Below, piece after piece: positions 1-56,580 of a stretch of 56,580 nt of DNA; the stretch's first letter is position 1; every line of letters starts with the position of its first letter. The position numbers and the translations under genes were made by a program. The DNA lies in assembly GCA_008080595.1 (NCBI GenBank), contig VIKI01000006.1:1-56580 (forward strand), given 5' to 3'. The notes beneath the pieces are model-generated. The model ran no database searches, was not told where the DNA came from, and saw nothing but the letters and a program-made list of their open reading frames with translations. Source of the DNA: Comamonadaceae bacterium. Its GTDB lineage: Bacteria; Pseudomonadota; Gammaproteobacteria; Burkholderiales; Burkholderiaceae_C.

Positions 1-15
1 GCCAACCTGCAGCTG

Positions 16-915
16 GTGCAGTCAGCCAAACCCATTCTGGAAAGCCTGGCCCGGGCCATTGTCAACACCCGCTACTTTGCCATTTTGACCAACGCCCAAG
101 GTGTGGTGGTGGATGCCAGTGGGGCCATTGACCATGCCGACCCACGCGCTCACCTGATCACCCGGGTGGGCACCGACTTGTCTGAACCCAGCATCGGCAC
201 CACCGCCATTGGCACGGCACTGACCGAGCTGCAACCGGTCTGGCTGCACCGTGGCGAGCATTTTTTTGCAGCCACCTCGGTCTACAGCTGTGCCGGTGCG
301 CCGCTGTTTGGGCCGGATGGTGCTTGTGTTGGCATGCTGGATGTCACCGGGGTTGACGCACAGGAGCGCCCTGAGCTCAAACACCTGGTGCGTCAATCGG
401 CCTGCAAGATCGAAAACGCCTTGCTGACCGCCCAAAACCATAGCCTGCTGCTGCGGCTGAACTGGCCAGGCAATGCCCTGGGCAGCGAGGCTGACGGCAT
501 GCTGTGCCTGGACCCGGAAGGCTGGATCACCGGAGCCAACCGGGTGGCACGCCAAATGGTGCCTGGTCTGGCAGCGCCAGGACTAGCGGCGGTGCACATC
601 AGTGAAGTCTTTGGCCTGCCGTATGAGCAGCTTTTTGATGCCGCCAAACGCCCCGCCCAGGCGCTGGAACTGCCCTTGTGGAGCGGCCTGCGACTGCAAG
701 CCCAAGCCATTGGCCGGGCACATGAAGCCGAAAACCTGCAAACCTGTGCCACACCCGCCATGGCGCTGCGTGACGTAGAAGCCGCCATGATCCGCAAAGC
801 CGTGGACGATGCTCGCGGCAATGTCGGCCAAGCGGCACGCGCCCTGGGCATCAGCCGCGCCACGCTCTACCGCAAGCTGGGGCAAAAACCCAGCCATGGT
901 CAGCAGCCAACCTAG
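16..915 (+). CDS. GAF-domain regulator with C-terminal Fis-type HTH (AcoR-like N-terminus, no AAA+ domain visible); 5' end may extend beyond the window
   Basis: ORF 299 aa; GAF-like N-terminus (ILTNAQGVVVDASG...GTDLSEPSIGTTAIGTAL) and terminal Fis HTH (AAMIRKAVDDARGNVGQAARALGISRATLYRKL); no GAFTGA or Walker motifs. Confidence 0.8.
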   Translation: MQSAKPILESLARAIVNTRYFAILTNAQGVVVDASGAIDHADPRAHLITRVGTDLSEPSIGTTAIGTALTELQPVWLHRGEHFFAATSVYSCAGAPLFGPDGACVGMLDVTGVDAQERPELKHLVRQSACKIENALLTAQNHSLLLRLNWPGNALGSEADGMLCLDPEGWITGANRVARQMVPGLAAPGLAAVHISEVFGLPYEQLFDAAKRPAQALELPLWSGLRLQAQAIGRAHEAENLQTCATPAMALRDVEAAMIRKAVDDARGNVGQAARALGISRATLYRKLGQKPSHGQQPT

Positions 916-920
916 ACCGA

Positions 921-966
921 ATGATTGCTATATTATTTATAGCTATTTGCGCAATATTTATAAAAG
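921..966. repeat. AT-rich dispersed repeat (GCTATat..ATAGCTATTtgcGCAATA type)
   Basis: gattgctatattatttatagctatttgcgcaatatttataaaa; related copies elsewhere in the window. Confidence 0.55.
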
Positions 967-975
967 CCTCACAAA

Positions 976-1656
976 TCACAGGCGCTTGAGCACTTCCGCC
1001 ACGCAGCGCTCAATGCCGGTGAATACATCACTCAGCCGAGCATCATCAAACATGTAGGCTGGCGTGGTGATGAGCTTGTGGGCTTCATCAATCACAAGCT
1101 GCGTTGCGTTCGAGGTGTTTTGGTTCTGCTGGCCCAATTGGCCCAAGGCAGCAGCACAACCGGCATCGTTGCCCAGCGTCATGGCGGCGCTGTCTTGGGC
1201 CTGGTGCAAAGCCAGCGCCACCAATGCCGGGGCAATACAAATCGCTCCCACCGGCTTTTGGGCCTCAAAGAAACCCCGCACAAAAGCCGCCACATCCGGG
1301 CGCACCTCGGCATCGACCCCCTTGAAGGCAAAGGTGCAATGGTTTTTGGCCACGCCGTAGCCGCCTGGCATCACCAGTGCGTCGTAATCCGCCACCTTGG
1401 CCTGGGCCAAATCCAGGCACTGACCGACGCGGGCAATGCGGCTGGATTCCTCCAGAATGTTGCGCGGTGCACCCTCCACCGGTTCACCGGTGACGTGGTT
1501 GATCACATGGAACTGCGTCGCATTGGGGGCAATACACTGGTATGCAGCACCGTGCTGATCAATGGCCAGCAAAGTCAGCACGGCCTCACGCACTTCAGCA
1601 CCATCCAGGTGGCCGCAGCCTGCGAGCAACACGGCAATTTTGGGTATCTTGGGCAT
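976..1656 (-). CDS. elbB: Isoprenoid biosynthesis glyoxalase ElbB (DJ-1/PfpI family)
   Basis: MPKIPKIAVLLAGCGHLDGAEVREAVLTL...YDALVMPGGYGVAKN...GAICIAPAL; start chosen at the internal Met matching the family N-terminus. Confidence 0.9.
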   Translation of the reverse strand: MPKIPKIAVLLAGCGHLDGAEVREAVLTLLAIDQHGAAYQCIAPNATQFHVINHVTGEPVEGAPRNILEESSRIARVGQCLDLAQAKVADYDALVMPGGYGVAKNHCTFAFKGVDAEVRPDVAAFVRGFFEAQKPVGAICIAPALVALALHQAQDSAAMTLGNDAGCAAALGQLGQQNQNTSNATQLVIDEAHKLITTPAYMFDDARLSDVFTGIERCVAEVLKRL

Positions 1657-1854
1657 CAGGTTCTCCAGTAGTTTGGAACGATTATGCGATGCAGGCAAGG
1701 TGGCTGACAAATGCATTTTGAACGGCAAACCCGTGCGTAATTTTCTTGAGTGTGCGCCAACGAACCGACTGGCAGCTTTAAAACTGACTCAATCGGGTTA
1801 GGACTCTTGCTGCATATGTTTTGTGCAGCAGCACCTGAAACCGGTTGAACCCAA

Positions 1855-2538
1855 ATGACAAAAAGGTCGTTACTGCTGATGTTGTTTCGACTGTCGATCC
1901 CGGCAGCGATTGGCCTTGCGCTGCTGTCTGGTTGTGCCAGTCAAAAAATAGCCATGAACACCCAGCAAAGCGTACCGACGACGCAGGTGCTGGTCATCAA
2001 CCTGCGCTCCGAGGATCTCCAGTCGGGTGGGGTGGCCTTTATTACGCCGTCTTCTGCAACCGGGCAAGAAGAAGACAGACAAGCCCTGGCGCTTGCCTTT
2101 ACCGAGATTTTGCTCAGTGTTCGGCCGGACTTGCGTATCGTGCCCCTGCCACAAACGCTGAGTGCCATCAACCGAACCGGGTTGACGCACGAATACCGGC
2201 AGATGTTTGAAAACTACCGCCTGGCCGGCATTTTCGACAATGAGGCGCTGCAAAAAGTAGCCCAGGCCACCGGAACACGGTATGTGGCGCAGCTCAAACT
2301 TGGCGCATTCCGGCAGGAGTCCAAAGACCGATTTGGCATGTTGGGGCTGCGTGTGCTGCAAACCAAAACCAGCACCATTCGCTTGTTCCTTCAAATCTGG
2401 GACAGCAGCGATGGTTCAGTCGCCTGGGAAGGTGCTCAGGAATCAACACTTTCGCACGAATCACTCGCGGAGGAGTATGTGTCGATGAAAAGTATTGTTC
2501 AGGAATCAGCGCGCGATCTGGCCGGACGTTTGCCATAA
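1855..2538 (+). CDS. Predicted lipoprotein of unknown function
   Basis: 227 aa ORF with lipobox (IGLALLSGCAS). Confidence 0.75.
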   Translation: MTKRSLLLMLFRLSIPAAIGLALLSGCASQKIAMNTQQSVPTTQVLVINLRSEDLQSGGVAFITPSSATGQEEDRQALALAFTEILLSVRPDLRIVPLPQTLSAINRTGLTHEYRQMFENYRLAGIFDNEALQKVAQATGTRYVAQLKLGAFRQESKDRFGMLGLRVLQTKTSTIRLFLQIWDSSDGSVAWEGAQESTLSHESLAEEYVSMKSIVQESARDLAGRLP

Positions 2539-2644
2539 CCGGACACCTGGAAATCGAGGTATCCCTTAAGCCATTTTTGCAGCCGTAATGCCGTTTACAC
2601 ATGAAATTTAAGTGTGTTTTCATGCTCTAGCGCTTACAGTACAT

Positions 2645-2675
2645 GCGCAAATAGCTGCTATTTCAATAGCAAACA
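2645..2675. repeat. AT-rich dispersed repeat
   Basis: gcaaatagctgctatttcaatagcaaac; inverted GCTATT/AATAGC core. Confidence 0.55.
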
Positions 2676-2733
2676 GACTCTCACTGCGCGTGCTCAACAT
2701 CCTGGTGCACGGCCAGCGGTTTTGCACTATATA

Positions 2734-2749
2734 CTGGATATAACACCAG
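2734..2749 (+). promoter_or_regulatory. LexA/SOS-box-like operator upstream of umuD
   Basis: CTGG-ATATAACA-CCAG, a perfect outer dyad with 8-nt spacing as in CTG(T)-N8-(A)CAG LexA boxes, immediately 5' of umuD. Confidence 0.7.
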
Positions 2750-2756
2750 TAATCCC

Positions 2757-3200
2757 ATGAGCCTCGCGACCACCTCACTTGACCAACCCCACGCCCTCAC
2801 GCTGCCCCCCACCCTGGTCAGCCTGGTGCCGTGCCGGGTAGCGGCCGGATTTCCCTCCCCCGCCGAAGACCAGGCGGTGCAGCGCATTGACCTGATGGCG
2901 CAACTGATCAAACACCCGCAGGCCACCTTCTTGCTACGGGTGCGCGGGGAGTCCATGAAAGATGTCGGCATTTTTGACAACGACGTGGTGCTGGTGGATC
3001 GCGCCATCACGCCACGCTCAGGCCATGTGGTGATTGCCACGGTAGATGGTGAATTTGTCTGCAAGACACTTTGGCAACGCGCCGGGCGCATGAAACTCAA
3101 GGCGGCCAACGTGGCCTTCCCCGACATCAATCCAACGGACGGTCAAACCGTGGAGGTCTGGGGCGTGGTGGTGGCGGCCATCAAGCAGTTCAAAACCTGA
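2757..3200 (+). CDS. umuD: UmuD-type translesion polymerase V subunit (S24/LexA-like autoprotease)
   Basis: 147 aa; AG cleavage-like site (VAAGFPSPAED), catalytic Ser motif LLRVRGESMKDVGI, followed by umuC. Confidence 0.9.
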   Translation: MSLATTSLDQPHALTLPPTLVSLVPCRVAAGFPSPAEDQAVQRIDLMAQLIKHPQATFLLRVRGESMKDVGIFDNDVVLVDRAITPRSGHVVIATVDGEFVCKTLWQRAGRMKLKAANVAFPDINPTDGQTVEVWGVVVAAIKQFKT

Positions 3201-3212
3201 TCAGGGCCAAGC

Positions 3213-4517
3213 ATGTACGCTCTGGTGGATGGCAACAACTTCTATGTTTCCTGCGAGCGGGTGTTTCGCCCTGGCCTGAATGGCCGACCCGTGGTGGTAT
3301 TGAGCAACAACGATGGCTGTGCCATTGCCAGAAGCAACGAAGCCAAGGCCCTGGGCATCAAGATGGGAGCCCCCTGGTTCCAGATTCACCACCTGCAACA
3401 GTCAGATGGCCTGGTGGCCTTGTCCGCCAACTTTGCGCTCTACGGCGACATGAGCGACCGCATGATGAGTCTGGCCGCAGGCCTGGGCCACCGCCAGGAA
3501 ATTTACTCCATTGACGAGAGTTTCATTGACCTGACTGGTATTCGTGGCGACATGACCCTGCGCAGCCGCAAAATCCGCCAGCGCATCCTCCAGTGGATTG
3601 GCATTGCCTGCGGCATTGGCATCGGCCCCACCAAAACCCTGGCCAAACTGGCCAACCACATTGCCAAGACCGCTGAGCGCCAACCTGGCAGCTACCCCGT
3701 GCAGCATGCCCAGGTGTGCCATCTCGGCAATTTGGAACCATGGGAGCGCGATGCCTTGCTGCAGGCCACTGAAGTGGGGGAAGTCTGGGGTGTGGGCAGA
3801 CGCATCCGCGCACAACTCAAAGACGCGGGCATCCACACCGCTCTTGACTTGGCGCGGCTGGATCCGGCCACCGTCAAGCGCCGCTGGTCGGTGGTGTTGG
3901 AGCGCACTGTGCGTGAGCTGCAAGGCACCCCATGCATCAGTCTGGAACACGCATCACCCGCCAAGCATGAAATCGCCTGCACACGCAGCTTTGGCCATGC
4001 GGTGCGGGAGTTGTCGGCACTGCAGGAAGCGGTGACCGAATTTGCCAGCCGTGCCGCACACAAGCTGCGCCAGCAACACAGCCATGCCACACAGGTATTG
4101 ACCTTTATCCGCACCAGCCCTTTTCGGGTTCAAGACCTGCAGTATTCACGCTCCACGGTGCTACCTCTCAAACGGCCCAGCGCTGACAGCCGACACATCA
4201 CCCAGGCCGCACTGCTGGGTTTGCAAGCCATTTACCGCCCCGGCTACAACTATGCCAAGGCCGGCGTGATGCTGCTAGGCCTCAGCCCTGCCAACCAGCA
4301 CCAGCAGGAACTGGCACTGGACAACGATCTGGCAGCGCCTGAAACTAACCGATTGATGCTGGCCCTGGATGCAGTGAACCAGCGCTTTGGGCCTGGCACA
4401 CTGTCACTGGCCAGTACCGGACTGGCCAGTGACCCGCGCACCTGGGGCATGAAGCAGGAGCGGCGTACCCCTGGCTACACCACCGACTGGAATGGGCTGG
4501 CGGTGGTACGGGCCTGA
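3213..4517 (+). CDS. umuC: UmuC-type Y-family DNA polymerase
   Basis: 434 aa; [65 protein letters not shown]. Confidence 0.95.
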
Positions 4518-4610
4518 GCAGGCAGCACGCCAAACAACAACACACCAGCAATTGCAAAAGCAGATGATTGCGGCCATTTTCCAAAGCGCAGTTGTCCGAT
4601 ACTTGCGCGA

Positions 4611-7600
4611 ATGCGCCTGAAACATCTCACTTTTCCGCTGCTGGTATTTGCCATACCCGCCTACGCCATCCCCTCCCCTGACCTGGTCATCAACGCCTTT
4701 GCGTCAGCAGCGCAGATTGTGGGTTTGCTGGCGGCCATGTCAGGTGCCGCACTGCTGCGGGTTCAGGGCGCGGGCGGGAGTGCTCATCCACGCACGGGCC
4801 GCTGGCTATTCGGCTTCGGCGTGGTGGCCGTGCTGGCGCTTCTGGTCAACGTGTGGCAGTACGCCAGCCATGTCAGTGCCGACAGTCGGCGGCTGGAGAC
4901 CAACCTGTGGCGCAAACCCTCCGATTGGGATCGCACCTTTGCCGCGCCCATGATCACCAGCACCGAGCTCGCCGCCCGCATGGCGAACTCAAAAGCCATG
5001 CACCTGATCGACGTGCGTGAGCCCGAAGAATTTGAAGTCACGCATCTGCCCGGGGCCATCAACCTGCGCTATGCCGACCTGCTGCTGGGCCTGCGCCAGC
5101 CCCCGGCTGACGGCCTGCCGGTGGTGTTCGTCTGCGATTCAGGCAAACGCAGCGGCGAGGTGTGCGAACAACGCAAGCACCAGGGCCTGCCCTGCCAGGT
5201 GCTGGAGGGCGGCTACCCGAAATGGGCACGCGAGGAACGCCCTCTTTCCACACCAGCCTACGGCTGGCGTGCCCGTTTCACCCCCTTGCCACGCTACGCA
5301 CGTGACACCATCTACCTGGACACCCCCGAGGTCAGCGATCTGGTGCAGCAGGACGCGGCCCGCTTCCTTGACGTGCGCAGCCCGGACGAATTTGCACGCG
5401 GCCATTTGCCCGATGCGCTCAACCTGCCAATGCGCGGCATGGCCTCACAGGCACTGGCCGACGCACTGGCGCAACTGCCACGGCAGCCCTTTGTGGCCGC
5501 CTGTTATGACAACCGCAGCTGCTTTCATGCCCGTGTGCTGGGCCTGAAGCTGACCCGTTTGGGGCTGGATTTCCGTGGCCGCTACACCGTGCCGCAAGAG
5601 TACCCGGTTCCTGCCCAGATCACCACACGCGGCATGTGGCCACGGGTGCAGCGTGTCACCTCCACCGCCATCGACAAAGCGGTGGAGCCACTGGCACGCG
5701 GCCTGGCCTTTGCCAGTGCCCCTCTGGGCGGACTGGTGCCCGCCATGCTGCTGCTCTTGCTTCTGACACGCCTGCCCCTGGCCCCGCTGGCGGCCAAGGC
5801 ACAGCGCGACCGCCAGGCCCTGCGCAGCATTGCCGACCAGACGGCGCAGCTGCGCGCCCACTATGCGGATGACCGCTTTCGCCTGCAACGCGCGGTACAA
5901 CAGCTGCGCCGCCAGCAGGGACTCACCCCTTGGCGCAACCTGGCGGTGAGTCTGTTGCAAATGGGGGTGTTTCTGGTCTGCTTTGCCGCCGTGCGCGCCG
6001 CCGCCCAGTGGAGCGACGAGTCATTCCTGTGGCTGGAACTGCTGCGCGAGCCCGACCCCAGCGGGGCGCTGGCCCTGGCGATTGGCATCACTGCCTGTGC
6101 CCTGACCTGTCGCCTGCTGGTCACCACCACCGTGCAACGGCCAACCCGCTGGGCGCTGGGTGTCCTGGCGGGCATCGCGATGTGGTGGTTGAGCCGGGAT
6201 ATGTCCGCAGCCATCAGCCTGTACCTGCTGGCCTCGATGGTGCTGCTGTGGCTGCAACAGCGCACCTGGCGTGAACGAGCCAGCTTGCTGCGCCAGTGGT
6301 GGCGCACGCAGCAACGCCCAGCGCCCACTTTGACCCCGCATGCCATCGCGCTGGAACACTGCACGCACGCCAGCGCCGTGGGCAACAAGGCCCTGCGCCA
6401 AGGGCAAATGCGCCTGGCCGGTTTGCCCGTGCCACCCGGCTGGGTCTGGCCTGCCGACAGCCGTGAACCCTGGGATGCAAGGGCTACCCTGGCAGAGCTG
6501 ACCGCGTTGGGACTTGACCGCCACGCCCGCTACGCCGTGCGCAGCTCCGGGGTGGCGGAAGACTGCGCAGCGCAGAGCTTTGCCGGTGTCTTCAGGAGTG
6601 AACTGCAGGTGGCGTGGCAGGACATTCCAGCAGCCATGCAACGGGTTCTGGCCAGTTATGGCGATGCCGGTGATCGCCATGCGCCCGGCGCGTTGGCCGG
6701 GTATGCGCCGGGCACGCCGCACAGCGGTGGTGTGATCGTGCAGGCCATGGTCAAGGCCGAGTACGCCGGAGTGCTGTTCACGCGCGACCCTGGCAATGTG
6801 GGGGCGATGCTGATCGAGTGGGTAGCAGGCTTGGGCGAAGCCCTGGCCAGCGGACGTGCCACGCCCAACGCCCTGCGCGTGGGCCGGGTGTCGGGATTGC
6901 CACTGGACAGCAACACGCCGTGCCCACTGGACATGGCCCCGCTGATTGCGCTGGCCCACCAGATTGAACGCCTGTTTGGCCGTGCGCAAGACATTGAATG
7001 GGCGTTTGCCCAAGGCAATTTCACCATTTTGCAAGCGCGGGACATCGTGGACGCGCCGCACGAGGGCGACACATCCGCAGCCCGGCACATGCTGGTGGCC
7101 CAGGAACGCACGCGCCTGCTGGACTTGCTGACACCCTGCGCCTGCAGCCCGGATGCAGCAGCGCTGGTGCAGACCGACATGACAGCCGACCTGCCCCGGC
7201 CCACACCCCTGAGCCTGTCGCTGATGCAACACCTGCGCGGCGACGGCGGCGCGACCGACCGCGCCTGTGAGCGGCTGGGCTTGAACTGGAACATCGGCCC
7301 CCACAGCACGCCAGAAATTCAAAGTGCGTTCGGCCAAACCTTTGTACTGCAGGCCCAGGCCTTGGCGCAGGGGCCGTCCATGGGCGTTTTAGCATCCTTT
7401 TATTTGTCACGCAGTGCGGATGCCGTCGAAGCGCATTTTCTGCAGGCATTTCTGCCGCACTACCTGGAGGCCATGCGCTGGCGTGAGGTCATGGATTTGC
7501 AGGCCTTGAGCGACGGCGAACTGGTCGCCACCTTGCAGTCCTGGACACGCCAATTCGTGCAGACCCACTATGTCGAAGCCGATGTCATCAACATCGCCGC

Positions 7601-8555
7601 CGAGTTCTACACCCGTGCCGCCGCCGCAGCCATGGCCCGCAAGGGGCTGGTGCCCACCCAGCTGGTGTCAATCATGGCTCAGCCAGTGGTGGCCACCACA
7701 CTGGCCACACACGGACACCGCGCCGTGCACGATTGGGAGTTGAGCGAACAGCGCTACAGCGAAGACCCAGCCGCCTTTGCCCAACATTTCGGGGCGGCCA
7801 GCACACAGCATCCAGGCAATGAAGCCACCCAGGGCCAGGAGCCCCACGCAAGGCGCAGGCTCTTGCACTCCAGCATCGAACGTGCGCAGCGCTTTGCCCG
7901 GCTCAAGGAAGAAGCCAAGCACGCCCTGCTGCGCGAGCTGGCGCAAATCCGCCGCCTGCTGCAGGTGCTGGATCAGCGGCTGGCGCTGAACGGCCTGGTC
8001 TACTACCTGACGCTGGAAGAAGTGCCCGGGTTGCTGGGACTCACAGCGCAGACCTTGCGCCAGCGTGCCCAGCTCAGGCACGCGCAGGCGCAGGTTTTTC
8101 GCGAGGTTGTCGTCGGCCCAAGCCTCTCGGTGCGTGAACTGGAAAGTCGTACCGACTGGTTCCACGCCGCCCCTGCGAGCGGGTCTGTGGTGCTTGCATC
8201 AGCTACGCTGAAAGGTCTGCGGGTGTCCGGGCACAGGGAGGTGACAGGCCGCGTGCGCGTGTTGCGCGATGCCGATGACCTGGTGCATTTGCGCCCGGGC
8301 GAGATTGCCGTGGTTAGCCTGGCCGATCCGCAGTGGCTGGGGGCTTTTGACCGCGCCAGTGGTCTGGTCTCTGAAGTAGGCGGCTGGCTCGCCCACCTGG
8401 CGATCCTGGCGCGTGAAAAAGATATGCCAGCCGTGTTTGGTGTGGCGCAGGCCATGCAGCAGTTGCAGACCGGCGACGTGGTCACGCTGGGGGTGGATGG
8501 CTGTGTGTGGGTGCTGGAACATGCGAAACCGGCATCTGCAAGCTCCACACCGTGA
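4611..8555 (+). CDS. Membrane-anchored multidomain protein: two rhodanese domains, transmembrane segments, PPDK_N-type ATP-grasp, helical middle, PEP-utilizing phospho-His domain
   Basis: Rhodanese 1 LIDVREPEEFEVTHLPGAINL...VVFVCDSGKRSGEVC; rhodanese 2 FLDVRSPDEFARGHLPDALNL...FVAACYDNRSC; hydrophobic segments around AMLLLLLLTRLPLAPLAA and ALALAIGITACALTCRL; ATP-grasp GNKALRQGQMRLAGLPVPPGWV...YAVRSSGVAEDCAAQSFAGVF...YAGVLFTRDPGN; mobile domain GRVRVLRDADDLVHLRPGEIAVV...SEVGGWLAHLAILAREKDMPAVFG. Confidence 0.88.
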   Translation: MRLKHLTFPLLVFAIPAYAIPSPDLVINAFASAAQIVGLLAAMSGAALLRVQGAGGSAHPRTGRWLFGFGVVAVLALLVNVWQYASHVSADSRRLETNLWRKPSDWDRTFAAPMITSTELAARMANSKAMHLIDVREPEEFEVTHLPGAINLRYADLLLGLRQPPADGLPVVFVCDSGKRSGEVCEQRKHQGLPCQVLEGGYPKWAREERPLSTPAYGWRARFTPLPRYARDTIYLDTPEVSDLVQQDAARFLDVRSPDEFARGHLPDALNLPMRGMASQALADALAQLPRQPFVAACYDNRSCFHARVLGLKLTRLGLDFRGRYTVPQEYPVPAQITTRGMWPRVQRVTSTAIDKAVEPLARGLAFASAPLGGLVPAMLLLLLLTRLPLAPLAAKAQRDRQALRSIADQTAQLRAHYADDRFRLQRAVQQLRRQQGLTPWRNLAVSLLQMGVFLVCFAAVRAAAQWSDESFLWLELLREPDPSGALALAIGITACALTCRLLVTTTVQRPTRWALGVLAGIAMWWLSRDMSAAISLYLLASMVLLWLQQRTWRERASLLRQWWRTQQRPAPTLTPHAIALEHCTHASAVGNKALRQGQMRLAGLPVPPGWVWPADSREPWDARATLAELTALGLDRHARYAVRSSGVAEDCAAQSFAGVFRSELQVAWQDIPAAMQRVLASYGDAGDRHAPGALAGYAPGTPHSGGVIVQAMVKAEYAGVLFTRDPGNVGAMLIEWVAGLGEALASGRATPNALRVGRVSGLPLDSNTPCPLDMAPLIALAHQIERLFGRAQDIEWAFAQGNFTILQARDIVDAPHEGDTSAARHMLVAQERTRLLDLLTPCACSPDAAALVQTDMTADLPRPTPLSLSLMQHLRGDGGATDRACERLGLNWNIGPHSTPEIQSAFGQTFVLQAQALAQGPSMGVLASFYLSRSADAVEAHFLQAFLPHYLEAMRWREVMDLQALSDGELVATLQSWTRQFVQTHYVEADVINIAAEFYTRAAAAAMARKGLVPTQLVSIMAQPVVATTLATHGHRAVHDWELSEQRYSEDPAAFAQHFGAASTQHPGNEATQGQEPHARRRLLHSSIERAQRFARLKEEAKHALLRELAQIRRLLQVLDQRLALNGLVYYLTLEEVPGLLGLTAQTLRQRAQLRHAQAQVFREVVVGPSLSVRELESRTDWFHAAPASGSVVLASATLKGLRVSGHREVTGRVRVLRDADDLVHLRPGEIAVVSLADPQWLGAFDRASGLVSEVGGWLAHLAILAREKDMPAVFGVAQAMQQLQTGDVVTLGVDGCVWVLEHAKPASASSTP

Positions 8556-8574
8556 CTGCACACAATAATTATGC

Positions 8575-8638
8575 AAAAAAATAGGCTGAAGCCTTTTATT
8601 TTATTGCGCAAGCAGCTATTTTATTTGTAGCAAATAGT
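8575..8638. repeat. AT-rich dispersed repeat, possibly terminator-like, 3' of the 1314-aa gene
   Basis: aaaaaaataggctgaagccttttattttattgcgcaagcagctattttatttgtagcaaatag. Confidence 0.55.
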
Positions 8639-8735
8639 ACGTTTTTGAATTGCGATTAATCGAATCAAACCGTGGCTTTTGCACAAGCACGGTCAGATAG
8701 CAACAACGGGCAGACGGCCCGACGCAGACCGGCGA

Positions 8736-9050
8736 TCACAAGGCATCTTTATCCACCCTCTGACCCTTTCGCAAAGCGGCCAAGCCTCTGGGTTCGCCAG
8801 AGAACCAGAACCACTGCGCGTCGGTGCCACCGTTGCGCAAAATACATTGCGAAATCTGAAGCGAGCACACAACAAGGACAAGCAACACAACCAGAACGCC
8901 CGCCAGACCTGCAACGCAATACAGAACAAGGTCAACCCATGAAATTCCCGGGATCAGTTCTCGCATCGGAAAGGAGACGAGTGCCACCAATGCCACTGCG
9001 GCCAAAATCAGCTTGCCAAGAAGCATGGGGTTCAAGTTTGGAAGATGCAT
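8736..9050 (-). CDS. Small hypothetical membrane protein
   Basis: ORF reading MHLPNLNPMLLGKLILAAVALVALVSF...LVLYCVAGLAGVLVVLLVLVVCSL with two hydrophobic segments; lies downstream of the RMD1 gene. Confidence 0.5.
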   Translation of the reverse strand: MHLPNLNPMLLGKLILAAVALVALVSFPMRELIPGISWVDLVLYCVAGLAGVLVVLLVLVVCSLQISQCILRNGGTDAQWFWFSGEPRGLAALRKGQRVDKDAL

Positions 9051-9102
9051 GTCGGTGTCCAGTAGTTCATGAGATGGATAGGAATGTTCGGTACACAAGG
9101 CT

Positions 9103-9906
9103 TCAGCCCAGAAACTTGCTGATCCGGTCATGCAGGCTGAGGATGATCTCGAACAGGATCAAGCCGATCACATACCACTCCAGCTTGTGTAATTGCTTGT
9201 TGTCCCAAACATCGGCCAGTGTTTGCGCCGTGCCGGAGATCAGCCGCAGTTTGCGGTCCAGTGCCGACTGGCGCTCTTTCAGCTCGAATTCGTCTTCCAT
9301 GCTGGCATACAGGCCGCCCAGATGGGGAAAGTCCCACAGCGTTTCCGGCTTGTCGCCAATCTCGGCACGGCCCACCATGCGGTGTTCAATCAGCAACATG
9401 TGACCGATTTTGGACAGCAGCTTTTTGGAGTCGGCGCTCACCTTGCCATGGGTGGCCAGCTCCAGCGCCAGGGGCTCGATTTTGTCGAACTCACTGGCCA
9501 CGTTTTTCTCGTACAGCGACAGCACCAGGTTCTTGCTCAAGGCATCGGCCACCACCTGCAATTTCTCCAGCGTGATCTCGTCCAGCGAGACCGCACCACC
9601 CTGCACCCCCACACTGCTTCTGCCGCTGTGAATGTCCATCTCTTCGATTTCCGGGCTGGCATAAACGTTGGTCAGCAGGGGTTTGAGTTTGTCCAGAAAA
9701 CCGGCCTCATCCGCCGGCAGCACGCCAAACAGCACCACCACACCGTAACGAAACAAAACGGCCAGCCCGCCATCACGATCCACCTCCAACGTCAGCGGTG
9801 TGGTGGCCAGGCAATCGACGATCTTGAAAGACTTCAAATCCAGCCGGTCACCCAGCAGAATGGCACGGGCTTTGATGTCTTTGCGAAGATTGAGTTTTAA
9901 CGCCAT
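9103..9906 (-). CDS. RMD1/DUF155 family protein
   Basis: 267 aa; VLFRYGVVVLFGVLPADE, LALELATHGKV, LDRKLRLISGTAQTLADVWDNKQLHKLEWYVIGLILFEI typical of the family. Confidence 0.8.
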   Translation of the reverse strand: MALKLNLRKDIKARAILLGDRLDLKSFKIVDCLATTPLTLEVDRDGGLAVLFRYGVVVLFGVLPADEAGFLDKLKPLLTNVYASPEIEEMDIHSGRSSVGVQGGAVSLDEITLEKLQVVADALSKNLVLSLYEKNVASEFDKIEPLALELATHGKVSADSKKLLSKIGHMLLIEHRMVGRAEIGDKPETLWDFPHLGGLYASMEDEFELKERQSALDRKLRLISGTAQTLADVWDNKQLHKLEWYVIGLILFEIILSLHDRISKFLG

Positions 9907-10066
9907 ACCGTCTCCAGATCAAAGAATCACACAAATCTGCGCTGATACCAGACATGGGTGACAACACCGATGCCGCAGGCAGAGTATCGTACTTTGACAG
10001 GGTAGGCCAAAGCATTCTGGTCACCGGCATTAACTGCATGCAGACCTTGAACGCAGTCTGAGCCGG

Positions 10067-10702
10067 TCATTTGAACGCAAGATTGGCTTTTGTTGCCGGG
10101 TAATCCAATAAAAGCTTTTTGAATTTCAACAAAGTTTGATAGGGAAGATTATCTATGTATTGATTAGCCATCCATGCAGGAATATTGCCACCTAGATCAG
10201 AATGCATACAGTAAGTAACTTCCGTTGCATCACCAACCGGCTTCAGCAAAATATAGCCATTTACTTTTTTCATTCTGCCAATACCCGTCACCGGAGGCAA
10301 GTAATCAGGAACCCCGATCATTGTCACTTTGGTCAGCACATTCCCCTCTGTGCTGAAAGTTATCTTGTAAATCATATCCTCATTTCCGAATGGCCATGGA
10401 AATTGCGTTTCAATATACACATACTTGTTATTCAGATCACTACTTTCCAGCAATTTCACTTTTTCCGTAAAGGCAAACCAATTCACATAGCCATTGACAT
10501 CTCTCAATATGTCAGCTATCGATCCCCGATTTGCAGTCACTTCAGTCACAGCTTTGAAGGACTTGTAAGGGCTGCCTGCCTCAAGCCGGGTGTAAATTTT
10601 TATGCCATCACCCTCTTTTTCCAATTTCCACAAATCCTGAGAAAAAGAAAAAACGGGCAGCAAGAACAAAATCACACAAAAACACACATGTTTCATCATC
10701 AT
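10067..10702 (-). CDS. START-domain (SRPBCC) exported protein
   Basis: 211 aa with signal peptide; WKLEKEGDGIKIYTRLEAGSPYKSFKAVTEV...LRDVNGYVNWF...KVNGYILLKPVGDATEVTYCMHSDLGGNIPAWMAN. Confidence 0.8.
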   Translation of the reverse strand: MMMKHVCFCVILFLLPVFSFSQDLWKLEKEGDGIKIYTRLEAGSPYKSFKAVTEVTANRGSIADILRDVNGYVNWFAFTEKVKLLESSDLNNKYVYIETQFPWPFGNEDMIYKITFSTEGNVLTKVTMIGVPDYLPPVTGIGRMKKVNGYILLKPVGDATEVTYCMHSDLGGNIPAWMANQYIDNLPYQTLLKFKKLLLDYPATKANLAFK

Positions 10703-10715
10703 GACTTCACAAAAA

Positions 10716-11129
10716 CTACAAAATATTTATTTTTGCCTTGTACAAACAAAAGAAATAATATGCAAATAAAAGCAAGAAAATGAAATCCCCTACAACAATA
10801 ATCAAGATATATGGATGAGCAATTCCAGACAAATAGAATTCCATTTCTTTCAACGCAAAAGCAAACTTGCCAATTCCTCCGACGATCACAATACCAACAT
10901 GTTTCACTGGATTATGCGCCACGAGCAAATATCCAAAAAAATACACAAAGGTCGTTCCCCAAGTTCCCTGATATATCTGAAAGTACAAGGAATCAGAAAG
11001 CTCCCGGCCAAAAATACCTTGAAAGGTATAAGCCGTGTTGAAATACCCAAAAAAGGCTCCAATCAAATTCCATAAAGCTGCCAGTAAAAATATGTATTTA
11101 ATTAATTTTTCTTCTTTGGCGTTGAGCAT
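10716..11129 (-). CDS. Hypothetical small integral membrane protein
   Basis: MLNAKEEKLIKYIFLLAALWNLIGAFFGYFN... with about four hydrophobic segments; AT-rich; adjacent to the START gene. Confidence 0.7.
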   Translation of the reverse strand: MLNAKEEKLIKYIFLLAALWNLIGAFFGYFNTAYTFQGIFGRELSDSLYFQIYQGTWGTTFVYFFGYLLVAHNPVKHVGIVIVGGIGKFAFALKEMEFYLSGIAHPYILIIVVGDFIFLLLFAYYFFCLYKAKINIL

Positions 11130-11279
11130 AGGTATCTCCTGTTGTTTAGGGTGATTGGCAACGCAGCCGGGCTTGCGCATGCCCTGAACGATCAAACATG
11201 GCTCACCAGCGCCCAATGAATTGCACAACAATGATAGTAAATACTTTCATTTGTGTCAAACATTGCTGCTCAGCACTCG

Positions 11280-11894
11280 TCACCCCAGGAGTTTTTGGGT
11301 CAAGTAGCCTCGGTGCAGGGTTTTCAATTCGGCAATCAACGCCGCAGCTTCCTCGGTTGAACTTTCAAGAGAGAGATCGATACAAGCGACGGCCGTCTCA
11401 AGAAGAATGGCAGCGATTCGATGCAGCGATTCAGGCGGAATTTCAGGGTACAGGCACTCAAAGACCCGGCCCAGCCGCCCCGAGAGGGCTTGATTGTCCC
11501 GAAGGTCGATCCTCCTGAGCTCGGGAACGGCATGCATGGCTCGCCGCAACGCGGTTCCTGCGGGCATGGCCTTCACGCCAGCCACGTAAGTGTCGATGAG
11601 ATCTTCCCAAATGGGAAGAAAGTCCTGACCAGGGGCGATCAGCGCCTCAGCCGCATCAAACCAGTGATTCCACTCCGCCACGGCCTGGTCTGCCAAGGTC
11701 GCCATGATCGAAATCTTGTCGGGGAAGTAGCGGTAGATCGTCGCCACAGGAACACCTGCCCGCTCGGCGACAAGGTTGGTATTGAATTTTTCAAGCCCCT
11801 CGGTTCCAAGGATGTCCAAAGCCGCTGTCAGGATTTTTCCGTAAGTTTCACGCGATCTCGCTTGCCGGGGTCTGCCATGTTGGGGTTCCATCAT
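11280..11894 (-). CDS. TetR/AcrR family transcriptional regulator
   Basis: 204 aa; ILTAALDILGTEGLEKFNTNLVAERAGVPVATIYRYFPDK N-terminal HTH. Confidence 0.9.
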   Translation of the reverse strand: MMEPQHGRPRQARSRETYGKILTAALDILGTEGLEKFNTNLVAERAGVPVATIYRYFPDKISIMATLADQAVAEWNHWFDAAEALIAPGQDFLPIWEDLIDTYVAGVKAMPAGTALRRAMHAVPELRRIDLRDNQALSGRLGRVFECLYPEIPPESLHRIAAILLETAVACIDLSLESSTEEAAALIAELKTLHRGYLTQKLLG

Positions 11895-11964
11895 CCTGGA
11901 TTCCTCAGCTCTTTTCCTCTCATGGACACGCAGTCAAAATGATCTTTGGGCTCACAAAGTAGCT

Positions 11965-13095
<1,131 letters not shown>

Positions 13096-13137
13096 TCAGT
13101 CACTTCACGATCTGTGTGGCGCTGAGGAGTTGTTTGC

Positions 13138-13962
13138 ATGAATCCATCCAGCTTGATTGGGATAGTTGTCAGCATTTTGCTGATGGGGGTTATTTTGGTT
13201 TTTTCAGCCGATAACCCGCTGCTGTATCTGGATTTTCCCAGTCTGGCCATTGTTCTGGGCGGCACCATCGCAGCCGCATTTTTGAGCTATCCACTCAGGG
13301 ACGTGGTGCGCATCTTTGGCCTGCTGCGCACCGTCATGCGTGATGAGCACATGGATATCCAGAGTGATATTGATGAGCTGGTGCAGATTGCCAGAATCTG
13401 GGTCACGGGGGATTCACACGCGGTAGAGCTTGCGCTCACCGAGGTAACCAACCCGTTTTTGCGCACCGGCGTGCAGTTGATCATTGACCGCATCCCGGAA
13501 CAAGATATTCTGGATTTGCTGCAATGGCGCATTTCACGGCTGCGCACCCGTGAGGCAGCCGAGGCGCAACTGTTTCGCCTGATGGCCAACTATGCCCCGG
13601 CCTTTGGCATGCTGGGCACGCTGGTGGGTTTGATCAATGTGATGGGCAGTATGGGTAATGGCGACATGCCAGCCTTTGGCCGGAATCTGGCCATGGCCCT
13701 GATGACCACGCTGTATGGCCTTTTGCTCTCTAACCTGCTGTTTCGGCCGGTGGCCGTGAAACTGGAACGCCGCACCGAACAGCGCCTGATTCTGATGAAC
13801 ATGGTGTTGCAAGGTATTTCCATGATGTGCGCCAAGAGCAGCCCGGGCTTGATGCGGGAAACATTGAAGTCTTTTGTGGCGCATTACGAAGACGAGATTT
13901 TTGACGGCGCAGTGGGTCAAGCCGAGCATGCGGAGCACCACGTGTCGTCGACCAGGAGGTAA
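13138..13962 (+). CDS. motA: MotA/PomA-type stator protein (MotA/TolQ/ExbB family)
   Basis: 274 aa; FPSLAIVLGGTIAAAFLSYP; ANYAPAFGMLGTLVGLINVM; followed by a MotB-like ORF. Confidence 0.85.
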   Translation: MNPSSLIGIVVSILLMGVILVFSADNPLLYLDFPSLAIVLGGTIAAAFLSYPLRDVVRIFGLLRTVMRDEHMDIQSDIDELVQIARIWVTGDSHAVELALTEVTNPFLRTGVQLIIDRIPEQDILDLLQWRISRLRTREAAEAQLFRLMANYAPAFGMLGTLVGLINVMGSMGNGDMPAFGRNLAMALMTTLYGLLLSNLLFRPVAVKLERRTEQRLILMNMVLQGISMMCAKSSPGLMRETLKSFVAHYEDEIFDGAVGQAEHAEHHVSSTRR

Positions 13963-13965
13963 ATC

Positions 13966-14766
13966 ATGCCCAGCAAACTTGGTTACAACGAATACCGAAA
14001 AGCCTGGAACCCCAGCTTGGCCGACCTGCTCGCCGCACGGGCATTGGTCAAGAAAAGAAGCCTTCATGACGGGCGGCACGCGCACTGGGCGCAAGAGTCC
14101 AATAAAAGCAGCAACTCAGTCGAAGAAAATAGTTGGCTGCTGTCTTATCTGGATGTCATGACCTTGCTGTTGGTCATGACGATGGTGATGCTGGCGGTGA
14201 GTGAACCGATGATCTCCAGCGCCAAAAAGACCGCTGCCTCTGCGCCCGCCACACCCAATACACAGCCTGTGCCAGCTTCTGAGTCCATCAATCCGAAAAT
14301 CAATATTATTCCGCCCTTGCTGCATAAAAGCCCCTTTGGACATTTGCCAATCGGCCAACTGGGAGCTGAAGTTGAAGTGATTGAGAGCGACAACAGCATG
14401 CGTTTCCGCATCCACAATGAGTTGCTGTTTGCGCCGGGTGATGCCCGCCTGACCACCGAAGGCTTGCAACTGCTCGACACCTTGTTGCCAACTTTCATGA
14501 TGGCGACCGAGCACCACATTGCGGTGCAAGGGCATGCCGACAACAGCCCCATCAACACTACCAGGTATCCGTCCAACTGGGAGCTGGCGGCCGGGCGCGC
14601 GGCCAGCGTGGTACGCCATCTGCAAGATCGTGGCATTGATCCGCTGCGCCTGAGTGCCACCGGTTTTGCCGATACCCGGCCGATTGCCTCCAACAACACA
14701 CTGCAAGGCAAGCAGGCCAACCGGCGGGTGGAGTTGATCCTGGAATTGCCGCGCCCGGAAAATTAA
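13966..14766 (+). CDS. motB: MotB-like OmpA-domain stator protein
   Basis: 266 aa; single TM with conserved Asp (SWLLSYLDVMTLLLVMTMVML) and C-terminal OmpA domain (VQGHADNSPINTTRYPSNWELAAGRAASVVRHL). Confidence 0.85.
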   Translation: MPSKLGYNEYRKAWNPSLADLLAARALVKKRSLHDGRHAHWAQESNKSSNSVEENSWLLSYLDVMTLLLVMTMVMLAVSEPMISSAKKTAASAPATPNTQPVPASESINPKINIIPPLLHKSPFGHLPIGQLGAEVEVIESDNSMRFRIHNELLFAPGDARLTTEGLQLLDTLLPTFMMATEHHIAVQGHADNSPINTTRYPSNWELAAGRAASVVRHLQDRGIDPLRLSATGFADTRPIASNNTLQGKQANRRVELILELPRPEN

Positions 14767-14770
14767 AAAA

Positions 14771-14790
14771 AAGCCGCCCGAAGGCGGCTT
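14771..14790. terminator. Bidirectional rho-independent-like terminator between motB and the BMP gene
   Basis: AAGCCGCC-cgaa-GGCGGCTT hairpin preceded by an A-run and followed by T-rich sequence. Confidence 0.8.
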
Positions 14791-14808
14791 CTTTGAGCCC
14801 GTCAAAGA

Positions 14809-15972
14809 TTACTTGGCACCAGGCACTTTGCCTTCAACACCCTTGACAAAGAAGTTCAGGCCACCCAGGAACTTGTCGTCAGCCACGCTGTCTTTGGCCA
14901 CTTGCACCTTGCCCGTGTTGTCGGTGATCGGACCTTTCCAGATGACAAAGCTGCCATCAGCCAGCCCCTTCTTGACTTCTTCCACTTTGGCCTTGGTTTC
15001 AGCGGGCACGTCTTCGGCGATGGAGACGATGTCAATCGCACCTTCTTTCACACCCCACCATTCCGCGCCGCCACCCTTCCAGTTGCCTTCAAGCGCCTCT
15101 TTGGTGGCCTTGATGTAGTACGGGCCCCAGTTGATCACGCTCGATGCCAGGTGGGCTTTGGGGCCGTAGGCGGTCATGTCAGAGTCCCAGCCGAAAGCGC
15201 GCTTGCCCTTGGCTTCGGCGGTTTTCAGCACAGCGGGAGAGTCGGTGTTCTGGAACAACACGTCAGCACCGCCATTGATCAGGCTGGTGGCGGCTTCGGT
15301 TTCTTTCGGTGGGTCAAACCAGCCGTTCACCCAAACCACTTTGGTCTTGACTTTGGGGTTGCTCGACTGTGCGCCAAGTGTGAACGCATTGATGTTGCGC
15401 ACCACTTCAGGAATTGGAATCGAAGCCACCACGCCCAGCGTGTTGCTCTTGGTCATCTTGCCAGCAATCACACCGGCCATGTACGCGCCTTCGTAGGTGC
15501 GGCTGTCATAGGTGCGCATGTTCTCGGCTTGTTTGTAGCCGGTGGCGTGCTCGAACTTGACATCTTTGCTGTCCGCAGCCACTTTGAGCATGGGTTCCAT
15601 GTAACCAAAGGTGGTGCCAAAAATCAGCTTGTTGCCTTGACCCACCATGTCACGAATCACACGCTCAGCGTCAGCAGATTCGGGCACGTTTTCAACAAAC
15701 GAGGTGGCAATTTTGTCGCCAAATTCTTTTTCAAGCGCTTTGCGGCCATTGTCATGGGCAAATGTCCAACCACCATCACCCACCGGGCCCACATAGGCAA
15801 AGGCAATTTTCAAGGGCGCAGGCTTGGGCGCAGGGGCCGGAGCCGAAGCCACCGGTGCGGGAGCTGGCGCAGGTGCGGGCTCTTCCTTTTTGCCGCAACC
15901 CACCAGCGCAGCCGAAGCCACCGCAGTGAGCGCAGCTACTTTAAGCAGCGAACGTTTTTGCAAATCAGTCAT
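14809..15972 (-). CDS. BMP family ABC transporter substrate-binding lipoprotein (nucleoside/purine type)
   Basis: 387 aa; lipobox (AALVGCG), IAFAYVGPVGDGGWTFAHDNGRKALEKEF, FGTTFGYMEPML. Confidence 0.9.
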   Translation of the reverse strand: MTDLQKRSLLKVAALTAVASAALVGCGKKEEPAPAPAPAPVASAPAPAPKPAPLKIAFAYVGPVGDGGWTFAHDNGRKALEKEFGDKIATSFVENVPESADAERVIRDMVGQGNKLIFGTTFGYMEPMLKVAADSKDVKFEHATGYKQAENMRTYDSRTYEGAYMAGVIAGKMTKSNTLGVVASIPIPEVVRNINAFTLGAQSSNPKVKTKVVWVNGWFDPPKETEAATSLINGGADVLFQNTDSPAVLKTAEAKGKRAFGWDSDMTAYGPKAHLASSVINWGPYYIKATKEALEGNWKGGGAEWWGVKEGAIDIVSIAEDVPAETKAKVEEVKKGLADGSFVIWKGPITDNTGKVQVAKDSVADDKFLGGLNFFVKGVEGKVPGAK

Positions 15973-16034
15973 GTCAAGTCCTTATCAATGAACGGGTTGA
16001 ACTACAGAGAAAAATGAATTATGACCCTGAACCA

Positions 16035-16979
16035 TCAGGCTCCCGGATAAAACGGTTTACCCAAACTGGAGGGCATATTGATGCGAATCCACTGCGGGTT
16101 ACGTGAGATCAGCGCCAGCACCACAATGGTAGCCACATAGGGCAACATGCTCAAAAATTGGCTCGGCACGTCGACCCCAATGCCTTGCAAGTGAAACTGC
16201 AACATGGTGACCCCGCCAAACAAATAAGCCCCCAGCAACACCCGCGCCGGTCGCCAGGTGGCAAACGTCGTCAGGGCCAAGGCAATCCAGCCCTTGCCAG
16301 CCACCATGCCCTCAACCCACAGCGGGGTGTAAATCACCGACAAATAAGCCCCGGCCAGGCCGCACAACGCACCCCCAGCCACCACCGCCAGCAAACGGAT
16401 GCGCCGCACCGGGTAACCCAGGGCATGGGCCGATTCCGGGCTTTCACCCACGCTGCGCATCACCAAGCCACTGCGGGTGCGGTACATGAACCAGATCAGC
16501 GCCAAGGCCAGCAACACCGTGAGGTACACCAAGGGATGGTGCCGAAACAAGGCTGGGCCCATCCACGGAATATCGGCCAAGCCGGGGATGGCATAGCTGG
16601 CACGCTCGGGAATTTTGGCCTGCACAAAGCTGGTACCGACAAAAGCCGAGAAACCGGTACCAAACAGGGTAAGCGCCAGCCCCGTGGCGTACTGGTTGGT
16701 GTTGAGCCAGATCACCAGCAGGCCAAAAATGCCCGCCAACACAGCGCCAATCGCCATGCCAGCCGCAAAGCCCAGCCAGTCATTGCCAGTGGTGACCACG
16801 GTGGCAAAACCAGCAATGGCGGCGCACAGCATCATGCCTTCGGCCCCCAGGTTGACGATGCCCACCTTCTCATTGATCAACAGGCCCAGCGAGGCAATGG
16901 CCAGAACCGTGCCCGCATTCAGCGTGGCCGCCAACAACAGTGCGTAGGATTCCATCACCGACCTCCCGTCTTTTGCCAC
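16035..16979 (-). CDS. ABC transporter permease (nucleoside/purine type)
   Basis: 314 aa; LINEKVGIVNLGAEGMMLCAAIAGF; AYLSVIYTPLWVEGMVAGKGWIALALTTFATWRPARVLLGAYLFGG. Confidence 0.9.
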   Translation of the reverse strand: MAKDGRSVMESYALLLAATLNAGTVLAIASLGLLINEKVGIVNLGAEGMMLCAAIAGFATVVTTGNDWLGFAAGMAIGAVLAGIFGLLVIWLNTNQYATGLALTLFGTGFSAFVGTSFVQAKIPERASYAIPGLADIPWMGPALFRHHPLVYLTVLLALALIWFMYRTRSGLVMRSVGESPESAHALGYPVRRIRLLAVVAGGALCGLAGAYLSVIYTPLWVEGMVAGKGWIALALTTFATWRPARVLLGAYLFGGVTMLQFHLQGIGVDVPSQFLSMLPYVATIVVLALISRNPQWIRINMPSSLGKPFYPGA

Positions 16980-18049
16980 TTCAGGCGGTAATTCACCAGC
17001 GTGTCACACGCCAGCAGGCTGAACAACAACAAGCCCTGAAACACCCCGGTGAGTGACTTGGTCAGCCCCAGGCGCGACTGGGCCATTTCACCGCCGATGT
17101 AAAACATGCTCATCAGAATGGCCGAAAACACCATACCCACCGGGTGCAAGCGCCCGACAAAGGCCACGATGATGGCGGCAAACCCATAACCTGCGGGCAC
17201 GTAAATGGTGAGCTGTCCAATCGGCCCGGCCACCTCCAGCGCACCGGCCAAACCTGCCGCCCCGCCGGACAAAAGCAGCGCCAGCCACAAGGCTTTGCGG
17301 GAAGAAAACCCGGCATAACGTGCCGCAGCCGGGGCCAGCCCGCCCACTTGCAGGGCAAAACCAGCCCGCGTGCGGAACAAGAAAACCCACAAGCCCGCCA
17401 CACTGGCCAGCGCCAGCAAAACCCCGATGCTCACGCGCGAGCCGTCAAACAAACGCGGAATGCGGGTCACGGCATCAAAGGTTTTGGTTTGCGGAAAGTT
17501 GAAGCCCATCGGGTCTTTCCAGGGGCCGCCCACCAGGTAGCTCAGCACCTGCACCGCCACGTAGACCAGCATCAAACTCACCAGAATTTCATTGGCATGA
17601 AAGCGGTCGCGCAGCAGCGCGGTCAGGCTGGCCCACAGCATGCCACCCAGCACCCCGGCCAACAAAATCGGCAACACAATCCAGCGGCTGGTTTGCGCAT
17701 CGGCCAGCATGGCGACACCACCGGCCAAAATGGCCCCCATGATGTACTGCCCTTCTGCCCCAATGTTCCACACATTGGATCTGAAACACACGGCCAAACC
17801 CAGTGCAATGATCAGCAAGGGGGTGGCCTTGACCATCAGCTCGCCCAGCGCATAGGCGTTGTGAATGGGTTGCCAGAAAAACATCTCCAGCCCTTTGAGC
17901 GGGTCTTTGCCTAAAGCGGTGAACATCAGCGTGCCAATGAGCACGGTGATCAGCAGCGCCAACAAGGGCGAGGCATAAGTCCAGACCCTGGATGGCTCGG
18001 GGCGGGCTTCAAGCTTGAACATGCTGCCCCCCTTGAATGTTGGCGGCAC
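16955..18049 (-). CDS. ABC transporter permease (nucleoside/purine type)
   Basis: 364 aa; LAVCFRSNVWNIGAEGQYIMGAILAG; VPAGYGFAAIIVAFVGRLHPVGMVFSAILMSMFYIGGEMAQ. Confidence 0.9.
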   Translation of the reverse strand: MPPTFKGGSMFKLEARPEPSRVWTYASPLLALLITVLIGTLMFTALGKDPLKGLEMFFWQPIHNAYALGELMVKATPLLIIALGLAVCFRSNVWNIGAEGQYIMGAILAGGVAMLADAQTSRWIVLPILLAGVLGGMLWASLTALLRDRFHANEILVSLMLVYVAVQVLSYLVGGPWKDPMGFNFPQTKTFDAVTRIPRLFDGSRVSIGVLLALASVAGLWVFLFRTRAGFALQVGGLAPAAARYAGFSSRKALWLALLLSGGAAGLAGALEVAGPIGQLTIYVPAGYGFAAIIVAFVGRLHPVGMVFSAILMSMFYIGGEMAQSRLGLTKSLTGVFQGLLLFSLLACDTLVNYRLKWQKTGGR

Positions 18050-19595
18050 TGGCCAGCTCCATCTCGGCCAGGTGATCCTGCACCTCGTTGCTCCACAAGC
18101 CGCTCATCCACTCACCAATTTTTTCCACCGTGGCCTCGGCGACCGGGACTGAGGGCGACAACTGGCCGCGTGAAATCACATGCAGCCGGTCACTCACCTC
18201 AAACAATTCGTCCAGCTCTTCGCTGACCACCAGCACCGCACAACCGGCATCCCGCAGGGCCAGAATTTCACCCCGGATTTGGGCCGCAGCGCCCACATCC
18301 ACCCCCCAGGTGGGCTGGGACACGATGAACAGCTTGGGGTTGGCATCCATTTCGCGCCCGACAATGAATTTTTGCAAATTCCCCCCCGAGAGTGACTTGG
18401 CCAATGAGCCTGGCCCACCGGCCTTGACCTTGAACCGCGCAATGATGTCGGCCGCATGGCGCTCCAAGGCCTTGACCTGTATCCAGCCGCCACCCCATTC
18501 GGGGTAGGCAATGGATTCTTGCCGCGTCAGCAGCAGGTTGTGCGCCAGGGAGAGTGTCGGCACCGCCCCGCGACCCAGGCGCTCTTCAGGCACAAAATGC
18601 AGGCCCAGTTTGCGCCGCTGCCCAGGGTGCAGGCGCGACACATCGGTGTCGCTCATGCGGATCGTGCCCGGCTGGGCGCGCACGTCTTCGCCCGACAAGG
18701 CGCACAACAATTCCTTTTGGCCGTTGCCAGACACGCCCGCAATACCCACCACTTCACCAGCACACACTTGCAGGCTGATGCCCTCAATGTCCACCCCAAA
18801 CTGGTCTTCACGCGGCAAGATCAGGTTATGCACCTTCAGCACCGGTGCACCGGCTTGCTGCGGGCGATGCGTGAGCTGCGGTGGCTCAGCGCCAATCATC
18901 AGTTTCGACAAGGAGGCATTACTTTCCTGCGACGGGTCACACACCCCGGTAACCTTGCCACCCCGCAACACGGTGCAGGCGTTGCACAGCTCGCGGATTT
19001 CGTGCAGCTTGTGGCTGATGTACAAAATGCTGCAACCCTCGCTGGCGAGTTTTTTCAGCACCACAAACAGTTTCTCGACCGCCTGCGGGGTCAGCACCGA
19101 AGTGGGCTCGTCCAGAATCAGCAGTTGCGGTTGGGTCAGCAAGGCGCGGATGATCTCCACCCGCTGCATCTCGCCCACACTCAGGGTGTGCACCGGGCGC
19201 TGGGGGTCAATGTCCAGCCCGTATTCGGAGGCCTTGGTGACGATGCTTTGCGTCACCTGCGCCAGGCTCAGGCTTTTGTCCAGACCGAGCCAGACGTTTT
19301 CCGCCACGGTGATGGTGTCAAACAGGCTGAAGTGCTGAAACACCATGCTGATGCCCAAGGCCCGGGCCTCTTGCGGGTTCTGGATATTCGCCACCTGGCC
19401 GTTGAACAGCACCGTGCCTTCATCCGGCTTGACTGAGCCGTAGATGATTTTCATCAGCGTGGATTTGCCTGCGCCGTTTTCGCCCAGCACCGCATGGGTC
19501 TGGCCGGGCATCACGGTCAGGCTCACATCGCTGTTGGCCACCACGCTGGGGTAGCGCTTGGTGATGCCGGTGAGTTGGAGTCTGGGTGTACTCAT
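18009..19595 (-). CDS. ABC transporter ATP-binding protein with two ATPase domains
   Basis: 528 aa; Walker A GENGAGKSTLMKII, signature LSVGEMQRVEIIRAL, Walker B LLILDEPTSVL; second domain GVSGNGQKELLCALSG and LSGGNLQKFIVGRE. Confidence 0.93.
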   Translation of the reverse strand: MSTPRLQLTGITKRYPSVVANSDVSLTVMPGQTHAVLGENGAGKSTLMKIIYGSVKPDEGTVLFNGQVANIQNPQEARALGISMVFQHFSLFDTITVAENVWLGLDKSLSLAQVTQSIVTKASEYGLDIDPQRPVHTLSVGEMQRVEIIRALLTQPQLLILDEPTSVLTPQAVEKLFVVLKKLASEGCSILYISHKLHEIRELCNACTVLRGGKVTGVCDPSQESNASLSKLMIGAEPPQLTHRPQQAGAPVLKVHNLILPREDQFGVDIEGISLQVCAGEVVGIAGVSGNGQKELLCALSGEDVRAQPGTIRMSDTDVSRLHPGQRRKLGLHFVPEERLGRGAVPTLSLAHNLLLTRQESIAYPEWGGGWIQVKALERHAADIIARFKVKAGGPGSLAKSLSGGNLQKFIVGREMDANPKLFIVSQPTWGVDVGAAAQIRGEILALRDAGCAVLVVSEELDELFEVSDRLHVISRGQLSPSVPVAEATVEKIGEWMSGLWSNEVQDHLAEMELASAANIQGGQHVQA

Positions 19596-20551
19596 GCGGT
19601 TTTTGCGGATGGAGTGATTTTTTCGTTTTTCAGGGCGGCTGCCACCGACTTGACGCGCTCACGCAACCACTTGGCTGAGGTGGTGGTGTGACTGCGTTCA
19701 TGCCAAAGCTGGTAGTACATCATGCGTGGAAACGGGATCGGACAGGGCAGTATTTTCACCGGCAGCACATCCACAAAGCGCTCGCAATATTGCCGCCCGG
19801 TGGTCAGCACTAGCAAGGTCGATGCCACCATGGCCGGGATCAAACCGAAGTAAGGACACCGTGCCGCAATGTGCCGCTGCAAGCCCTGACTGGCCAGATA
19901 GTCGTCAATCACACCTTTGGCCCCAGGGTGCATGGCCGCCGGCGCAATGTGGTCTACCGCCAGCCAGGCCTCTTTGTCCCAGCCCCGGCGCACCGCCGGG
20001 TGGTTGCTGGCCACCAGGCAGACCACGTCGTCGCCAAACAAGCGGCCCAGGTGCAGGTCTTGCGGCGGGGTGGCCCAGTTGCCAATCACCACATCCACAT
20101 CCCCTTGCGCCAATTGGGTGCGGTAGTCTGAAGCAGCCGAGAGCGGCCAGATTTCCACATGGCACAGCGGTGCCTGCGCCTTGATTTGCGCCACCAAGCG
20201 CGGCAAAAAATCCGGGTCCAGGTAGTCACTGGCGGCAATGCGAAAGGTGTGCCTGGCTTGCGCCGGGTCAAACCCCCGTGCGTCGGAGAACAGCACCTGG
20301 GCGGCTTGCAGAATACGCGCCGCCGGGTCCAGCATGCGCAGCCCGGCCTCAGTGGGCACCATGCTGGCCCCGGAACGCACCAAAAGCGGGTCGCCCGAAA
20401 ACTCGCGCAGCCGCTTGAGCGCACTGCTCACCGCCGGCTGGTGCATGCCCAGACGGATGGCGGCTCTTGAAACGCTTCGCTCAGACAACACAGTGTGTAA
20501 TACCTTGATCAAATGAATGTCAATGCTGCCGAAAAGATCGCGCTCTTTCAT
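19592..20551 (-). CDS. LysR family transcriptional regulator
   Basis: 319 aa; N-terminal HTH IHLIKVLHTVLSERSVSRAAIRLGMHQPAVSSALKRLREFSGDPLLVR; divergent from xdhA. Confidence 0.92.
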   Translation of the reverse strand: MKERDLFGSIDIHLIKVLHTVLSERSVSRAAIRLGMHQPAVSSALKRLREFSGDPLLVRSGASMVPTEAGLRMLDPAARILQAAQVLFSDARGFDPAQARHTFRIAASDYLDPDFLPRLVAQIKAQAPLCHVEIWPLSAASDYRTQLAQGDVDVVIGNWATPPQDLHLGRLFGDDVVCLVASNHPAVRRGWDKEAWLAVDHIAPAAMHPGAKGVIDDYLASQGLQRHIAARCPYFGLIPAMVASTLLVLTTGRQYCERFVDVLPVKILPCPIPFPRMMYYQLWHERSHTTTSAKWLRERVKSVAAALKNEKITPSAKTA

Positions 20552-20635
20552 ACCCTTGGCCCAATACCTGCCATATGTTTGACCTTATGCTGCGGGAAAG
20601 CGTGTGTCTTACCCTTGTGAATATCCTGCCTCTGA

Positions 20636-22111
20636 TTGCTGCCCATGAATCACCCTGAACTCCAGTTTGTCTGGCGTGGCGAGATCGTCTCGCTGCGCAA
20701 TGTACCACCCACCCGCACGCTGTTGCAGTTGCTGCGCGAAGACCTGAACCACAGTGCCACCAAAGAGGGCTGCAACGAGGGCGACTGCGGAGCCTGCACC
20801 GTGGTGCTGGGAGAAAACCAGGGCGGCCAGCTGCGCTACCTGGCGGTCAACAGTTGTATTCGCCTGGCGCATTCGATTCACGGCATGGCCTTGTGGACAG
20901 CGGCTGACTTGGCCGCAGCAGACCACACCCCACACCCGGTGCAACAAGCCTTGCACCAGTGCCATGCCAGCCAATGCGGTTTTTGCACACCGGGTTTTGC
21001 CATGAGCCTGTTTGGCCTGTACCAGAACCAGGTGCTGAAAGACCAGCCGGTGACCCGCAGCGTGGCGCAAGAAGCCCTGTCGGGCAACCTGTGCCGCTGC
21101 ACCGGTTACCGGCCCATTCTGGAGGCCGCCCAGCACATGCAGCACTTGCCCAAGCACTCATTGGATGAAACTGAATTGCTACAAAAATTAGAGCTTCTTG
21201 CGCAACATCCACCTGGGCTAGAGGCCAATTTTTCATATAAAAACCCCACCACACTGGAAAACTTGCTGAGCGAACGCGCCGCCCACCCACAAGCCCAGAT
21301 CGTGGCGGGTTGTACCGATGTCGGCCTGTGGGTCAACAAGTTGCACATGGACTTTGCCCAGGTACTGGATGTGACCCGTGTGGCGGAACTGCGGCACATT
21401 GAGAGCACCGCCAGCCACACCGTGATCGGCGCAGCCGTGCGCTTGACCGATGCCTTTGCCGCCCTGGAGTCCGAGCGCCCCCAGTTGCACAGCTTCTTCA
21501 GCCGCTTTGCCGGGCTGCCGGTGCGCAACTCCGGCACGCTGGGCGGCAACATTGCCAACGGCTCACCGATTGGCGACAGCATGCCGCTGCTGATTGCCCT
21601 GCGGGCCAGCGTGGTGCTGATGAGTGTGCGTGGGGCCAGAGAACTGCCGCTGGAAGACTTCTACACCGGTTACCGCAAAAACCTCTTGGCCGCCGATGAA
21701 GTGCTGGCTTTTGTGCACGTGCCGCGACCGCAGGCTGGCGAACACCTGCGGGCCTACAAAATCTCCAAGCGCCTGGAGGACGACATCTCGGCCGTCTGTC
21801 TGGTCATCAACTTGCAGATTCAGGACGGCCACATCGCTCACACCAGCATCGGCGCAGGCGGCGTGGCCGCCACCCCAGCACGCGCCCGACAAACCGAAGC
21901 CGCGTTACAAGGCCAGCTCTGGACTCATGAGACTTTCAGCCAAGCCATCCCCACCCTGCGCGGTGAATTCCAACCGATTTCCGACATGCGTGCCAGCGCC
22001 GCTTACCGCACCCAGGTGCTGGGCAACCTGCTGGAGCGCTTCTGGCAAGAGATTCAAGACCCCACAGCCGCCAGCCTGCTGAACCTGAGCCTGGAAGGAG
22101 ATGCCCCATGA
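20636..22111 (+). CDS. xdhA: Xanthine dehydrogenase small subunit (2Fe-2S/FAD)
   Basis: 491 aa; NEGDCGACTVVLGE, SQCGFCTPGFAMSL, GNLCRCTGYRPI, FAD domain VAGCTDVGLWVNK and LPVRNSGTLGGNIANGSPIGDSMP. Confidence 0.94.
   Translation: MLPMNHPELQFVWRGEIVSLRNVPPTRTLLQLLREDLNHSATKEGCNEGDCGACTVVLGENQGGQLRYLAVNSCIRLAHSIHGMALWTAADLAAADHTPHPVQQALHQCHASQCGFCTPGFAMSLFGLYQNQVLKDQPVTRSVAQEALSGNLCRCTGYRPILEAAQHMQHLPKHSLDETELLQKLELLAQHPPGLEANFSYKNPTTLENLLSERAAHPQAQIVAGCTDVGLWVNKLHMDFAQVLDVTRVAELRHIESTASHTVIGAAVRLTDAFAALESERPQLHSFFSRFAGLPVRNSGTLGGNIANGSPIGDSMPLLIALRASVVLMSVRGARELPLEDFYTGYRKNLLAADEVLAFVHVPRPQAGEHLRAYKISKRLEDDISAVCLVINLQIQDGHIAHTSIGAGGVAATPARARQTEAALQGQLWTHETFSQAIPTLRGEFQPISDMRASAAYRTQVLGNLLERFWQEIQDPTAASLLNLSLEGDAP
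21170..21241. repeat. Dispersed repeat copy inside xdhA (in frame, inter-domain linker)
   Basis: ttgctacaaaaattagagcttcttgcgcaacatccacctgggctagaggccaatttttcatataaa, encoding LLQKLELLAQHPPGLEANFSYK. Confidence 0.55.
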
Positions 22112-24319
22112 CATCCACATCAACCGCAGCGGGCCACTCCCACCCCCACGAAAGTGCCGCCGCCCAAATTGCCGGTGCAGCCCTCTACATTGACGACCTG
22201 CCCGAGGTGCGCGGCACGCTCTACGCGGCCCCGATCCTGTCGAAAGTGGCGCATGGCAAGCTGATCGGCATCGACACCCAGACCGCCCTGGCCCGGTCCG
22301 GCGTGCGTGCGGTGCTGCTGGCCGCCGACGTGCCCGGCCACAAGATGCTGGCCGCCTTTGCCGGGGACGAGCCGGTGTTTGCCATCGACACCGTGCAGTA
22401 TGTCGGCCAGGCCCTGGGCGTGGTGGTGGCGGACAGCATGGCGCAAGCGCTGCATGCCGCCCGCCATGTAGAGGCCAAGATTGAGCCACTGCCCGCCGTG
22501 CTGGACGTGCGCCAAGCCCTGGCAGCGCAGAGTTTTGTGCTGCCACCGGTAACGGTGCGCCGGGGCGATGCCGCTCAAGCCCTGGCGCGTGCACCGCACC
22601 GCTTGCAAGGCACGCTGGAGGTCGGTGGCCAGGAGCACTTTTACCTGGAAGGCCAGATCGCCTACGCCCTGCCGCAGGAGCAAAACCAGTGGCTCATCCA
22701 CAGCAGCACCCAGCACCCCGGCGAGGTGCAACACTGGGTGGCACATGCGCTGGGGCTGGACAACCATGCGGTGCGGGTCGAATGCCGCCGCATGGGTGGT
22801 GGCTTTGGCGGCAAGGAAACCCAGGCCGGGCACTTGGCGGTGTGGGCCGCCGTGGCTGCCCACAAGCTGCAGCGCCCGGTGAAACTGAGGCTGGATCGGG
22901 ACGATGACTTCATGCTGACCGGCAAGCGCCACCCGTTTTCTTACGACTACCAGGTTGGCTTTGACGACACCGGTCGGCTGTGTGGCCTGCAAGTACAGAT
23001 GCTGGCGCACTGCGGCTTCAGCGCCGACTTGTCTGGCCCGGTGGCAGACCGGGCGATTTTTCACGCCGACAACGCCTACTTTCTGCAAGATGTTGAGATC
23101 AGCTCGTACCGCTGCAAGCTCAACACCCAGAGCCACACCGCATTCCGGGGCTTTGGCGGGCCGCAGGGCATGATCGTCACCGAAGCCATTCTGGGCGACA
23201 TTGCCCGCCACCTCCAGCTCGACCCCCTGGCGGTGCGGCAACGCAACCTCTACAGCGAAGAACCAGTCGATGCCGATGCCAACCTCAAGCGCAACACCAC
23301 CCACTACGGCATGCCGGTGGAAGGCAATATTCTGGCACCATTGCTCTCAAAATTAGAGCTGTCTGCGCACTACCAACAACGGCGAGAGGCCATTTTGGCT
23401 TGGAATTCTTCAAGTAAAGTCATCCAGCGCGGCATCGCCATCACGCCGGTCAAGTTTGGCATCAGCTTCACCGCCACCCTGTTCAACCAGGCCGGTGCCC
23501 TGGTGCATGTGTACCTGGATGGCAGCATCAGCGTGAACCACGGCGGCACCGAGATGGGCCAAGGTTTACACACCAAAGTGGCGCAGATCGTGGCCGATGA
23601 ACTGGGTGTGCCGCTGCACCGGGTGCGGGCCAGCGCCAGCGACACCAGCAAAATCCCCAATGCCTCAGCCACCGCCGCCTCCGCAGGTACTGCAGTTTGC
23701 AGGCGGCCAGGTGATCACCCCCAAAGCCACGCGCAGCTTCGAGGCGGTGGTGGCGCTGGCCTATGCCAACCGCATCCAGCTCTGGAGCGACGGTTTTTAC
23801 CGCACACCCAAAATCCACTACGACAAAACCACCCTGACCGGGCGGCCGTTTTACTACTTTGCCTACAGCGCAGCCTGCACCGAGGTGGCTATCGACACCC
23901 TCACCGGTGAAAGCCGGGTACTGAAGGTGGACATCCTGCACGACGTGGGCCGCTCCATCAATCCGGCGCTGGACATCGGCCAGATCGAAGGCGGTTTTGT
24001 CCAGGGCATGGGCTGGCTCACCACCGAAGAACTGGTGTGGAATGCCCAGGGGGTACTGAGCACCCACGCCCCCAGCACCTACAAAATCCCCACCGCTGGC
24101 GATGTGCCAGAACACTTCAAAGTGGACTTGTGGCCCGAGCCGAACACCGAGGACAACGTGTTCGGCTCCAAAGCCGTCGGCGAGCCCCCCTTCATGCTGG
24201 CCATCAGCGTGTTTGAAGCGCTGCGTGACGCGGTGGCGCAGGCGCGGGGGGATGGGGCCGTGGTGCGGCTGACGGCACCGGCTACGGCGGAGAATGTGCT
24301 CAGGGCGTTGGAGGGGTGA
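22108..24319 (+). pseudogene. xdhB: Xanthine dehydrogenase large subunit, disrupted by an internal frameshifting deletion
   Basis: Frame 1 (22108 to about 23690) ends in XdhB motif ...DTSKIPNASATAASAGT then loses homology; another frame resumes QVLQFAGGQVITPKA...IQLWSDGFYRTPKIHYDKTTLTGRPFYYFAY...LHDVGRSINPALDIGQIEGGFVQGMGWLTTEEL. The expected intervening segment (DLNGKAAQ...) is absent. Confidence 0.88.
23340..23420. repeat. Dispersed-repeat-like sequence inside xdhB
   Basis: gctctcaaaattagagctgtctgcgcactaccaacaacggcgagaggccattttggctt aligns with the xdhA copy (aaaattagagct.tct.gcgca...agaggcca.tttt). Confidence 0.45.
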
Positions 24320-24627
24320 TGGTGGGCGGAGCAGGCGTGGCTGGTAAAGACCTACTGGAGTCGTTCAGTTTTTTGACTTGGCAAGCATGAAGAGACAAAA
24401 CGGAAATCTGCGGCATCTGTCTCATTACCCAATAGCCGCGCAATCCTGTGCGTGGTTCTGTACGAATACGATGGGCGACTGAAAAGCAGTGTCGGCTACT
24501 GTCATTGACGGCTGGGGCATTAATGCGCAATGTTGACACAGTCGCCGTCTAAAGGCCATCGCCGAACGCTCAGCTCAGGCATCGGATCCATGGGAGGCGC
24601 AGACGTGCGCAACTGAAAGAAGCGACA

Positions 24628-26742
24628 TCAATCCAACTCAACTTTCAACTTATCCTTGTAGACGCGCAGTCGAAGTGCAGCGCGCTCGATGAAGTGCTCG
24701 TACAGCAGCACTTCACTGTACAACTCTCCATAGACACGGTTGGTCTCATCATCGACTAGCTTGTCGCTGTGGAAATATCCCTTACCGTTGGCAAATCGTT
24801 GATACACCGGAAACATTCTGGAAGGATCCAGTTTGCAGCCAATCAAATAGCCATAAAACCTCTTAATGCGCCCTTTGGACTTTGCTGCCAAGAGACGAGC
24901 ATATTGCGCCAGATCTGGTATGTGCTCTTGAATTCCAACGTCCGGTGCCTTGAACTCGATAATTATTGCTGCTCCTTCTTTCGTGAAAATAGCAATGTCG
25001 GGTCGCTTGCTTTCGTGAGTCTTATTGTTGAATGCAAATAGCTTCTCTAAACTCTCATCGATATCAGCTTCAAATAGATTTTCCGTATCGGACCATTTAA
25101 TGGTCTTAAGGGGCTTATCAGAGGAGATGTACTGAAAATATTGGTACTCCTCATTGAGGAGCCAGATGTCGTGGTCGGTTGTCTCCGTGGAATCCTTACC
25201 CATTGGGAAGAAAATGTTGTGGATGATGCGCTCATTCTCATTCCGCTTTCCCGGCTCCTCCGCTTGACAAGTGAGTAGTCCCCCTACGGCAAGGCGCAGC
25301 ACTTCAATCATTGCACTCCGGCGGACAACCAACTGAGATAGATTGGTCATATCCATCTTTTTGATGGAGCTGGCGTATTTCCAAGAGAGCTCACCGACCT
25401 TGCGTCGGAAATCTGAGGTGCGCGGATCAAGACGAAGAAGCTCGTCCTTGATTTTAAATAGCTTAGAGGTGTCACCGACGATGTCCTCTTGCAGCTTCTT
25501 CAAAACACGGCGCGCGATGTTTTCTTCGTTGTCGCCGTAGTGGATCTTGACGCTTGTTCCCTCAATCATCTGCCGAGTTATTCCGAATCTTTGCTCGGTA
25601 GACCTTACCAAATTGTCTTTGTCAAAGTCGCTGGGCGTGATGATTTGAAAAACATAGTCCTCTAGTGAGTCGACTACGTCATCCAGCGAAAACTCCTCTA
25701 TTAAAGTTTCACTGTCGGTGCATGACGATGGAATATCGAATCCATCGCGTTGTTGGTTGACTTTTTCCTCAAGGAGTTCGCTCTCTACGAGGAGCAGTTC
25801 GAAGTTTCCAGAAGTTGCAGACTTGCGCTCATTGGCGTGGCGCAGGTAGCGCTTTATGATCGGTTGTACTACCGCCGAGTTGGCGCAGAGCGCTACCTCA
25901 TGCTGGAAGCTCGGGAACTCAACTTCCGGGAATGAGTACCGGGTCACCCTCAATTTAGGACCGATTCGAAATTCCTTCGAGTGGTTGCACGTGAGGGAAA
26001 TTTCTGCGATTTGTCCCACGGGTTTCGGTAAGTCCTTGCCCGCAATTGTTTTCTCCGCCGATTTGTCTCCATGGCTTGAAGAAACTTGAATTTTGAAGTC
26101 TCCAATCAGTTCCTTCAGGATGATGAGCCGCTGTAGGAGAGCGGTATATAGATGAGCGGCGACTGCCGGCGCAGAGAAGACCTCTGGCGTTGAACCCTGC
26201 TCTACCTTTTGTTCAGCTGTCAGCGTGCTTTGTCGGCGACCCTTTAGCGTGAAGGTGGTCTCGACTTCTTCACCATTGGCCGGGGTCACTGAGAACGAGT
26301 TTTCGGAGACCTCTCGGGACGATTCGTCGACTTGCAGCGTTCTCCTTACAGTCATATTTGATTGCTCGAAGACACTATCAATCGACAACCGATCAAAGTG
26401 GTGGAAGAACTGAATTCGGCCAGCACCTTTGCACTTGCCAATGCCTGGTATTTGCAGTTGATCTTTGTACGTTGAATCTTTGGTTACGAAGGCTTTAACT
26501 TCGTCATCCCCGAAACCAGTACCGTTGTCTGTACAGGCAATTTCGACATCGAATTGACAGCCGTACAAATCGACATTGATTACCTTTATGCCGACCTTCA
26601 CCAAGAACGGGGGGGTGTTACTGATTCTGCTCTTGCGAATTAAATAGGAGTCGATGGCATTTGAGAGCATCTCCTCGAATACGACGTATTCGCTGTGATT
26701 TATCGCCGTGTTCTTGCGGCCCCCGCGTATATCAAGCGTCAT
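24628..26742 (-). CDS. GHKL (Hsp90-like) ATPase with C-terminal PD-(D/E)XK nuclease-like domain; candidate anti-phage defence protein
   Basis: 704 aa; N-box FEEMLSNAIDSY, G1 CTDNGTGFGDDE, G2-like IPGIGKCKGAGRIQFFHHFD; C-terminal RPDIAIFTKEGAAIIIEFKAPDVG fits D-x(n)-ExK. Confidence 0.8.
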   Translation of the reverse strand: MTLDIRGGRKNTAINHSEYVVFEEMLSNAIDSYLIRKSRISNTPPFLVKVGIKVINVDLYGCQFDVEIACTDNGTGFGDDEVKAFVTKDSTYKDQLQIPGIGKCKGAGRIQFFHHFDRLSIDSVFEQSNMTVRRTLQVDESSREVSENSFSVTPANGEEVETTFTLKGRRQSTLTAEQKVEQGSTPEVFSAPAVAAHLYTALLQRLIILKELIGDFKIQVSSSHGDKSAEKTIAGKDLPKPVGQIAEISLTCNHSKEFRIGPKLRVTRYSFPEVEFPSFQHEVALCANSAVVQPIIKRYLRHANERKSATSGNFELLLVESELLEEKVNQQRDGFDIPSSCTDSETLIEEFSLDDVVDSLEDYVFQIITPSDFDKDNLVRSTEQRFGITRQMIEGTSVKIHYGDNEENIARRVLKKLQEDIVGDTSKLFKIKDELLRLDPRTSDFRRKVGELSWKYASSIKKMDMTNLSQLVVRRSAMIEVLRLAVGGLLTCQAEEPGKRNENERIIHNIFFPMGKDSTETTDHDIWLLNEEYQYFQYISSDKPLKTIKWSDTENLFEADIDESLEKLFAFNNKTHESKRPDIAIFTKEGAAIIIEFKAPDVGIQEHIPDLAQYARLLAAKSKGRIKRFYGYLIGCKLDPSRMFPVYQRFANGKGYFHSDKLVDDETNRVYGELYSEVLLYEHFIERAALRLRVYKDKLKVELD

Positions 26743-27309
26743 TTGATAAATTCTCGATTTTTAAATATACCTACCTCTTTCGCGAGGCATGCATCCTCCA
26801 AAAGGCACTTTACGAATTAACTTCAGCAAGTGCCTCTCAGCATGGTTTGTGCAAATTCCCAAGCACCATCATCGCTGGTTTTGGCTTATTGACCGCCCCC
26901 GAGGGTTAGAAATGTCCGCTACTACGGTGTCGGTGTCGGTGTCAGCGTCATCTGCATCGCAGATTATCTAGACTTTACATGAATGCAGACATACGTCGAG
27001 GATATCTCCTAGCCCGAACCGAATTTCCGTTTGACTGAATGCTACCGCTACACAGAGCCTCCGACACAACACCCATTCAAACGCAACCCAACAGCCCAGT
27101 TGATTTACCCATTTGATATCAAATAAGGAGCTGCTAACGCTCATATATCAAGAGCTAAAAGCTGTTTCTGGTAAAGACCTTTTTTGCAGAGTTTCGCCCT
27201 GCCGATTTGACATCCAGAAAGCCGACTTTAGGCAGCAAAATTTGGCTGCCCTCGGCTGATGCGACAGGCCTTATCTCAAGTTACCACAGGTGATCAGTGG
27301 GTGGTAAAA

Positions 27310-27330
27310 ACCAATTTGCTGATAATTGGT
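27310..27330. promoter_or_regulatory. Inverted repeat, possible toxin-antitoxin autoregulation operator
   Basis: ACCAATT-tgctgat-AATTGGT, about 40 nt upstream of the antitoxin start. Confidence 0.5.
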
Positions 27331-27370
27331 CTACACTAAAGATAATGTTTCACCCCCAAAAGGCACGCCA

Positions 27371-27838
27371 ATGACCACAACCGCCGAGACTATTGACCAC
27401 GCAACACTTGAACACCTGGCAGGCGCAGGCGCTATTCGTGGGGCTAGTGTTGTCGGCCATCCTGGGGGCTGGGGTGTCGTGTTTCAGTACGGCACGACCG
27501 AGCGAGCCCTTGCGGTGAAGCGTGGTCAGGTACGTATTTTTAAAAAGTTCGACACGCTTGTGGTCTACCTCAAACAAATCGGCATTGAGACATTCAAGAC
27601 TGACACCAAGCAATTCGACCCCACAGTCACGCACATCAAGCGGGCCGACACTTCGCAGCGAATGCGTAAAGCCCATGAAGCTGCGGCACACGATACGTGG
27701 TTTCGCACCCAGGTAGAGCACGGCATCAAAGAAGCCGACGATCCAAACACGCAATGGGTATCCAATGAGGCCGTCAAAGCCACTAGCGCCAAGTTGCGTG
27801 CGGCTTGGGCCAAGAAAGCACAAGCGGCTGCAGCTTGA
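27371..27838 (+). CDS. Antitoxin-like protein (ParC/PaaA2-associated type)
   Basis: MTTTAETIDHATLEHLAGAGAIRGASVVGHPGGWGVVFQYGTTERALAVKRGQVRIFKKFDTLVVYLKQIGIETFKTD...; translationally coupled to a RelE/ParE-like ORF. Confidence 0.7.
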   Translation: MTTTAETIDHATLEHLAGAGAIRGASVVGHPGGWGVVFQYGTTERALAVKRGQVRIFKKFDTLVVYLKQIGIETFKTDTKQFDPTVTHIKRADTSQRMRKAHEAAAHDTWFRTQVEHGIKEADDPNTQWVSNEAVKATSAKLRAAWAKKAQAAAA

Positions 27839-28122
27839 AAACCATCGAGTGGCTACCCGCAGCCAGCACCCATCGGTTTGAACAACTGGACTACATCGCC
27901 CAGGACAACCCTTTGGCCGCAATGAGTCAGGATGAGCAGATTGAGCACCAAGTAGACATGCTGATGCAACACCCCCAAATGGGACGCCCAGGGCGAATGA
28001 AAGGCACCCGCGAGCTGGTGATCAGCCGCACGCCGTTTATCGTGGTCTACCGTGTCAAAGGCACGCGCATCGAGGTTATCCGGCTGCTGCACAGCTCTCA
28101 GCAGTGGCCAGTCAAGGCATGA
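27835..28122 (+). CDS. RelE/ParE superfamily toxin
   Basis: Starts at TTG overlapping the antitoxin stop (TTGA); LKTIEWLPAASTHRFEQLDYIAQDNPLAAMSQDEQIEHQVDMLMQHPQMGRPGRMKGTRELVISRTPFIVVYRVKGTRIEVIRLLHSSQQWP. Confidence 0.85.
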   Translation: MKTIEWLPAASTHRFEQLDYIAQDNPLAAMSQDEQIEHQVDMLMQHPQMGRPGRMKGTRELVISRTPFIVVYRVKGTRIEVIRLLHSSQQWPVKA

Positions 28123-28197
28123 TGCCGCAGCCTGTGAGCGGCGTTCGATTTGTCTCCAAATTCATGTAATTGGATTACCCGCAAGCGGGCATTGTTT

Positions 28198-28389
28198 TCA
28201 TTCAAAAACGTCCTGCAAATACAAGGTCAGCGGCACATCCTGGCAAGCCTTGAAACCGTAGTGTTGGTAGAACGCTTTGACCTTGTCATTTTTGGCATCG
28301 ACCACCAGCGCATACCCACATCTATGGGCGCACTCATGACCGCTGGCACCCCGCAACAACATCTCACGCCCGCTTGATCTTGGCCGCAC
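28198..28389 (-). pseudogene. C-terminal fragment of a TacT-like GNAT acetyltransferase toxin
   Basis: ALVVDAKNDKVKAFYQHYGFKACQDVPLTLYLQDVF matches the C-terminus of TacT-like GNATs; the N-terminal part is absent. Confidence 0.7.
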
Positions 28390-28549
28390 TTGCCAGTGCT
28401 TTTTGCAGTGCCGGGCTGGGTGTTAATGTACGCGGGATCGCAGCGCTGAAGGCCAGAAAATCGCGCTCTGAAAGCGTGATACGTGACTCTTGCTCAGGCA
28501 AAGTCTGCGCTTTTTCCTTGGCTGAACTGAGCTTCAAACCCTCACACAC
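28364..28549 (-). pseudogene. C-terminal fragment of a DUF1778/TacA-like antitoxin
   Basis: EQESRITLSERDFLAFSAAIPRTLTPSPALQKALASAAKIKRA resembles the TacA C-terminus; the RHH N-terminus is not found upstream. Confidence 0.65.
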
Positions 28550-29088
28550 CCGCCAAAGACCTCAGCGCATTGGGGTTGACCAGGTTCAGCACACGGCCGG
28601 TGCCGCTGATCAGGCTTTGCTCGCGCAAATGGCGCAGCACGCGCGAAAAGGTTTCCGGGGCAATGCCCAGCTGGGTGGCAATGCTGCGTTTGCGCTGTTG
28701 CAATTCCACCGCCATCAGGCCTTGTCCGCTAGGCCGGGCGTGGCTGAGCAACCATTCGGCACAGCGGGCTTCTGCGTCTTTGGCCAGACGGCTGACGGCA
28801 AACTCGGTTTGCCTGCGGTGTCATTTCAAGCGGGGAATCGGCCACCGCGTCGACCAAATGGGGCAAGCCCAAGACGGCGGAGCTGGCATCAAGCCAGCAC
28901 GGGCCTTCCAGCACACCAATCTGATGCTCCATCACATCCCCCTGAACCACACCAAGCGCCACCCGGCCGGACTCGATGTAACTCACGTGAGGCGTATCAA
29001 CACCGCGCTGAAGCAGCAACTGCCCGCGCGGGAATTTTTGCACTTCTACGGCAGAATCAGGGGAGTGAATTGGGATCATGACGCTCAT
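28542..29088 (-). pseudogene. Crp/Fnr family transcriptional regulator disrupted by a frameshifting deletion
   Basis: N-terminal cNMP-like domain in one frame (FPRGQLLLQRGVDTPHVSYIESGRVALGVVQGD...VADSPLEMTP); HTH part in another (RRQTEFAVSRLAKDAEARCAEWLLSHARPSG...SIATQLGIAPETFSRVLRHLREQSLI). Confidence 0.8.
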
Positions 29089-29190
29089 GATGCCGTGCGA
29101 TATCTCAAAATACCTTGAGCAATATCAAATTCCCCATAAAAACCCTGTGCTCAGCAAAGTCTTTTGGCACTTCTTTACCGAAAACCTTCC

Positions 29191-30616
29191 ATGACAAGCC
29201 TGCTGATCAAAAATGCCCGCTGTATCGCCACTCTGGATCATGCCAAGCCCAGTCTGGCCCACGAATGGACGGATGCGTCGATCTTGATCCGGGGCTACCG
29301 CATCGAAGCCATTGGCCCGCAGGCCGAGCTGCCGCAGTCTGCCGATGAGGTGATTGATGCCCGCGGCCACCTGGTCACACCCGGCCTGATCAACACCCAC
29401 CACCACATGTACCAGAGCCTGACCCGCGCCATTGCCGCAGTGCAAAACGCCGAGCTGTTTGGCTGGCTGCAAGGCCTCTACCCGATGTGGGCTGGTCCGG
29501 GTCAGCACCCAGGTGGCGATGGCCGAACTGCTGATGAGTGGCTGCACCACCAGCAGCGACCACCTCTACATCTACCCCAACGGTGTGCGGCTGGACGACA
29601 GCATTGAAGCCGCCCAGCAGATGGGCATGCGCTTTGTCGCCAGCCGCGGCAGCATGAGCGTGGGGCAATCCCAGGGGGGCCTGCCACCTGATCGGGTGGT
29701 TGAACAAGAAGCGGCCATTCTGAAAGACACCCAGCGCCTGATCGAAACCTGGCATTCCCACGCCCACGGGGCCATGGTGAATGTGGCGGTAGCCCCCTGC
29801 TCGCCCTTCAGCGTGAGCCGTGATCTGATGCGTGAATCGGCCGCCCTGGCCCGCAGCTATGGGGTGCGGCTACACACCCATCTGGCGGAAAACGACCACG
29901 ATCTGGCCTACTCCAGAGAAAAATTCAACTGCACCCCGGCCCAATACGCCCAAGACCTGGGCTGGCTGGGCCATGACGTGTGGCATGCCCACTGCGTCAA
30001 GCTCGACGATGAAGGCATTCGCCTGTTTGCCGCCAGCCACACCGGCGTGGCGCACTGCCCGTGCAGCAATATGCGGCTGGGCTCGGGCATTGCACCGATT
30101 CGCAAAATGCTCAACGCCGGTGTACCGGTGGGTCTGGGGGTGGACGGCAGCGCCAGCAATGATGCCGCCCACATGGTCAACGAGGCACGCCAGGCGCTGC
30201 TGCTGGCCCGCGTGGGCCGCGCCATGCAGCCGCCCGAAACCCGCCTGGAGCCCGATGGCTCACAGCGCAGCTTCTTTGGCTGCGACCTGGGCCCGGCTGA
30301 AATGACACCCCGCGATGCCCTGAGTCTGGCGACCCGGGGCGGCGCACAAGTGCTGGGGCGCTCCGACATTGGCCACCTGGCACCGGGCATGTGCGCCGAT
30401 CTGGCCCTGTTTAACCTGAACACGCTGGCTTTTGCTGGTGCTGCGGTGCATGACCCGGTGGGTGCGCTGCTGCTGTGTGCCAGCCCTCAGGCGGCTTACA
30501 CGGTGGTTCATGGCAAGGTGGTGGTGCGCCAGGGGCAACTGAGCACGGTTGACCTGGGGCCGCTGCTGGAGCGCCACAATACACTGGCCCTGCAACTGGC
30601 ACTGAAGACTTGCTGA
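29191..30616 (+). pseudogene. 8-oxoguanine/guanine deaminase (amidohydrolase) disrupted by a short frameshifting deletion
   Basis: Frame A MTSLLIKNARCIATLD...LVTPGLINTHHHMYQSLTRA...LFGWLQGLYPMWAG; frame B LVRVSTQVAMAELLMSGCTTSSDHLYIYPNG...HTHLAENDHDLAYS...VGLGVDGSASND. Confidence 0.88.
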
Positions 30617-30635
30617 TGCCCAGCAAACGCTACAA

Positions 30636-30689
30636 ATAAAATAGCTGCTAGCGCTTATTCAGTAAGCTCTAGCAGCCAGTTTTATTCAA
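30636..30689. repeat. Palindromic AT-rich repeat at a convergent gene junction; possible bidirectional terminator
   Basis: aaataaaatAGCTGCTAGcGCTTA-ttcag-TAAGCtCTAGCAGCcagttttatt, near-perfect long inverted repeat. Confidence 0.75.
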
Positions 30690-30746
30690 AAGTGCAGATC
30701 GCGGCTGCCGCCGCTCCTACAAATCAAGGTGAATTCAAGTCAAAAA

Positions 30747-31463
30747 TTATTCACCCAGGTAAGCGGCACGCACCTTGGGGTCGGTCAGCATGGTTTTGGC
30801 ATCACCGGTCATGGTGATCAGGCCGGAATCCATCACATAGCCGCGGTCGGCAATGGCCAGCGCCCGGCTGGCGTTTTGCTCCACCAGCAAAATGGTCACG
30901 CCTTGGGCATAGACGTTGCTGATCACTTCAAAAATCTTGTCGACCATGATGGGCGACAAACCCATCGAGGGTTCATCCAGCAACAGCACCTTGGGGCGGC
31001 TGATCAGGGCGCGGCCCATGGCCAGCATTTGCTGCTCACCACCGCTCAGAGTACCTGCGAGCTGGTCTTTGCGCTCTTTCAGACGCGGGAAGATGCTGAA
31101 CACCTTGTCAATGTCCACCAGAATTTCGGCCTTGTCGTCGCGGATGTAGGCCCCCATTTGCAGGTTTTCCAGGATGGTCATGCGGGTAAAAATGCCGCGA
31201 CCTTCCGGCACCATGGCCAGGCCTTGTTTGACCAAGTCCCACGGCCCTTGGCCACGAATGCTTTTGCCCAGGTATTCAATGTCACCATCGTTGATGGGCA
31301 AAGAGCCGGTAATGGCTTTCATGGTGGTGGTTTTGCCGGCGCCATTGGAGCCAATCAGGGACACCAATTCGCCCTCGTTCACTTCAAAGTCGACACCTTT
31401 CACGGCCTGGATACCGCCGTAGGCCACCTTGAGGCCTTTGATCTTGAGAAGAGTAGTTGCCAT
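30747..31463 (-). CDS. livF: Branched-chain amino acid ABC transporter ATP-binding protein LivF
   Basis: 238 aa; GSNGAGKTTTMKAITG, LSGGEQQMLAMGRALISRPKVLLLDEPSMGLSPIMVDKIF. Confidence 0.93.
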   Translation of the reverse strand: MATTLLKIKGLKVAYGGIQAVKGVDFEVNEGELVSLIGSNGAGKTTTMKAITGSLPINDGDIEYLGKSIRGQGPWDLVKQGLAMVPEGRGIFTRMTILENLQMGAYIRDDKAEILVDIDKVFSIFPRLKERKDQLAGTLSGGEQQMLAMGRALISRPKVLLLDEPSMGLSPIMVDKIFEVISNVYAQGVTILLVEQNASRALAIADRGYVMDSGLITMTGDAKTMLTDPKVRAAYLGE

Positions 31464-31489
31464 GTTTTTATTCCTTGTACCAGGGCCGG

Positions 31490-32260
31490 TCAGTGGCCGC
31501 CGGTGCCTAAGTAGGCTTCAATCACTTTTTCATTGCGCTGCACGTCAGCGGGAGTGCCTTCGGCAATTTGTTTGCCGTAGTCGAGCACCGTCACGCGGTC
31601 ACACAGGCCCATCACCAGCTTCACATCGTGCTCAATCAGCAAAATGGTGCGGTTGTCGTTGCGAATTTTGTCAATCAGCTCGCGCAGCAAGACTTTTTCG
31701 GTGCTGTTCATGCCTGCGGCAGGCTCATCCAGCGCAATCAGTTGTGGGTCAGTGGCCAGGGCACGGGCAATTTCAAGCCGACGCTGGTCACCATAGCTGA
31801 GCGTTCGGGCCTTGAATTCGGCCAGATGACCAATGCCGACATAGTCCAGCAATTCCTTGGCCCGCGCGGTAATGGCGGCCTCTTCGGCCATGAAACCAGC
31901 GGTATGAAACACGGCCCCGAGCAAACCCGAGTGGGTACGCACGTGGCGGCCAACCATCACGTTTTCCAGCGCGGTCATTTCGGCAAACAAGCGGATGTTT
32001 TGAAACGTGCGGGCAATCCCGGCCTTAGCCACCTCATGCACGGCCGAGGGTTTGTAGGGTTTGCCAGCCAGTTCAAACGTGCCGGTATCAGGGGTGTACA
32101 AGCCGGTGAGCACGTTGAAAAACGTGGTTTTACCCGCGCCATTCGGGCCGATCAGGCCGTAGACCTGGCCACGCTTGATTTTGATGCCCACATCGCTCAA
32201 GGCCTGCAGGCCGCCAAAGCGTTTGGATACGCCGGCAACGTTGAGTACGGTGTCTGTCAT
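31490..32260 (-). CDS. livG: Branched-chain amino acid ABC transporter ATP-binding protein LivG
   Basis: 256 aa; GPNGAGKTTFFNVLTGLYTPDTG, LSYGDQRRLEIARALATDPQLIALDEPAAGMN. Confidence 0.93.
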   Translation of the reverse strand: MTDTVLNVAGVSKRFGGLQALSDVGIKIKRGQVYGLIGPNGAGKTTFFNVLTGLYTPDTGTFELAGKPYKPSAVHEVAKAGIARTFQNIRLFAEMTALENVMVGRHVRTHSGLLGAVFHTAGFMAEEAAITARAKELLDYVGIGHLAEFKARTLSYGDQRRLEIARALATDPQLIALDEPAAGMNSTEKVLLRELIDKIRNDNRTILLIEHDVKLVMGLCDRVTVLDYGKQIAEGTPADVQRNEKVIEAYLGTGGH

Positions 32261-32336
32261 GTGATTCCTTCTTCAGTGGGGCTGGCGCATGGCCAGCCCT
32301 TGGGGATATGTTGGCTTGAATGCTTGGGGCGGACGC

Positions 32337-33419
32337 TCAAGCTTTGGTGGTCTGCAAAGCCTTGCCATGTTCAGGCGCAGGCCACAAGCCACGGGGGCGC
32401 AGCAACATGATGATGATCATGGCCAGGGCAATCAGCAACTGGCGCAAAATGGCCGAGTCAAGCCGGCCACCGGTCAATTCCTGCAAAGGGCCGGCCACAT
32501 AGCGAAGCACTTCCGGCAGGGCCGACAAGGCCAAGGCCCCCATGATCACCCCAGGCAAATGGCCAATGCCGCCGAGCACCACCATGGCCACAATCATCAC
32601 CGACTCCATCAAACTGAAGGATTCGGGTGAAATAAAGCCCTGGAACGAGGCAAACATGGCCCCCGACACACCGCCAAAGGTCGCGCCCATGCCAAACGCC
32701 AGCAGCTTCAGGTTACGGGTGTTGATGCCCATGGCCTTGGCGGCAATCTCGTCTTCACGAATCGCCATCCAGGCCCGGCCCACGCGCGACATTTGCAAGC
32801 GGTGCGAGATCAGCACACTGAACACCACCAGCACCAGGAACAGGTAGTAGTACAGCGTGACCGAGGGAATCTCAAAGCCAAAAATCTCTTTGGTCCGGCC
32901 AAAACTCATGCCAAAAAATGACAAGGCATCAATCTCACCCATGCCTTTGGGGCCGTTGGTGAGGTTGACCGGGTGATCCAGGTTGTTCATGAACACCCGG
33001 ATGATTTCACCAAACCCGAGGGTCACGATGGCCAGGTAGTCACCCCGCAAGCGCAAGGTGGGAGCCCCCAGCAACACACCGAACAAGCCAGCCAAACCAG
33101 CGGCCGCCGGGATGATGATCCAGATCGGGGTATGTAAACCCTCAGGGAACATGGCGGCAATGGCCGGGAAGGTTTCGGTCAAATGGGGTGATGCCAGCAG
33201 CGCATACATGTAGGCCCCAATGGCAAAAAAGGCCACATAACCCAAATCCAGCAGACCGGCATACCCCACCACAATGTTCAGGCCCAAGGCCAGCAGCACA
33301 TACAGCAGGGCCATGTCGGCAATACGTACCCAGGCGTTGCCAAAACTTTGCAAGACCAGCGGTGTCAGCAACAAGCCCAGCGCAGCAAGCACGAAAACGA
33401 TGATTTGTTTTTGTTTCAT
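32337..33419 (-). CDS. livM: Branched-chain amino acid ABC transporter permease LivM
   Basis: 360 aa; ALGLNIVVGYAGLLDLGYVAFFAIGAYMYALLAS; RLRGDYLAIVTLGFGEIIRV. Confidence 0.93.
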   Translation of the reverse strand: MKQKQIIVFVLAALGLLLTPLVLQSFGNAWVRIADMALLYVLLALGLNIVVGYAGLLDLGYVAFFAIGAYMYALLASPHLTETFPAIAAMFPEGLHTPIWIIIPAAAGLAGLFGVLLGAPTLRLRGDYLAIVTLGFGEIIRVFMNNLDHPVNLTNGPKGMGEIDALSFFGMSFGRTKEIFGFEIPSVTLYYYLFLVLVVFSVLISHRLQMSRVGRAWMAIREDEIAAKAMGINTRNLKLLAFGMGATFGGVSGAMFASFQGFISPESFSLMESVMIVAMVVLGGIGHLPGVIMGALALSALPEVLRYVAGPLQELTGGRLDSAILRQLLIALAMIIIMLLRPRGLWPAPEHGKALQTTKA

Positions 33420-33430
33420 GAGGTGTCTCC

Positions 33431-34360
33431 TTACGCCCGATCCGCCACCCGCTCACCCAGCAAACCCGAAGGCCGCAGCGTCAGCACAATGATCAGCACA
33501 ATGAAGGCAAAAATGTCCGAATAATGGCTGCCCAGCACACCGCCCGTCAGCACACCGATATAACCCGCACCCAGTGACTCGATCAGCCCCAGCGCAATGC
33601 CGCCAACGACAGCGCCGGCCAGGTTGCCAATACCGCCAAACACGGCGGCCGTAAACGCTTTCAAGCCGGGCAAGAAGCCCATGGTGTGCTGCACCGTACC
33701 GTAATTGGCCGCCCACATGATGCCGGCAATGGCCGCCAGCACGGCACCAATCACAAAGGTGGCCGAAATCACCAGATCAGGTTTCACCCCCATCAAGGCC
33801 GCCACCCGTGGGTTTTCGGCCGTGGCCCGCATGGCGCGGCCCAGTTTGGTGTAGTTCACCAGCCACATCAACCCGGCCAGCGACATCACGGTCATGCCCA
33901 AAATCAGAATCTGGGTCAGGGTGATCACCGCCCCGCCCACTTCATAAGGAATGATCGGCAGCAGGCTGGGATAAGGCTTGTAGTTGGGTTTCCAGATGAT
34001 CATGGCCAGGGTTTGCAGCAGCAAAGACATGCCAATGGCGGTGATCAAGGGAGCCAGCCGTGGGCTGTTGCGCAGTGGCCGATAGGCAATTTTTTCAATG
34101 CTGTAGTTCAACACGGCGGCCACCACACAGGAAATCACCAGGGCAATGATCAGGATGATCCAGCCTGGGGTACCTGGCATGGCATCTTTCATCATGCCGA
34201 TGACGCTCCAGCTGGTGAGTGCGCCCACCATCAGCACTTCGCCGTGGGCAAAATTGATCAGCCCGATGATGCCGTACACCATGGTGTAGCCCAAGGCTAC
34301 CAAGGCATACATGCTGCCTAACACCAGACCATTGATGATCTGCTGCAAGAAAATATCCAT
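33431..34360 (-). CDS. livH: Branched-chain amino acid ABC transporter permease LivH
   Basis: 309 aa; LVLGSMYALVALGYTMVYGIIGLINFAHGEVLMVGAL. Confidence 0.93.
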   Translation of the reverse strand: MDIFLQQIINGLVLGSMYALVALGYTMVYGIIGLINFAHGEVLMVGALTSWSVIGMMKDAMPGTPGWIILIIALVISCVVAAVLNYSIEKIAYRPLRNSPRLAPLITAIGMSLLLQTLAMIIWKPNYKPYPSLLPIIPYEVGGAVITLTQILILGMTVMSLAGLMWLVNYTKLGRAMRATAENPRVAALMGVKPDLVISATFVIGAVLAAIAGIMWAANYGTVQHTMGFLPGLKAFTAAVFGGIGNLAGAVVGGIALGLIESLGAGYIGVLTGGVLGSHYSDIFAFIVLIIVLTLRPSGLLGERVADRA

Positions 34361-34580
34361 ATGTTCTTCTCCGATTTTTGGCGGGTGATTTCATCAACAC
34401 CCAACGTGTGATGAGGGGTAGAGCCTTTTGGACCCTGCCAGGTTGTAGCAATAAACCTGCCAACTTGGGCTGGCGGCCTTAAAGTGGTCGAGATTGTAGT
34501 CATGCGCATCCTGCGCTCCTGAAACCATTTGGCCGGGTTTACCCTCGCGAAACGGCTTGATTAGCAAGGTTTACGAAGCA

Positions 34581-35870
34581 TCAGCGGGCTTGATCATTGC
34601 GCATTTTCAGGCTGCGCAACTTGTCGGCAATCTTGATCTCCAGCCCACGCTCCACCGGTTGGTAAAACCCCGGCTCGGCCATGCCCTCGGGCAAATAACG
34701 CTCCCCTGCGGCAAAGCCACCCGCCTCATCATGGGCATAGCGGTAGCCTTTGCCGTAGTCCAGCTGCTTCATCAGTTTGGTCGGCGCATTACGCAAATGC
34801 ATGGGCACCGGGCGTGTACCGTCTTGCTTGACAAAAGCTTTGGCGGCATTAAAGGCTTTGTACACCGCGTTGCTTTTGGGGGCCACCGCCAGATACACCA
34901 CACATTCGGCCAGTGCCAGCTCACCTTCGGGCGTGCCCAAACGCTCGTACACCTCGGCCGCATCCAGCGCCAAACGCAGTGCGCGCGGGTCAGCCAGACC
35001 GATGTCTTCATTGGCCATACGAATCAGGCGACGCGCCATGTAGCGCGGATCTGCACCACCATCGAGCATACGCACCAGCCAATACAGCGCGGCATCCGGG
35101 TCACTGCCGCGCACACTTTTGTGCAGGGCTGAAATGGTGTCGTAAAACTGTTCACCACCTTTGTCGTAACGGCGCATGCGCTCACCCAGCACCTTGAGCA
35201 GCCAGACATCGGTGATTTCAGTGCGTTTTTCCTGTGTGGCCGCCACAGCCAGCGTCTCCAGCGTGTTGAGCAACCTGCGGGCATCGCCATCGGCATACGC
35301 CACCAACCGCTCAATAGCTATTGATTCAATAGCTGGTAGCGCTTGATGTACCTGCGCCAGAGCCACAATTTGCTTTAAATCATCGGCCGTCAAGGCGTTC
35401 AGCACATACACTGCGGCACGCGACAGCAGGGCCGAATTCACCTCGAACGACGGGTTTTCGGTGGTGGCCCCGATAAAGGTGAACAGGCCACTTTCCACAT
35501 GCGGCAAAAACGCATCTTGCTGGCTTTTGTTGAAGCGGTGCACCTCGTCCACAAACACCAGGGTGCGCCTGCCCTGTTGTTGTGCCAGCTGGGCTTTTTC
35601 CACCGCTTCACGAATGTCTTTGACCCCGCCCAGCACCGCGCTGATGGTGATGAATTGGGCCTCAAACGCATCGGCCATGAGCCGGGCGATGGTGGTTTTG
35701 CCGGTGCCCGGCGGCCCCCAGAAGATGCAGCTGTGCGGCTGCCCCGACTCAAACGCCAGCCGCAAGGCCATGCCCTCCCCCAGCAAATGCTGCTGCCCAA
35801 CCACCTCACTCAGGGTTTGGGGACGAAGGCGCTCGGCCAGAGGGATGTGTTGCGAGGCGGATGCCGACAT
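34581..35870 (-). CDS. rarA: Replication-associated recombination protein A (MgsA/RarA AAA+ ATPase)
   Basis: 429 aa; PLAERLRPQTLSEVVGQQHLLGEG, WGPPGTGKTTIARLMAD, FVDEVHRFNKSQQDAFLPHVE. Confidence 0.95.
   Translation of the reverse strand: MSASASQHIPLAERLRPQTLSEVVGQQHLLGEGMALRLAFESGQPHSCIFWGPPGTGKTTIARLMADAFEAQFITISAVLGGVKDIREAVEKAQLAQQQGRRTLVFVDEVHRFNKSQQDAFLPHVESGLFTFIGATTENPSFEVNSALLSRAAVYVLNALTADDLKQIVALAQVHQALPAIESIAIERLVAYADGDARRLLNTLETLAVAATQEKRTEITDVWLLKVLGERMRRYDKGGEQFYDTISALHKSVRGSDPDAALYWLVRMLDGGADPRYMARRLIRMANEDIGLADPRALRLALDAAEVYERLGTPEGELALAECVVYLAVAPKSNAVYKAFNAAKAFVKQDGTRPVPMHLRNAPTKLMKQLDYGKGYRYAHDEAGGFAAGERYLPEGMAEPGFYQPVERGLEIKIADKLRSLKMRNDQAR
35312..35380. repeat. Dispersed repeat copy inside rarA (in frame)
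   Basis: caatagctattgattcaatagctggtagcgcttgatgtacctgcgccagagccacaatttgctttaaa, encoding about AQVHQALPAIESIAIE. Confidence 0.55.
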
Positions 35871-35889
35871 AGGAACAAGCGTGGCGCGG

Positions 35890-37116
35890 CTACTTCACCA
35901 GCTGATTGAGCTGAATGATCGGCAATAACACCGCCAGCACGATCAGCATCACCACCAAGCCCATGGCCACAATCAGCAAGGGCTCCAGCAGCGTGGCCAG
36001 TTGCATGGCGCGGCGTTGTACTTCGGTGCTGAGCTGCTTGGCCGCACGCTGCAGCATCACTGGCAATTGCCCGGTTTGCTCACCCAGCCGGGCGAACATG
36101 GAAAGCAGGCCCGGAAAGCGCTTTTTTTGCGCCAGGGCCGAGGCCAGTGGCGCACCTTCGCGCACCAACACCAGGGCATCGAGCGCATCGGTGCGCATGG
36201 CCCGGTTGGACAGTGTCTCGGCTGCCGCCTGCAAGGCTTTCAGAATCGGCACACCCGCCCCGGCCAGCATCGCCAGGGTGCTGGCAAAACGTGCCGAGTT
36301 GTAGCTGCGAGACATCTTGCCCAGAATCGGCAGGTTCAGCCAGGTGGCATCAAATTTTTCATGAAATTGGGCATTTCTCAAGGCCAGTCGTGCGCCAAAA
36401 GCTCCTAAAACAAGAGCAATCAACATCAACCAGCCGTAGCTGCGCACAAAGCTGCTGATACCCATCATGAGCACCGTCAGGAACGGCAAGGCCCGTTTGC
36501 TGCCGGCAAACACATGCGCCACCTGGGGCACGACATAAGTCACCAAAAACAGCACGATCACCACCGCCACCAGCGAGACGATGGCGGGGTAGAGCGCTGC
36601 GCCAATCAGTTTGGACTTGAGGGCCTGCTGCTCCTCCAGATCATCGGCCAGCCGCTCCAGCACCAGCCCCAGGTTGCCGCTTTGCTCACCCGCGCCAATC
36701 ACCGCCACATAAATGTCGGAAAACTCGCGTGGGTGCTGCGACAAGGCTTTGGCAAAGGCCGTGCCGCCATTCACTTCAGCACGCAAGGTGGCCACCAGCT
36801 CGCGCTCGGGGGCTTTTTCGGCCTCGTCAGACAGCGACGACAAGGCCCGCTCCAGCGGCAAGCCGGACGACACCAGGCCCGCCAGTTGGCGGGTCCAGAT
36901 TGCCAGCGCGGTGGAGCCAAACACCCGTTGACTGCGCCGGGTGCTGGCTCCGCTGCGGTGGGCCGCCGTTTCTTGTGCGCTCACGGGTTCGACCTTGAGC
37001 GGCACCAGGGCTTGAGCCCGCAGCTGGGCCCGCGCGGCTTTGGCCGAATCGGCCTCCATCACGCCTTTGCGGGTCTCGCCAGCGTTGCTTAGGGCTTCAA
37101 AAGAATAGACAGGCAT
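35890..37116 (-). CDS. gspF: Type II secretion system inner membrane protein GspF
   Basis: 408 aa; MPVYSFEALSNAGETRKGVMEADSAKAARAQLRAQALVPLKVE; repeated GspF domains. Confidence 0.93.
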   Translation of the reverse strand: MPVYSFEALSNAGETRKGVMEADSAKAARAQLRAQALVPLKVEPVSAQETAAHRSGASTRRSQRVFGSTALAIWTRQLAGLVSSGLPLERALSSLSDEAEKAPERELVATLRAEVNGGTAFAKALSQHPREFSDIYVAVIGAGEQSGNLGLVLERLADDLEEQQALKSKLIGAALYPAIVSLVAVVIVLFLVTYVVPQVAHVFAGSKRALPFLTVLMMGISSFVRSYGWLMLIALVLGAFGARLALRNAQFHEKFDATWLNLPILGKMSRSYNSARFASTLAMLAGAGVPILKALQAAAETLSNRAMRTDALDALVLVREGAPLASALAQKKRFPGLLSMFARLGEQTGQLPVMLQRAAKQLSTEVQRRAMQLATLLEPLLIVAMGLVVMLIVLAVLLPIIQLNQLVK

Positions 37117-37119
37117 GGG

Positions 37120-37716
37120 TTATTCAACAGGGTTACGCCGGGTGATATTCGCTTCAACTTGACGAGCCAGCGCCAGCGTGTCGCGCAGATTCAGGCGCAA
37201 CATGGCCAAGCCGCCAACATAGCCACCCAAGGCGCTTGTCGCGCGGTGTTCAATCTCGTCGGCAGTGGTCAGACCCAGGCGCACCAAGGCGGAAATATCT
37301 TCCTTGTCGTTGTCGGCGAATCGGGCAATTTTGCTGACTGCAAGATCAACAGGTGAAAGAACATGAAGCTTGATGTGCTCCGTGCCCAGGTTGAGCGCAA
37401 TGGCATCATCAAGGTAGTCCTCGTGCATCAGCGCAAAAGACGAGTTGTAATTGGTGTCAAAGTAAACAGCCTGCTGGGTTCCATCTTCTAGCGTCACGTC
37501 CACAATGAGGTCGTTCGGGATAAAAACCCGGCTGCCAAATTCAGCATCAACATCGGTCGTGACACGACTTGCTGTGTAGAGGTGAACCGCCATCCCTCCC
37601 GCCAAATACACATTGATCGGACTGCGCAGTGAAAGCCGCTCTTCAAGTTGCCTGAGGAGCTCCCGCAATCCTGCGGCCAAGGCAGTGTGGGTATGGAACA
37701 TGGGGGTGGCCGGCAT
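37120..37716 (-). CDS. Nucleotidyltransferase-like protein (DUF6036-like), possible toxin-like partner
   Basis: 198 aa; INVYLAGGMAVHLYTASRVTTDVDAEFGSRVFIP (GG...RxTxDxD signature). Confidence 0.7.
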   Translation of the reverse strand: MPATPMFHTHTALAAGLRELLRQLEERLSLRSPINVYLAGGMAVHLYTASRVTTDVDAEFGSRVFIPNDLIVDVTLEDGTQQAVYFDTNYNSSFALMHEDYLDDAIALNLGTEHIKLHVLSPVDLAVSKIARFADNDKEDISALVRLGLTTADEIEHRATSALGGYVGGLAMLRLNLRDTLALARQVEANITRRNPVE

Positions 37717-37720
37717 GATT

Positions 37721-38011
37721 TCAGTGCCGATGAAACTGGCGCGTCAGCATGTCACGCAAGCGTGGCAGGCTGGTGATCCAGCCGTGCCTGACAACATCTA
37801 CTGGTGCCAATCTTTCTTTGGGGTGTAGGGCGAAATACTGCTCACTGGCCTGCATCAGACTGGTGGATTCACGCGGGAATTGCGAGCGCACGACCATCGC
37901 CGCAGTTTGGAACACATTGGCCTCGCGCTGATCTTGTGCGGTCAGCCCAGCCTGCGTTGCAATGGCGGTACAGCGTGTCAGAAGCGCGGCTTCGATGTCT
38001 CGGGCAGTCAT
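37721..38011 (-). CDS. Small hypothetical protein upstream of and closely spaced with the nucleotidyltransferase
   Basis: MTARDIEAALLTRCTAIATQAGLTAQDQREANVFQTAAMVVRSQFPRESTSLMQASEQYFALHPKERL...; about 4 nt between the two genes. Confidence 0.65.
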   Translation of the reverse strand: MTARDIEAALLTRCTAIATQAGLTAQDQREANVFQTAAMVVRSQFPRESTSLMQASEQYFALHPKERLAPVDVVRHGWITSLPRLRDMLTRQFHRH

Positions 38012-38043
38012 GGGGCCTCCGTTCAAATCGGGATGATACGGGC

Positions 38044-39432
38044 TCAATCGCGCGTAACCCGCAGCAACTCTTCGCGCGAGGTCACCCCAGTGCGCACCAG
38101 GCGTTCGCCGTCTTCACGCATCAGCACCATGCCTGCGGCTTGGGCGGCGTGGCGGATGTCGGCCTCGGAGGCACGGTTGTGGATTTGGGCGCGGATCGCA
38201 TCGTTGGTGACCAGCAGCTCGAAGACACCACTGCGACCGGCGTAACCGGTGTGACCACACTGCTCGCAGCCTTTTCCGCCGCAATGGGTGCACAGCTTGC
38301 GCACCAGACGCTGGGCCAGCACCCCCAGCAGCGAGCTTGACAGCAAGAATGGCTCGATGCCCATGTCGGTCAGGCGGGTCACAGCGCTGGAGGCATCGTT
38401 GGTGTGCAGCGTGGCCAGCACCAGGTGGCCGGTCAGGCTGGCCTGGATGGCGATTTGGGCGGTCTCGAAGTCGCGGATTTCGCCGATCATGATGATGTCG
38501 GGGTCTTGCCGCAGGATGGCACGCAAGGCTTTGGCAAAGTCCAGCTCGATCTTTGGGTTGACCTGGATCTGGCCGACACCGGCCAGCTCATACTCAATCG
38601 GGTCTTCCACCGTCATGATGTTGTTGCGCTTGGCATCCAGGCGGCTCAAGGCCGCGTAGAGCGTGGTGGTTTTGCCCGAACCGGTCGGGCCGGTGACCAG
38701 CACGATGCCGTGCGGCTGGGCCACCAACTGCTCAAATTGTTGCAGCACCTCGCCCTGCATACCCAAGCCTTCCAGGCTGAGTTTGCCCTCGGATTTGTCC
38801 AGCAGACGCAGCACCGCACGCTCACCATGGGCGCTCGGCAGAGTGCTCACCCGCACGTCGACCGCACGGGTGCCAATACGCAGGCTGATGCGCCCGTCTT
38901 GCGGCATACGACGCTCGGCAATGTCCAGCTCGGCCATGATTTTCAGACGCGAGATCAACGCCGCATGCAAGGCCCGATTGGGCTGCACCACTTCGCGCAG
39001 CGTGCCGTCAACCCGGAAACGCACGCTGGAATGGCGCTCGTAGGGCTCGATATGGATGTCACTGGCCCCGTCGCGGGCGGCTTGCGTCAACAGCGCATTG
39101 AGCATACGGATGATGGGCGCATCGTCCGAGGTTTCCAGCAGGTCTTCAATGGCGGGCAGGTCTTGCATCATGCGGCTCAAATCCGCATCACTTTCCACCT
39201 CGTTGACCACCGCCGCCGCACTGGATTCACCTTGCGCGTAGGCCGCGCTGATGCGTTGCACCAAACCCGCGGCCTCCTGGATCTGCAACTTCAGCTGTGG
39301 GTATTTGCGGCACACCTCACTCACCGCCGCCGCATGGGATGCCGGATGCAGCCACAGGGTGAACTGGTCGGCTTCTTCCTCCAGCAACAGCTGGTGGGTG
39401 CGCGCAAAAGCGTAAGGCAGGGGGTAGCGCAT
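38044..39432 (-). CDS. gspE: Type II secretion system ATPase GspE
   Basis: 462 aa; [91 protein letters not shown]. Confidence 0.95.
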
Positions 39433-39435
39433 GGT

Positions 39436-41544
39436 CTACTGGCCCAGAGGTTTGAGGTTGCCTGGGGAAGCCGTGCCGGTTTTGCCCGGCGCGGCGGGCA
39501 GCACCGGGGCCTCGTTGACCGGTATCATGGTGCTGGCAGCGGGCTGTGCGTTCTGCATGCCGGAGCGCATCAGGTCGTAGCGATCCATCGAGAGCTTGTC
39601 TGTGGAAGAGGCATCACGCACCACCACCGGGCGCAAAAACACCATCAAGTTGGTTTTTTTGCGGCTGCGTGACTCGCTTTTGAACAGGCTACCAAAGAAA
39701 GGCACGTCCCCCAGACCCGGCACTTTTTCCTGGTTGCCGGCGTATTCGTCTTGCAACAAGCCGCCCAGCACCACAATCGCACCGTCTTCCACCAGCACAT
39801 TGGATTCAATCGTGCGCTTGTTGGTGGTGGGACCATTCGGTGCGTTCACGCTGGAAGCCAGCACATTACTCACCTCCTGGTAAATCGCCATCTTGACGGT
39901 GCCGTTTTCGCTGATTTGCGGCTTCACCTTGAGTGTCAGGCCGACGTCTTTACGCTCAATGGTCTGGAACGGGTTGACCGTGCCCCCCGTGGTGGCCCCG
40001 GTGCTGGTGAACTGGCCGGTGACAAAGGGCACATTCTGGCCGATCACAATCTTGGCTTCTTCATTGTCCAGCGTGAGCAAATTGGGGGTAGACAACACAT
40101 TGCCGCTGCCGGAGTCTTCCAGAAAGCGGGCCAGGAAACCCAGCACATAGACACCGTTGGTTTTTTGCGCCGCACCAATGTTGAGGCCGCGCCCAGGTGA
40201 TACCGTGCCGTTGGCCGCACCGGTGGCCAGATTGATGATGTTTTTGCCGAGGGTGCCAAAGTTGCTGCCCAGCAATCCGACCACACCGCTACCGGCACTG
40301 CCCAAGGGGCCTTGCCACTGGATGCCAAATTCGGCGGCCTTGTCCATGCTGACCTCGGCAATCAGGCTTTCCACAAACACCTGCGCCCGGCGGGCATCAA
40401 GCTTGTCGATGACGGCACGCAATTGCCGGTATTGCGGCTCGGGCGCGGTGATGATGAGGGAGTTGGTAGCCGCATCGGCCTGGATTTGTCCACCGGTAGT
40501 GACTGCCGGAGTCGCTGCAGCCCCGGGTGCAGTGGCGGTTGCCGCTGTCGCTGTCGTAGCCGGGCTGGCACCGCTGCTCATGGCGGCACGCAGGGTCACG
40601 GCCAGCTTGGTGGCATCGGCATTTTTCAGGTACACCACATGGATGTTGCCGGCCGGGCCATTGCTGCTGGAGATATCGGGCTGATCCAGTTTTTGGATCA
40701 TTGAGCGCACCAGTTCAAGCTGAGCACCACTGGCCGCCCGCACAATCAGTGCGTTGGAGCGTGGCTCGGCCATCACCGTGGTTTTGAACGCGGCATCGGC
40801 CGCACCCGCGGGCGCGGCCGACGCACTGGCCCCGATCAGCCGCTGCACCAGCGGCACCAGATCAGCCGCCAGGGCATGCTGCAAGGGAATCACCTCGGCA
40901 TCAGTGGCATTGGCCACGTCCAGCGCGGCAATGATGAGGGACAGGCGGCGCAGGTTGTCGCCATAGTCGGTGATCACCAGCGAATTGGTGCCGGGATTGG
41001 CATTGATGGTGTTGTTGGGGCTGATCAAAGGGCGCAGCACCGGCACCAGGTTGTTGGCCGACTCGTGGTTGAGCTTGAAGATTTGGGTGGCAATCTGGTT
41101 GCTGGCGGGCAGGTTGGCCGAGCTGTTGTCTTGAATCGTCACGCCAGCGCTTTGTAATTTGGCCTCGGCCTCGGGCACCACTTTGTACAGGCCACCCGAC
41201 TCCACCAATGTGTAGCCTTGCAAGCGCAGCGCCGCGATAAATTGGCCCAGAGCTGCCGCGCGGCTGACCGGTTTGTCAGACACCAGCGTGAGCGTGCCTT
41301 TGACACGCGGATCGACCACCACGTTGCGCCCGGTGATACTGGCAAAGGTGCGGGCCACAGCCTCGATCTCGGCCCCCTGAAAATTCAGCGTGACCGCATC
41401 GCTGGCTTTCACCGGGGTCGTCGATTGGGCCAATGATTGCAAGGAAAACAGGCTTGTAGCGCCCGTCAATAAAGCGCAAACAGCTATTGAAACAATAGTA
41501 TTCCTGGATGCAGAAAAGCGGTGTGACATAGGGTACTGACGCAT
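39436..41544 (-). CDS. gspD: Type II secretion system secretin GspD
   Basis: 702 aa; VTLNFQGAEIEAVARTFASITGRNVVVDPRVKGTLTLVSDKPV; secretin core QNVPFVTGQFTSTG...LVEDGAIVVLGGLLQDEY. Confidence 0.95.
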   Translation of the reverse strand: MRQYPMSHRFSASRNTIVSIAVCALLTGATSLFSLQSLAQSTTPVKASDAVTLNFQGAEIEAVARTFASITGRNVVVDPRVKGTLTLVSDKPVSRAAALGQFIAALRLQGYTLVESGGLYKVVPEAEAKLQSAGVTIQDNSSANLPASNQIATQIFKLNHESANNLVPVLRPLISPNNTINANPGTNSLVITDYGDNLRRLSLIIAALDVANATDAEVIPLQHALAADLVPLVQRLIGASASAAPAGAADAAFKTTVMAEPRSNALIVRAASGAQLELVRSMIQKLDQPDISSSNGPAGNIHVVYLKNADATKLAVTLRAAMSSGASPATTATAATATAPGAAATPAVTTGGQIQADAATNSLIITAPEPQYRQLRAVIDKLDARRAQVFVESLIAEVSMDKAAEFGIQWQGPLGSAGSGVVGLLGSNFGTLGKNIINLATGAANGTVSPGRGLNIGAAQKTNGVYVLGFLARFLEDSGSGNVLSTPNLLTLDNEEAKIVIGQNVPFVTGQFTSTGATTGGTVNPFQTIERKDVGLTLKVKPQISENGTVKMAIYQEVSNVLASSVNAPNGPTTNKRTIESNVLVEDGAIVVLGGLLQDEYAGNQEKVPGLGDVPFFGSLFKSESRSRKKTNLMVFLRPVVVRDASSTDKLSMDRYDLMRSGMQNAQPAASTMIPVNEAPVLPAAPGKTGTASPGNLKPLGQ
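41451..41503. repeat. Dispersed repeat copy overlapping the GspD signal peptide coding region
   Basis: aggcttgtagcgcccgtcaataaagcgcaaacagctattgaaacaatag; encodes part of TIVSIAVCALLTGATSLF. Confidence 0.55.
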
Positions 41545-41548
41545 GAAA

Positions 41549-42287
41549 CTATCCCAAATTGATCACCGAGCGCGCACCGTCGCGCCGCCCGATGATGTTC
41601 AACAAATTCGACAAGGCACTCAGATGCTCTGGCGTGCTGCTGGCCTCTCCCGCAAAACGCAGTTTGCCCCCCACCCACTGGCCTCGGCCAGAGAGTTGCA
41701 GCGGCCCTTTGAGGGTGACCAGCAACAGTTCTGGTGCACTGCCACCGGTGAGAGTGAAGCGGTAACTGCCCATCGGGCTGAGGGTGGACAAGCGCGAGGA
41801 CAGGTCTTGCAGCTGCAATTGCGTTTGCCCGGCCACCTGCAAGCGCCCGGCCGCCCAGGTCAGGCTCAGGCCCTGGGTGCTCAAGGCCAGTTGCCCCTGG
41901 GGAGCCATGGTGTTGAACGGCGTGCCCAAACCGCTGAGCAACTGCGCCGGCCAGGTCGACGGACTGTCAGACAGCGTCACCTGGAACCCACCCCAGCGCG
42001 GCATCAAAGCCACCCGCCACGGCTGCGCCAGGCAGCAACTGGTGTTCAGTTGCAACAGCAGCCCCGACCAGTGCCGAGCCTGACCAGACTGTCCCCCGCG
42101 CATCTTGCAATAACACCTGACCCTGGCTGGCCTGGCCGACCGCAGCGGCCAGCCAATGCGCCGGGGCAAACAGCAGCACACTCAGAACCGCCCCCAGCAG
42201 CAACCCGCTCCAGGCCCAGACCCAAGGCGGCTGCACGCCAGGGCGTGAAAAACGTGAAGAAGGGGGAACGCGGCTCAACCAGCTCAT
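41549..42287 (-). pseudogene. gspN: Type II secretion system protein N, disrupted by an internal frameshifting deletion
   Basis: N-terminal part MSWLSRVPPSSRFSRPGVQPPWVWAWSGLLLGAVLSVLLFAPAHWLAAAVGQASQGQVLLQDARGTVWSGSALVG in one frame; C-terminal LLLQLNTSCCLAQPWRVALMPRWGGFQVTLSD...GARSVINLG in another. Confidence 0.78.
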
Positions 42288-42300
42288 GACATCGTGGCCC

Positions 42301-42780
42301 TTACTGCGCAGGCAATTGCAGCACCAGCGTGCCATCCCAGCCAGCACTGCTGTTGCGCGTCAGGTGCGCCTCTAGCGGAGCCATGTGGGCGTTCAGCCGG
42401 GCACTGGCCAGCCACTGGGCCAATGCGTCGGGAGCCACGGCTTTCAGGGTCAGGGTGACGCGCTCGGCCTGCACCCCCATTTTGGCTCCACTGCCCAGTA
42501 GCTTGACCGAATCTTCCAGTGCACTGCGGGCTTGCGCGGCCGACAACACCGGCTGGGAACGCAAGGCCTGGGCCTGGGCTTGCAACTGCTGCATCTGTTG
42601 CAACTGGGCATCCAACGCCAGATGCTGCGCCGGTGCGGCTTTGAGCAGCTTCAAGGCCGGAGCCAGCGCCACCCACCAGAGCAGCGCCAGCGCCACCACC
42701 CCCAGCGCCAACAGGATCAGCCGCTGTTCACGCCGGGAGACGTTTTGCCAGCGTGTCGATACGTCTTTCATCACACTCAT
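42301..42780 (-). CDS. gspM: Type II secretion system protein M
   Basis: Start MSVMKDVSTRWQNVSRREQRLILLALGVVALALLWWVAL; overlaps the gspL stop (ATGA). Confidence 0.85.
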   Translation of the reverse strand: MSVMKDVSTRWQNVSRREQRLILLALGVVALALLWWVALAPALKLLKAAPAQHLALDAQLQQMQQLQAQAQALRSQPVLSAAQARSALEDSVKLLGSGAKMGVQAERVTLTLKAVAPDALAQWLASARLNAHMAPLEAHLTRNSSAGWDGTLVLQLPAQ

Positions 42781-44048
42781 GGCTGGCCTCCGGCGGCAAT
42801 CAGCCACTGATCACCTTGCTGGCTGGCACGCAGGCCAGCGGCTTTGAGCTGGGCTACAAGCCCCTGAGCATCGGCCATATCCGGCCCTTTCAAACGCAAT
42901 TCATTTGCTACATATTCAATAGCTGTTGTCGCATACTCAACGGGCGCTACAGCCGAAAATGATGCCAAAATAGTCTCCAAATCAGTGCCTGAAGCCGTGC
43001 CACTGGCACGCTGCAATGCGGCCACCTCACGGGCCATTTGCAAAGGGGCATCCACCACCACCGGCACTTTGGGGAAGCTGTCTTGCAAGACCGCACGCAC
43101 CGCCAGGCGTTTGGCATTCAGGCTAGCTTGCTCACGCAAGGCCAAAACATTCAGCCCGATCAGATTCACCAGGACCAGAGCCAGCATGGCGAACCGGGCC
43201 AGCCGCCACTGCGGTGCACGGGCAAACTGGCTGAACGCCTGCGCCACACTGGCCCAACGGCGGTCCCGGGCGGCATGGGCCAGGTCAAACTGGGCCAGAT
43301 CCCATGGCGTTTGGGCGGCTTGCAGCAGGCGATCAGCGTGCTGGATCAGTGTCACCGGGCGCTGAAAATACCGCTCAGCCACAGCTGCCACCGCCGGCTC
43401 GGCCACCACTTGAGGCGCATCGGGTGGCGGATGTGCTGCACTGGCCCCGTCCAGCAAGAGCAGGGCTTGGGGGCTTAAACCGGTCACCAGCAACGCGCCG
43501 AAAGCTGCGCCAGCAGTGTCTGCCGTGCCTGGCAAACGCTGCAAACCAGCCACCTGGGGCGCATCGGCCTCACCGGTGACCAGCACCAGCTCTTGCAAGG
43601 CTTGGGGTGTGAACTCGGGCACGATGCGGCTGGCGGCATGCCCGGCTTGCGCCAGCGCATTCAAGACATTTTTGAGCCAGGCCCGGTCACAAGCGGCCAC
43701 CCACATGGGCGCAGCCGAGCTGGCCTGGGGCTGCAAGGCCAGGTGCAACTGGGTCGGGTCGTCCAGCAACTGGTCTTCCAGCACACCTTCCAGAATGCTG
43801 CGCAAGCGGGCACTGGCCTGCTTGCCGCCCAAAGTCCGCGGCAGGCTGCCTTCGGGCAACTTCACCTGATGCCATGACAGCGCCTGCGCGGGCACCAGGG
43901 CCACCACCTCGTCATGCGTGCTGGGCAGCAAGGCCAGGGGTACGCTGGCGTGTGCACTCACCGTCTGGCCATCGGTGCTGAGCACATGGTCAAACAAGGT
44001 GGCCGCATCCAGGGTAACCAGAGGGAGGGAGATGATCAGGGAGGTCAT
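42777..44048 (-). CDS. gspL: Type II secretion system protein L
   Basis: 423 aa; LVALVPAQALSWHQVKLPEG...RLRSILEGVLEDQLLDDP; C-terminal TM and periplasmic domain. Confidence 0.88.
   Translation of the reverse strand: MTSLIISLPLVTLDAATLFDHVLSTDGQTVSAHASVPLALLPSTHDEVVALVPAQALSWHQVKLPEGSLPRTLGGKQASARLRSILEGVLEDQLLDDPTQLHLALQPQASSAAPMWVAACDRAWLKNVLNALAQAGHAASRIVPEFTPQALQELVLVTGEADAPQVAGLQRLPGTADTAGAAFGALLVTGLSPQALLLLDGASAAHPPPDAPQVVAEPAVAAVAERYFQRPVTLIQHADRLLQAAQTPWDLAQFDLAHAARDRRWASVAQAFSQFARAPQWRLARFAMLALVLVNLIGLNVLALREQASLNAKRLAVRAVLQDSFPKVPVVVDAPLQMAREVAALQRASGTASGTDLETILASFSAVAPVEYATTAIEYVANELRLKGPDMADAQGLVAQLKAAGLRASQQGDQWLIAAGGQP
42904..42976. repeat. Dispersed repeat copy inside gspL (in frame)
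   Basis: tttgctacatattcaatagctgttgtcgcatactcaacgggcgctacagccgaaaatgatgccaaaatag. Confidence 0.5.
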
Positions 44049-44053
44049 GGTTT

Positions 44054-45031
44054 TTATTGTAGAGGCGCGTCCTCGGCGGACACGAGCTCTCGCGTGCGGC
44101 TGAGAGTTTTCACGTTCAGCCCGTCGCGTTGCAACACCGAGCGCTCTTGCAGCGTGGTGGAGCCCATGCGCAATTGCCCGGTAACGCTGAAATAACGTGA
44201 GGCGATGCTGTGCAAGGCCGCATCCAGGCGCAGCTGTGGGTTGCCGATGCGCTGCTCGGCATCGGCCAGGGTGTCGAGCGGTTTGGTGGCGCGTGACTGC
44301 ACCAGCTGGCGTGCCTGCGCCATGTCCAGCCCAGGTATGCTGGCCATCAACACCTCGGGTGGGGCAGTGTTCAGGTTGACCGGCGTTCGCACTGGCAGCA
44401 GCGTGACAAAAGGCGTGATCATCTGAAGGCTGTTGGGTGAAACACCCAGCCAGGCCAGATCACTCACGGTTTGTGGAACCAAGGCCGCTTGGGCATTGGC
44501 TTTGCCAGCGACCTGCGCCACATTGGCTTGCAGCAGGCGCTGTGTCATGCGCTCAAGCTCACTTTCAGACAGGTTGAGGTGCGTGAACAAGCGGCCCCAG
44601 GCGGCCATGCTGGGTTCATGCAGCTTGCCGTTGTCGATCAGGTTGCTCACATTCAGCCGCGCTTGCAGGTCTTGCATGCCCCCGGCCAGGAAAGCCTCCT
44701 GATCTGGGTCATTCTCATCCGTGACCAGGGCCTGGCCGCGTTCGGCCGCCAGAAAAGTCGACAAACGCGCCGGGGCCAGCGGCACGGCCCAGGGCTCGGA
44801 CAGGTGGTCTGCACCGCCTTGGCGGGCATCTTCGCGCAGGATCAGCCGCGCCCAGTCCAGCGCACCGGTCAGTATCCAGGCCGATTGCACCCGGGTGCGC
44901 TGGGCCGATTCAAGTTCGACCCCGCGCCACTGCTGCCACATCATGCCCGCAGCCAGGGTGGCCACCAGCACCACGGTGAGCATGGCCATCAGAATCGCGG
45001 CCCCATGCTGCGCCTTCATCCTGAAACTCAT
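44054..45031 (-). CDS. gspK: Type II secretion system minor pseudopilin GspK
   Basis: 325 aa; GAAILMAMLTVVLVATLAAGMMWQQWRGVELESAQRTRVQSAWI...NLNTAPPEVLMASIPGL. Confidence 0.92.
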   Translation of the reverse strand: MSFRMKAQHGAAILMAMLTVVLVATLAAGMMWQQWRGVELESAQRTRVQSAWILTGALDWARLILREDARQGGADHLSEPWAVPLAPARLSTFLAAERGQALVTDENDPDQEAFLAGGMQDLQARLNVSNLIDNGKLHEPSMAAWGRLFTHLNLSESELERMTQRLLQANVAQVAGKANAQAALVPQTVSDLAWLGVSPNSLQMITPFVTLLPVRTPVNLNTAPPEVLMASIPGLDMAQARQLVQSRATKPLDTLADAEQRIGNPQLRLDAALHSIASRYFSVTGQLRMGSTTLQERSVLQRDGLNVKTLSRTRELVSAEDAPLQ

Positions 45032-45714
45032 GGGCCACCTCCCAGCACCGGGCGCACCCAGTCACGGGTGAGTGTGCCGCTGAGCGCTTGCCCGCTGGAC
45101 AGGTTCAACACCAGGCGCACACCGTCGGGGGTGGTTTTGACATCCGCAGCGACACCTGGCGCAGCCCCCGCGCCGGGAGTGGCGGCATCAGGCGCACCGG
45201 CACTGGACAAGGGGTTGGTCCAGGCGTTGCCACGGTAGTAAAAGACTTGCCAGGACTCCAGTGCCACGGTGCGCACCTCACGCTGGCGATCATCATCACT
45301 GGGGGTTTGCGCCCAGAGTTGGGCTTTTTGCCAGGCCAGGTCAAGCTCGCCGCGGGTGCGCAACTCGGGTGATTGCCAGCGCAGCCATTGGCCTGCGCCA
45401 TCGATGCTGCGCCGGGCCCAGGCCACCACGTGCAGCCCCGCACCCGCACCAGCGCTGCTGTGGCGCAAGATACGCAGGGCGCGGCCATCCCAATCCAGAC
45501 TGGGGGTGTTGGGCTGCTCGGCCAGTGCGTCCAGGTCGGCCCCCCACTGGCCCAGCGTGACTTGAAGCGCCTGCACATCGTCACTGCGTTGCTGCAATTG
45601 GATTTGCGAGCGGCTGATGCCATCGAGCCCGCGCCAGCTCAGCACCGCCATCAGCGCCATGATGCTGATGGCCACCAGCAATTCAATCAACGTGAACCCA
45701 TGAAGGCGACGCAT
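45028..45714 (-). CDS. gspJ: Type II secretion system minor pseudopilin GspJ
   Basis: 228 aa; GFTLIELLVAISIMALMAVLSWRGLDGISRSQ. Confidence 0.92.
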   Translation of the reverse strand: MRRLHGFTLIELLVAISIMALMAVLSWRGLDGISRSQIQLQQRSDDVQALQVTLGQWGADLDALAEQPNTPSLDWDGRALRILRHSSAGAGAGLHVVAWARRSIDGAGQWLRWQSPELRTRGELDLAWQKAQLWAQTPSDDDRQREVRTVALESWQVFYYRGNAWTNPLSSAGAPDAATPGAGAAPGVAADVKTTPDGVRLVLNLSSGQALSGTLTRDWVRPVLGGGP

Positions 45715-46109
45715 CAGAAGCGCCCCACCACGGTGCTGATGCGCCAGATCGGCACCTCACCATCCAACACCTGCGCATCCACCCGCCTGAAGTTGGGATT
45801 GGGGGTGGGGCGCACCGCCTGCGCCACGGTCAAGTTACGGCCCGCTTGCGTACATTCGCTGGTGCTGTCGCCCACCCCGGGCAATTGGCGTGCCAGCCGC
45901 ACCTTGACCAAGGCGTTTTCAGCACACAGCTGGGCCAGCAGCATGTCTGACTGGCGCTGCGCATGGCGGGTGATGGCCCCGGTGGCTTGCAGACCGGCAG
46001 CCAAGGCAATCGCCACAATGCCCAGGGCCACCAGCACCTCGATCAGGGTAAAACCTGCGTGCAGGCCTGCTCGGCAGGGTTGCGTTGCACGATGGGGGGA
46101 GGAATTCAT
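45714..46109 (-). CDS. gspI: Type II secretion system minor pseudopilin GspI
   Basis: 131 aa; GFTLIEVLVALGIVAIALAAGLQATGAITRHA. Confidence 0.92.
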   Translation of the reverse strand: MNSSPHRATQPCRAGLHAGFTLIEVLVALGIVAIALAAGLQATGAITRHAQRQSDMLLAQLCAENALVKVRLARQLPGVGDSTSECTQAGRNLTVAQAVRPTPNPNFRRVDAQVLDGEVPIWRISTVVGRF

Positions 46110-46579
46110 GGTTGCACCGTGACCGCAAATGGCCGTACCCCATCGGTCGCCAAACGCAGTGTTTTGTCGGGTTGGCTGCGCGAGGAGAGCGTCACGCTCT
46201 GGGGTGCAATGATCGGATCAGGCCCCAACAGCAAAGCTGTAGGCAGTCCGCCATTGGCGTTGGCCGGAGCATCCACCACGGCGCGGGTATCGGCATCCAG
46301 CCAGGCCGTTGGCAAACTGGCGGTGCTGTCTTTCGGCACGGACAGCCCGTCAAAACGGAAACCTGTGCCTGAGGGTTGCCAGCGCACCGCAACCCCCGCC
46401 AGCTGTGAACGCGCACGCGCTGTTTCAAGCAAGGCAGACAAACGCAGTGCCTCGCGCTCCAACTGGGTTTGTGTACCATCGCGCATGGCAAAACCGACAC
46501 CGGCCGAGCCGATCGCCACAATGGCCAGCACCACCAGCAACTCCAGCAGCGTGAAACCACCCTGCTTGGGCATGGACAT
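46106..46579 (-). CDS. gspH: Type II secretion system minor pseudopilin GspH
   Basis: 157 aa; GGFTLLELLVVLAIVAIGSAGVGFAMRD. Confidence 0.9.
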   Translation of the reverse strand: MSMPKQGGFTLLELLVVLAIVAIGSAGVGFAMRDGTQTQLEREALRLSALLETARARSQLAGVAVRWQPSGTGFRFDGLSVPKDSTASLPTAWLDADTRAVVDAPANANGGLPTALLLGPDPIIAPQSVTLSSRSQPDKTLRLATDGVRPFAVTVQP

Positions 46580-47022
46580 CAGGGCTGCCAGCTGCCAACG
46601 TCAGCGTTCTTGCCCTCGCCACCAGCTTGTCCATCTGCCCCATAAGACATCACATCCACCTCACCCTTGATGCCGGGGTTCAGGTAGACATAAGGCTGGC
46701 CCCAGGGGTCTTTGGGCAATTGATCCAGGTAAGTTTTCCAGTTGCCCGGCACCGGAGCCACCGTGGGCTTCACCAGCAGCGCTTGCAAACCCTGCTCCGC
46801 CGTGGGGTAACGCTGGTTGTCGAGCTTGTAAAGCTTCAGGGCTTGCATCAGGTTGGTGACATCCGTCTTGGCTGCGGTAACCCGGGCATCATCGGCACGA
46901 TCCAGCACATTGGGCACAATCAACGCCGCCAGCACGCCAATGATGAGCAACACCACCATCAGTTCAATCAGGGTAAAGCCGTGTTGCAGCCGACGGGCAA
47001 GCTTTGAAAAATGTAAGTTCAT
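46579..47022 (-). CDS. gspG: Type II secretion system major pseudopilin GspG
   Basis: 147 aa; GFTLIELMVVLLIIGVLAALIVPNVLDRADDARVTAAKTDVTNLMQALKLYKLDNQRYPTAEQGLQALL. Confidence 0.95.
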   Translation of the reverse strand: MNLHFSKLARRLQHGFTLIELMVVLLIIGVLAALIVPNVLDRADDARVTAAKTDVTNLMQALKLYKLDNQRYPTAEQGLQALLVKPTVAPVPGNWKTYLDQLPKDPWGQPYVYLNPGIKGEVDVMSYGADGQAGGEGKNADVGSWQP

Positions 47023-47192
47023 GGTGTTGATATCGTTCCCAAAGTGAATAGCACCCCATGGGGGGCCGCTGAGTTTAGCCAGAAATCATGGGACAAGATG
47101 GCCACACGCCATGCGAATTCTGAAGCTAGGCCAAATTCAGGGTCAACCCCCAGCGGGTGTCACGATCTCACGGGGTATGAAGACCAGACCCT

Positions 47193-47384
47193 CTACGCCA
47201 GTGTATTGACCTGCGTACCCAAATGACCACTGGTGGCCAGTGGGAGAGCCTGCAACAAGGCCAGAGCCCCAGCCTCCTGAACATCCATGGCCTTTTTCAA
47301 CACCAGAATCTGAGCGGTTTGAGCCACTTGGCTCTGCTGCATTTGGACAGATGCATTCACGAGTGCGGCAGGGGAAACATCCAT
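47193..47384 (-). CDS. YjfB-like putative motility protein
   Basis: MDVSPAALVNASVQMQQSQVAQTAQILVLKKAMDVQEAGALALLQALP, a short protein of the YjfB type. Confidence 0.75.
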   Translation of the reverse strand: MDVSPAALVNASVQMQQSQVAQTAQILVLKKAMDVQEAGALALLQALPLATSGHLGTQVNTLA

Positions 47385-47535
47385 GGCGATATCCTTGTGT
47401 GATTGACTTGGATATCGGCTCGGTCACTCGCATTCTTTAACCTGCGTGATTGAATGAAGATGCCATTCGGTAGCCCATCGCCCGGAATCCGTCACATCAA
47501 TGCCCGCAACCCCGCATGGATTGGAGATTTCAGGC

Positions 47536-47567
47536 AAAAAAAAGCCCGGAGACTTTCCTGGCCTTCT
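47536..47567 (-). terminator. Rho-independent terminator of tmRNA
   Basis: On minus strand AAGGCCAGG-aaagtct-CCGGGCTTTTTTT. Confidence 0.75.
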
Positions 47568-47576
47568 TTATATGTA

Positions 47577-47965
47577 TGGTGGAGCTGGGGGGATTTGAAC
47601 CCCCGTCCGCAAACCTTCTTCGAACAGTTCTACATGTGTAGCCATCTGATTTGGATCTCGCTTTTCACATCGCGCAGTGGCACGCTATGCAAATCGCCAG
47701 CAACCTATTTTCTCAGGCCGCCCTAAGTTACCCAAGGCGACCCCAGCCGAATGATATTACCCCACAGCCTGGACAGCCCAACCTTGCGATTTGACTACCC
47801 TTGCCCAGCCGATCGGCTGACTGTTGTGAGGCTCACGTGCGATTAAGCAGCGAGTGCGAAACGTTCGTCGTTTGCAGTTAGTTTTTTTGAATCTGTTTTA
47901 CGAGCGCATTCAGCTCGACATGCCCTGCTGCGCGTCCGAATCCACGTCGAAACCAGTGCAGCCCC
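47577..47965 (-). ncRNA. ssrA: Transfer-messenger RNA, tag peptide ANDERFALAA
   Basis: Minus strand begins GGGGCTGCACTGGTTTCGACGTGG, contains GCAAACGACGAACGTTTCGCACTCGCTGCTTAA (tag at 47843-47875) and ends GGACGGGGGTTCAAATCCCCCCAGCTCCACCA. Confidence 0.97.
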
Positions 47966-47977
47966 ATGCATGCTATT

Positions 47978-48670
47978 TTAGGCCGTGACGGCCAATTGCA
48001 AGAGGGGCAACAGCTCATTCACACAATTAATTGTGGCGTGAGCCCCCCAGCGGGTGGTATCGGCCTGCGCCCCGAGGTAGCCATAGGTCACCGCCACCGT
48101 GATCATGCCCGCAGCCCGGCCGGCCACGATGTCACGTTCATCGTCCCCCACATACACACAATGCTGAGGTGGCACACCCATTCGGCGCGCGGCTTCCAGC
48201 AAGGGCTCGGGATGCGGCTTGGCGTAGGGTGTGGTGTCGCCACTCACAATCGTGGAAGCCGAGTTGAACAAAGCCATGGAGCGCGTCAACGGCAGCGTAA
48301 AGCGCTCGGACTTGTTGGTGACCACGCCCCACTTCAGTCTTTGCTCAGACAGAGCGGTCAACACTTCAGGGACACCCTCAAAAATGTGGGTATTCTGTGT
48401 CATGCAACGTTCATAGTTGCAGAAGAATTCTTCTCTCAGGATGCCGAATTCCGGGTTTTCCGGGGTCAAGCCAAAAGCCAGTCCCAACATTCCCCTGGCC
48501 CCTGCGCCGGCCATGGGTCGGTAGTGCGCCAAAGGCAAAGAAGGCAAACCGCGCGTCACACGCATGGTGTCCACAGCAGCGGCCAGATCGGGGGCACTGT
48601 CAATCAGCGTACCGTCCAGGTCAAACAAAACCGCTGTCACACCCTCAAAATGCGTCATGCCGGAACTCAC
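47978..48670 (-). CDS. gph: Phosphoglycolate phosphatase
   Basis: 230 aa HAD; VLFDLDGTLIDSAPDLAAAVDTM...KPHPEPLLEAARRMGVPPQHCVYVGDDERDIVAGRAAGM; next to ubiG. Confidence 0.9.
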   Translation of the reverse strand: MSSGMTHFEGVTAVLFDLDGTLIDSAPDLAAAVDTMRVTRGLPSLPLAHYRPMAGAGARGMLGLAFGLTPENPEFGILREEFFCNYERCMTQNTHIFEGVPEVLTALSEQRLKWGVVTNKSERFTLPLTRSMALFNSASTIVSGDTTPYAKPHPEPLLEAARRMGVPPQHCVYVGDDERDIVAGRAAGMITVAVTYGYLGAQADTTRWGAHATINCVNELLPLLQLAVTA

Positions 48671-49357
48671 AACTGTGGACCAAGCGGTTTTTGCGTGGCC
48701 AGCAGATAGTTCACACTGGTGTCATCGTTCATCCAATAACGCTGGGTGAGCGGATTAAATGACAGGCCACGCGCCTGGGTCACATTCAAACCGGCTGCGC
48801 GACAAAAACCCGCCAATTCGCTGGGGCGAATCATCTTGGCATACTCATGCGTGCCACGCGGCAACATGTTCAGCACATACTCAGCACCCACAATGGCCAG
48901 CATGAAAGATTTGGGATTGCGGTTGAGCGTGGAGAAAAACACCCAGCCACCGGGCTTGACCAGCGAAGCACAAGCCTGCACCACCGAAGCCGGATCCGGC
49001 ACATGCTCCAGCATTTCCATACAAGTCACCACATCAAAACCGGCCGGCTGTTCAAGCGCCATGGCCTCGGCACTGATTTCTCGATAGGTCACGTTACGAG
49101 TTTCAGCATCCAGAGCGTGCAATTGAGCAATCCGCAAGGCTTTGGTCGACAAGTCAATGCCCGTTCAAGATACCGCCACCACAACCCACATCCAGCGCGG
49201 TTTTGCCATTGAGCGGACACAAGCCATTGATCCACGCCAGGCGCAAGGGGTTGATTTGATGCAGTGGGCGAAATTCTCCATCGGCATCCCACCAGCGATG
49301 GGCCAAGTCCGAAAATTTGGCCAGCTCGGCCGGGTCAGCATTGATTGAAGGGTTCAT
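48667..49357 (-). pseudogene. ubiG: Ubiquinone biosynthesis O-methyltransferase, disrupted by a short internal frameshifting deletion
   Basis: Frame A ...[29 protein letters not shown]; frame [21 protein letters not shown]...FDVVTCMEMLEHVPDP...KPGGWVFFSTLNRNPKSFMLAIVGAEYVLNMLPRGTHEY. Confidence 0.88.
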
Positions 49358-49408
49358 GGGGTGATTATCCGAAATTTGGCTGCACCGTCTTACCTGCCTT
49401 GAAAAAAC

Positions 49409-49434
49409 AAAACCCACCGCAAGGGTGGGTTTTA
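49409..49434. terminator. Rho-independent-like hairpin between the HiPIP gene and ubiG
   Basis: AAAACCCACC-gcaa-GGGTGGGTTTT. Confidence 0.75.
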
Positions 49435-49462
49435 TGTGAACCGGGCGAACCCAGTTGTGAGC

Positions 49463-49759
49463 TTAGGCCTTCTTGGCGTAGGCGCTGCACCAAGCTTTGG
49501 CAGACACTTGTTTGCCAGCAAACAGTGGGCAACCACCTTCAGCGTCGCCCGCTTTACCCTGGAACAAGGCGCAGTTGGCACAAGATTGGCCTGCTTTGTA
49601 TTTTGCGTTCTTGGACTTGGTGGCATCAGCCGAATAGGCCAAGCCCTTGGCGTTGGCATCGGTCTCGGCAACCATAGGAGCAGCAGCCATTGCAGCGCCA
49701 GAGGCCAATACGCTGGCACCAACCACAGATTGCATCATGAATACGCGACGTGTTGTCAT
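49463..49759 (-). CDS. High-potential iron-sulfur protein
   Basis: MTTRRVFMMQSVVGASVLASGAAMAA (Tat-like leader); CxxC...C...C pattern GQSCANCALFQGKAGDAEGGCPLFAGKQVSAKAWCSAYAKK. Confidence 0.9.
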   Translation of the reverse strand: MTTRRVFMMQSVVGASVLASGAAMAAAPMVAETDANAKGLAYSADATKSKNAKYKAGQSCANCALFQGKAGDAEGGCPLFAGKQVSAKAWCSAYAKKA

Positions 49760-50042
49760 AGAGTATGTTTCCAAGTGAGTTGAACAAAAAATTGGGCAGA
49801 CGAACCATGCACTGCCTGAACTAACAACGGTACTGCCAGCCACATGGTTGACAAGCAGGGGGCGAAGGCAGCAACATAAATAAGCTACTTACGATTGATC
49901 ATACCAGCACGCACCATTAACCCGGCGATAGTTTAACGTCCCATCGGGGTCAAACCATGGGCAATAACCCTAAGCGATCCGACCATCTACCAGGCCTGCA
50001 AGCCCTATCGCAGAGCGACAAGATGTGGCCTGACTCCCCGGG

Positions 50043-50992
50043 TCAACCCATGGTGTATTGGTTGAATTCGGCCTTCAGGCTATTCACCACGTCCTGACTC
50101 AAACGGTTGCCGTATTGCGCCACCACCCGACCTGCGGCCCGGTTGGCCAGCCAGGCGGCCTGGGCATGGCTGTGCCCGTGTGTCACCGCATACAAAAAGG
50201 CTCCAGCAAACATGTCGCCTGCCCCATTGGTGTCGATGGCTTTAACCTGCGTTGTGGGCACTTCCGTGACCTGGCCTTGCTCAATCACCAGACAGCCTTT
50301 GGCGCTGCGCGTCAGGCACACGGTCTGGGCTTGGCTGCCGAGCTTCTGGCAAATCTGCGCCATGTCCTGGCTGCCACACCACACCTGGGCTTCTTCTTCG
50401 TTGCAAAACAAGAAGTCCAGATCATCTTGCACCATGGCTTCCAGACCGGGGCGGCAAAAGTTGATCATGCTCATGTCGCTGAGCGTGGTGGCCAGTTTCA
50501 CCCCGGCCTGCTTGGCGATCAAGCGGCCTTGTACGGCTGCACCCAAACCTGTTGGCGAAGCGGCCAGGTAGCCTTCCATGTAGTACACGCGGGCCTTGAC
50601 GATGTCATGCGGATGCAAGGCGGCATCATCAAGCTCGGCCGTGGCGCCCAAAAAAGTGCTCATGCTGCGCTCGGCATCCGGGGTCACCATCACCATGCAG
50701 CTGCCGGTTTGGCCTTGTGGCGGCTTGGTGTGGGTCAGGTTGGTGGCCACGCCATGCGATACCAGGTCTTTGGTGTAGAAATCACCGAGCTCGCCACCGT
50801 GTTACCCGCCGAACCGCCGCCGGTACGGTGTGATTTAACGCTGTGCACATGTTTAAGCAGTTCGGTGCGCCGGGCCGCATCAATCAGCGTCATGTGGCGT
50901 TTTTCTACGCCAGCCGCTTGCAACTGCGCATCAGAGACTTCGTATTCGCTATCAACCAGCGCGTTGCCGATGGCGTAAAGGTGGTAGGTCAT
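50043..50992 (-). pseudogene. PfkB-family (adenosine) kinase disrupted by an internal frameshifting deletion
   Basis: Frame A MTYHLYAIGNALVDSEYEVSDAQLQAAGVEKRHMTLID...HRTGGGSAGNTVA; frame B ELGDFYTKDLVSHGVATNLTHTKPPQGQTGSCMVMVTPDAERSM...DTNGAGDMFAGAFLYAV. Confidence 0.88.
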
Positions 50993-50997
50993 GCGGA

Positions 50998-51774
50998 TCA
51001 CTGCTCCACAAAGGCACGTTCGACCACAAAGTCACCCTGCTTGGTGGTGTTGCCTTCCAGGAAGCCACGTTTTTCCAGAATGTGTTTCAGGTCTTTCAGC
51101 AGGGCCGGGCTGCCGCACATCATGGCGCGGTCGGTGGCCGGGTCAAACTTGGGCAAACCCAGATCCGTCTGCAATTTTCCGGACTCAATCAGATCGGTGA
51201 TACGCCCCTGGTTTTTGAACGGCTCACGGGTCACAGTAGGGTAGTACAGCATTTGGGCACTGACCATCTCACCCAGAAATTCGTGGTCTGGCAGCTCTTG
51301 CGTGAGGTAATCGTGGTAAGCCAACTCAGCGACTTGGCGCACACCATGCACCAAAATCACTTTTTCAAACTTTTCATAGGTTTCCGGGTCGCGCACAATG
51401 CTCAGGAAAGGAGCCAGACCGGTACCGGTACCAAACAGATACAGGTTTTTGCCGGGCAGCAGATAGTCGATCAACAGCGTACCGGTGGGTTTTTTGCCCA
51501 CCACAATCTTGTCACCGACCTGGATGTGCTGCAGCTTGGAAGTGAGCGGGCCGTCTTGCACCTTGATGCTCAAAAACTCCAGATGGTCTTCGTAGTTGGC
51601 GCTGACGATGCTGTAAGCACGCAGCAGCGGTTTGCCATTGGCATCACGCAAGCCAATCATGGTGAAGTGGCCGTTGGAGAAGCGCAGCGTTTCGTCACGT
51701 GTGGTGGTGAAGCTGAACAGGCGATCAGTCCAGTGGTGGACGCTTAAAACGGTTTCATTCAAAAAAGCACTCAT
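50998..51774 (-). CDS. fpr: Ferredoxin--NADP+ reductase
   Basis: 258 aa; FSFTTTRDETLRFSNGHFTMIGL, LLPGKNLYLFGTGTGLAPFLSIVRDPETYEKFEKVILVHGVRQVAELAY, AMMCGSPALLKDL. Confidence 0.92.
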   Translation of the reverse strand: MSAFLNETVLSVHHWTDRLFSFTTTRDETLRFSNGHFTMIGLRDANGKPLLRAYSIVSANYEDHLEFLSIKVQDGPLTSKLQHIQVGDKIVVGKKPTGTLLIDYLLPGKNLYLFGTGTGLAPFLSIVRDPETYEKFEKVILVHGVRQVAELAYHDYLTQELPDHEFLGEMVSAQMLYYPTVTREPFKNQGRITDLIESGKLQTDLGLPKFDPATDRAMMCGSPALLKDLKHILEKRGFLEGNTTKQGDFVVERAFVEQ

Positions 51775-51814
51775 AGGTCGCCTTGAAAAGAGAGTCGGTT
51801 AAAAAATGATGAAA

Positions 51815-51875
51815 AATCAGGCTGCAGCGCTTATATAACAAGCGCAATAAGCTGCTATTTATATAGCAATCAGAG
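51815..51875. repeat. AT-rich palindromic dispersed repeat between fpr and alaS
   Basis: ggctgcaGCGCTTatataacAAGCGCaataagctgctatttatatagcaatcag. Confidence 0.65.
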
Positions 51876-54472
51876 TTTCGCTTCCACCCAGGCTTGCACG
51901 CTGGCCAAGGCTTGCGCCAGTTGTGCGGGCTCGGTGCCACCGGCCATGGCCATGTCGGGCTTGCCGCCGCCTTTGCCACCGACCTGGGCCGCAACAAAGT
52001 TGACCAGTTCACCGGCTTTGACCTTGCCGGTGGTGTCGGGGGTCACACCCACAGCGATTTGCACCTTGGCCCCATCGACCACGCCGAGCACGATGACGGC
52101 GGTTTTCAGCTTGTCCTTGAGCTTGTCCATGGTGTCGCGCAGGGTCTTCACATCGGCCCCCTCCAGGCGGGCCACCAGCAGCTTCACCCCTTTGAGGTCT
52201 TGCGCCTGTGTCACCAGCTCATCACCCTGGGCAGAGGCCAGCTTGCCTTTGAGTGCGGCCACTTCTTTTTCCAGGGTTTTGACGTGATCCAGCACCGTCA
52301 CCAGGCGGTCATTGACCTCGACCACCGGGGTTTTCAGCAGGTGGGCGGCATTACCCATGCTGTCTTCCAGATGCTGCAGGTAATGCAAGGCGTTTTCGCC
52401 ACACCACTCTCGGCCACCACCTTGAACAGGCCAATGTCGCCGGTACGTGCCACATGGGTGCCGCCGCACAGTTCGCGGCTTTCGCCAATGTCGAGCACCC
52501 GCACCGTCTCGCCATATTTTTCGCCAAACAGCATCATCGCGCCAGTTTTCTGGGCCGACTCGATATCCATCACCCGCGCCTGGGTGGCGGCGTTGCTCAG
52601 AATCTCGGCATTCACGCGGGCTTCAATCTCGCGGATCTCCGCATCGGTCACCGGCGCATTGTGGGCAAAGTCAAAACGGGTGCGATCCGGGTTGACCAGG
52701 CTGCCTTTTTGCTGCACGTGGCCGCCCAGCACTTCACGCAGGGCTTTGTGCATCAAGTGCGTGACCGAGTGGTTACGTTGGGTGGCGGCACGGGCGCTGG
52801 AGTTCACATGCGCCGTGACACCGTCACCCACTTTGAGTTCACCGGTTTTGAGCGTGCCGTGGTGGCCAAACACATCGGCCTTGATTTTTTGTGTGTCCGC
52901 CACCTCAAACAAAGCGTGGTCGCAGAACACCGCGCCCGAATCACCCACTTGACCACCGCTTTCACCATAAAACGGTGTGGAGGCCAGCACCAACACCCCA
53001 TTTTGACCCTCTTTTAGGCTTGTAACGCTTGCACCATCAGCGTAAATAGCTATTATTTCTGTAGTGGCTGTCAAGTGCTCGTAGCCCACAAATTCATTGC
53101 CTGCGCCGGAGTAGTCCAGCGCCTTGTCCATCTTGAACTTGCCAGCGGCACGGCCCTGGGCTTTTTGGTGCGCCATGGCGGCATCAAAACCGGCGGAATC
53201 CACTGTCAAACCACGCTCACGGCACACGTCAGCCGACAAGTCCAGAGGGAAGCCAAAGGTGTCGTGTAACTTGAAGGCCACGTCACCCGGAAGCACCTTC
53301 ACCTCGCCAGCCAAGGCCTCATCCAGAATCTGCATGCCCACTTCCAGCGTCTCATAAAAACGCTCTTCTTCCAACCGCAACACCTCCATGATGCGCTGTG
53401 CCTGCTCGGCCAGATGCGGGTAGGCTGCGCCCATCTGGGCCACCAGATCGGGCACCAGTTTGTGGAAAAACGGGGTTTTCTGGCCTAGTTTGTAGCCATG
53501 GCGGATGGCGCGGCGGATGATGCGGCGCTGCACATAACCACGGCCTTCGTTGCTCGGCGGCACGCCGTCCGCCACCAAAAACGCAGTGGCGCGGATGTGG
53601 TCGGCAATCACCTTGAGCGACGGGTTGGTCAGGTCGGTGATGTGGGTTTCACGCGCGGCGGCTTTGATCAGCGCGTCAAACAGGTCGATCTCGTAATTGC
53701 TGTGCACGTGTTGCAGGATGGCGGCCAGGCGCTCCAGGCCCATACCGGTGTCCACGCAGGGTGCGGGCAGCGGGGTCACCGCTCCGGTTTCGTCCATGTT
53801 GAATTGCATGAACACGTTGTTCCAAATTTCGATGAAGCGGTCGCCGTCTTCTTCCGGGCTGCCGGGTGGGCCGCCGGGGATGTGGTCGCCATGGTCATAA
53901 AAGATTTCAGAGCAAGGGCCGCAGGGGCCGGTGTCGGCCATCATCCAGAAGTTGTCGCTCTTGTAGCGGCCGCCCTTGTTGTCGCCGATGCGGATCACAC
54001 GCTCGGGGGGCAGGCCAATTTCTTGGGTCCAGATGTCATAGGCTTCGTCGTCTTCTTCATAAACGGTGGCCAGCAGGCGCTCTTTGGGCAGCTTGTAGAC
54101 CTCGGTCAGCAGTTCCCAGGCCCATTTGAGCGACTCGCGCTTGAAATAGTCGCCAAAACTCCAGTTGCCCAGCATCTCGAAGAAGGTGTGATGGCGTGCG
54201 GTGTAGCCGACGTTTTCCAGGTCATTGTGTTTGCCACCGGCACGCAAGCAGGCTTGCACGGACGCGGCACGCACATAGGAGCGCTTATCCGTCCCCAGGA
54301 ACACGTCCTTGAACTGCACCATGCCGGAGTTGGTGAACATCAGCGTCGGGTCATTGCCCGGCACCAAGGGGCTGGAGGCCACCACGGTGTGGCCTTTGGA
54401 GGCAAAAAAGTCGAGAAATGATTTGCGAATGTCGGCAACACTGATGGTGCTGGGGTTGGCGGACTGGGTCAT
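51870..54472 (-). pseudogene. alaS: Alanyl-tRNA synthetase, apparently disrupted by a short frameshifting deletion (possible sequence error)
   Basis: Frame A 52334-54472 [60 protein letters not shown]...[24 protein letters not shown]; frame [25 protein letters not shown]...[30 protein letters not shown]. Confidence 0.9.
53011..53066. repeat. Dispersed repeat copy inside alaS (in frame)
   Basis: cttttaggcttgtaacgcttgcaccatcagcgtaaatagctattatttctgtagtgg, encoding [18 protein letters not shown]. Confidence 0.5.
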
Positions 54473-54583
54473 GTCAGGGGTCTATTTCAAAAGGGTGAGA
54501 CAAGGGTCGGCAGGCCCGGCGGCCTGAGGCCGCGCAAAGGAAGCCCCCTATTATCGCCCGGCCACCTGGCGGCCCGCCAAACC

Positions 54584-56233
54584 CTACAGCAGTTTCACCG
54601 CGTCACCTGCCACCAACACCTGGATGTTTTGCCGCAAAGCCTGTGCCACAAAAGCACGTAACACATCCGACAACTGGTCTTCGGCCACATAGGCCACGGT
54701 GATGTGGTTGCTCTGATGCCCCGCCATCAGTTCGTCCCGACCGACCCCATCCAGTGTGCAGTTGAGCAACGGCCATTCATAGGTGGTGGCGCGGCGACGG
54801 CGCTCAAATTCGGCGGCGGGCAGCTCCACCGCATGCCCGGTGCCGATGTGCATCAACACCTGCGTGCCTTCGTAGTGTGCCCGCGCCCACAGCAGCCGCC
54901 CGGCCTTGCCCTGGCCATGGATGGAGGAACCACCCTTGGGGAAGTACATGGCGGGCTGGCGGTAACCGGTGGCCCCGGCGATGCCACCTTTGAGGTGCTC
55001 AAACGGCACCGAGCCGGAAATCTCAAAGTCCCAGTAAAACGTGCCTTCAAAGTCGCTGCCCCAGCGGATGTCATGCAGCGTGGTCTCGGCCGGCAAGCCC
55101 AGCGCATCCAGCAGCCGCCAAAGCATGGTCTGCGGAATCGCCGTGCCCATGTCGACCTCGTTGATGCAGGGGATGGCTTTGCCGGAGCGAATGATCTGGC
55201 CGCTCTCATCCGGTATCGGAAAGCGTTCGCTGGAGCCTATCGCCCCTTCAGCAAAATCAGAGGCCGCGCAAGACTGCGCCAGACCCTGCTGGTATTGCAC
55301 ACCCACCGCCGTCAAACCAAAACGCTGGGTGAAGCGGGCCATGGCAATCATCATGGCGCACTGCTCCAGCACCTGATCGCGAGTCAATTCGGTGGCGGGG
55401 TCGGTGCCGAACTGGAAGCGCATGCCTCTGGCTTCGTACCAGGCCAGGCATTCTTCACGCAAAGACTGCGGCACTTTGGCCATTTCAACCAGCAGCGCCG
55501 ACTGCGACAGGCTTTCCAGCGGCATACCAATATCGACCAGCGCTTTTTGCGGAAACACGCCGTTGATCATGCCCATACAAAAGCTGTCAAACAGACCGAT
55601 GATGTCCTTGTGCTGCAACACATAGTCGCCCACCCGTTGGCCGATGGCCCAGGCTGGGGTGGCCGATGCCGGGTGTGTCGCATCCACCGGGTGTAAATAC
55701 GAGGTGTCGTGGCGGATCTGACCGGTGCTCAGCCAGGCACTCAGGCCGTCAAAGAAAAATTCGTCATCAAACCCGGCCGACCACAGGCGCGAATACGCTT
55801 TGCCCAGCCCGGTCAAGGTACCGGCCATACACAACATGCCCACCAGCCCCGGCCAGGTGCCATCAAAATTGGCCAGCAACAGCACCGGGCCACGGTGTTT
55901 GGCCAGGCTGGGGGCCAAATGGTGCGAGTACTGCCAGGCGGTCAACAACACAATCACCGGGGCCTGTGGGTCAATGCTGGCAAACAGGTCGCTGCCCTCG
56001 CGCTGGCTGCTGATAAAACCGTGGCGTTTGTCATTCTTGTAGCCGTGGGCACGTTTGAGCGTGATGCCAAAACGGCTGGACAGCGCCTGCGTCAGCTTGA
56101 CCTCAAATGTGTTCTGCACCGGCCAGCATTCCACATTGGCCGATTCGCGCAGGTCGGCATTGGTGACCAGCAGCACCTCTTTGTCTGCGGCTGAAATCAT
56201 GGGGCGGGATGAAGGCAGGTTCAGTGTCAGCAT
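54584..56233 (-). CDS. L-fucose/L-arabinose isomerase-like sugar isomerase
   Basis: 549 aa; VIVLLTAWQYSHHLAPSLAKHRGPVLLLANFDGTWPGLVGMLCMAGTLTG...CINEVDMGTAIPQTMLWRLLDALGLPAETTLHDIRWG. Confidence 0.8.
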   Translation of the reverse strand: MLTLNLPSSRPMISAADKEVLLVTNADLRESANVECWPVQNTFEVKLTQALSSRFGITLKRAHGYKNDKRHGFISSQREGSDLFASIDPQAPVIVLLTAWQYSHHLAPSLAKHRGPVLLLANFDGTWPGLVGMLCMAGTLTGLGKAYSRLWSAGFDDEFFFDGLSAWLSTGQIRHDTSYLHPVDATHPASATPAWAIGQRVGDYVLQHKDIIGLFDSFCMGMINGVFPQKALVDIGMPLESLSQSALLVEMAKVPQSLREECLAWYEARGMRFQFGTDPATELTRDQVLEQCAMMIAMARFTQRFGLTAVGVQYQQGLAQSCAASDFAEGAIGSSERFPIPDESGQIIRSGKAIPCINEVDMGTAIPQTMLWRLLDALGLPAETTLHDIRWGSDFEGTFYWDFEISGSVPFEHLKGGIAGATGYRQPAMYFPKGGSSIHGQGKAGRLLWARAHYEGTQVLMHIGTGHAVELPAAEFERRRRATTYEWPLLNCTLDGVGRDELMAGHQSNHITVAYVAEDQLSDVLRAFVAQALRQNIQVLVAGDAVKLL

Positions 56234-56365
56234 GGCGTGTCCTTGTGGTGAAGAAGAGAGTCAGCCCTGTCACACTTGCGCACAGCAAACGCTTGCGTGC
56301 GGGGCGTTGCCGGTTCCAAATATTCAGGTTGACGAGCGTTTGAATCGTGAGATAGTATCGCTAAC

Positions 56366-56580
56366 ATGTCAGTGCGTCAACAATCCTCCACCCCCGGTTT
56401 TCCGGGATCATCTGTCAACGAAATTACGCTTGTGAATACCCAGCGAGCCCGCGCCTACCATGGCTTTACCCAGCACATTTTGAATGGCGGCATTCGCAGC
56501 GGCCAATTCATCTCGCAACGCGAATTGATGGCTTTGCTGGACATGCCACTAGGGGCTGTGCGCGAGATGATTCCCCGGCT
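56366..56580 (+). CDS. GntR family transcriptional regulator (partial, runs off the window)
   Basis: MSVRQQSSTPGFPGSSVNEITLVNTQRARAYHGFTQHILNGGIRSGQFISQRELMALLDMPLGAVREMIPR, winged-HTH GntR-like; divergent from the sugar isomerase. Confidence 0.75.
   Translation, partial: MSVRQQSSTPGFPGSSVNEITLVNTQRARAYHGFTQHILNGGIRSGQFISQRELMALLDMPLGAVREMIPR

Follow-up and report, generated by a model that had tools for sequence, protein, structure and literature searches.

Rifampin phosphotransferases (RPH) are soluble, stand-alone dikinases for which the residues K22, R117, R666-E667-K670 and His825 and their roles have been described in RPH-Lm (5hv1, 5fbs), and RPH relatives are small-molecule dikinases (PMC4844700). 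The YidC/Oxa1/Alb3 insertases have a five-TM fold with a cytoplasmic hairpin and a groove to which R366 and Y517 belong in E. coli YidC (PMC8920935). In the three-component oxyanion sensors, the binding proteins AioX and ArrX feed kinases, and AioX orthologues are treated as the sole signalling members of that binding-protein family (PMC5908839); the PhnD-like sensor domains of ThsS and TtrS respond to thiosulfate and tetrathionate, respectively (PMC5408782). YgaP and other membrane-anchored or tandem rhodaneses (for example, PDB 5hbo and 1yt8) carry the rhodanese fold with a CxxGxRS/T-type loop. Here, we describe a protein in which rhodanese, YidC and dikinase modules are joined in one polypeptide, and whose relatives are mostly encoded beside a binding protein and a signal transducer.

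The window analyzed is a stretch of 56,580 nucleotides from a Comamonadaceae bacterium (GCA_008080595.1, VIKI01000006.1:1-56580). Positions 4611..8555 of its plus strand, on which all features of the fusion given below lie, form one intact ORF of 1314 amino acids with an ATG start and without internal stop; many stops are found on the opposite strand. The initial annotation had described this single ORF as carrying two Cys-bearing rhodaneses, a PPDK_N domain, a helical domain and a phospho-His domain with intact His, and this description agreed with our ORF scan and Pfam results: Rhodanese matched in two stretches (E 7e-25), PPDK_N at E 4.8e-26 and PEP-utilizers at E 1.3e-15, and the motif GGWLAHLAILARE, which contains His1262, is present. 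Since only 12 residues separate the end of the His domain from the stop codon, the C-terminal TIM barrel of PEP synthase is absent, as had been proposed. Many PEP-synthase, RPH and prodigiosin-ligase models in NCBIfam matched the fusion, all far under their cut-offs (the rifamycin model, for example, at 132 bits against 999), so that no curated family (equivalog) exists for this architecture. The database name is only 'PEP/pyruvate-binding domain-containing protein', and a search of the open-access literature found no paper on a rhodanese-YidC-dikinase architecture; the combination had been called unusual, and it apparently does not correspond to one already characterized.

The N terminus (residues 1-19, 4611..4667) resembles a signal peptide ending in AIPAYA followed by a conserved IPSP, with A17, A19, I20, P21, S22 and P23 invariant. 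The same opening, ending AxA ahead of IPSP, was found in Rhodoferax relatives, which makes the start codon plausible. Hydropathy, charge and model helices indicated two further TM helices (residues ~23-52 and ~60-86, 4677..4868) separated by a K/R-rich cytoplasmic loop. Topology was assessed from hydropathy and loop charges over 78 homologues according to the positive-inside rule. Loops predicted to be inside had net charges of +4.9 (48-66), +5.2 (hairpin 394-446), +1.7 (503-511) and +3.6 (tail 549-580), whereas the outside loops ranged overall from -2 to 0 (-2.0 for 465-486) and the rhodanese region had -5.6. On this basis the rhodaneses would sit where YidC has its periplasmic P1 domain, and the dikinase would be cytoplasmic; the prediction that they lie on opposite sides of the membrane is well supported by these charges. 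In rhodanese 1, Cys185 and Cys195 were both present in 71 of 78 homologues and both absent in four (together 75/78), a pattern that may reflect a disulfide in the periplasm. The initial annotation had also stressed the physical fusion of persulfide and dikinase chemistry. The two are indeed carried by one polypeptide; a direct chemical coupling is weakened by the predicted placement of rhodaneses and dikinase across the membrane from each other.

Rhodanese domain 1 (residues 118-207, 4962..5231) carries the loop CDSGKRS with Cys175 at 5133-5135, and domain 2 (residues ~238-330, 5322..5600) carries the atypical loop CYDNRSC with Cys298 at 5502-5504 and Cys304. Both were recognized by Pfam, conservation and charge, and domain 1 also by structure match. 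DNA comparison revealed that domain 2 resembles domain 1 in tandem, and single rhodanese structures matched the model of residues 1-575 (3gk5, TM-score 0.87). Cys175 was kept in 77 of 78 homologues and Cys298 in all 78. From the fold and the loop Cys, both domains are predicted to be sulfurtransferases. Rhodanese loops of the Cdc25/arsenate-reductase type have seven residues; those of the fusion have six and are sulfurtransferase-like (CxxGxRS in domain 1), and a Cdc25/arsenate-reductase reading was rejected because they are one residue too short. Domain 1 shares the fold and loop type of YgaP and its like; on the other hand, the two domains of the fusion are predicted to be periplasmic, loop 2 reads CYDxRSC, and both are joined to other catalytic modules.

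What had been annotated merely as more TM segments proved to be membrane helices with a specific identity that had gone unrecognized. Residues 378-551 (5742..6263) matched 60KD_IMP (YidC/Oxa1; E 4.5e-16, 64.7 bits against a cut-off of 35), and the model of residues 1-575, built from a 46-sequence alignment (pLDDT 85.6), showed the five-TM fold with a TM-score of 0.75, on the target, to Bacillus halodurans YidC (3wo6); its pTM was modest (0.60), so domain placement in this model is unreliable. R366 and Y517 of E. coli YidC align with Arg387 (5769-5771) and Tyr538, each conserved in 78 of 78 homologues. The fusion thus has the fold, the cytoplasmic hairpin and the groove Arg and Tyr of YidC/Oxa1/Alb3 insertases, but two rhodaneses take the P1 position and a 755-aa dikinase stands in place of the C-terminal tail. 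An ordinary YidC of 586 aa is encoded elsewhere in the genome.

The order of ATP-grasp, helical and His domains had been likened to that of RPH, and the model of residues 560-1314 (pLDDT 87.2, pTM 0.87) bore this out, with RPH-Lm 5hv1 as its first structural match (E 7e-27). The whole-chain TM-score to 5hv1 was low (0.45), as would be expected if the swivel domain were modelled in a different stance. The ATP-grasp PPDK_N domain (residues ~589-814, 6375..7052), placed in the cytoplasm by the charge rule, contains K593, R644, S663 and E796, which align with K22, R117, T136 and E297 of RPH-Lm, as well as Q808 and R810; R644, E650, D651, E796, Q808 and R810 were each found in 78 of 78 homologues, and K593 was also invariant. 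The helical domain (residues ~825-1190, 7083..8180), assigned by homology to the RIF-binding domain of RPH, includes K1099-E-E-A-K-H1104 (7905-7922), and the phospho-His swivel domain (residues ~1200-1302, 8208..8516) includes the catalytic His1262 (8394-8396), equivalent to H825 and kept in 72 of 72 homologues. At the acceptor site, K1099-E1100-K1103 corresponds to R666-E667-K670, the R-E-x-x-K motif being replaced by K-E-x-x-K in all 74 homologues compared. Thus, module order, ATP-side residues, catalytic His and acceptor Glu and Lys are shared with RPH-Lm, RedH/PigC and HpeI, whereas Arg666 is replaced by Lys, the acceptor domain is shorter and diverged, and the protein is membrane-tethered behind periplasmic rhodaneses and a YidC core. 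Judged from these residues, the C-terminal module probably works like a dikinase, although it is not classed as RPH proper. A dikinase-only protein beside a kinase in another locus (G318, L029) provides a contrast, as it lacks the K, E-D, the acceptor Lys and the catalytic His. The loss of catalytic residues in most homologues, named beforehand as an outcome that would speak against the annotation, was not observed.

A search of the genome_contigs collection (84,980 species) confirmed 143 relatives, of which 80 were kept, from Gamma-, Alpha- and Deltaproteobacteria, Nitrospirota and Planctomycetota. Rhodanese and 60KD_IMP occurred together in 46 of 46 relatives examined and PPDK_N with PEP-utilizers in 45 of 45; the four-domain order and the catalytic residues are essentially invariant across the family. 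Extra C-terminal domains were PilZ (5 of 45 fusions) and GAF (one fusion). Plasmid records with at least 80% coverage numbered 81, the best ones coming from roseobacters, and a phage origin was rejected, as only partial matches were found and none reached 80% coverage. Closest to the window protein were two Rhodoferax MAGs, at 80% and 70% across its N-terminal half. No full-length copy was detected among 60 relatives, nor any match at E 1e-40 among 400 genomes of the family, which speaks against a common gene of the genus or family. In the tree, the window protein formed a group with Rhodoferax and Parachitinimonas (support 1.0) that lies beside Planctomycetota. Inheritance therefore seems to have been patchy, by horizontal movement, and the fusion apparently represents a widespread family that has so far not been described. 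Its architecture, topology and family are well supported by sequence, models and charge.

Neighbouring genes were counted in 51 loci flanked by 3 kb or more on either side; 474 kb lying farther out in these loci served as background. When the ORFs of the loci were clustered, genes for a PhnD-family binding protein and for a hybrid histidine kinase kept recurring beside the fusion; the initial annotation had included neither. A PtxB/AioX-like or PstS-like periplasmic binding protein lay within 3.5 kb in 41 of the 51 loci and nowhere in the 474 kb background; it should be noted that the partner-bearing loci are mostly from marine Alpha- and Gammaproteobacteria and not fully independent. Its nearest solved relatives were PtxB, ArrX and AioX, and an NCBIfam model for a putative selenate binding protein gave a weak match; the PstS-like type was found instead in Hyphomicrobiales. 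Histidine kinases were present at 1.21 per 10 kb near the fusion and 0.36 in the background. The transducers varied among hybrid kinase, HAMP-kinase, HAMP-MCP (L053) and GGDEF-EAL (L038, L068, L088 and L111); GGDEF-EAL density equalled background overall, so this last type rests on few loci. The order binding protein, kinase, fusion was observed in gammaproteobacteria, Planctomycetota and one deltaproteobacterium, and a divergent arrangement in roseobacters, so that the linkage has outlived rearrangement. No cognate ABC permease was found as a cross-phylum partner, and no arsenic or phosphite genes recurred in the clusters. Pairing of a PhnD-fold binding protein or domain with a histidine kinase is shared with AioXSR, ArrX, ThsS and TtrS; the cassette differs in having kinases of hybrid type, in that an MCP or a GGDEF-EAL protein can serve as transducer, and in retaining the fusion enzyme as its constant third member.

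The window itself does not show this arrangement. umuDC lies upstream of the fusion, a DUF155 gene follows downstream on the opposite strand, and no binding protein or transducer is near the fusion; a binding protein and kinase are also absent nearby in the Rhodoferax relatives and Parachitinimonas. No orthologue of the binding protein was found elsewhere in the genome, the best match (62 bits) sitting in what reads as an ordinary phosphonate ABC transporter operon. In this betaproteobacterial branch, the fusion would thus act alone or with unlinked partners, and a functional reading drawn from relatives at 30-40% identity may not transfer unchanged to the window protein.

In the wider family, the fusion is likely to be the enzyme that stays constant in a signalling cassette with a binding protein. 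Because the outputs swap (kinase, chemoreceptor or c-di-GMP enzyme) and the binding protein and fusion remain, we infer that the latter two form the input side of a signalling module, and that the fusion spans the membrane as an enzyme for sensing or taking up an oxyanion or a sulfane-sulfur signal. As a whole, we prefer an envelope-spanning inner-membrane enzyme serving as signalling-module input, with a dikinase that would respond to sulfur or oxyanion chemistry (probability about 0.4). The chain would run from signal peptide and two TM helices through a periplasmic rhodanese pair and a five-TM YidC/Oxa1-fold core to a cytoplasmic RPH-type dikinase. Thiosulfate is one candidate for the small tetrahedral oxyanion that the binding protein may take up, and the rhodanese Cys could bind or strip sulfane sulfur of the ligand. 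The state of the rhodaneses might be relayed via the YidC-like core to the dikinase, which would phosphorylate His1262 from ATP (yielding AMP and Pi) and pass the phosphate to an acceptor. What the ligand and the acceptor are, and which way the flow runs, is conjectural here; the same anatomy would also suit inside-out signalling, transport or insertion. The sulfur-responsive character that had been suggested may still apply. A sulfur link was put to one genomic test, which was negative: SoxB occurred in 23 of 50 carrier genomes (two counted twice) and in 135 of 340 genomes of the class. With no enrichment over background, SoxB was discarded as support for a thiosulfate role.

Several other readings were weighed against this one. 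The protein could be an uptake enzyme performing PTS-like group translocation, in which the rhodaneses act on what the binding protein delivers, a small oxyanion or a sulfur compound; this, or a carrier peptide, would then cross via the hydrophilic YidC-type groove and be phosphorylated by the dikinase on arrival, with the neighbouring kinase as a regulator only. Proteins of the PhnD/PtxB/PstS type mostly serve transport, yet the loci offer no recurrent permease for them; the groove Arg and Tyr are invariant, and the alignment relates the His domain to PTS Enzyme I. However, the recurrent partners are transducers, and we know of no YidC-family protein that moves small molecules, which leaves this reading unlikely. 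The kinship of the binding protein with phosphite-binding PtxB and the arsenic binders ArrX and AioX, and its weak resemblance to the selenate model, would suit a responder to metalloid or phosphorus oxyanions (arsenite, arsenate, phosphite or selenium oxyanions) rather than thiosulfate; given clusters without recurrent arsenic or phosphite genes and rhodanese loops of the sulfurtransferase length, we assign it a low probability.

A specialized insertase, its YidC domain assembling the neighbouring sensor or another membrane protein under thiol and phosphorylation control by rhodaneses and dikinase, would draw on the strong YidC homology with both groove residues, and the ordinary YidC elsewhere would leave the fusion copy free to specialize; it explains neither why both rhodanese Cys and all dikinase residues are strictly conserved nor why the partners change in type, and appears improbable. 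Much less credible is a membrane-bound RPH-like kinase inactivating antibiotics or modifying small molecules: RPH-Lm is the best structural match and its relatives act on small molecules (PMC4844700), but Lys stands at the R666 position, similarity over the full length is weak (132 bits against 999), and periplasmic rhodaneses and sensor partners would be left unexplained. PADLOC gave no match, which counts against this kinase and, likewise, led us to reject a defence role. Apparent frameshifts in adjacent genes of the contig raised the question of an assembly artefact or recent accidental joining; the four parts follow the same order in dozens of independent loci and assemblies and on complete plasmids, so that chance or misassembly is refuted and its probability is negligible.

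In several bacterial phyla, four catalytic or membrane modules of unrelated families have stayed together in one fixed order and retain essentially all of the active-site residues tested. Tentatively, we envisage a trans-envelope signalling or uptake device in which a YidC-fold core would connect persulfide chemistry in the periplasm with a phospho-His dikinase in the cytoplasm, working with an oxyanion-binding protein and interchangeable outputs. As plasmid copies occur in cultivable Phaeobacter and Leisingera, the function is directly testable. If true, the preferred reading would represent a rare use of the YidC fold beyond simple insertion and would link periplasmic sulfur or oxyanion chemistry to cytoplasmic phosphotransfer.

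Among the other genes of the window, a 704-aa protein (24628-26742, minus strand) was read as a GHKL-type ATPase whose C terminus resembles a nuclease and weakly matched HSDR_N_2. The stretch holding this gene had a lower GC content (0.50-0.52 versus about 0.59), and no PADLOC match was obtained for it; it is possibly a defence or mobile-element gene. Three genes appeared to be broken by frameshifts, namely those read as xanthine dehydrogenase large subunit (22108-24319), a guanine-deaminase-like hydrolase (29164-30616) and alanyl-tRNA synthetase (52334-54472), and these apparent frameshifts are probably assembly or read errors. A tmRNA gene with the tag ANDERFALAA was located at 47577-47965 on the minus strand.

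With regard to relatives of the fusion elsewhere, the cassette at loci L031-L035, on roseobacter plasmids, adjoined a cluster for zinc uptake that comprises znuABC and a Zur-like repressor. Both the fusion copy and its neighbourhood were also roseobacter-like at locus L080, whose record, named Nocardioides marinus, is probably mislabelled or contaminated. At locus L093 (4499-8518) the fusion was split into two adjacent ORFs, the break falling between the YidC and dikinase parts, a natural break of the fusion. Finally, the dikinase-only relative at locus L029 (1219-3855, minus strand), whose gene directly overlapped a histidine kinase gene, was catalytically degenerate and is a pseudoenzyme, in which a regulatory role may be the only one retained.

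Follow-up and report, generated by a model that had tools for sequence, protein, structure and literature searches.

The locus considered here raises the question of what a protein that seems to join an Hsp90/MutL-type ATPase to a nuclease does when it is encoded by a solitary gene between genes of purine catabolism. The window, i.e., the whole stretch of 56,580 nucleotides that was analysed, contains this gene at positions 24628-26742. The 704-aa open reading frame (ORF) given in the preliminary description is real and intact, and it lies on the minus strand, which had been left unstated; the plus strand of the same interval is interrupted by stops throughout. Our reading, to which we assign a probability of about 80%, is that this is a single-gene system whose product is an ATP-gated nuclease acting against phages, of the paraMORC3/VcSduA type, in which a clamp would load on DNA and the nuclease would cut it.

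All regions of the protein are encoded on the minus strand. The N-terminal GHKL (Bergerat-fold) ATPase region (26053-26742; approximately residues 1-230) is delimited by invariant residues and a fold match, and contains an N box (E24xxxN28), a G1 motif (D72xGxG76), a lid lysine (K93), a G2 motif (GxGR, residues 106-109) and T162. It is followed by an S5-like or middle region (25702-26052; approximately residues 231-347), recognised from secondary structure, Foldseek and the residue R332, which is invariant in our 49-row alignment of homologues and lies in a conserved VNxQRDxF loop. A helical linker (25303-25692; approximately residues 351-480), assigned from secondary structure, with long helices at 406-437 and 443-486 of the model, leads to the C-terminal PD-(D/E)XK nuclease domain (24631-25302; approximately residues 481-704), which is assigned from invariant residues and the model and has the motifs E504, P581-D582 and E596-x-K598.

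The Hsp90/MutL-type ATP-binding motifs reported previously are present and invariant in the 49 rows. Specifically, E24, N28, D72, G74, G76, K93, G106, G108 and R109 are invariant down to 20% identity, as are the nuclease residues E504, P581-D582, E596 and K598 and also P600. In the comparison with Undibacterium, dN is 0.12 and dS is near saturation, and therefore the 704-aa protein is under purifying selection. Since the catalytic residues are invariant and dN is low relative to dS, the motifs are not chance occurrences.

The AlphaFold2 model of the full-length protein, for which the 49-sequence alignment served as input, has a mean pLDDT of 84.5 and a pTM of 0.64. In Foldseek searches against the PDB, this model matched HtpG (4e-12) and also TRAP1 and the N-terminal modules of topoisomerase IV, TopoVI-B, MORC3 and MutL, in agreement with the Hsp90-like fold expected earlier. 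These alignments extend over ~350-500 columns and cover GHKL plus the next domain of TopoIV, TopoVI-B, TRAP1, MutL and MORC3, and the N-M part of Hsp90; together with the strand/helix pattern of residues 259-326, they place an S5-like domain, with approximate boundaries, C-terminal to GHKL. The predicted GHKL fold is well supported. The C-terminal domain modelled alone has a pLDDT of 87.6 and a pTM of 0.83, and it shows a helix-strand-strand-helix-strand core in which the elements near D582 and ExK follow, as expected, the order strand-strand-helix. Foldseek gave no match with E < 0.001 for this domain; the list of weak matches is headed mostly by PD-(D/E)XK enzymes (EndoMS, McrC, R.BspD6I, SgrAI and Can2), and E. 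coli SduA (8ps5) has rank 13. Because there was no significant structural match, we grade the PD-(D/E)XK domain proposed earlier on motif, topology and homology, which support this fold, less strongly than the GHKL fold is supported.

Naming the protein straight from Pfam, NCBIfam or PADLOC was rejected, as scans of the 704-aa sequence with these collections gave nothing above the cut-off. Below the cut-off, Pfam gave HSDR_N_2 (E 7.5e-4), HSDR_N (1.3e-3) and HATPase_c (0.1) for the protein alone. In sequence searches of the PDB, the single protein had a chance-level match, and otherwise there were only sub-significant matches to Hsp90/TRAP1.

The earlier statement that no named system could be assigned is nevertheless out of date, and two published descriptions fit. 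The paraMORC3 proteins are defined by GHKL and S5 domains with a C-terminal RE-fold/RecB E-D-ExK nuclease; the family is sporadic and laterally mobile, and a stand-alone subset is known in proteobacteria and Bacteroidetes, which in 2008 was a computational prediction with a function then unknown (Iyer, Abhiman, Aravind 2008, PMC2292703). The GHKL motifs, the S5-like domain and the E-D-ExK nuclease are all found in the window protein, which we liken to paraMORC3 by that description. The other is VcSduA of the Vibrio cholerae WASA VSP-II, which was classified under Shedu as type I-D (Adams et al. 2025, PMC12137116). In E. coli, VcSduA confers protection from Drexlerviridae, and in V. cholerae from phage X29; the substitutions E27A (ATPase glutamate) and K557A (nuclease lysine) each abolish the anti-phage activity, and growth curves agree with a direct restriction in which the host is spared (PMC12137116). 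Like the window protein, it is the product of a single gene, ~700 aa long, with an N-terminal GHKL ATPase, a clamp-like middle and a C-terminal PD-(D/E)XK nuclease.

The profile comparison of the window clade (alignment A3) with VcSduA ran through an alignment taken as its close group (A4), not through the VcSduA sequence, and gave an hhalign probability of 100 (E 6.8e-51, 614 columns). In one A4 member (L081), the catalytic residues stand at exactly E27 and K557, and these glutamate and lysine positions of A4 align with E24 and K598 of the window protein, both invariant in the 49 rows. The nuclease domains of the close clade and of the VcSduA-like proteins match with a probability of 99.6%. 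However, the identity between the window protein and the VcSduA-like clade is ~20% (123 of the 614 aligned positions against L081). The window clade has an insert of ~6 residues in the ATP lid (KDQLQIPGIGKCKGAGR versus KIDKGCRGVGR in the VcSduA-like clade), an insert of ~22 residues ahead of the PD motif of the nuclease, and a loop following ExK that is shorter. In the gene tree, a branch with an SH-aLRT value of 100 separates it from the VcSduA-like group. In our view, this kind of protein is known and has been tested, and the window clade is a divergent subfamily of it that has gone unrecognised.

Shedu sensu stricto (SduA, PF14082/DUF4263) is also a single-gene PD-(D/E)XK defence nuclease, and its N-terminal control domain is variable, but the window protein is without the SduA_C signature. 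PF14082 had no Pfam match in the 704-aa protein, and in hhalign comparisons SduA_C matched the A4-type nuclease at 92.8% versus 3.5% for the window-clade nuclease (reversed-sequence control, 0.1%). We rejected an outright filing as Shedu, since SduA_C has no direct match and the link runs solely via VcSduA-like proteins. Judging from the sequence, the protein is best grouped with nucleases of the paraMORC3/VcSduA-like type; the direct evidence does not place it in Shedu sensu stricto. MORC proteins (prokaryotic and eukaryotic) and MutL have the same GHKL+S5 ATPase architecture; unlike the window protein, however, MORC has no PD-(D/E)XK nuclease of its own, and the nuclease fold of MutL is a different one. 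The comparison with MORC made in the preliminary description does not hold for MORC itself, an identity that we rejected because its S5 motif GhXhhpXXRhl is missing from all 38 close-clade and all 17 VcSduA-like sequences.

In the mechanism that we propose, the N-terminal GHKL+S5 module would bind ATP and, by analogy with the ATPases of MutL, Hsp90 and topoisomerases, dimerise to form a clamp that encloses DNA. By binding and hydrolysing ATP, it would then position the C-terminal PD-(D/E)XK domain; for both the clamp and this gating we argue from mechanism alone. The positioned domain would nick or cut the invading phage DNA, so that the phage would be restricted directly and the cell not killed. 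By extension from VcSduA, both catalytic sites are presumably needed for activity. As to the DNA feature recognised, mechanism is again the sole guide. EcSduA, a type I Shedu protein, is a homotetramer whose N-terminal clamp binds and senses DNA ends (PMC12904381), and end-sensing would be a guess for the window protein because that clamp is a different one. The specificity of the VcSduA-like proteins may also differ from that in the window clade because the identity is only ~20%. It is conceivable, although rather unlikely, that the clade is a functionally distinct GHKL-nuclease branch, in which the lid and pre-nuclease inserts tune the protein to a different trigger than in VcSduA/Shedu. If so, with a trigger such as DNA topology or replication intermediates and not ends, it would be an unrecognised defence type across alpha- and betaproteobacteria.

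Comparison with congeners and GC content delimit ~4.2 kb of extra DNA (24303-28540, not assigned to a strand), which contains the GHKL-nuclease gene, a toxin-antitoxin (TA) pair and a GNAT fragment. This DNA sits between xdhB and a Crp-like regulator/guaD, and is absent from two congeneric genomes, in which the regulator and guaD come within ~0.1 kb (in one genome) and ~0.4 kb (in the other) after xdhB. The GC content is 48.5% for the gene, 50.4% for the inserted segment and 61.4% for the flanks, as expected from the lower GC noticed at the outset. The gene is mobile, and its insertion here is recent. No clear terminal repeats of the 4.2-kb insertion were identified, and promoter and terminator scans gave results at chance level.

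The adjoining TA genes, correctly recognised before, encode an antitoxin-like protein of 170 aa (27326-27838, plus strand) and a co-inserted ParE/RelE-family toxin of 105 aa (27805-28122, plus strand; Pfam E 7.6e-18). The partner of the toxin is unusual in that a ParC-like N-terminus is joined with a RelB-like C-terminal stretch, the latter a weak match (Pfam E 3.3e-4). A functional tie of the nuclease to this pair is unsupported; because the genes around the homologues show no recurrent TA family, the pair was apparently just carried along. The purine catabolism genes said to lie on both sides are xdhA/xdhB and an 8-oxoguanine/guanine deaminase gene (guaD). In the assembly, damage extends to three adjacent genes: xdhB (22108-24319) is split into two frames and lacks, near 23690-23702, ~100-110 bp found in two congeners; the Crp/Fnr-like regulator (28542-29088) is without ~90 bp near 28820; and the deaminase gene (29164-30616) is split into two frames. 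The break in xdhB is due either to post-insertion decay or to an assembly error. The window as a whole was rejected as a defence island, as PADLOC matched its other ORFs with just 13 models, each in a single protein (among them ZorB/MotB, AriA and CARF_ADA), and these matches seem to reflect generic domains. An AT-rich patch at 10001-11000 (39% GC versus ~59% for the window) is possibly another acquired segment.

Across 85,462 species genomes, scanning detected 50 loci, or genome contigs. Within 300 genomes of the same family, two relatives are close (74 and 72%) and six are distant. Among plasmids, tblastn detected four relatives over the full length (41-44% identity) and 12 distant ones; the plasmids carrying homologues include conjugative and mobilizable ones. 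An alignment-based scan of IMG/VR yielded 23 loci, three of them close; a single-sequence scan of viral contigs gave no match, and GenBank phages contained no homologue. The close homologues span Alpha-, Beta- and some Gammaproteobacteria, together with one MAG contig labelled Armatimonadota, and the gene tree intermingles the proteobacterial classes.

In the survey of homologue neighbourhoods, of the kind suggested in the preliminary description, several homologues have defence genes nearby. Near a Sinorhizobium homologue, there are SIR2/ATPase and DarT genes; distant homologues have type I RM and Shedu genes (Vibrio) or SIR2/ATPase, RM and SAVED genes (Ca. Manganitrophus) nearby. Near neighbours matched 205 PADLOC models (GajB, PtuA/PtuB, PDC-M01A/B and AriA) versus 69 farther out, a contrast that is only qualitative because the models overlap and models, not proteins, were counted. 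In contrast, the closest betaproteobacterial relatives are single genes amid housekeeping genes with no conserved partner, which argues against defence, although such a solitary placement is consistent with the insertion of a small element. The anti-phage reading put forward earlier is supported by the full-length homology to the VcSduA clade, the recent insertion and the defence genes near several homologues; with the patchy distribution, the plasmid-borne homologues and the purifying selection also in its favour, a defence function of the window gene is likely.

The stand-alone gene, often beside housekeeping genes, could also encode a mobile DNA-repair or recombination nuclease that processes mismatches or damage in the MutL/MutH style. 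A repair-type role was raised for paraMORC3-type proteins in non-RM contexts (Iyer et al. 2008, PMC2292703), and SOS/translesion genes lie near several homologues (three IMS (UmuC/ImuB) and two SRAP matches, and DnaE2-like genes). However, the very patchy spread within the family, the plasmid carriage, the recent insertion and the anti-phage activity of VcSduA, the sole tested relative (PMC12137116), make this role improbable. We consider it quite improbable that the protein is a restriction factor partnered with a methyltransferase, helicase or modification system elsewhere in the genome, like the paraMORCs in RM operons: VcSduA acts alone in E. coli (PMC12137116), an operon-like same-strand neighbour occurs at just 4 of the 42 close-clade loci, the gene being mostly solitary, and the only widely recurring partner families at these loci are plasmid and SOS genes. 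This is in spite of Vibrio and Salinivibrio loci in which VcSduA-like relatives lie inside or beside a type I RM operon, a close homologue in Sphingomonas between UvrD helicase and restriction endonuclease genes, and genes with an HSDR_N domain (type I HsdR-like) that the same genome has on other contigs.

The TA pair within the same 4.2-kb insertion and the plasmid-borne homologues, several with ParB genes nearby, would also suit a nuclease acting mainly in plasmid or element exclusion, or an addictive cargo of a small inserted element, rather than phage defence. We hold this to be very improbable, since the TA families do not recur near homologues and the tested relative VcSduA restricts phages (PMC12137116).

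With the gene read as an ATP-gated anti-phage nuclease, a probable anti-phage gene is present in many Alpha-, Beta- and some Gammaproteobacteria (50 genome contigs and four close full-length plasmid records), and defence surveys would undercount it because Pfam, NCBIfam and PADLOC give it no name. The clade ties the stand-alone paraMORC3 prediction of 2008 to the experiment of 2025, and its divergent sequences are material for the question of how an ATPase of the Hsp90/MutL type turns on the nuclease fused to it.

Two further observations concern individual homologues. SOS/translesion genes (UmuC-like, SRAP and DnaE2-like) recur near the close homologues L033, L055, L069, L043, L045, L072, L030 and L035; they are probably plasmid or island cargo, and possibly functionally linked to the nuclease. 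A very divergent 704-aa homologue on a Pseudoalteromonas megaplasmid (L016, 7803-9917) joins the window clade on a long branch, and the 546-aa ORF that comes after it overlaps its end, perhaps as a two-gene variant.
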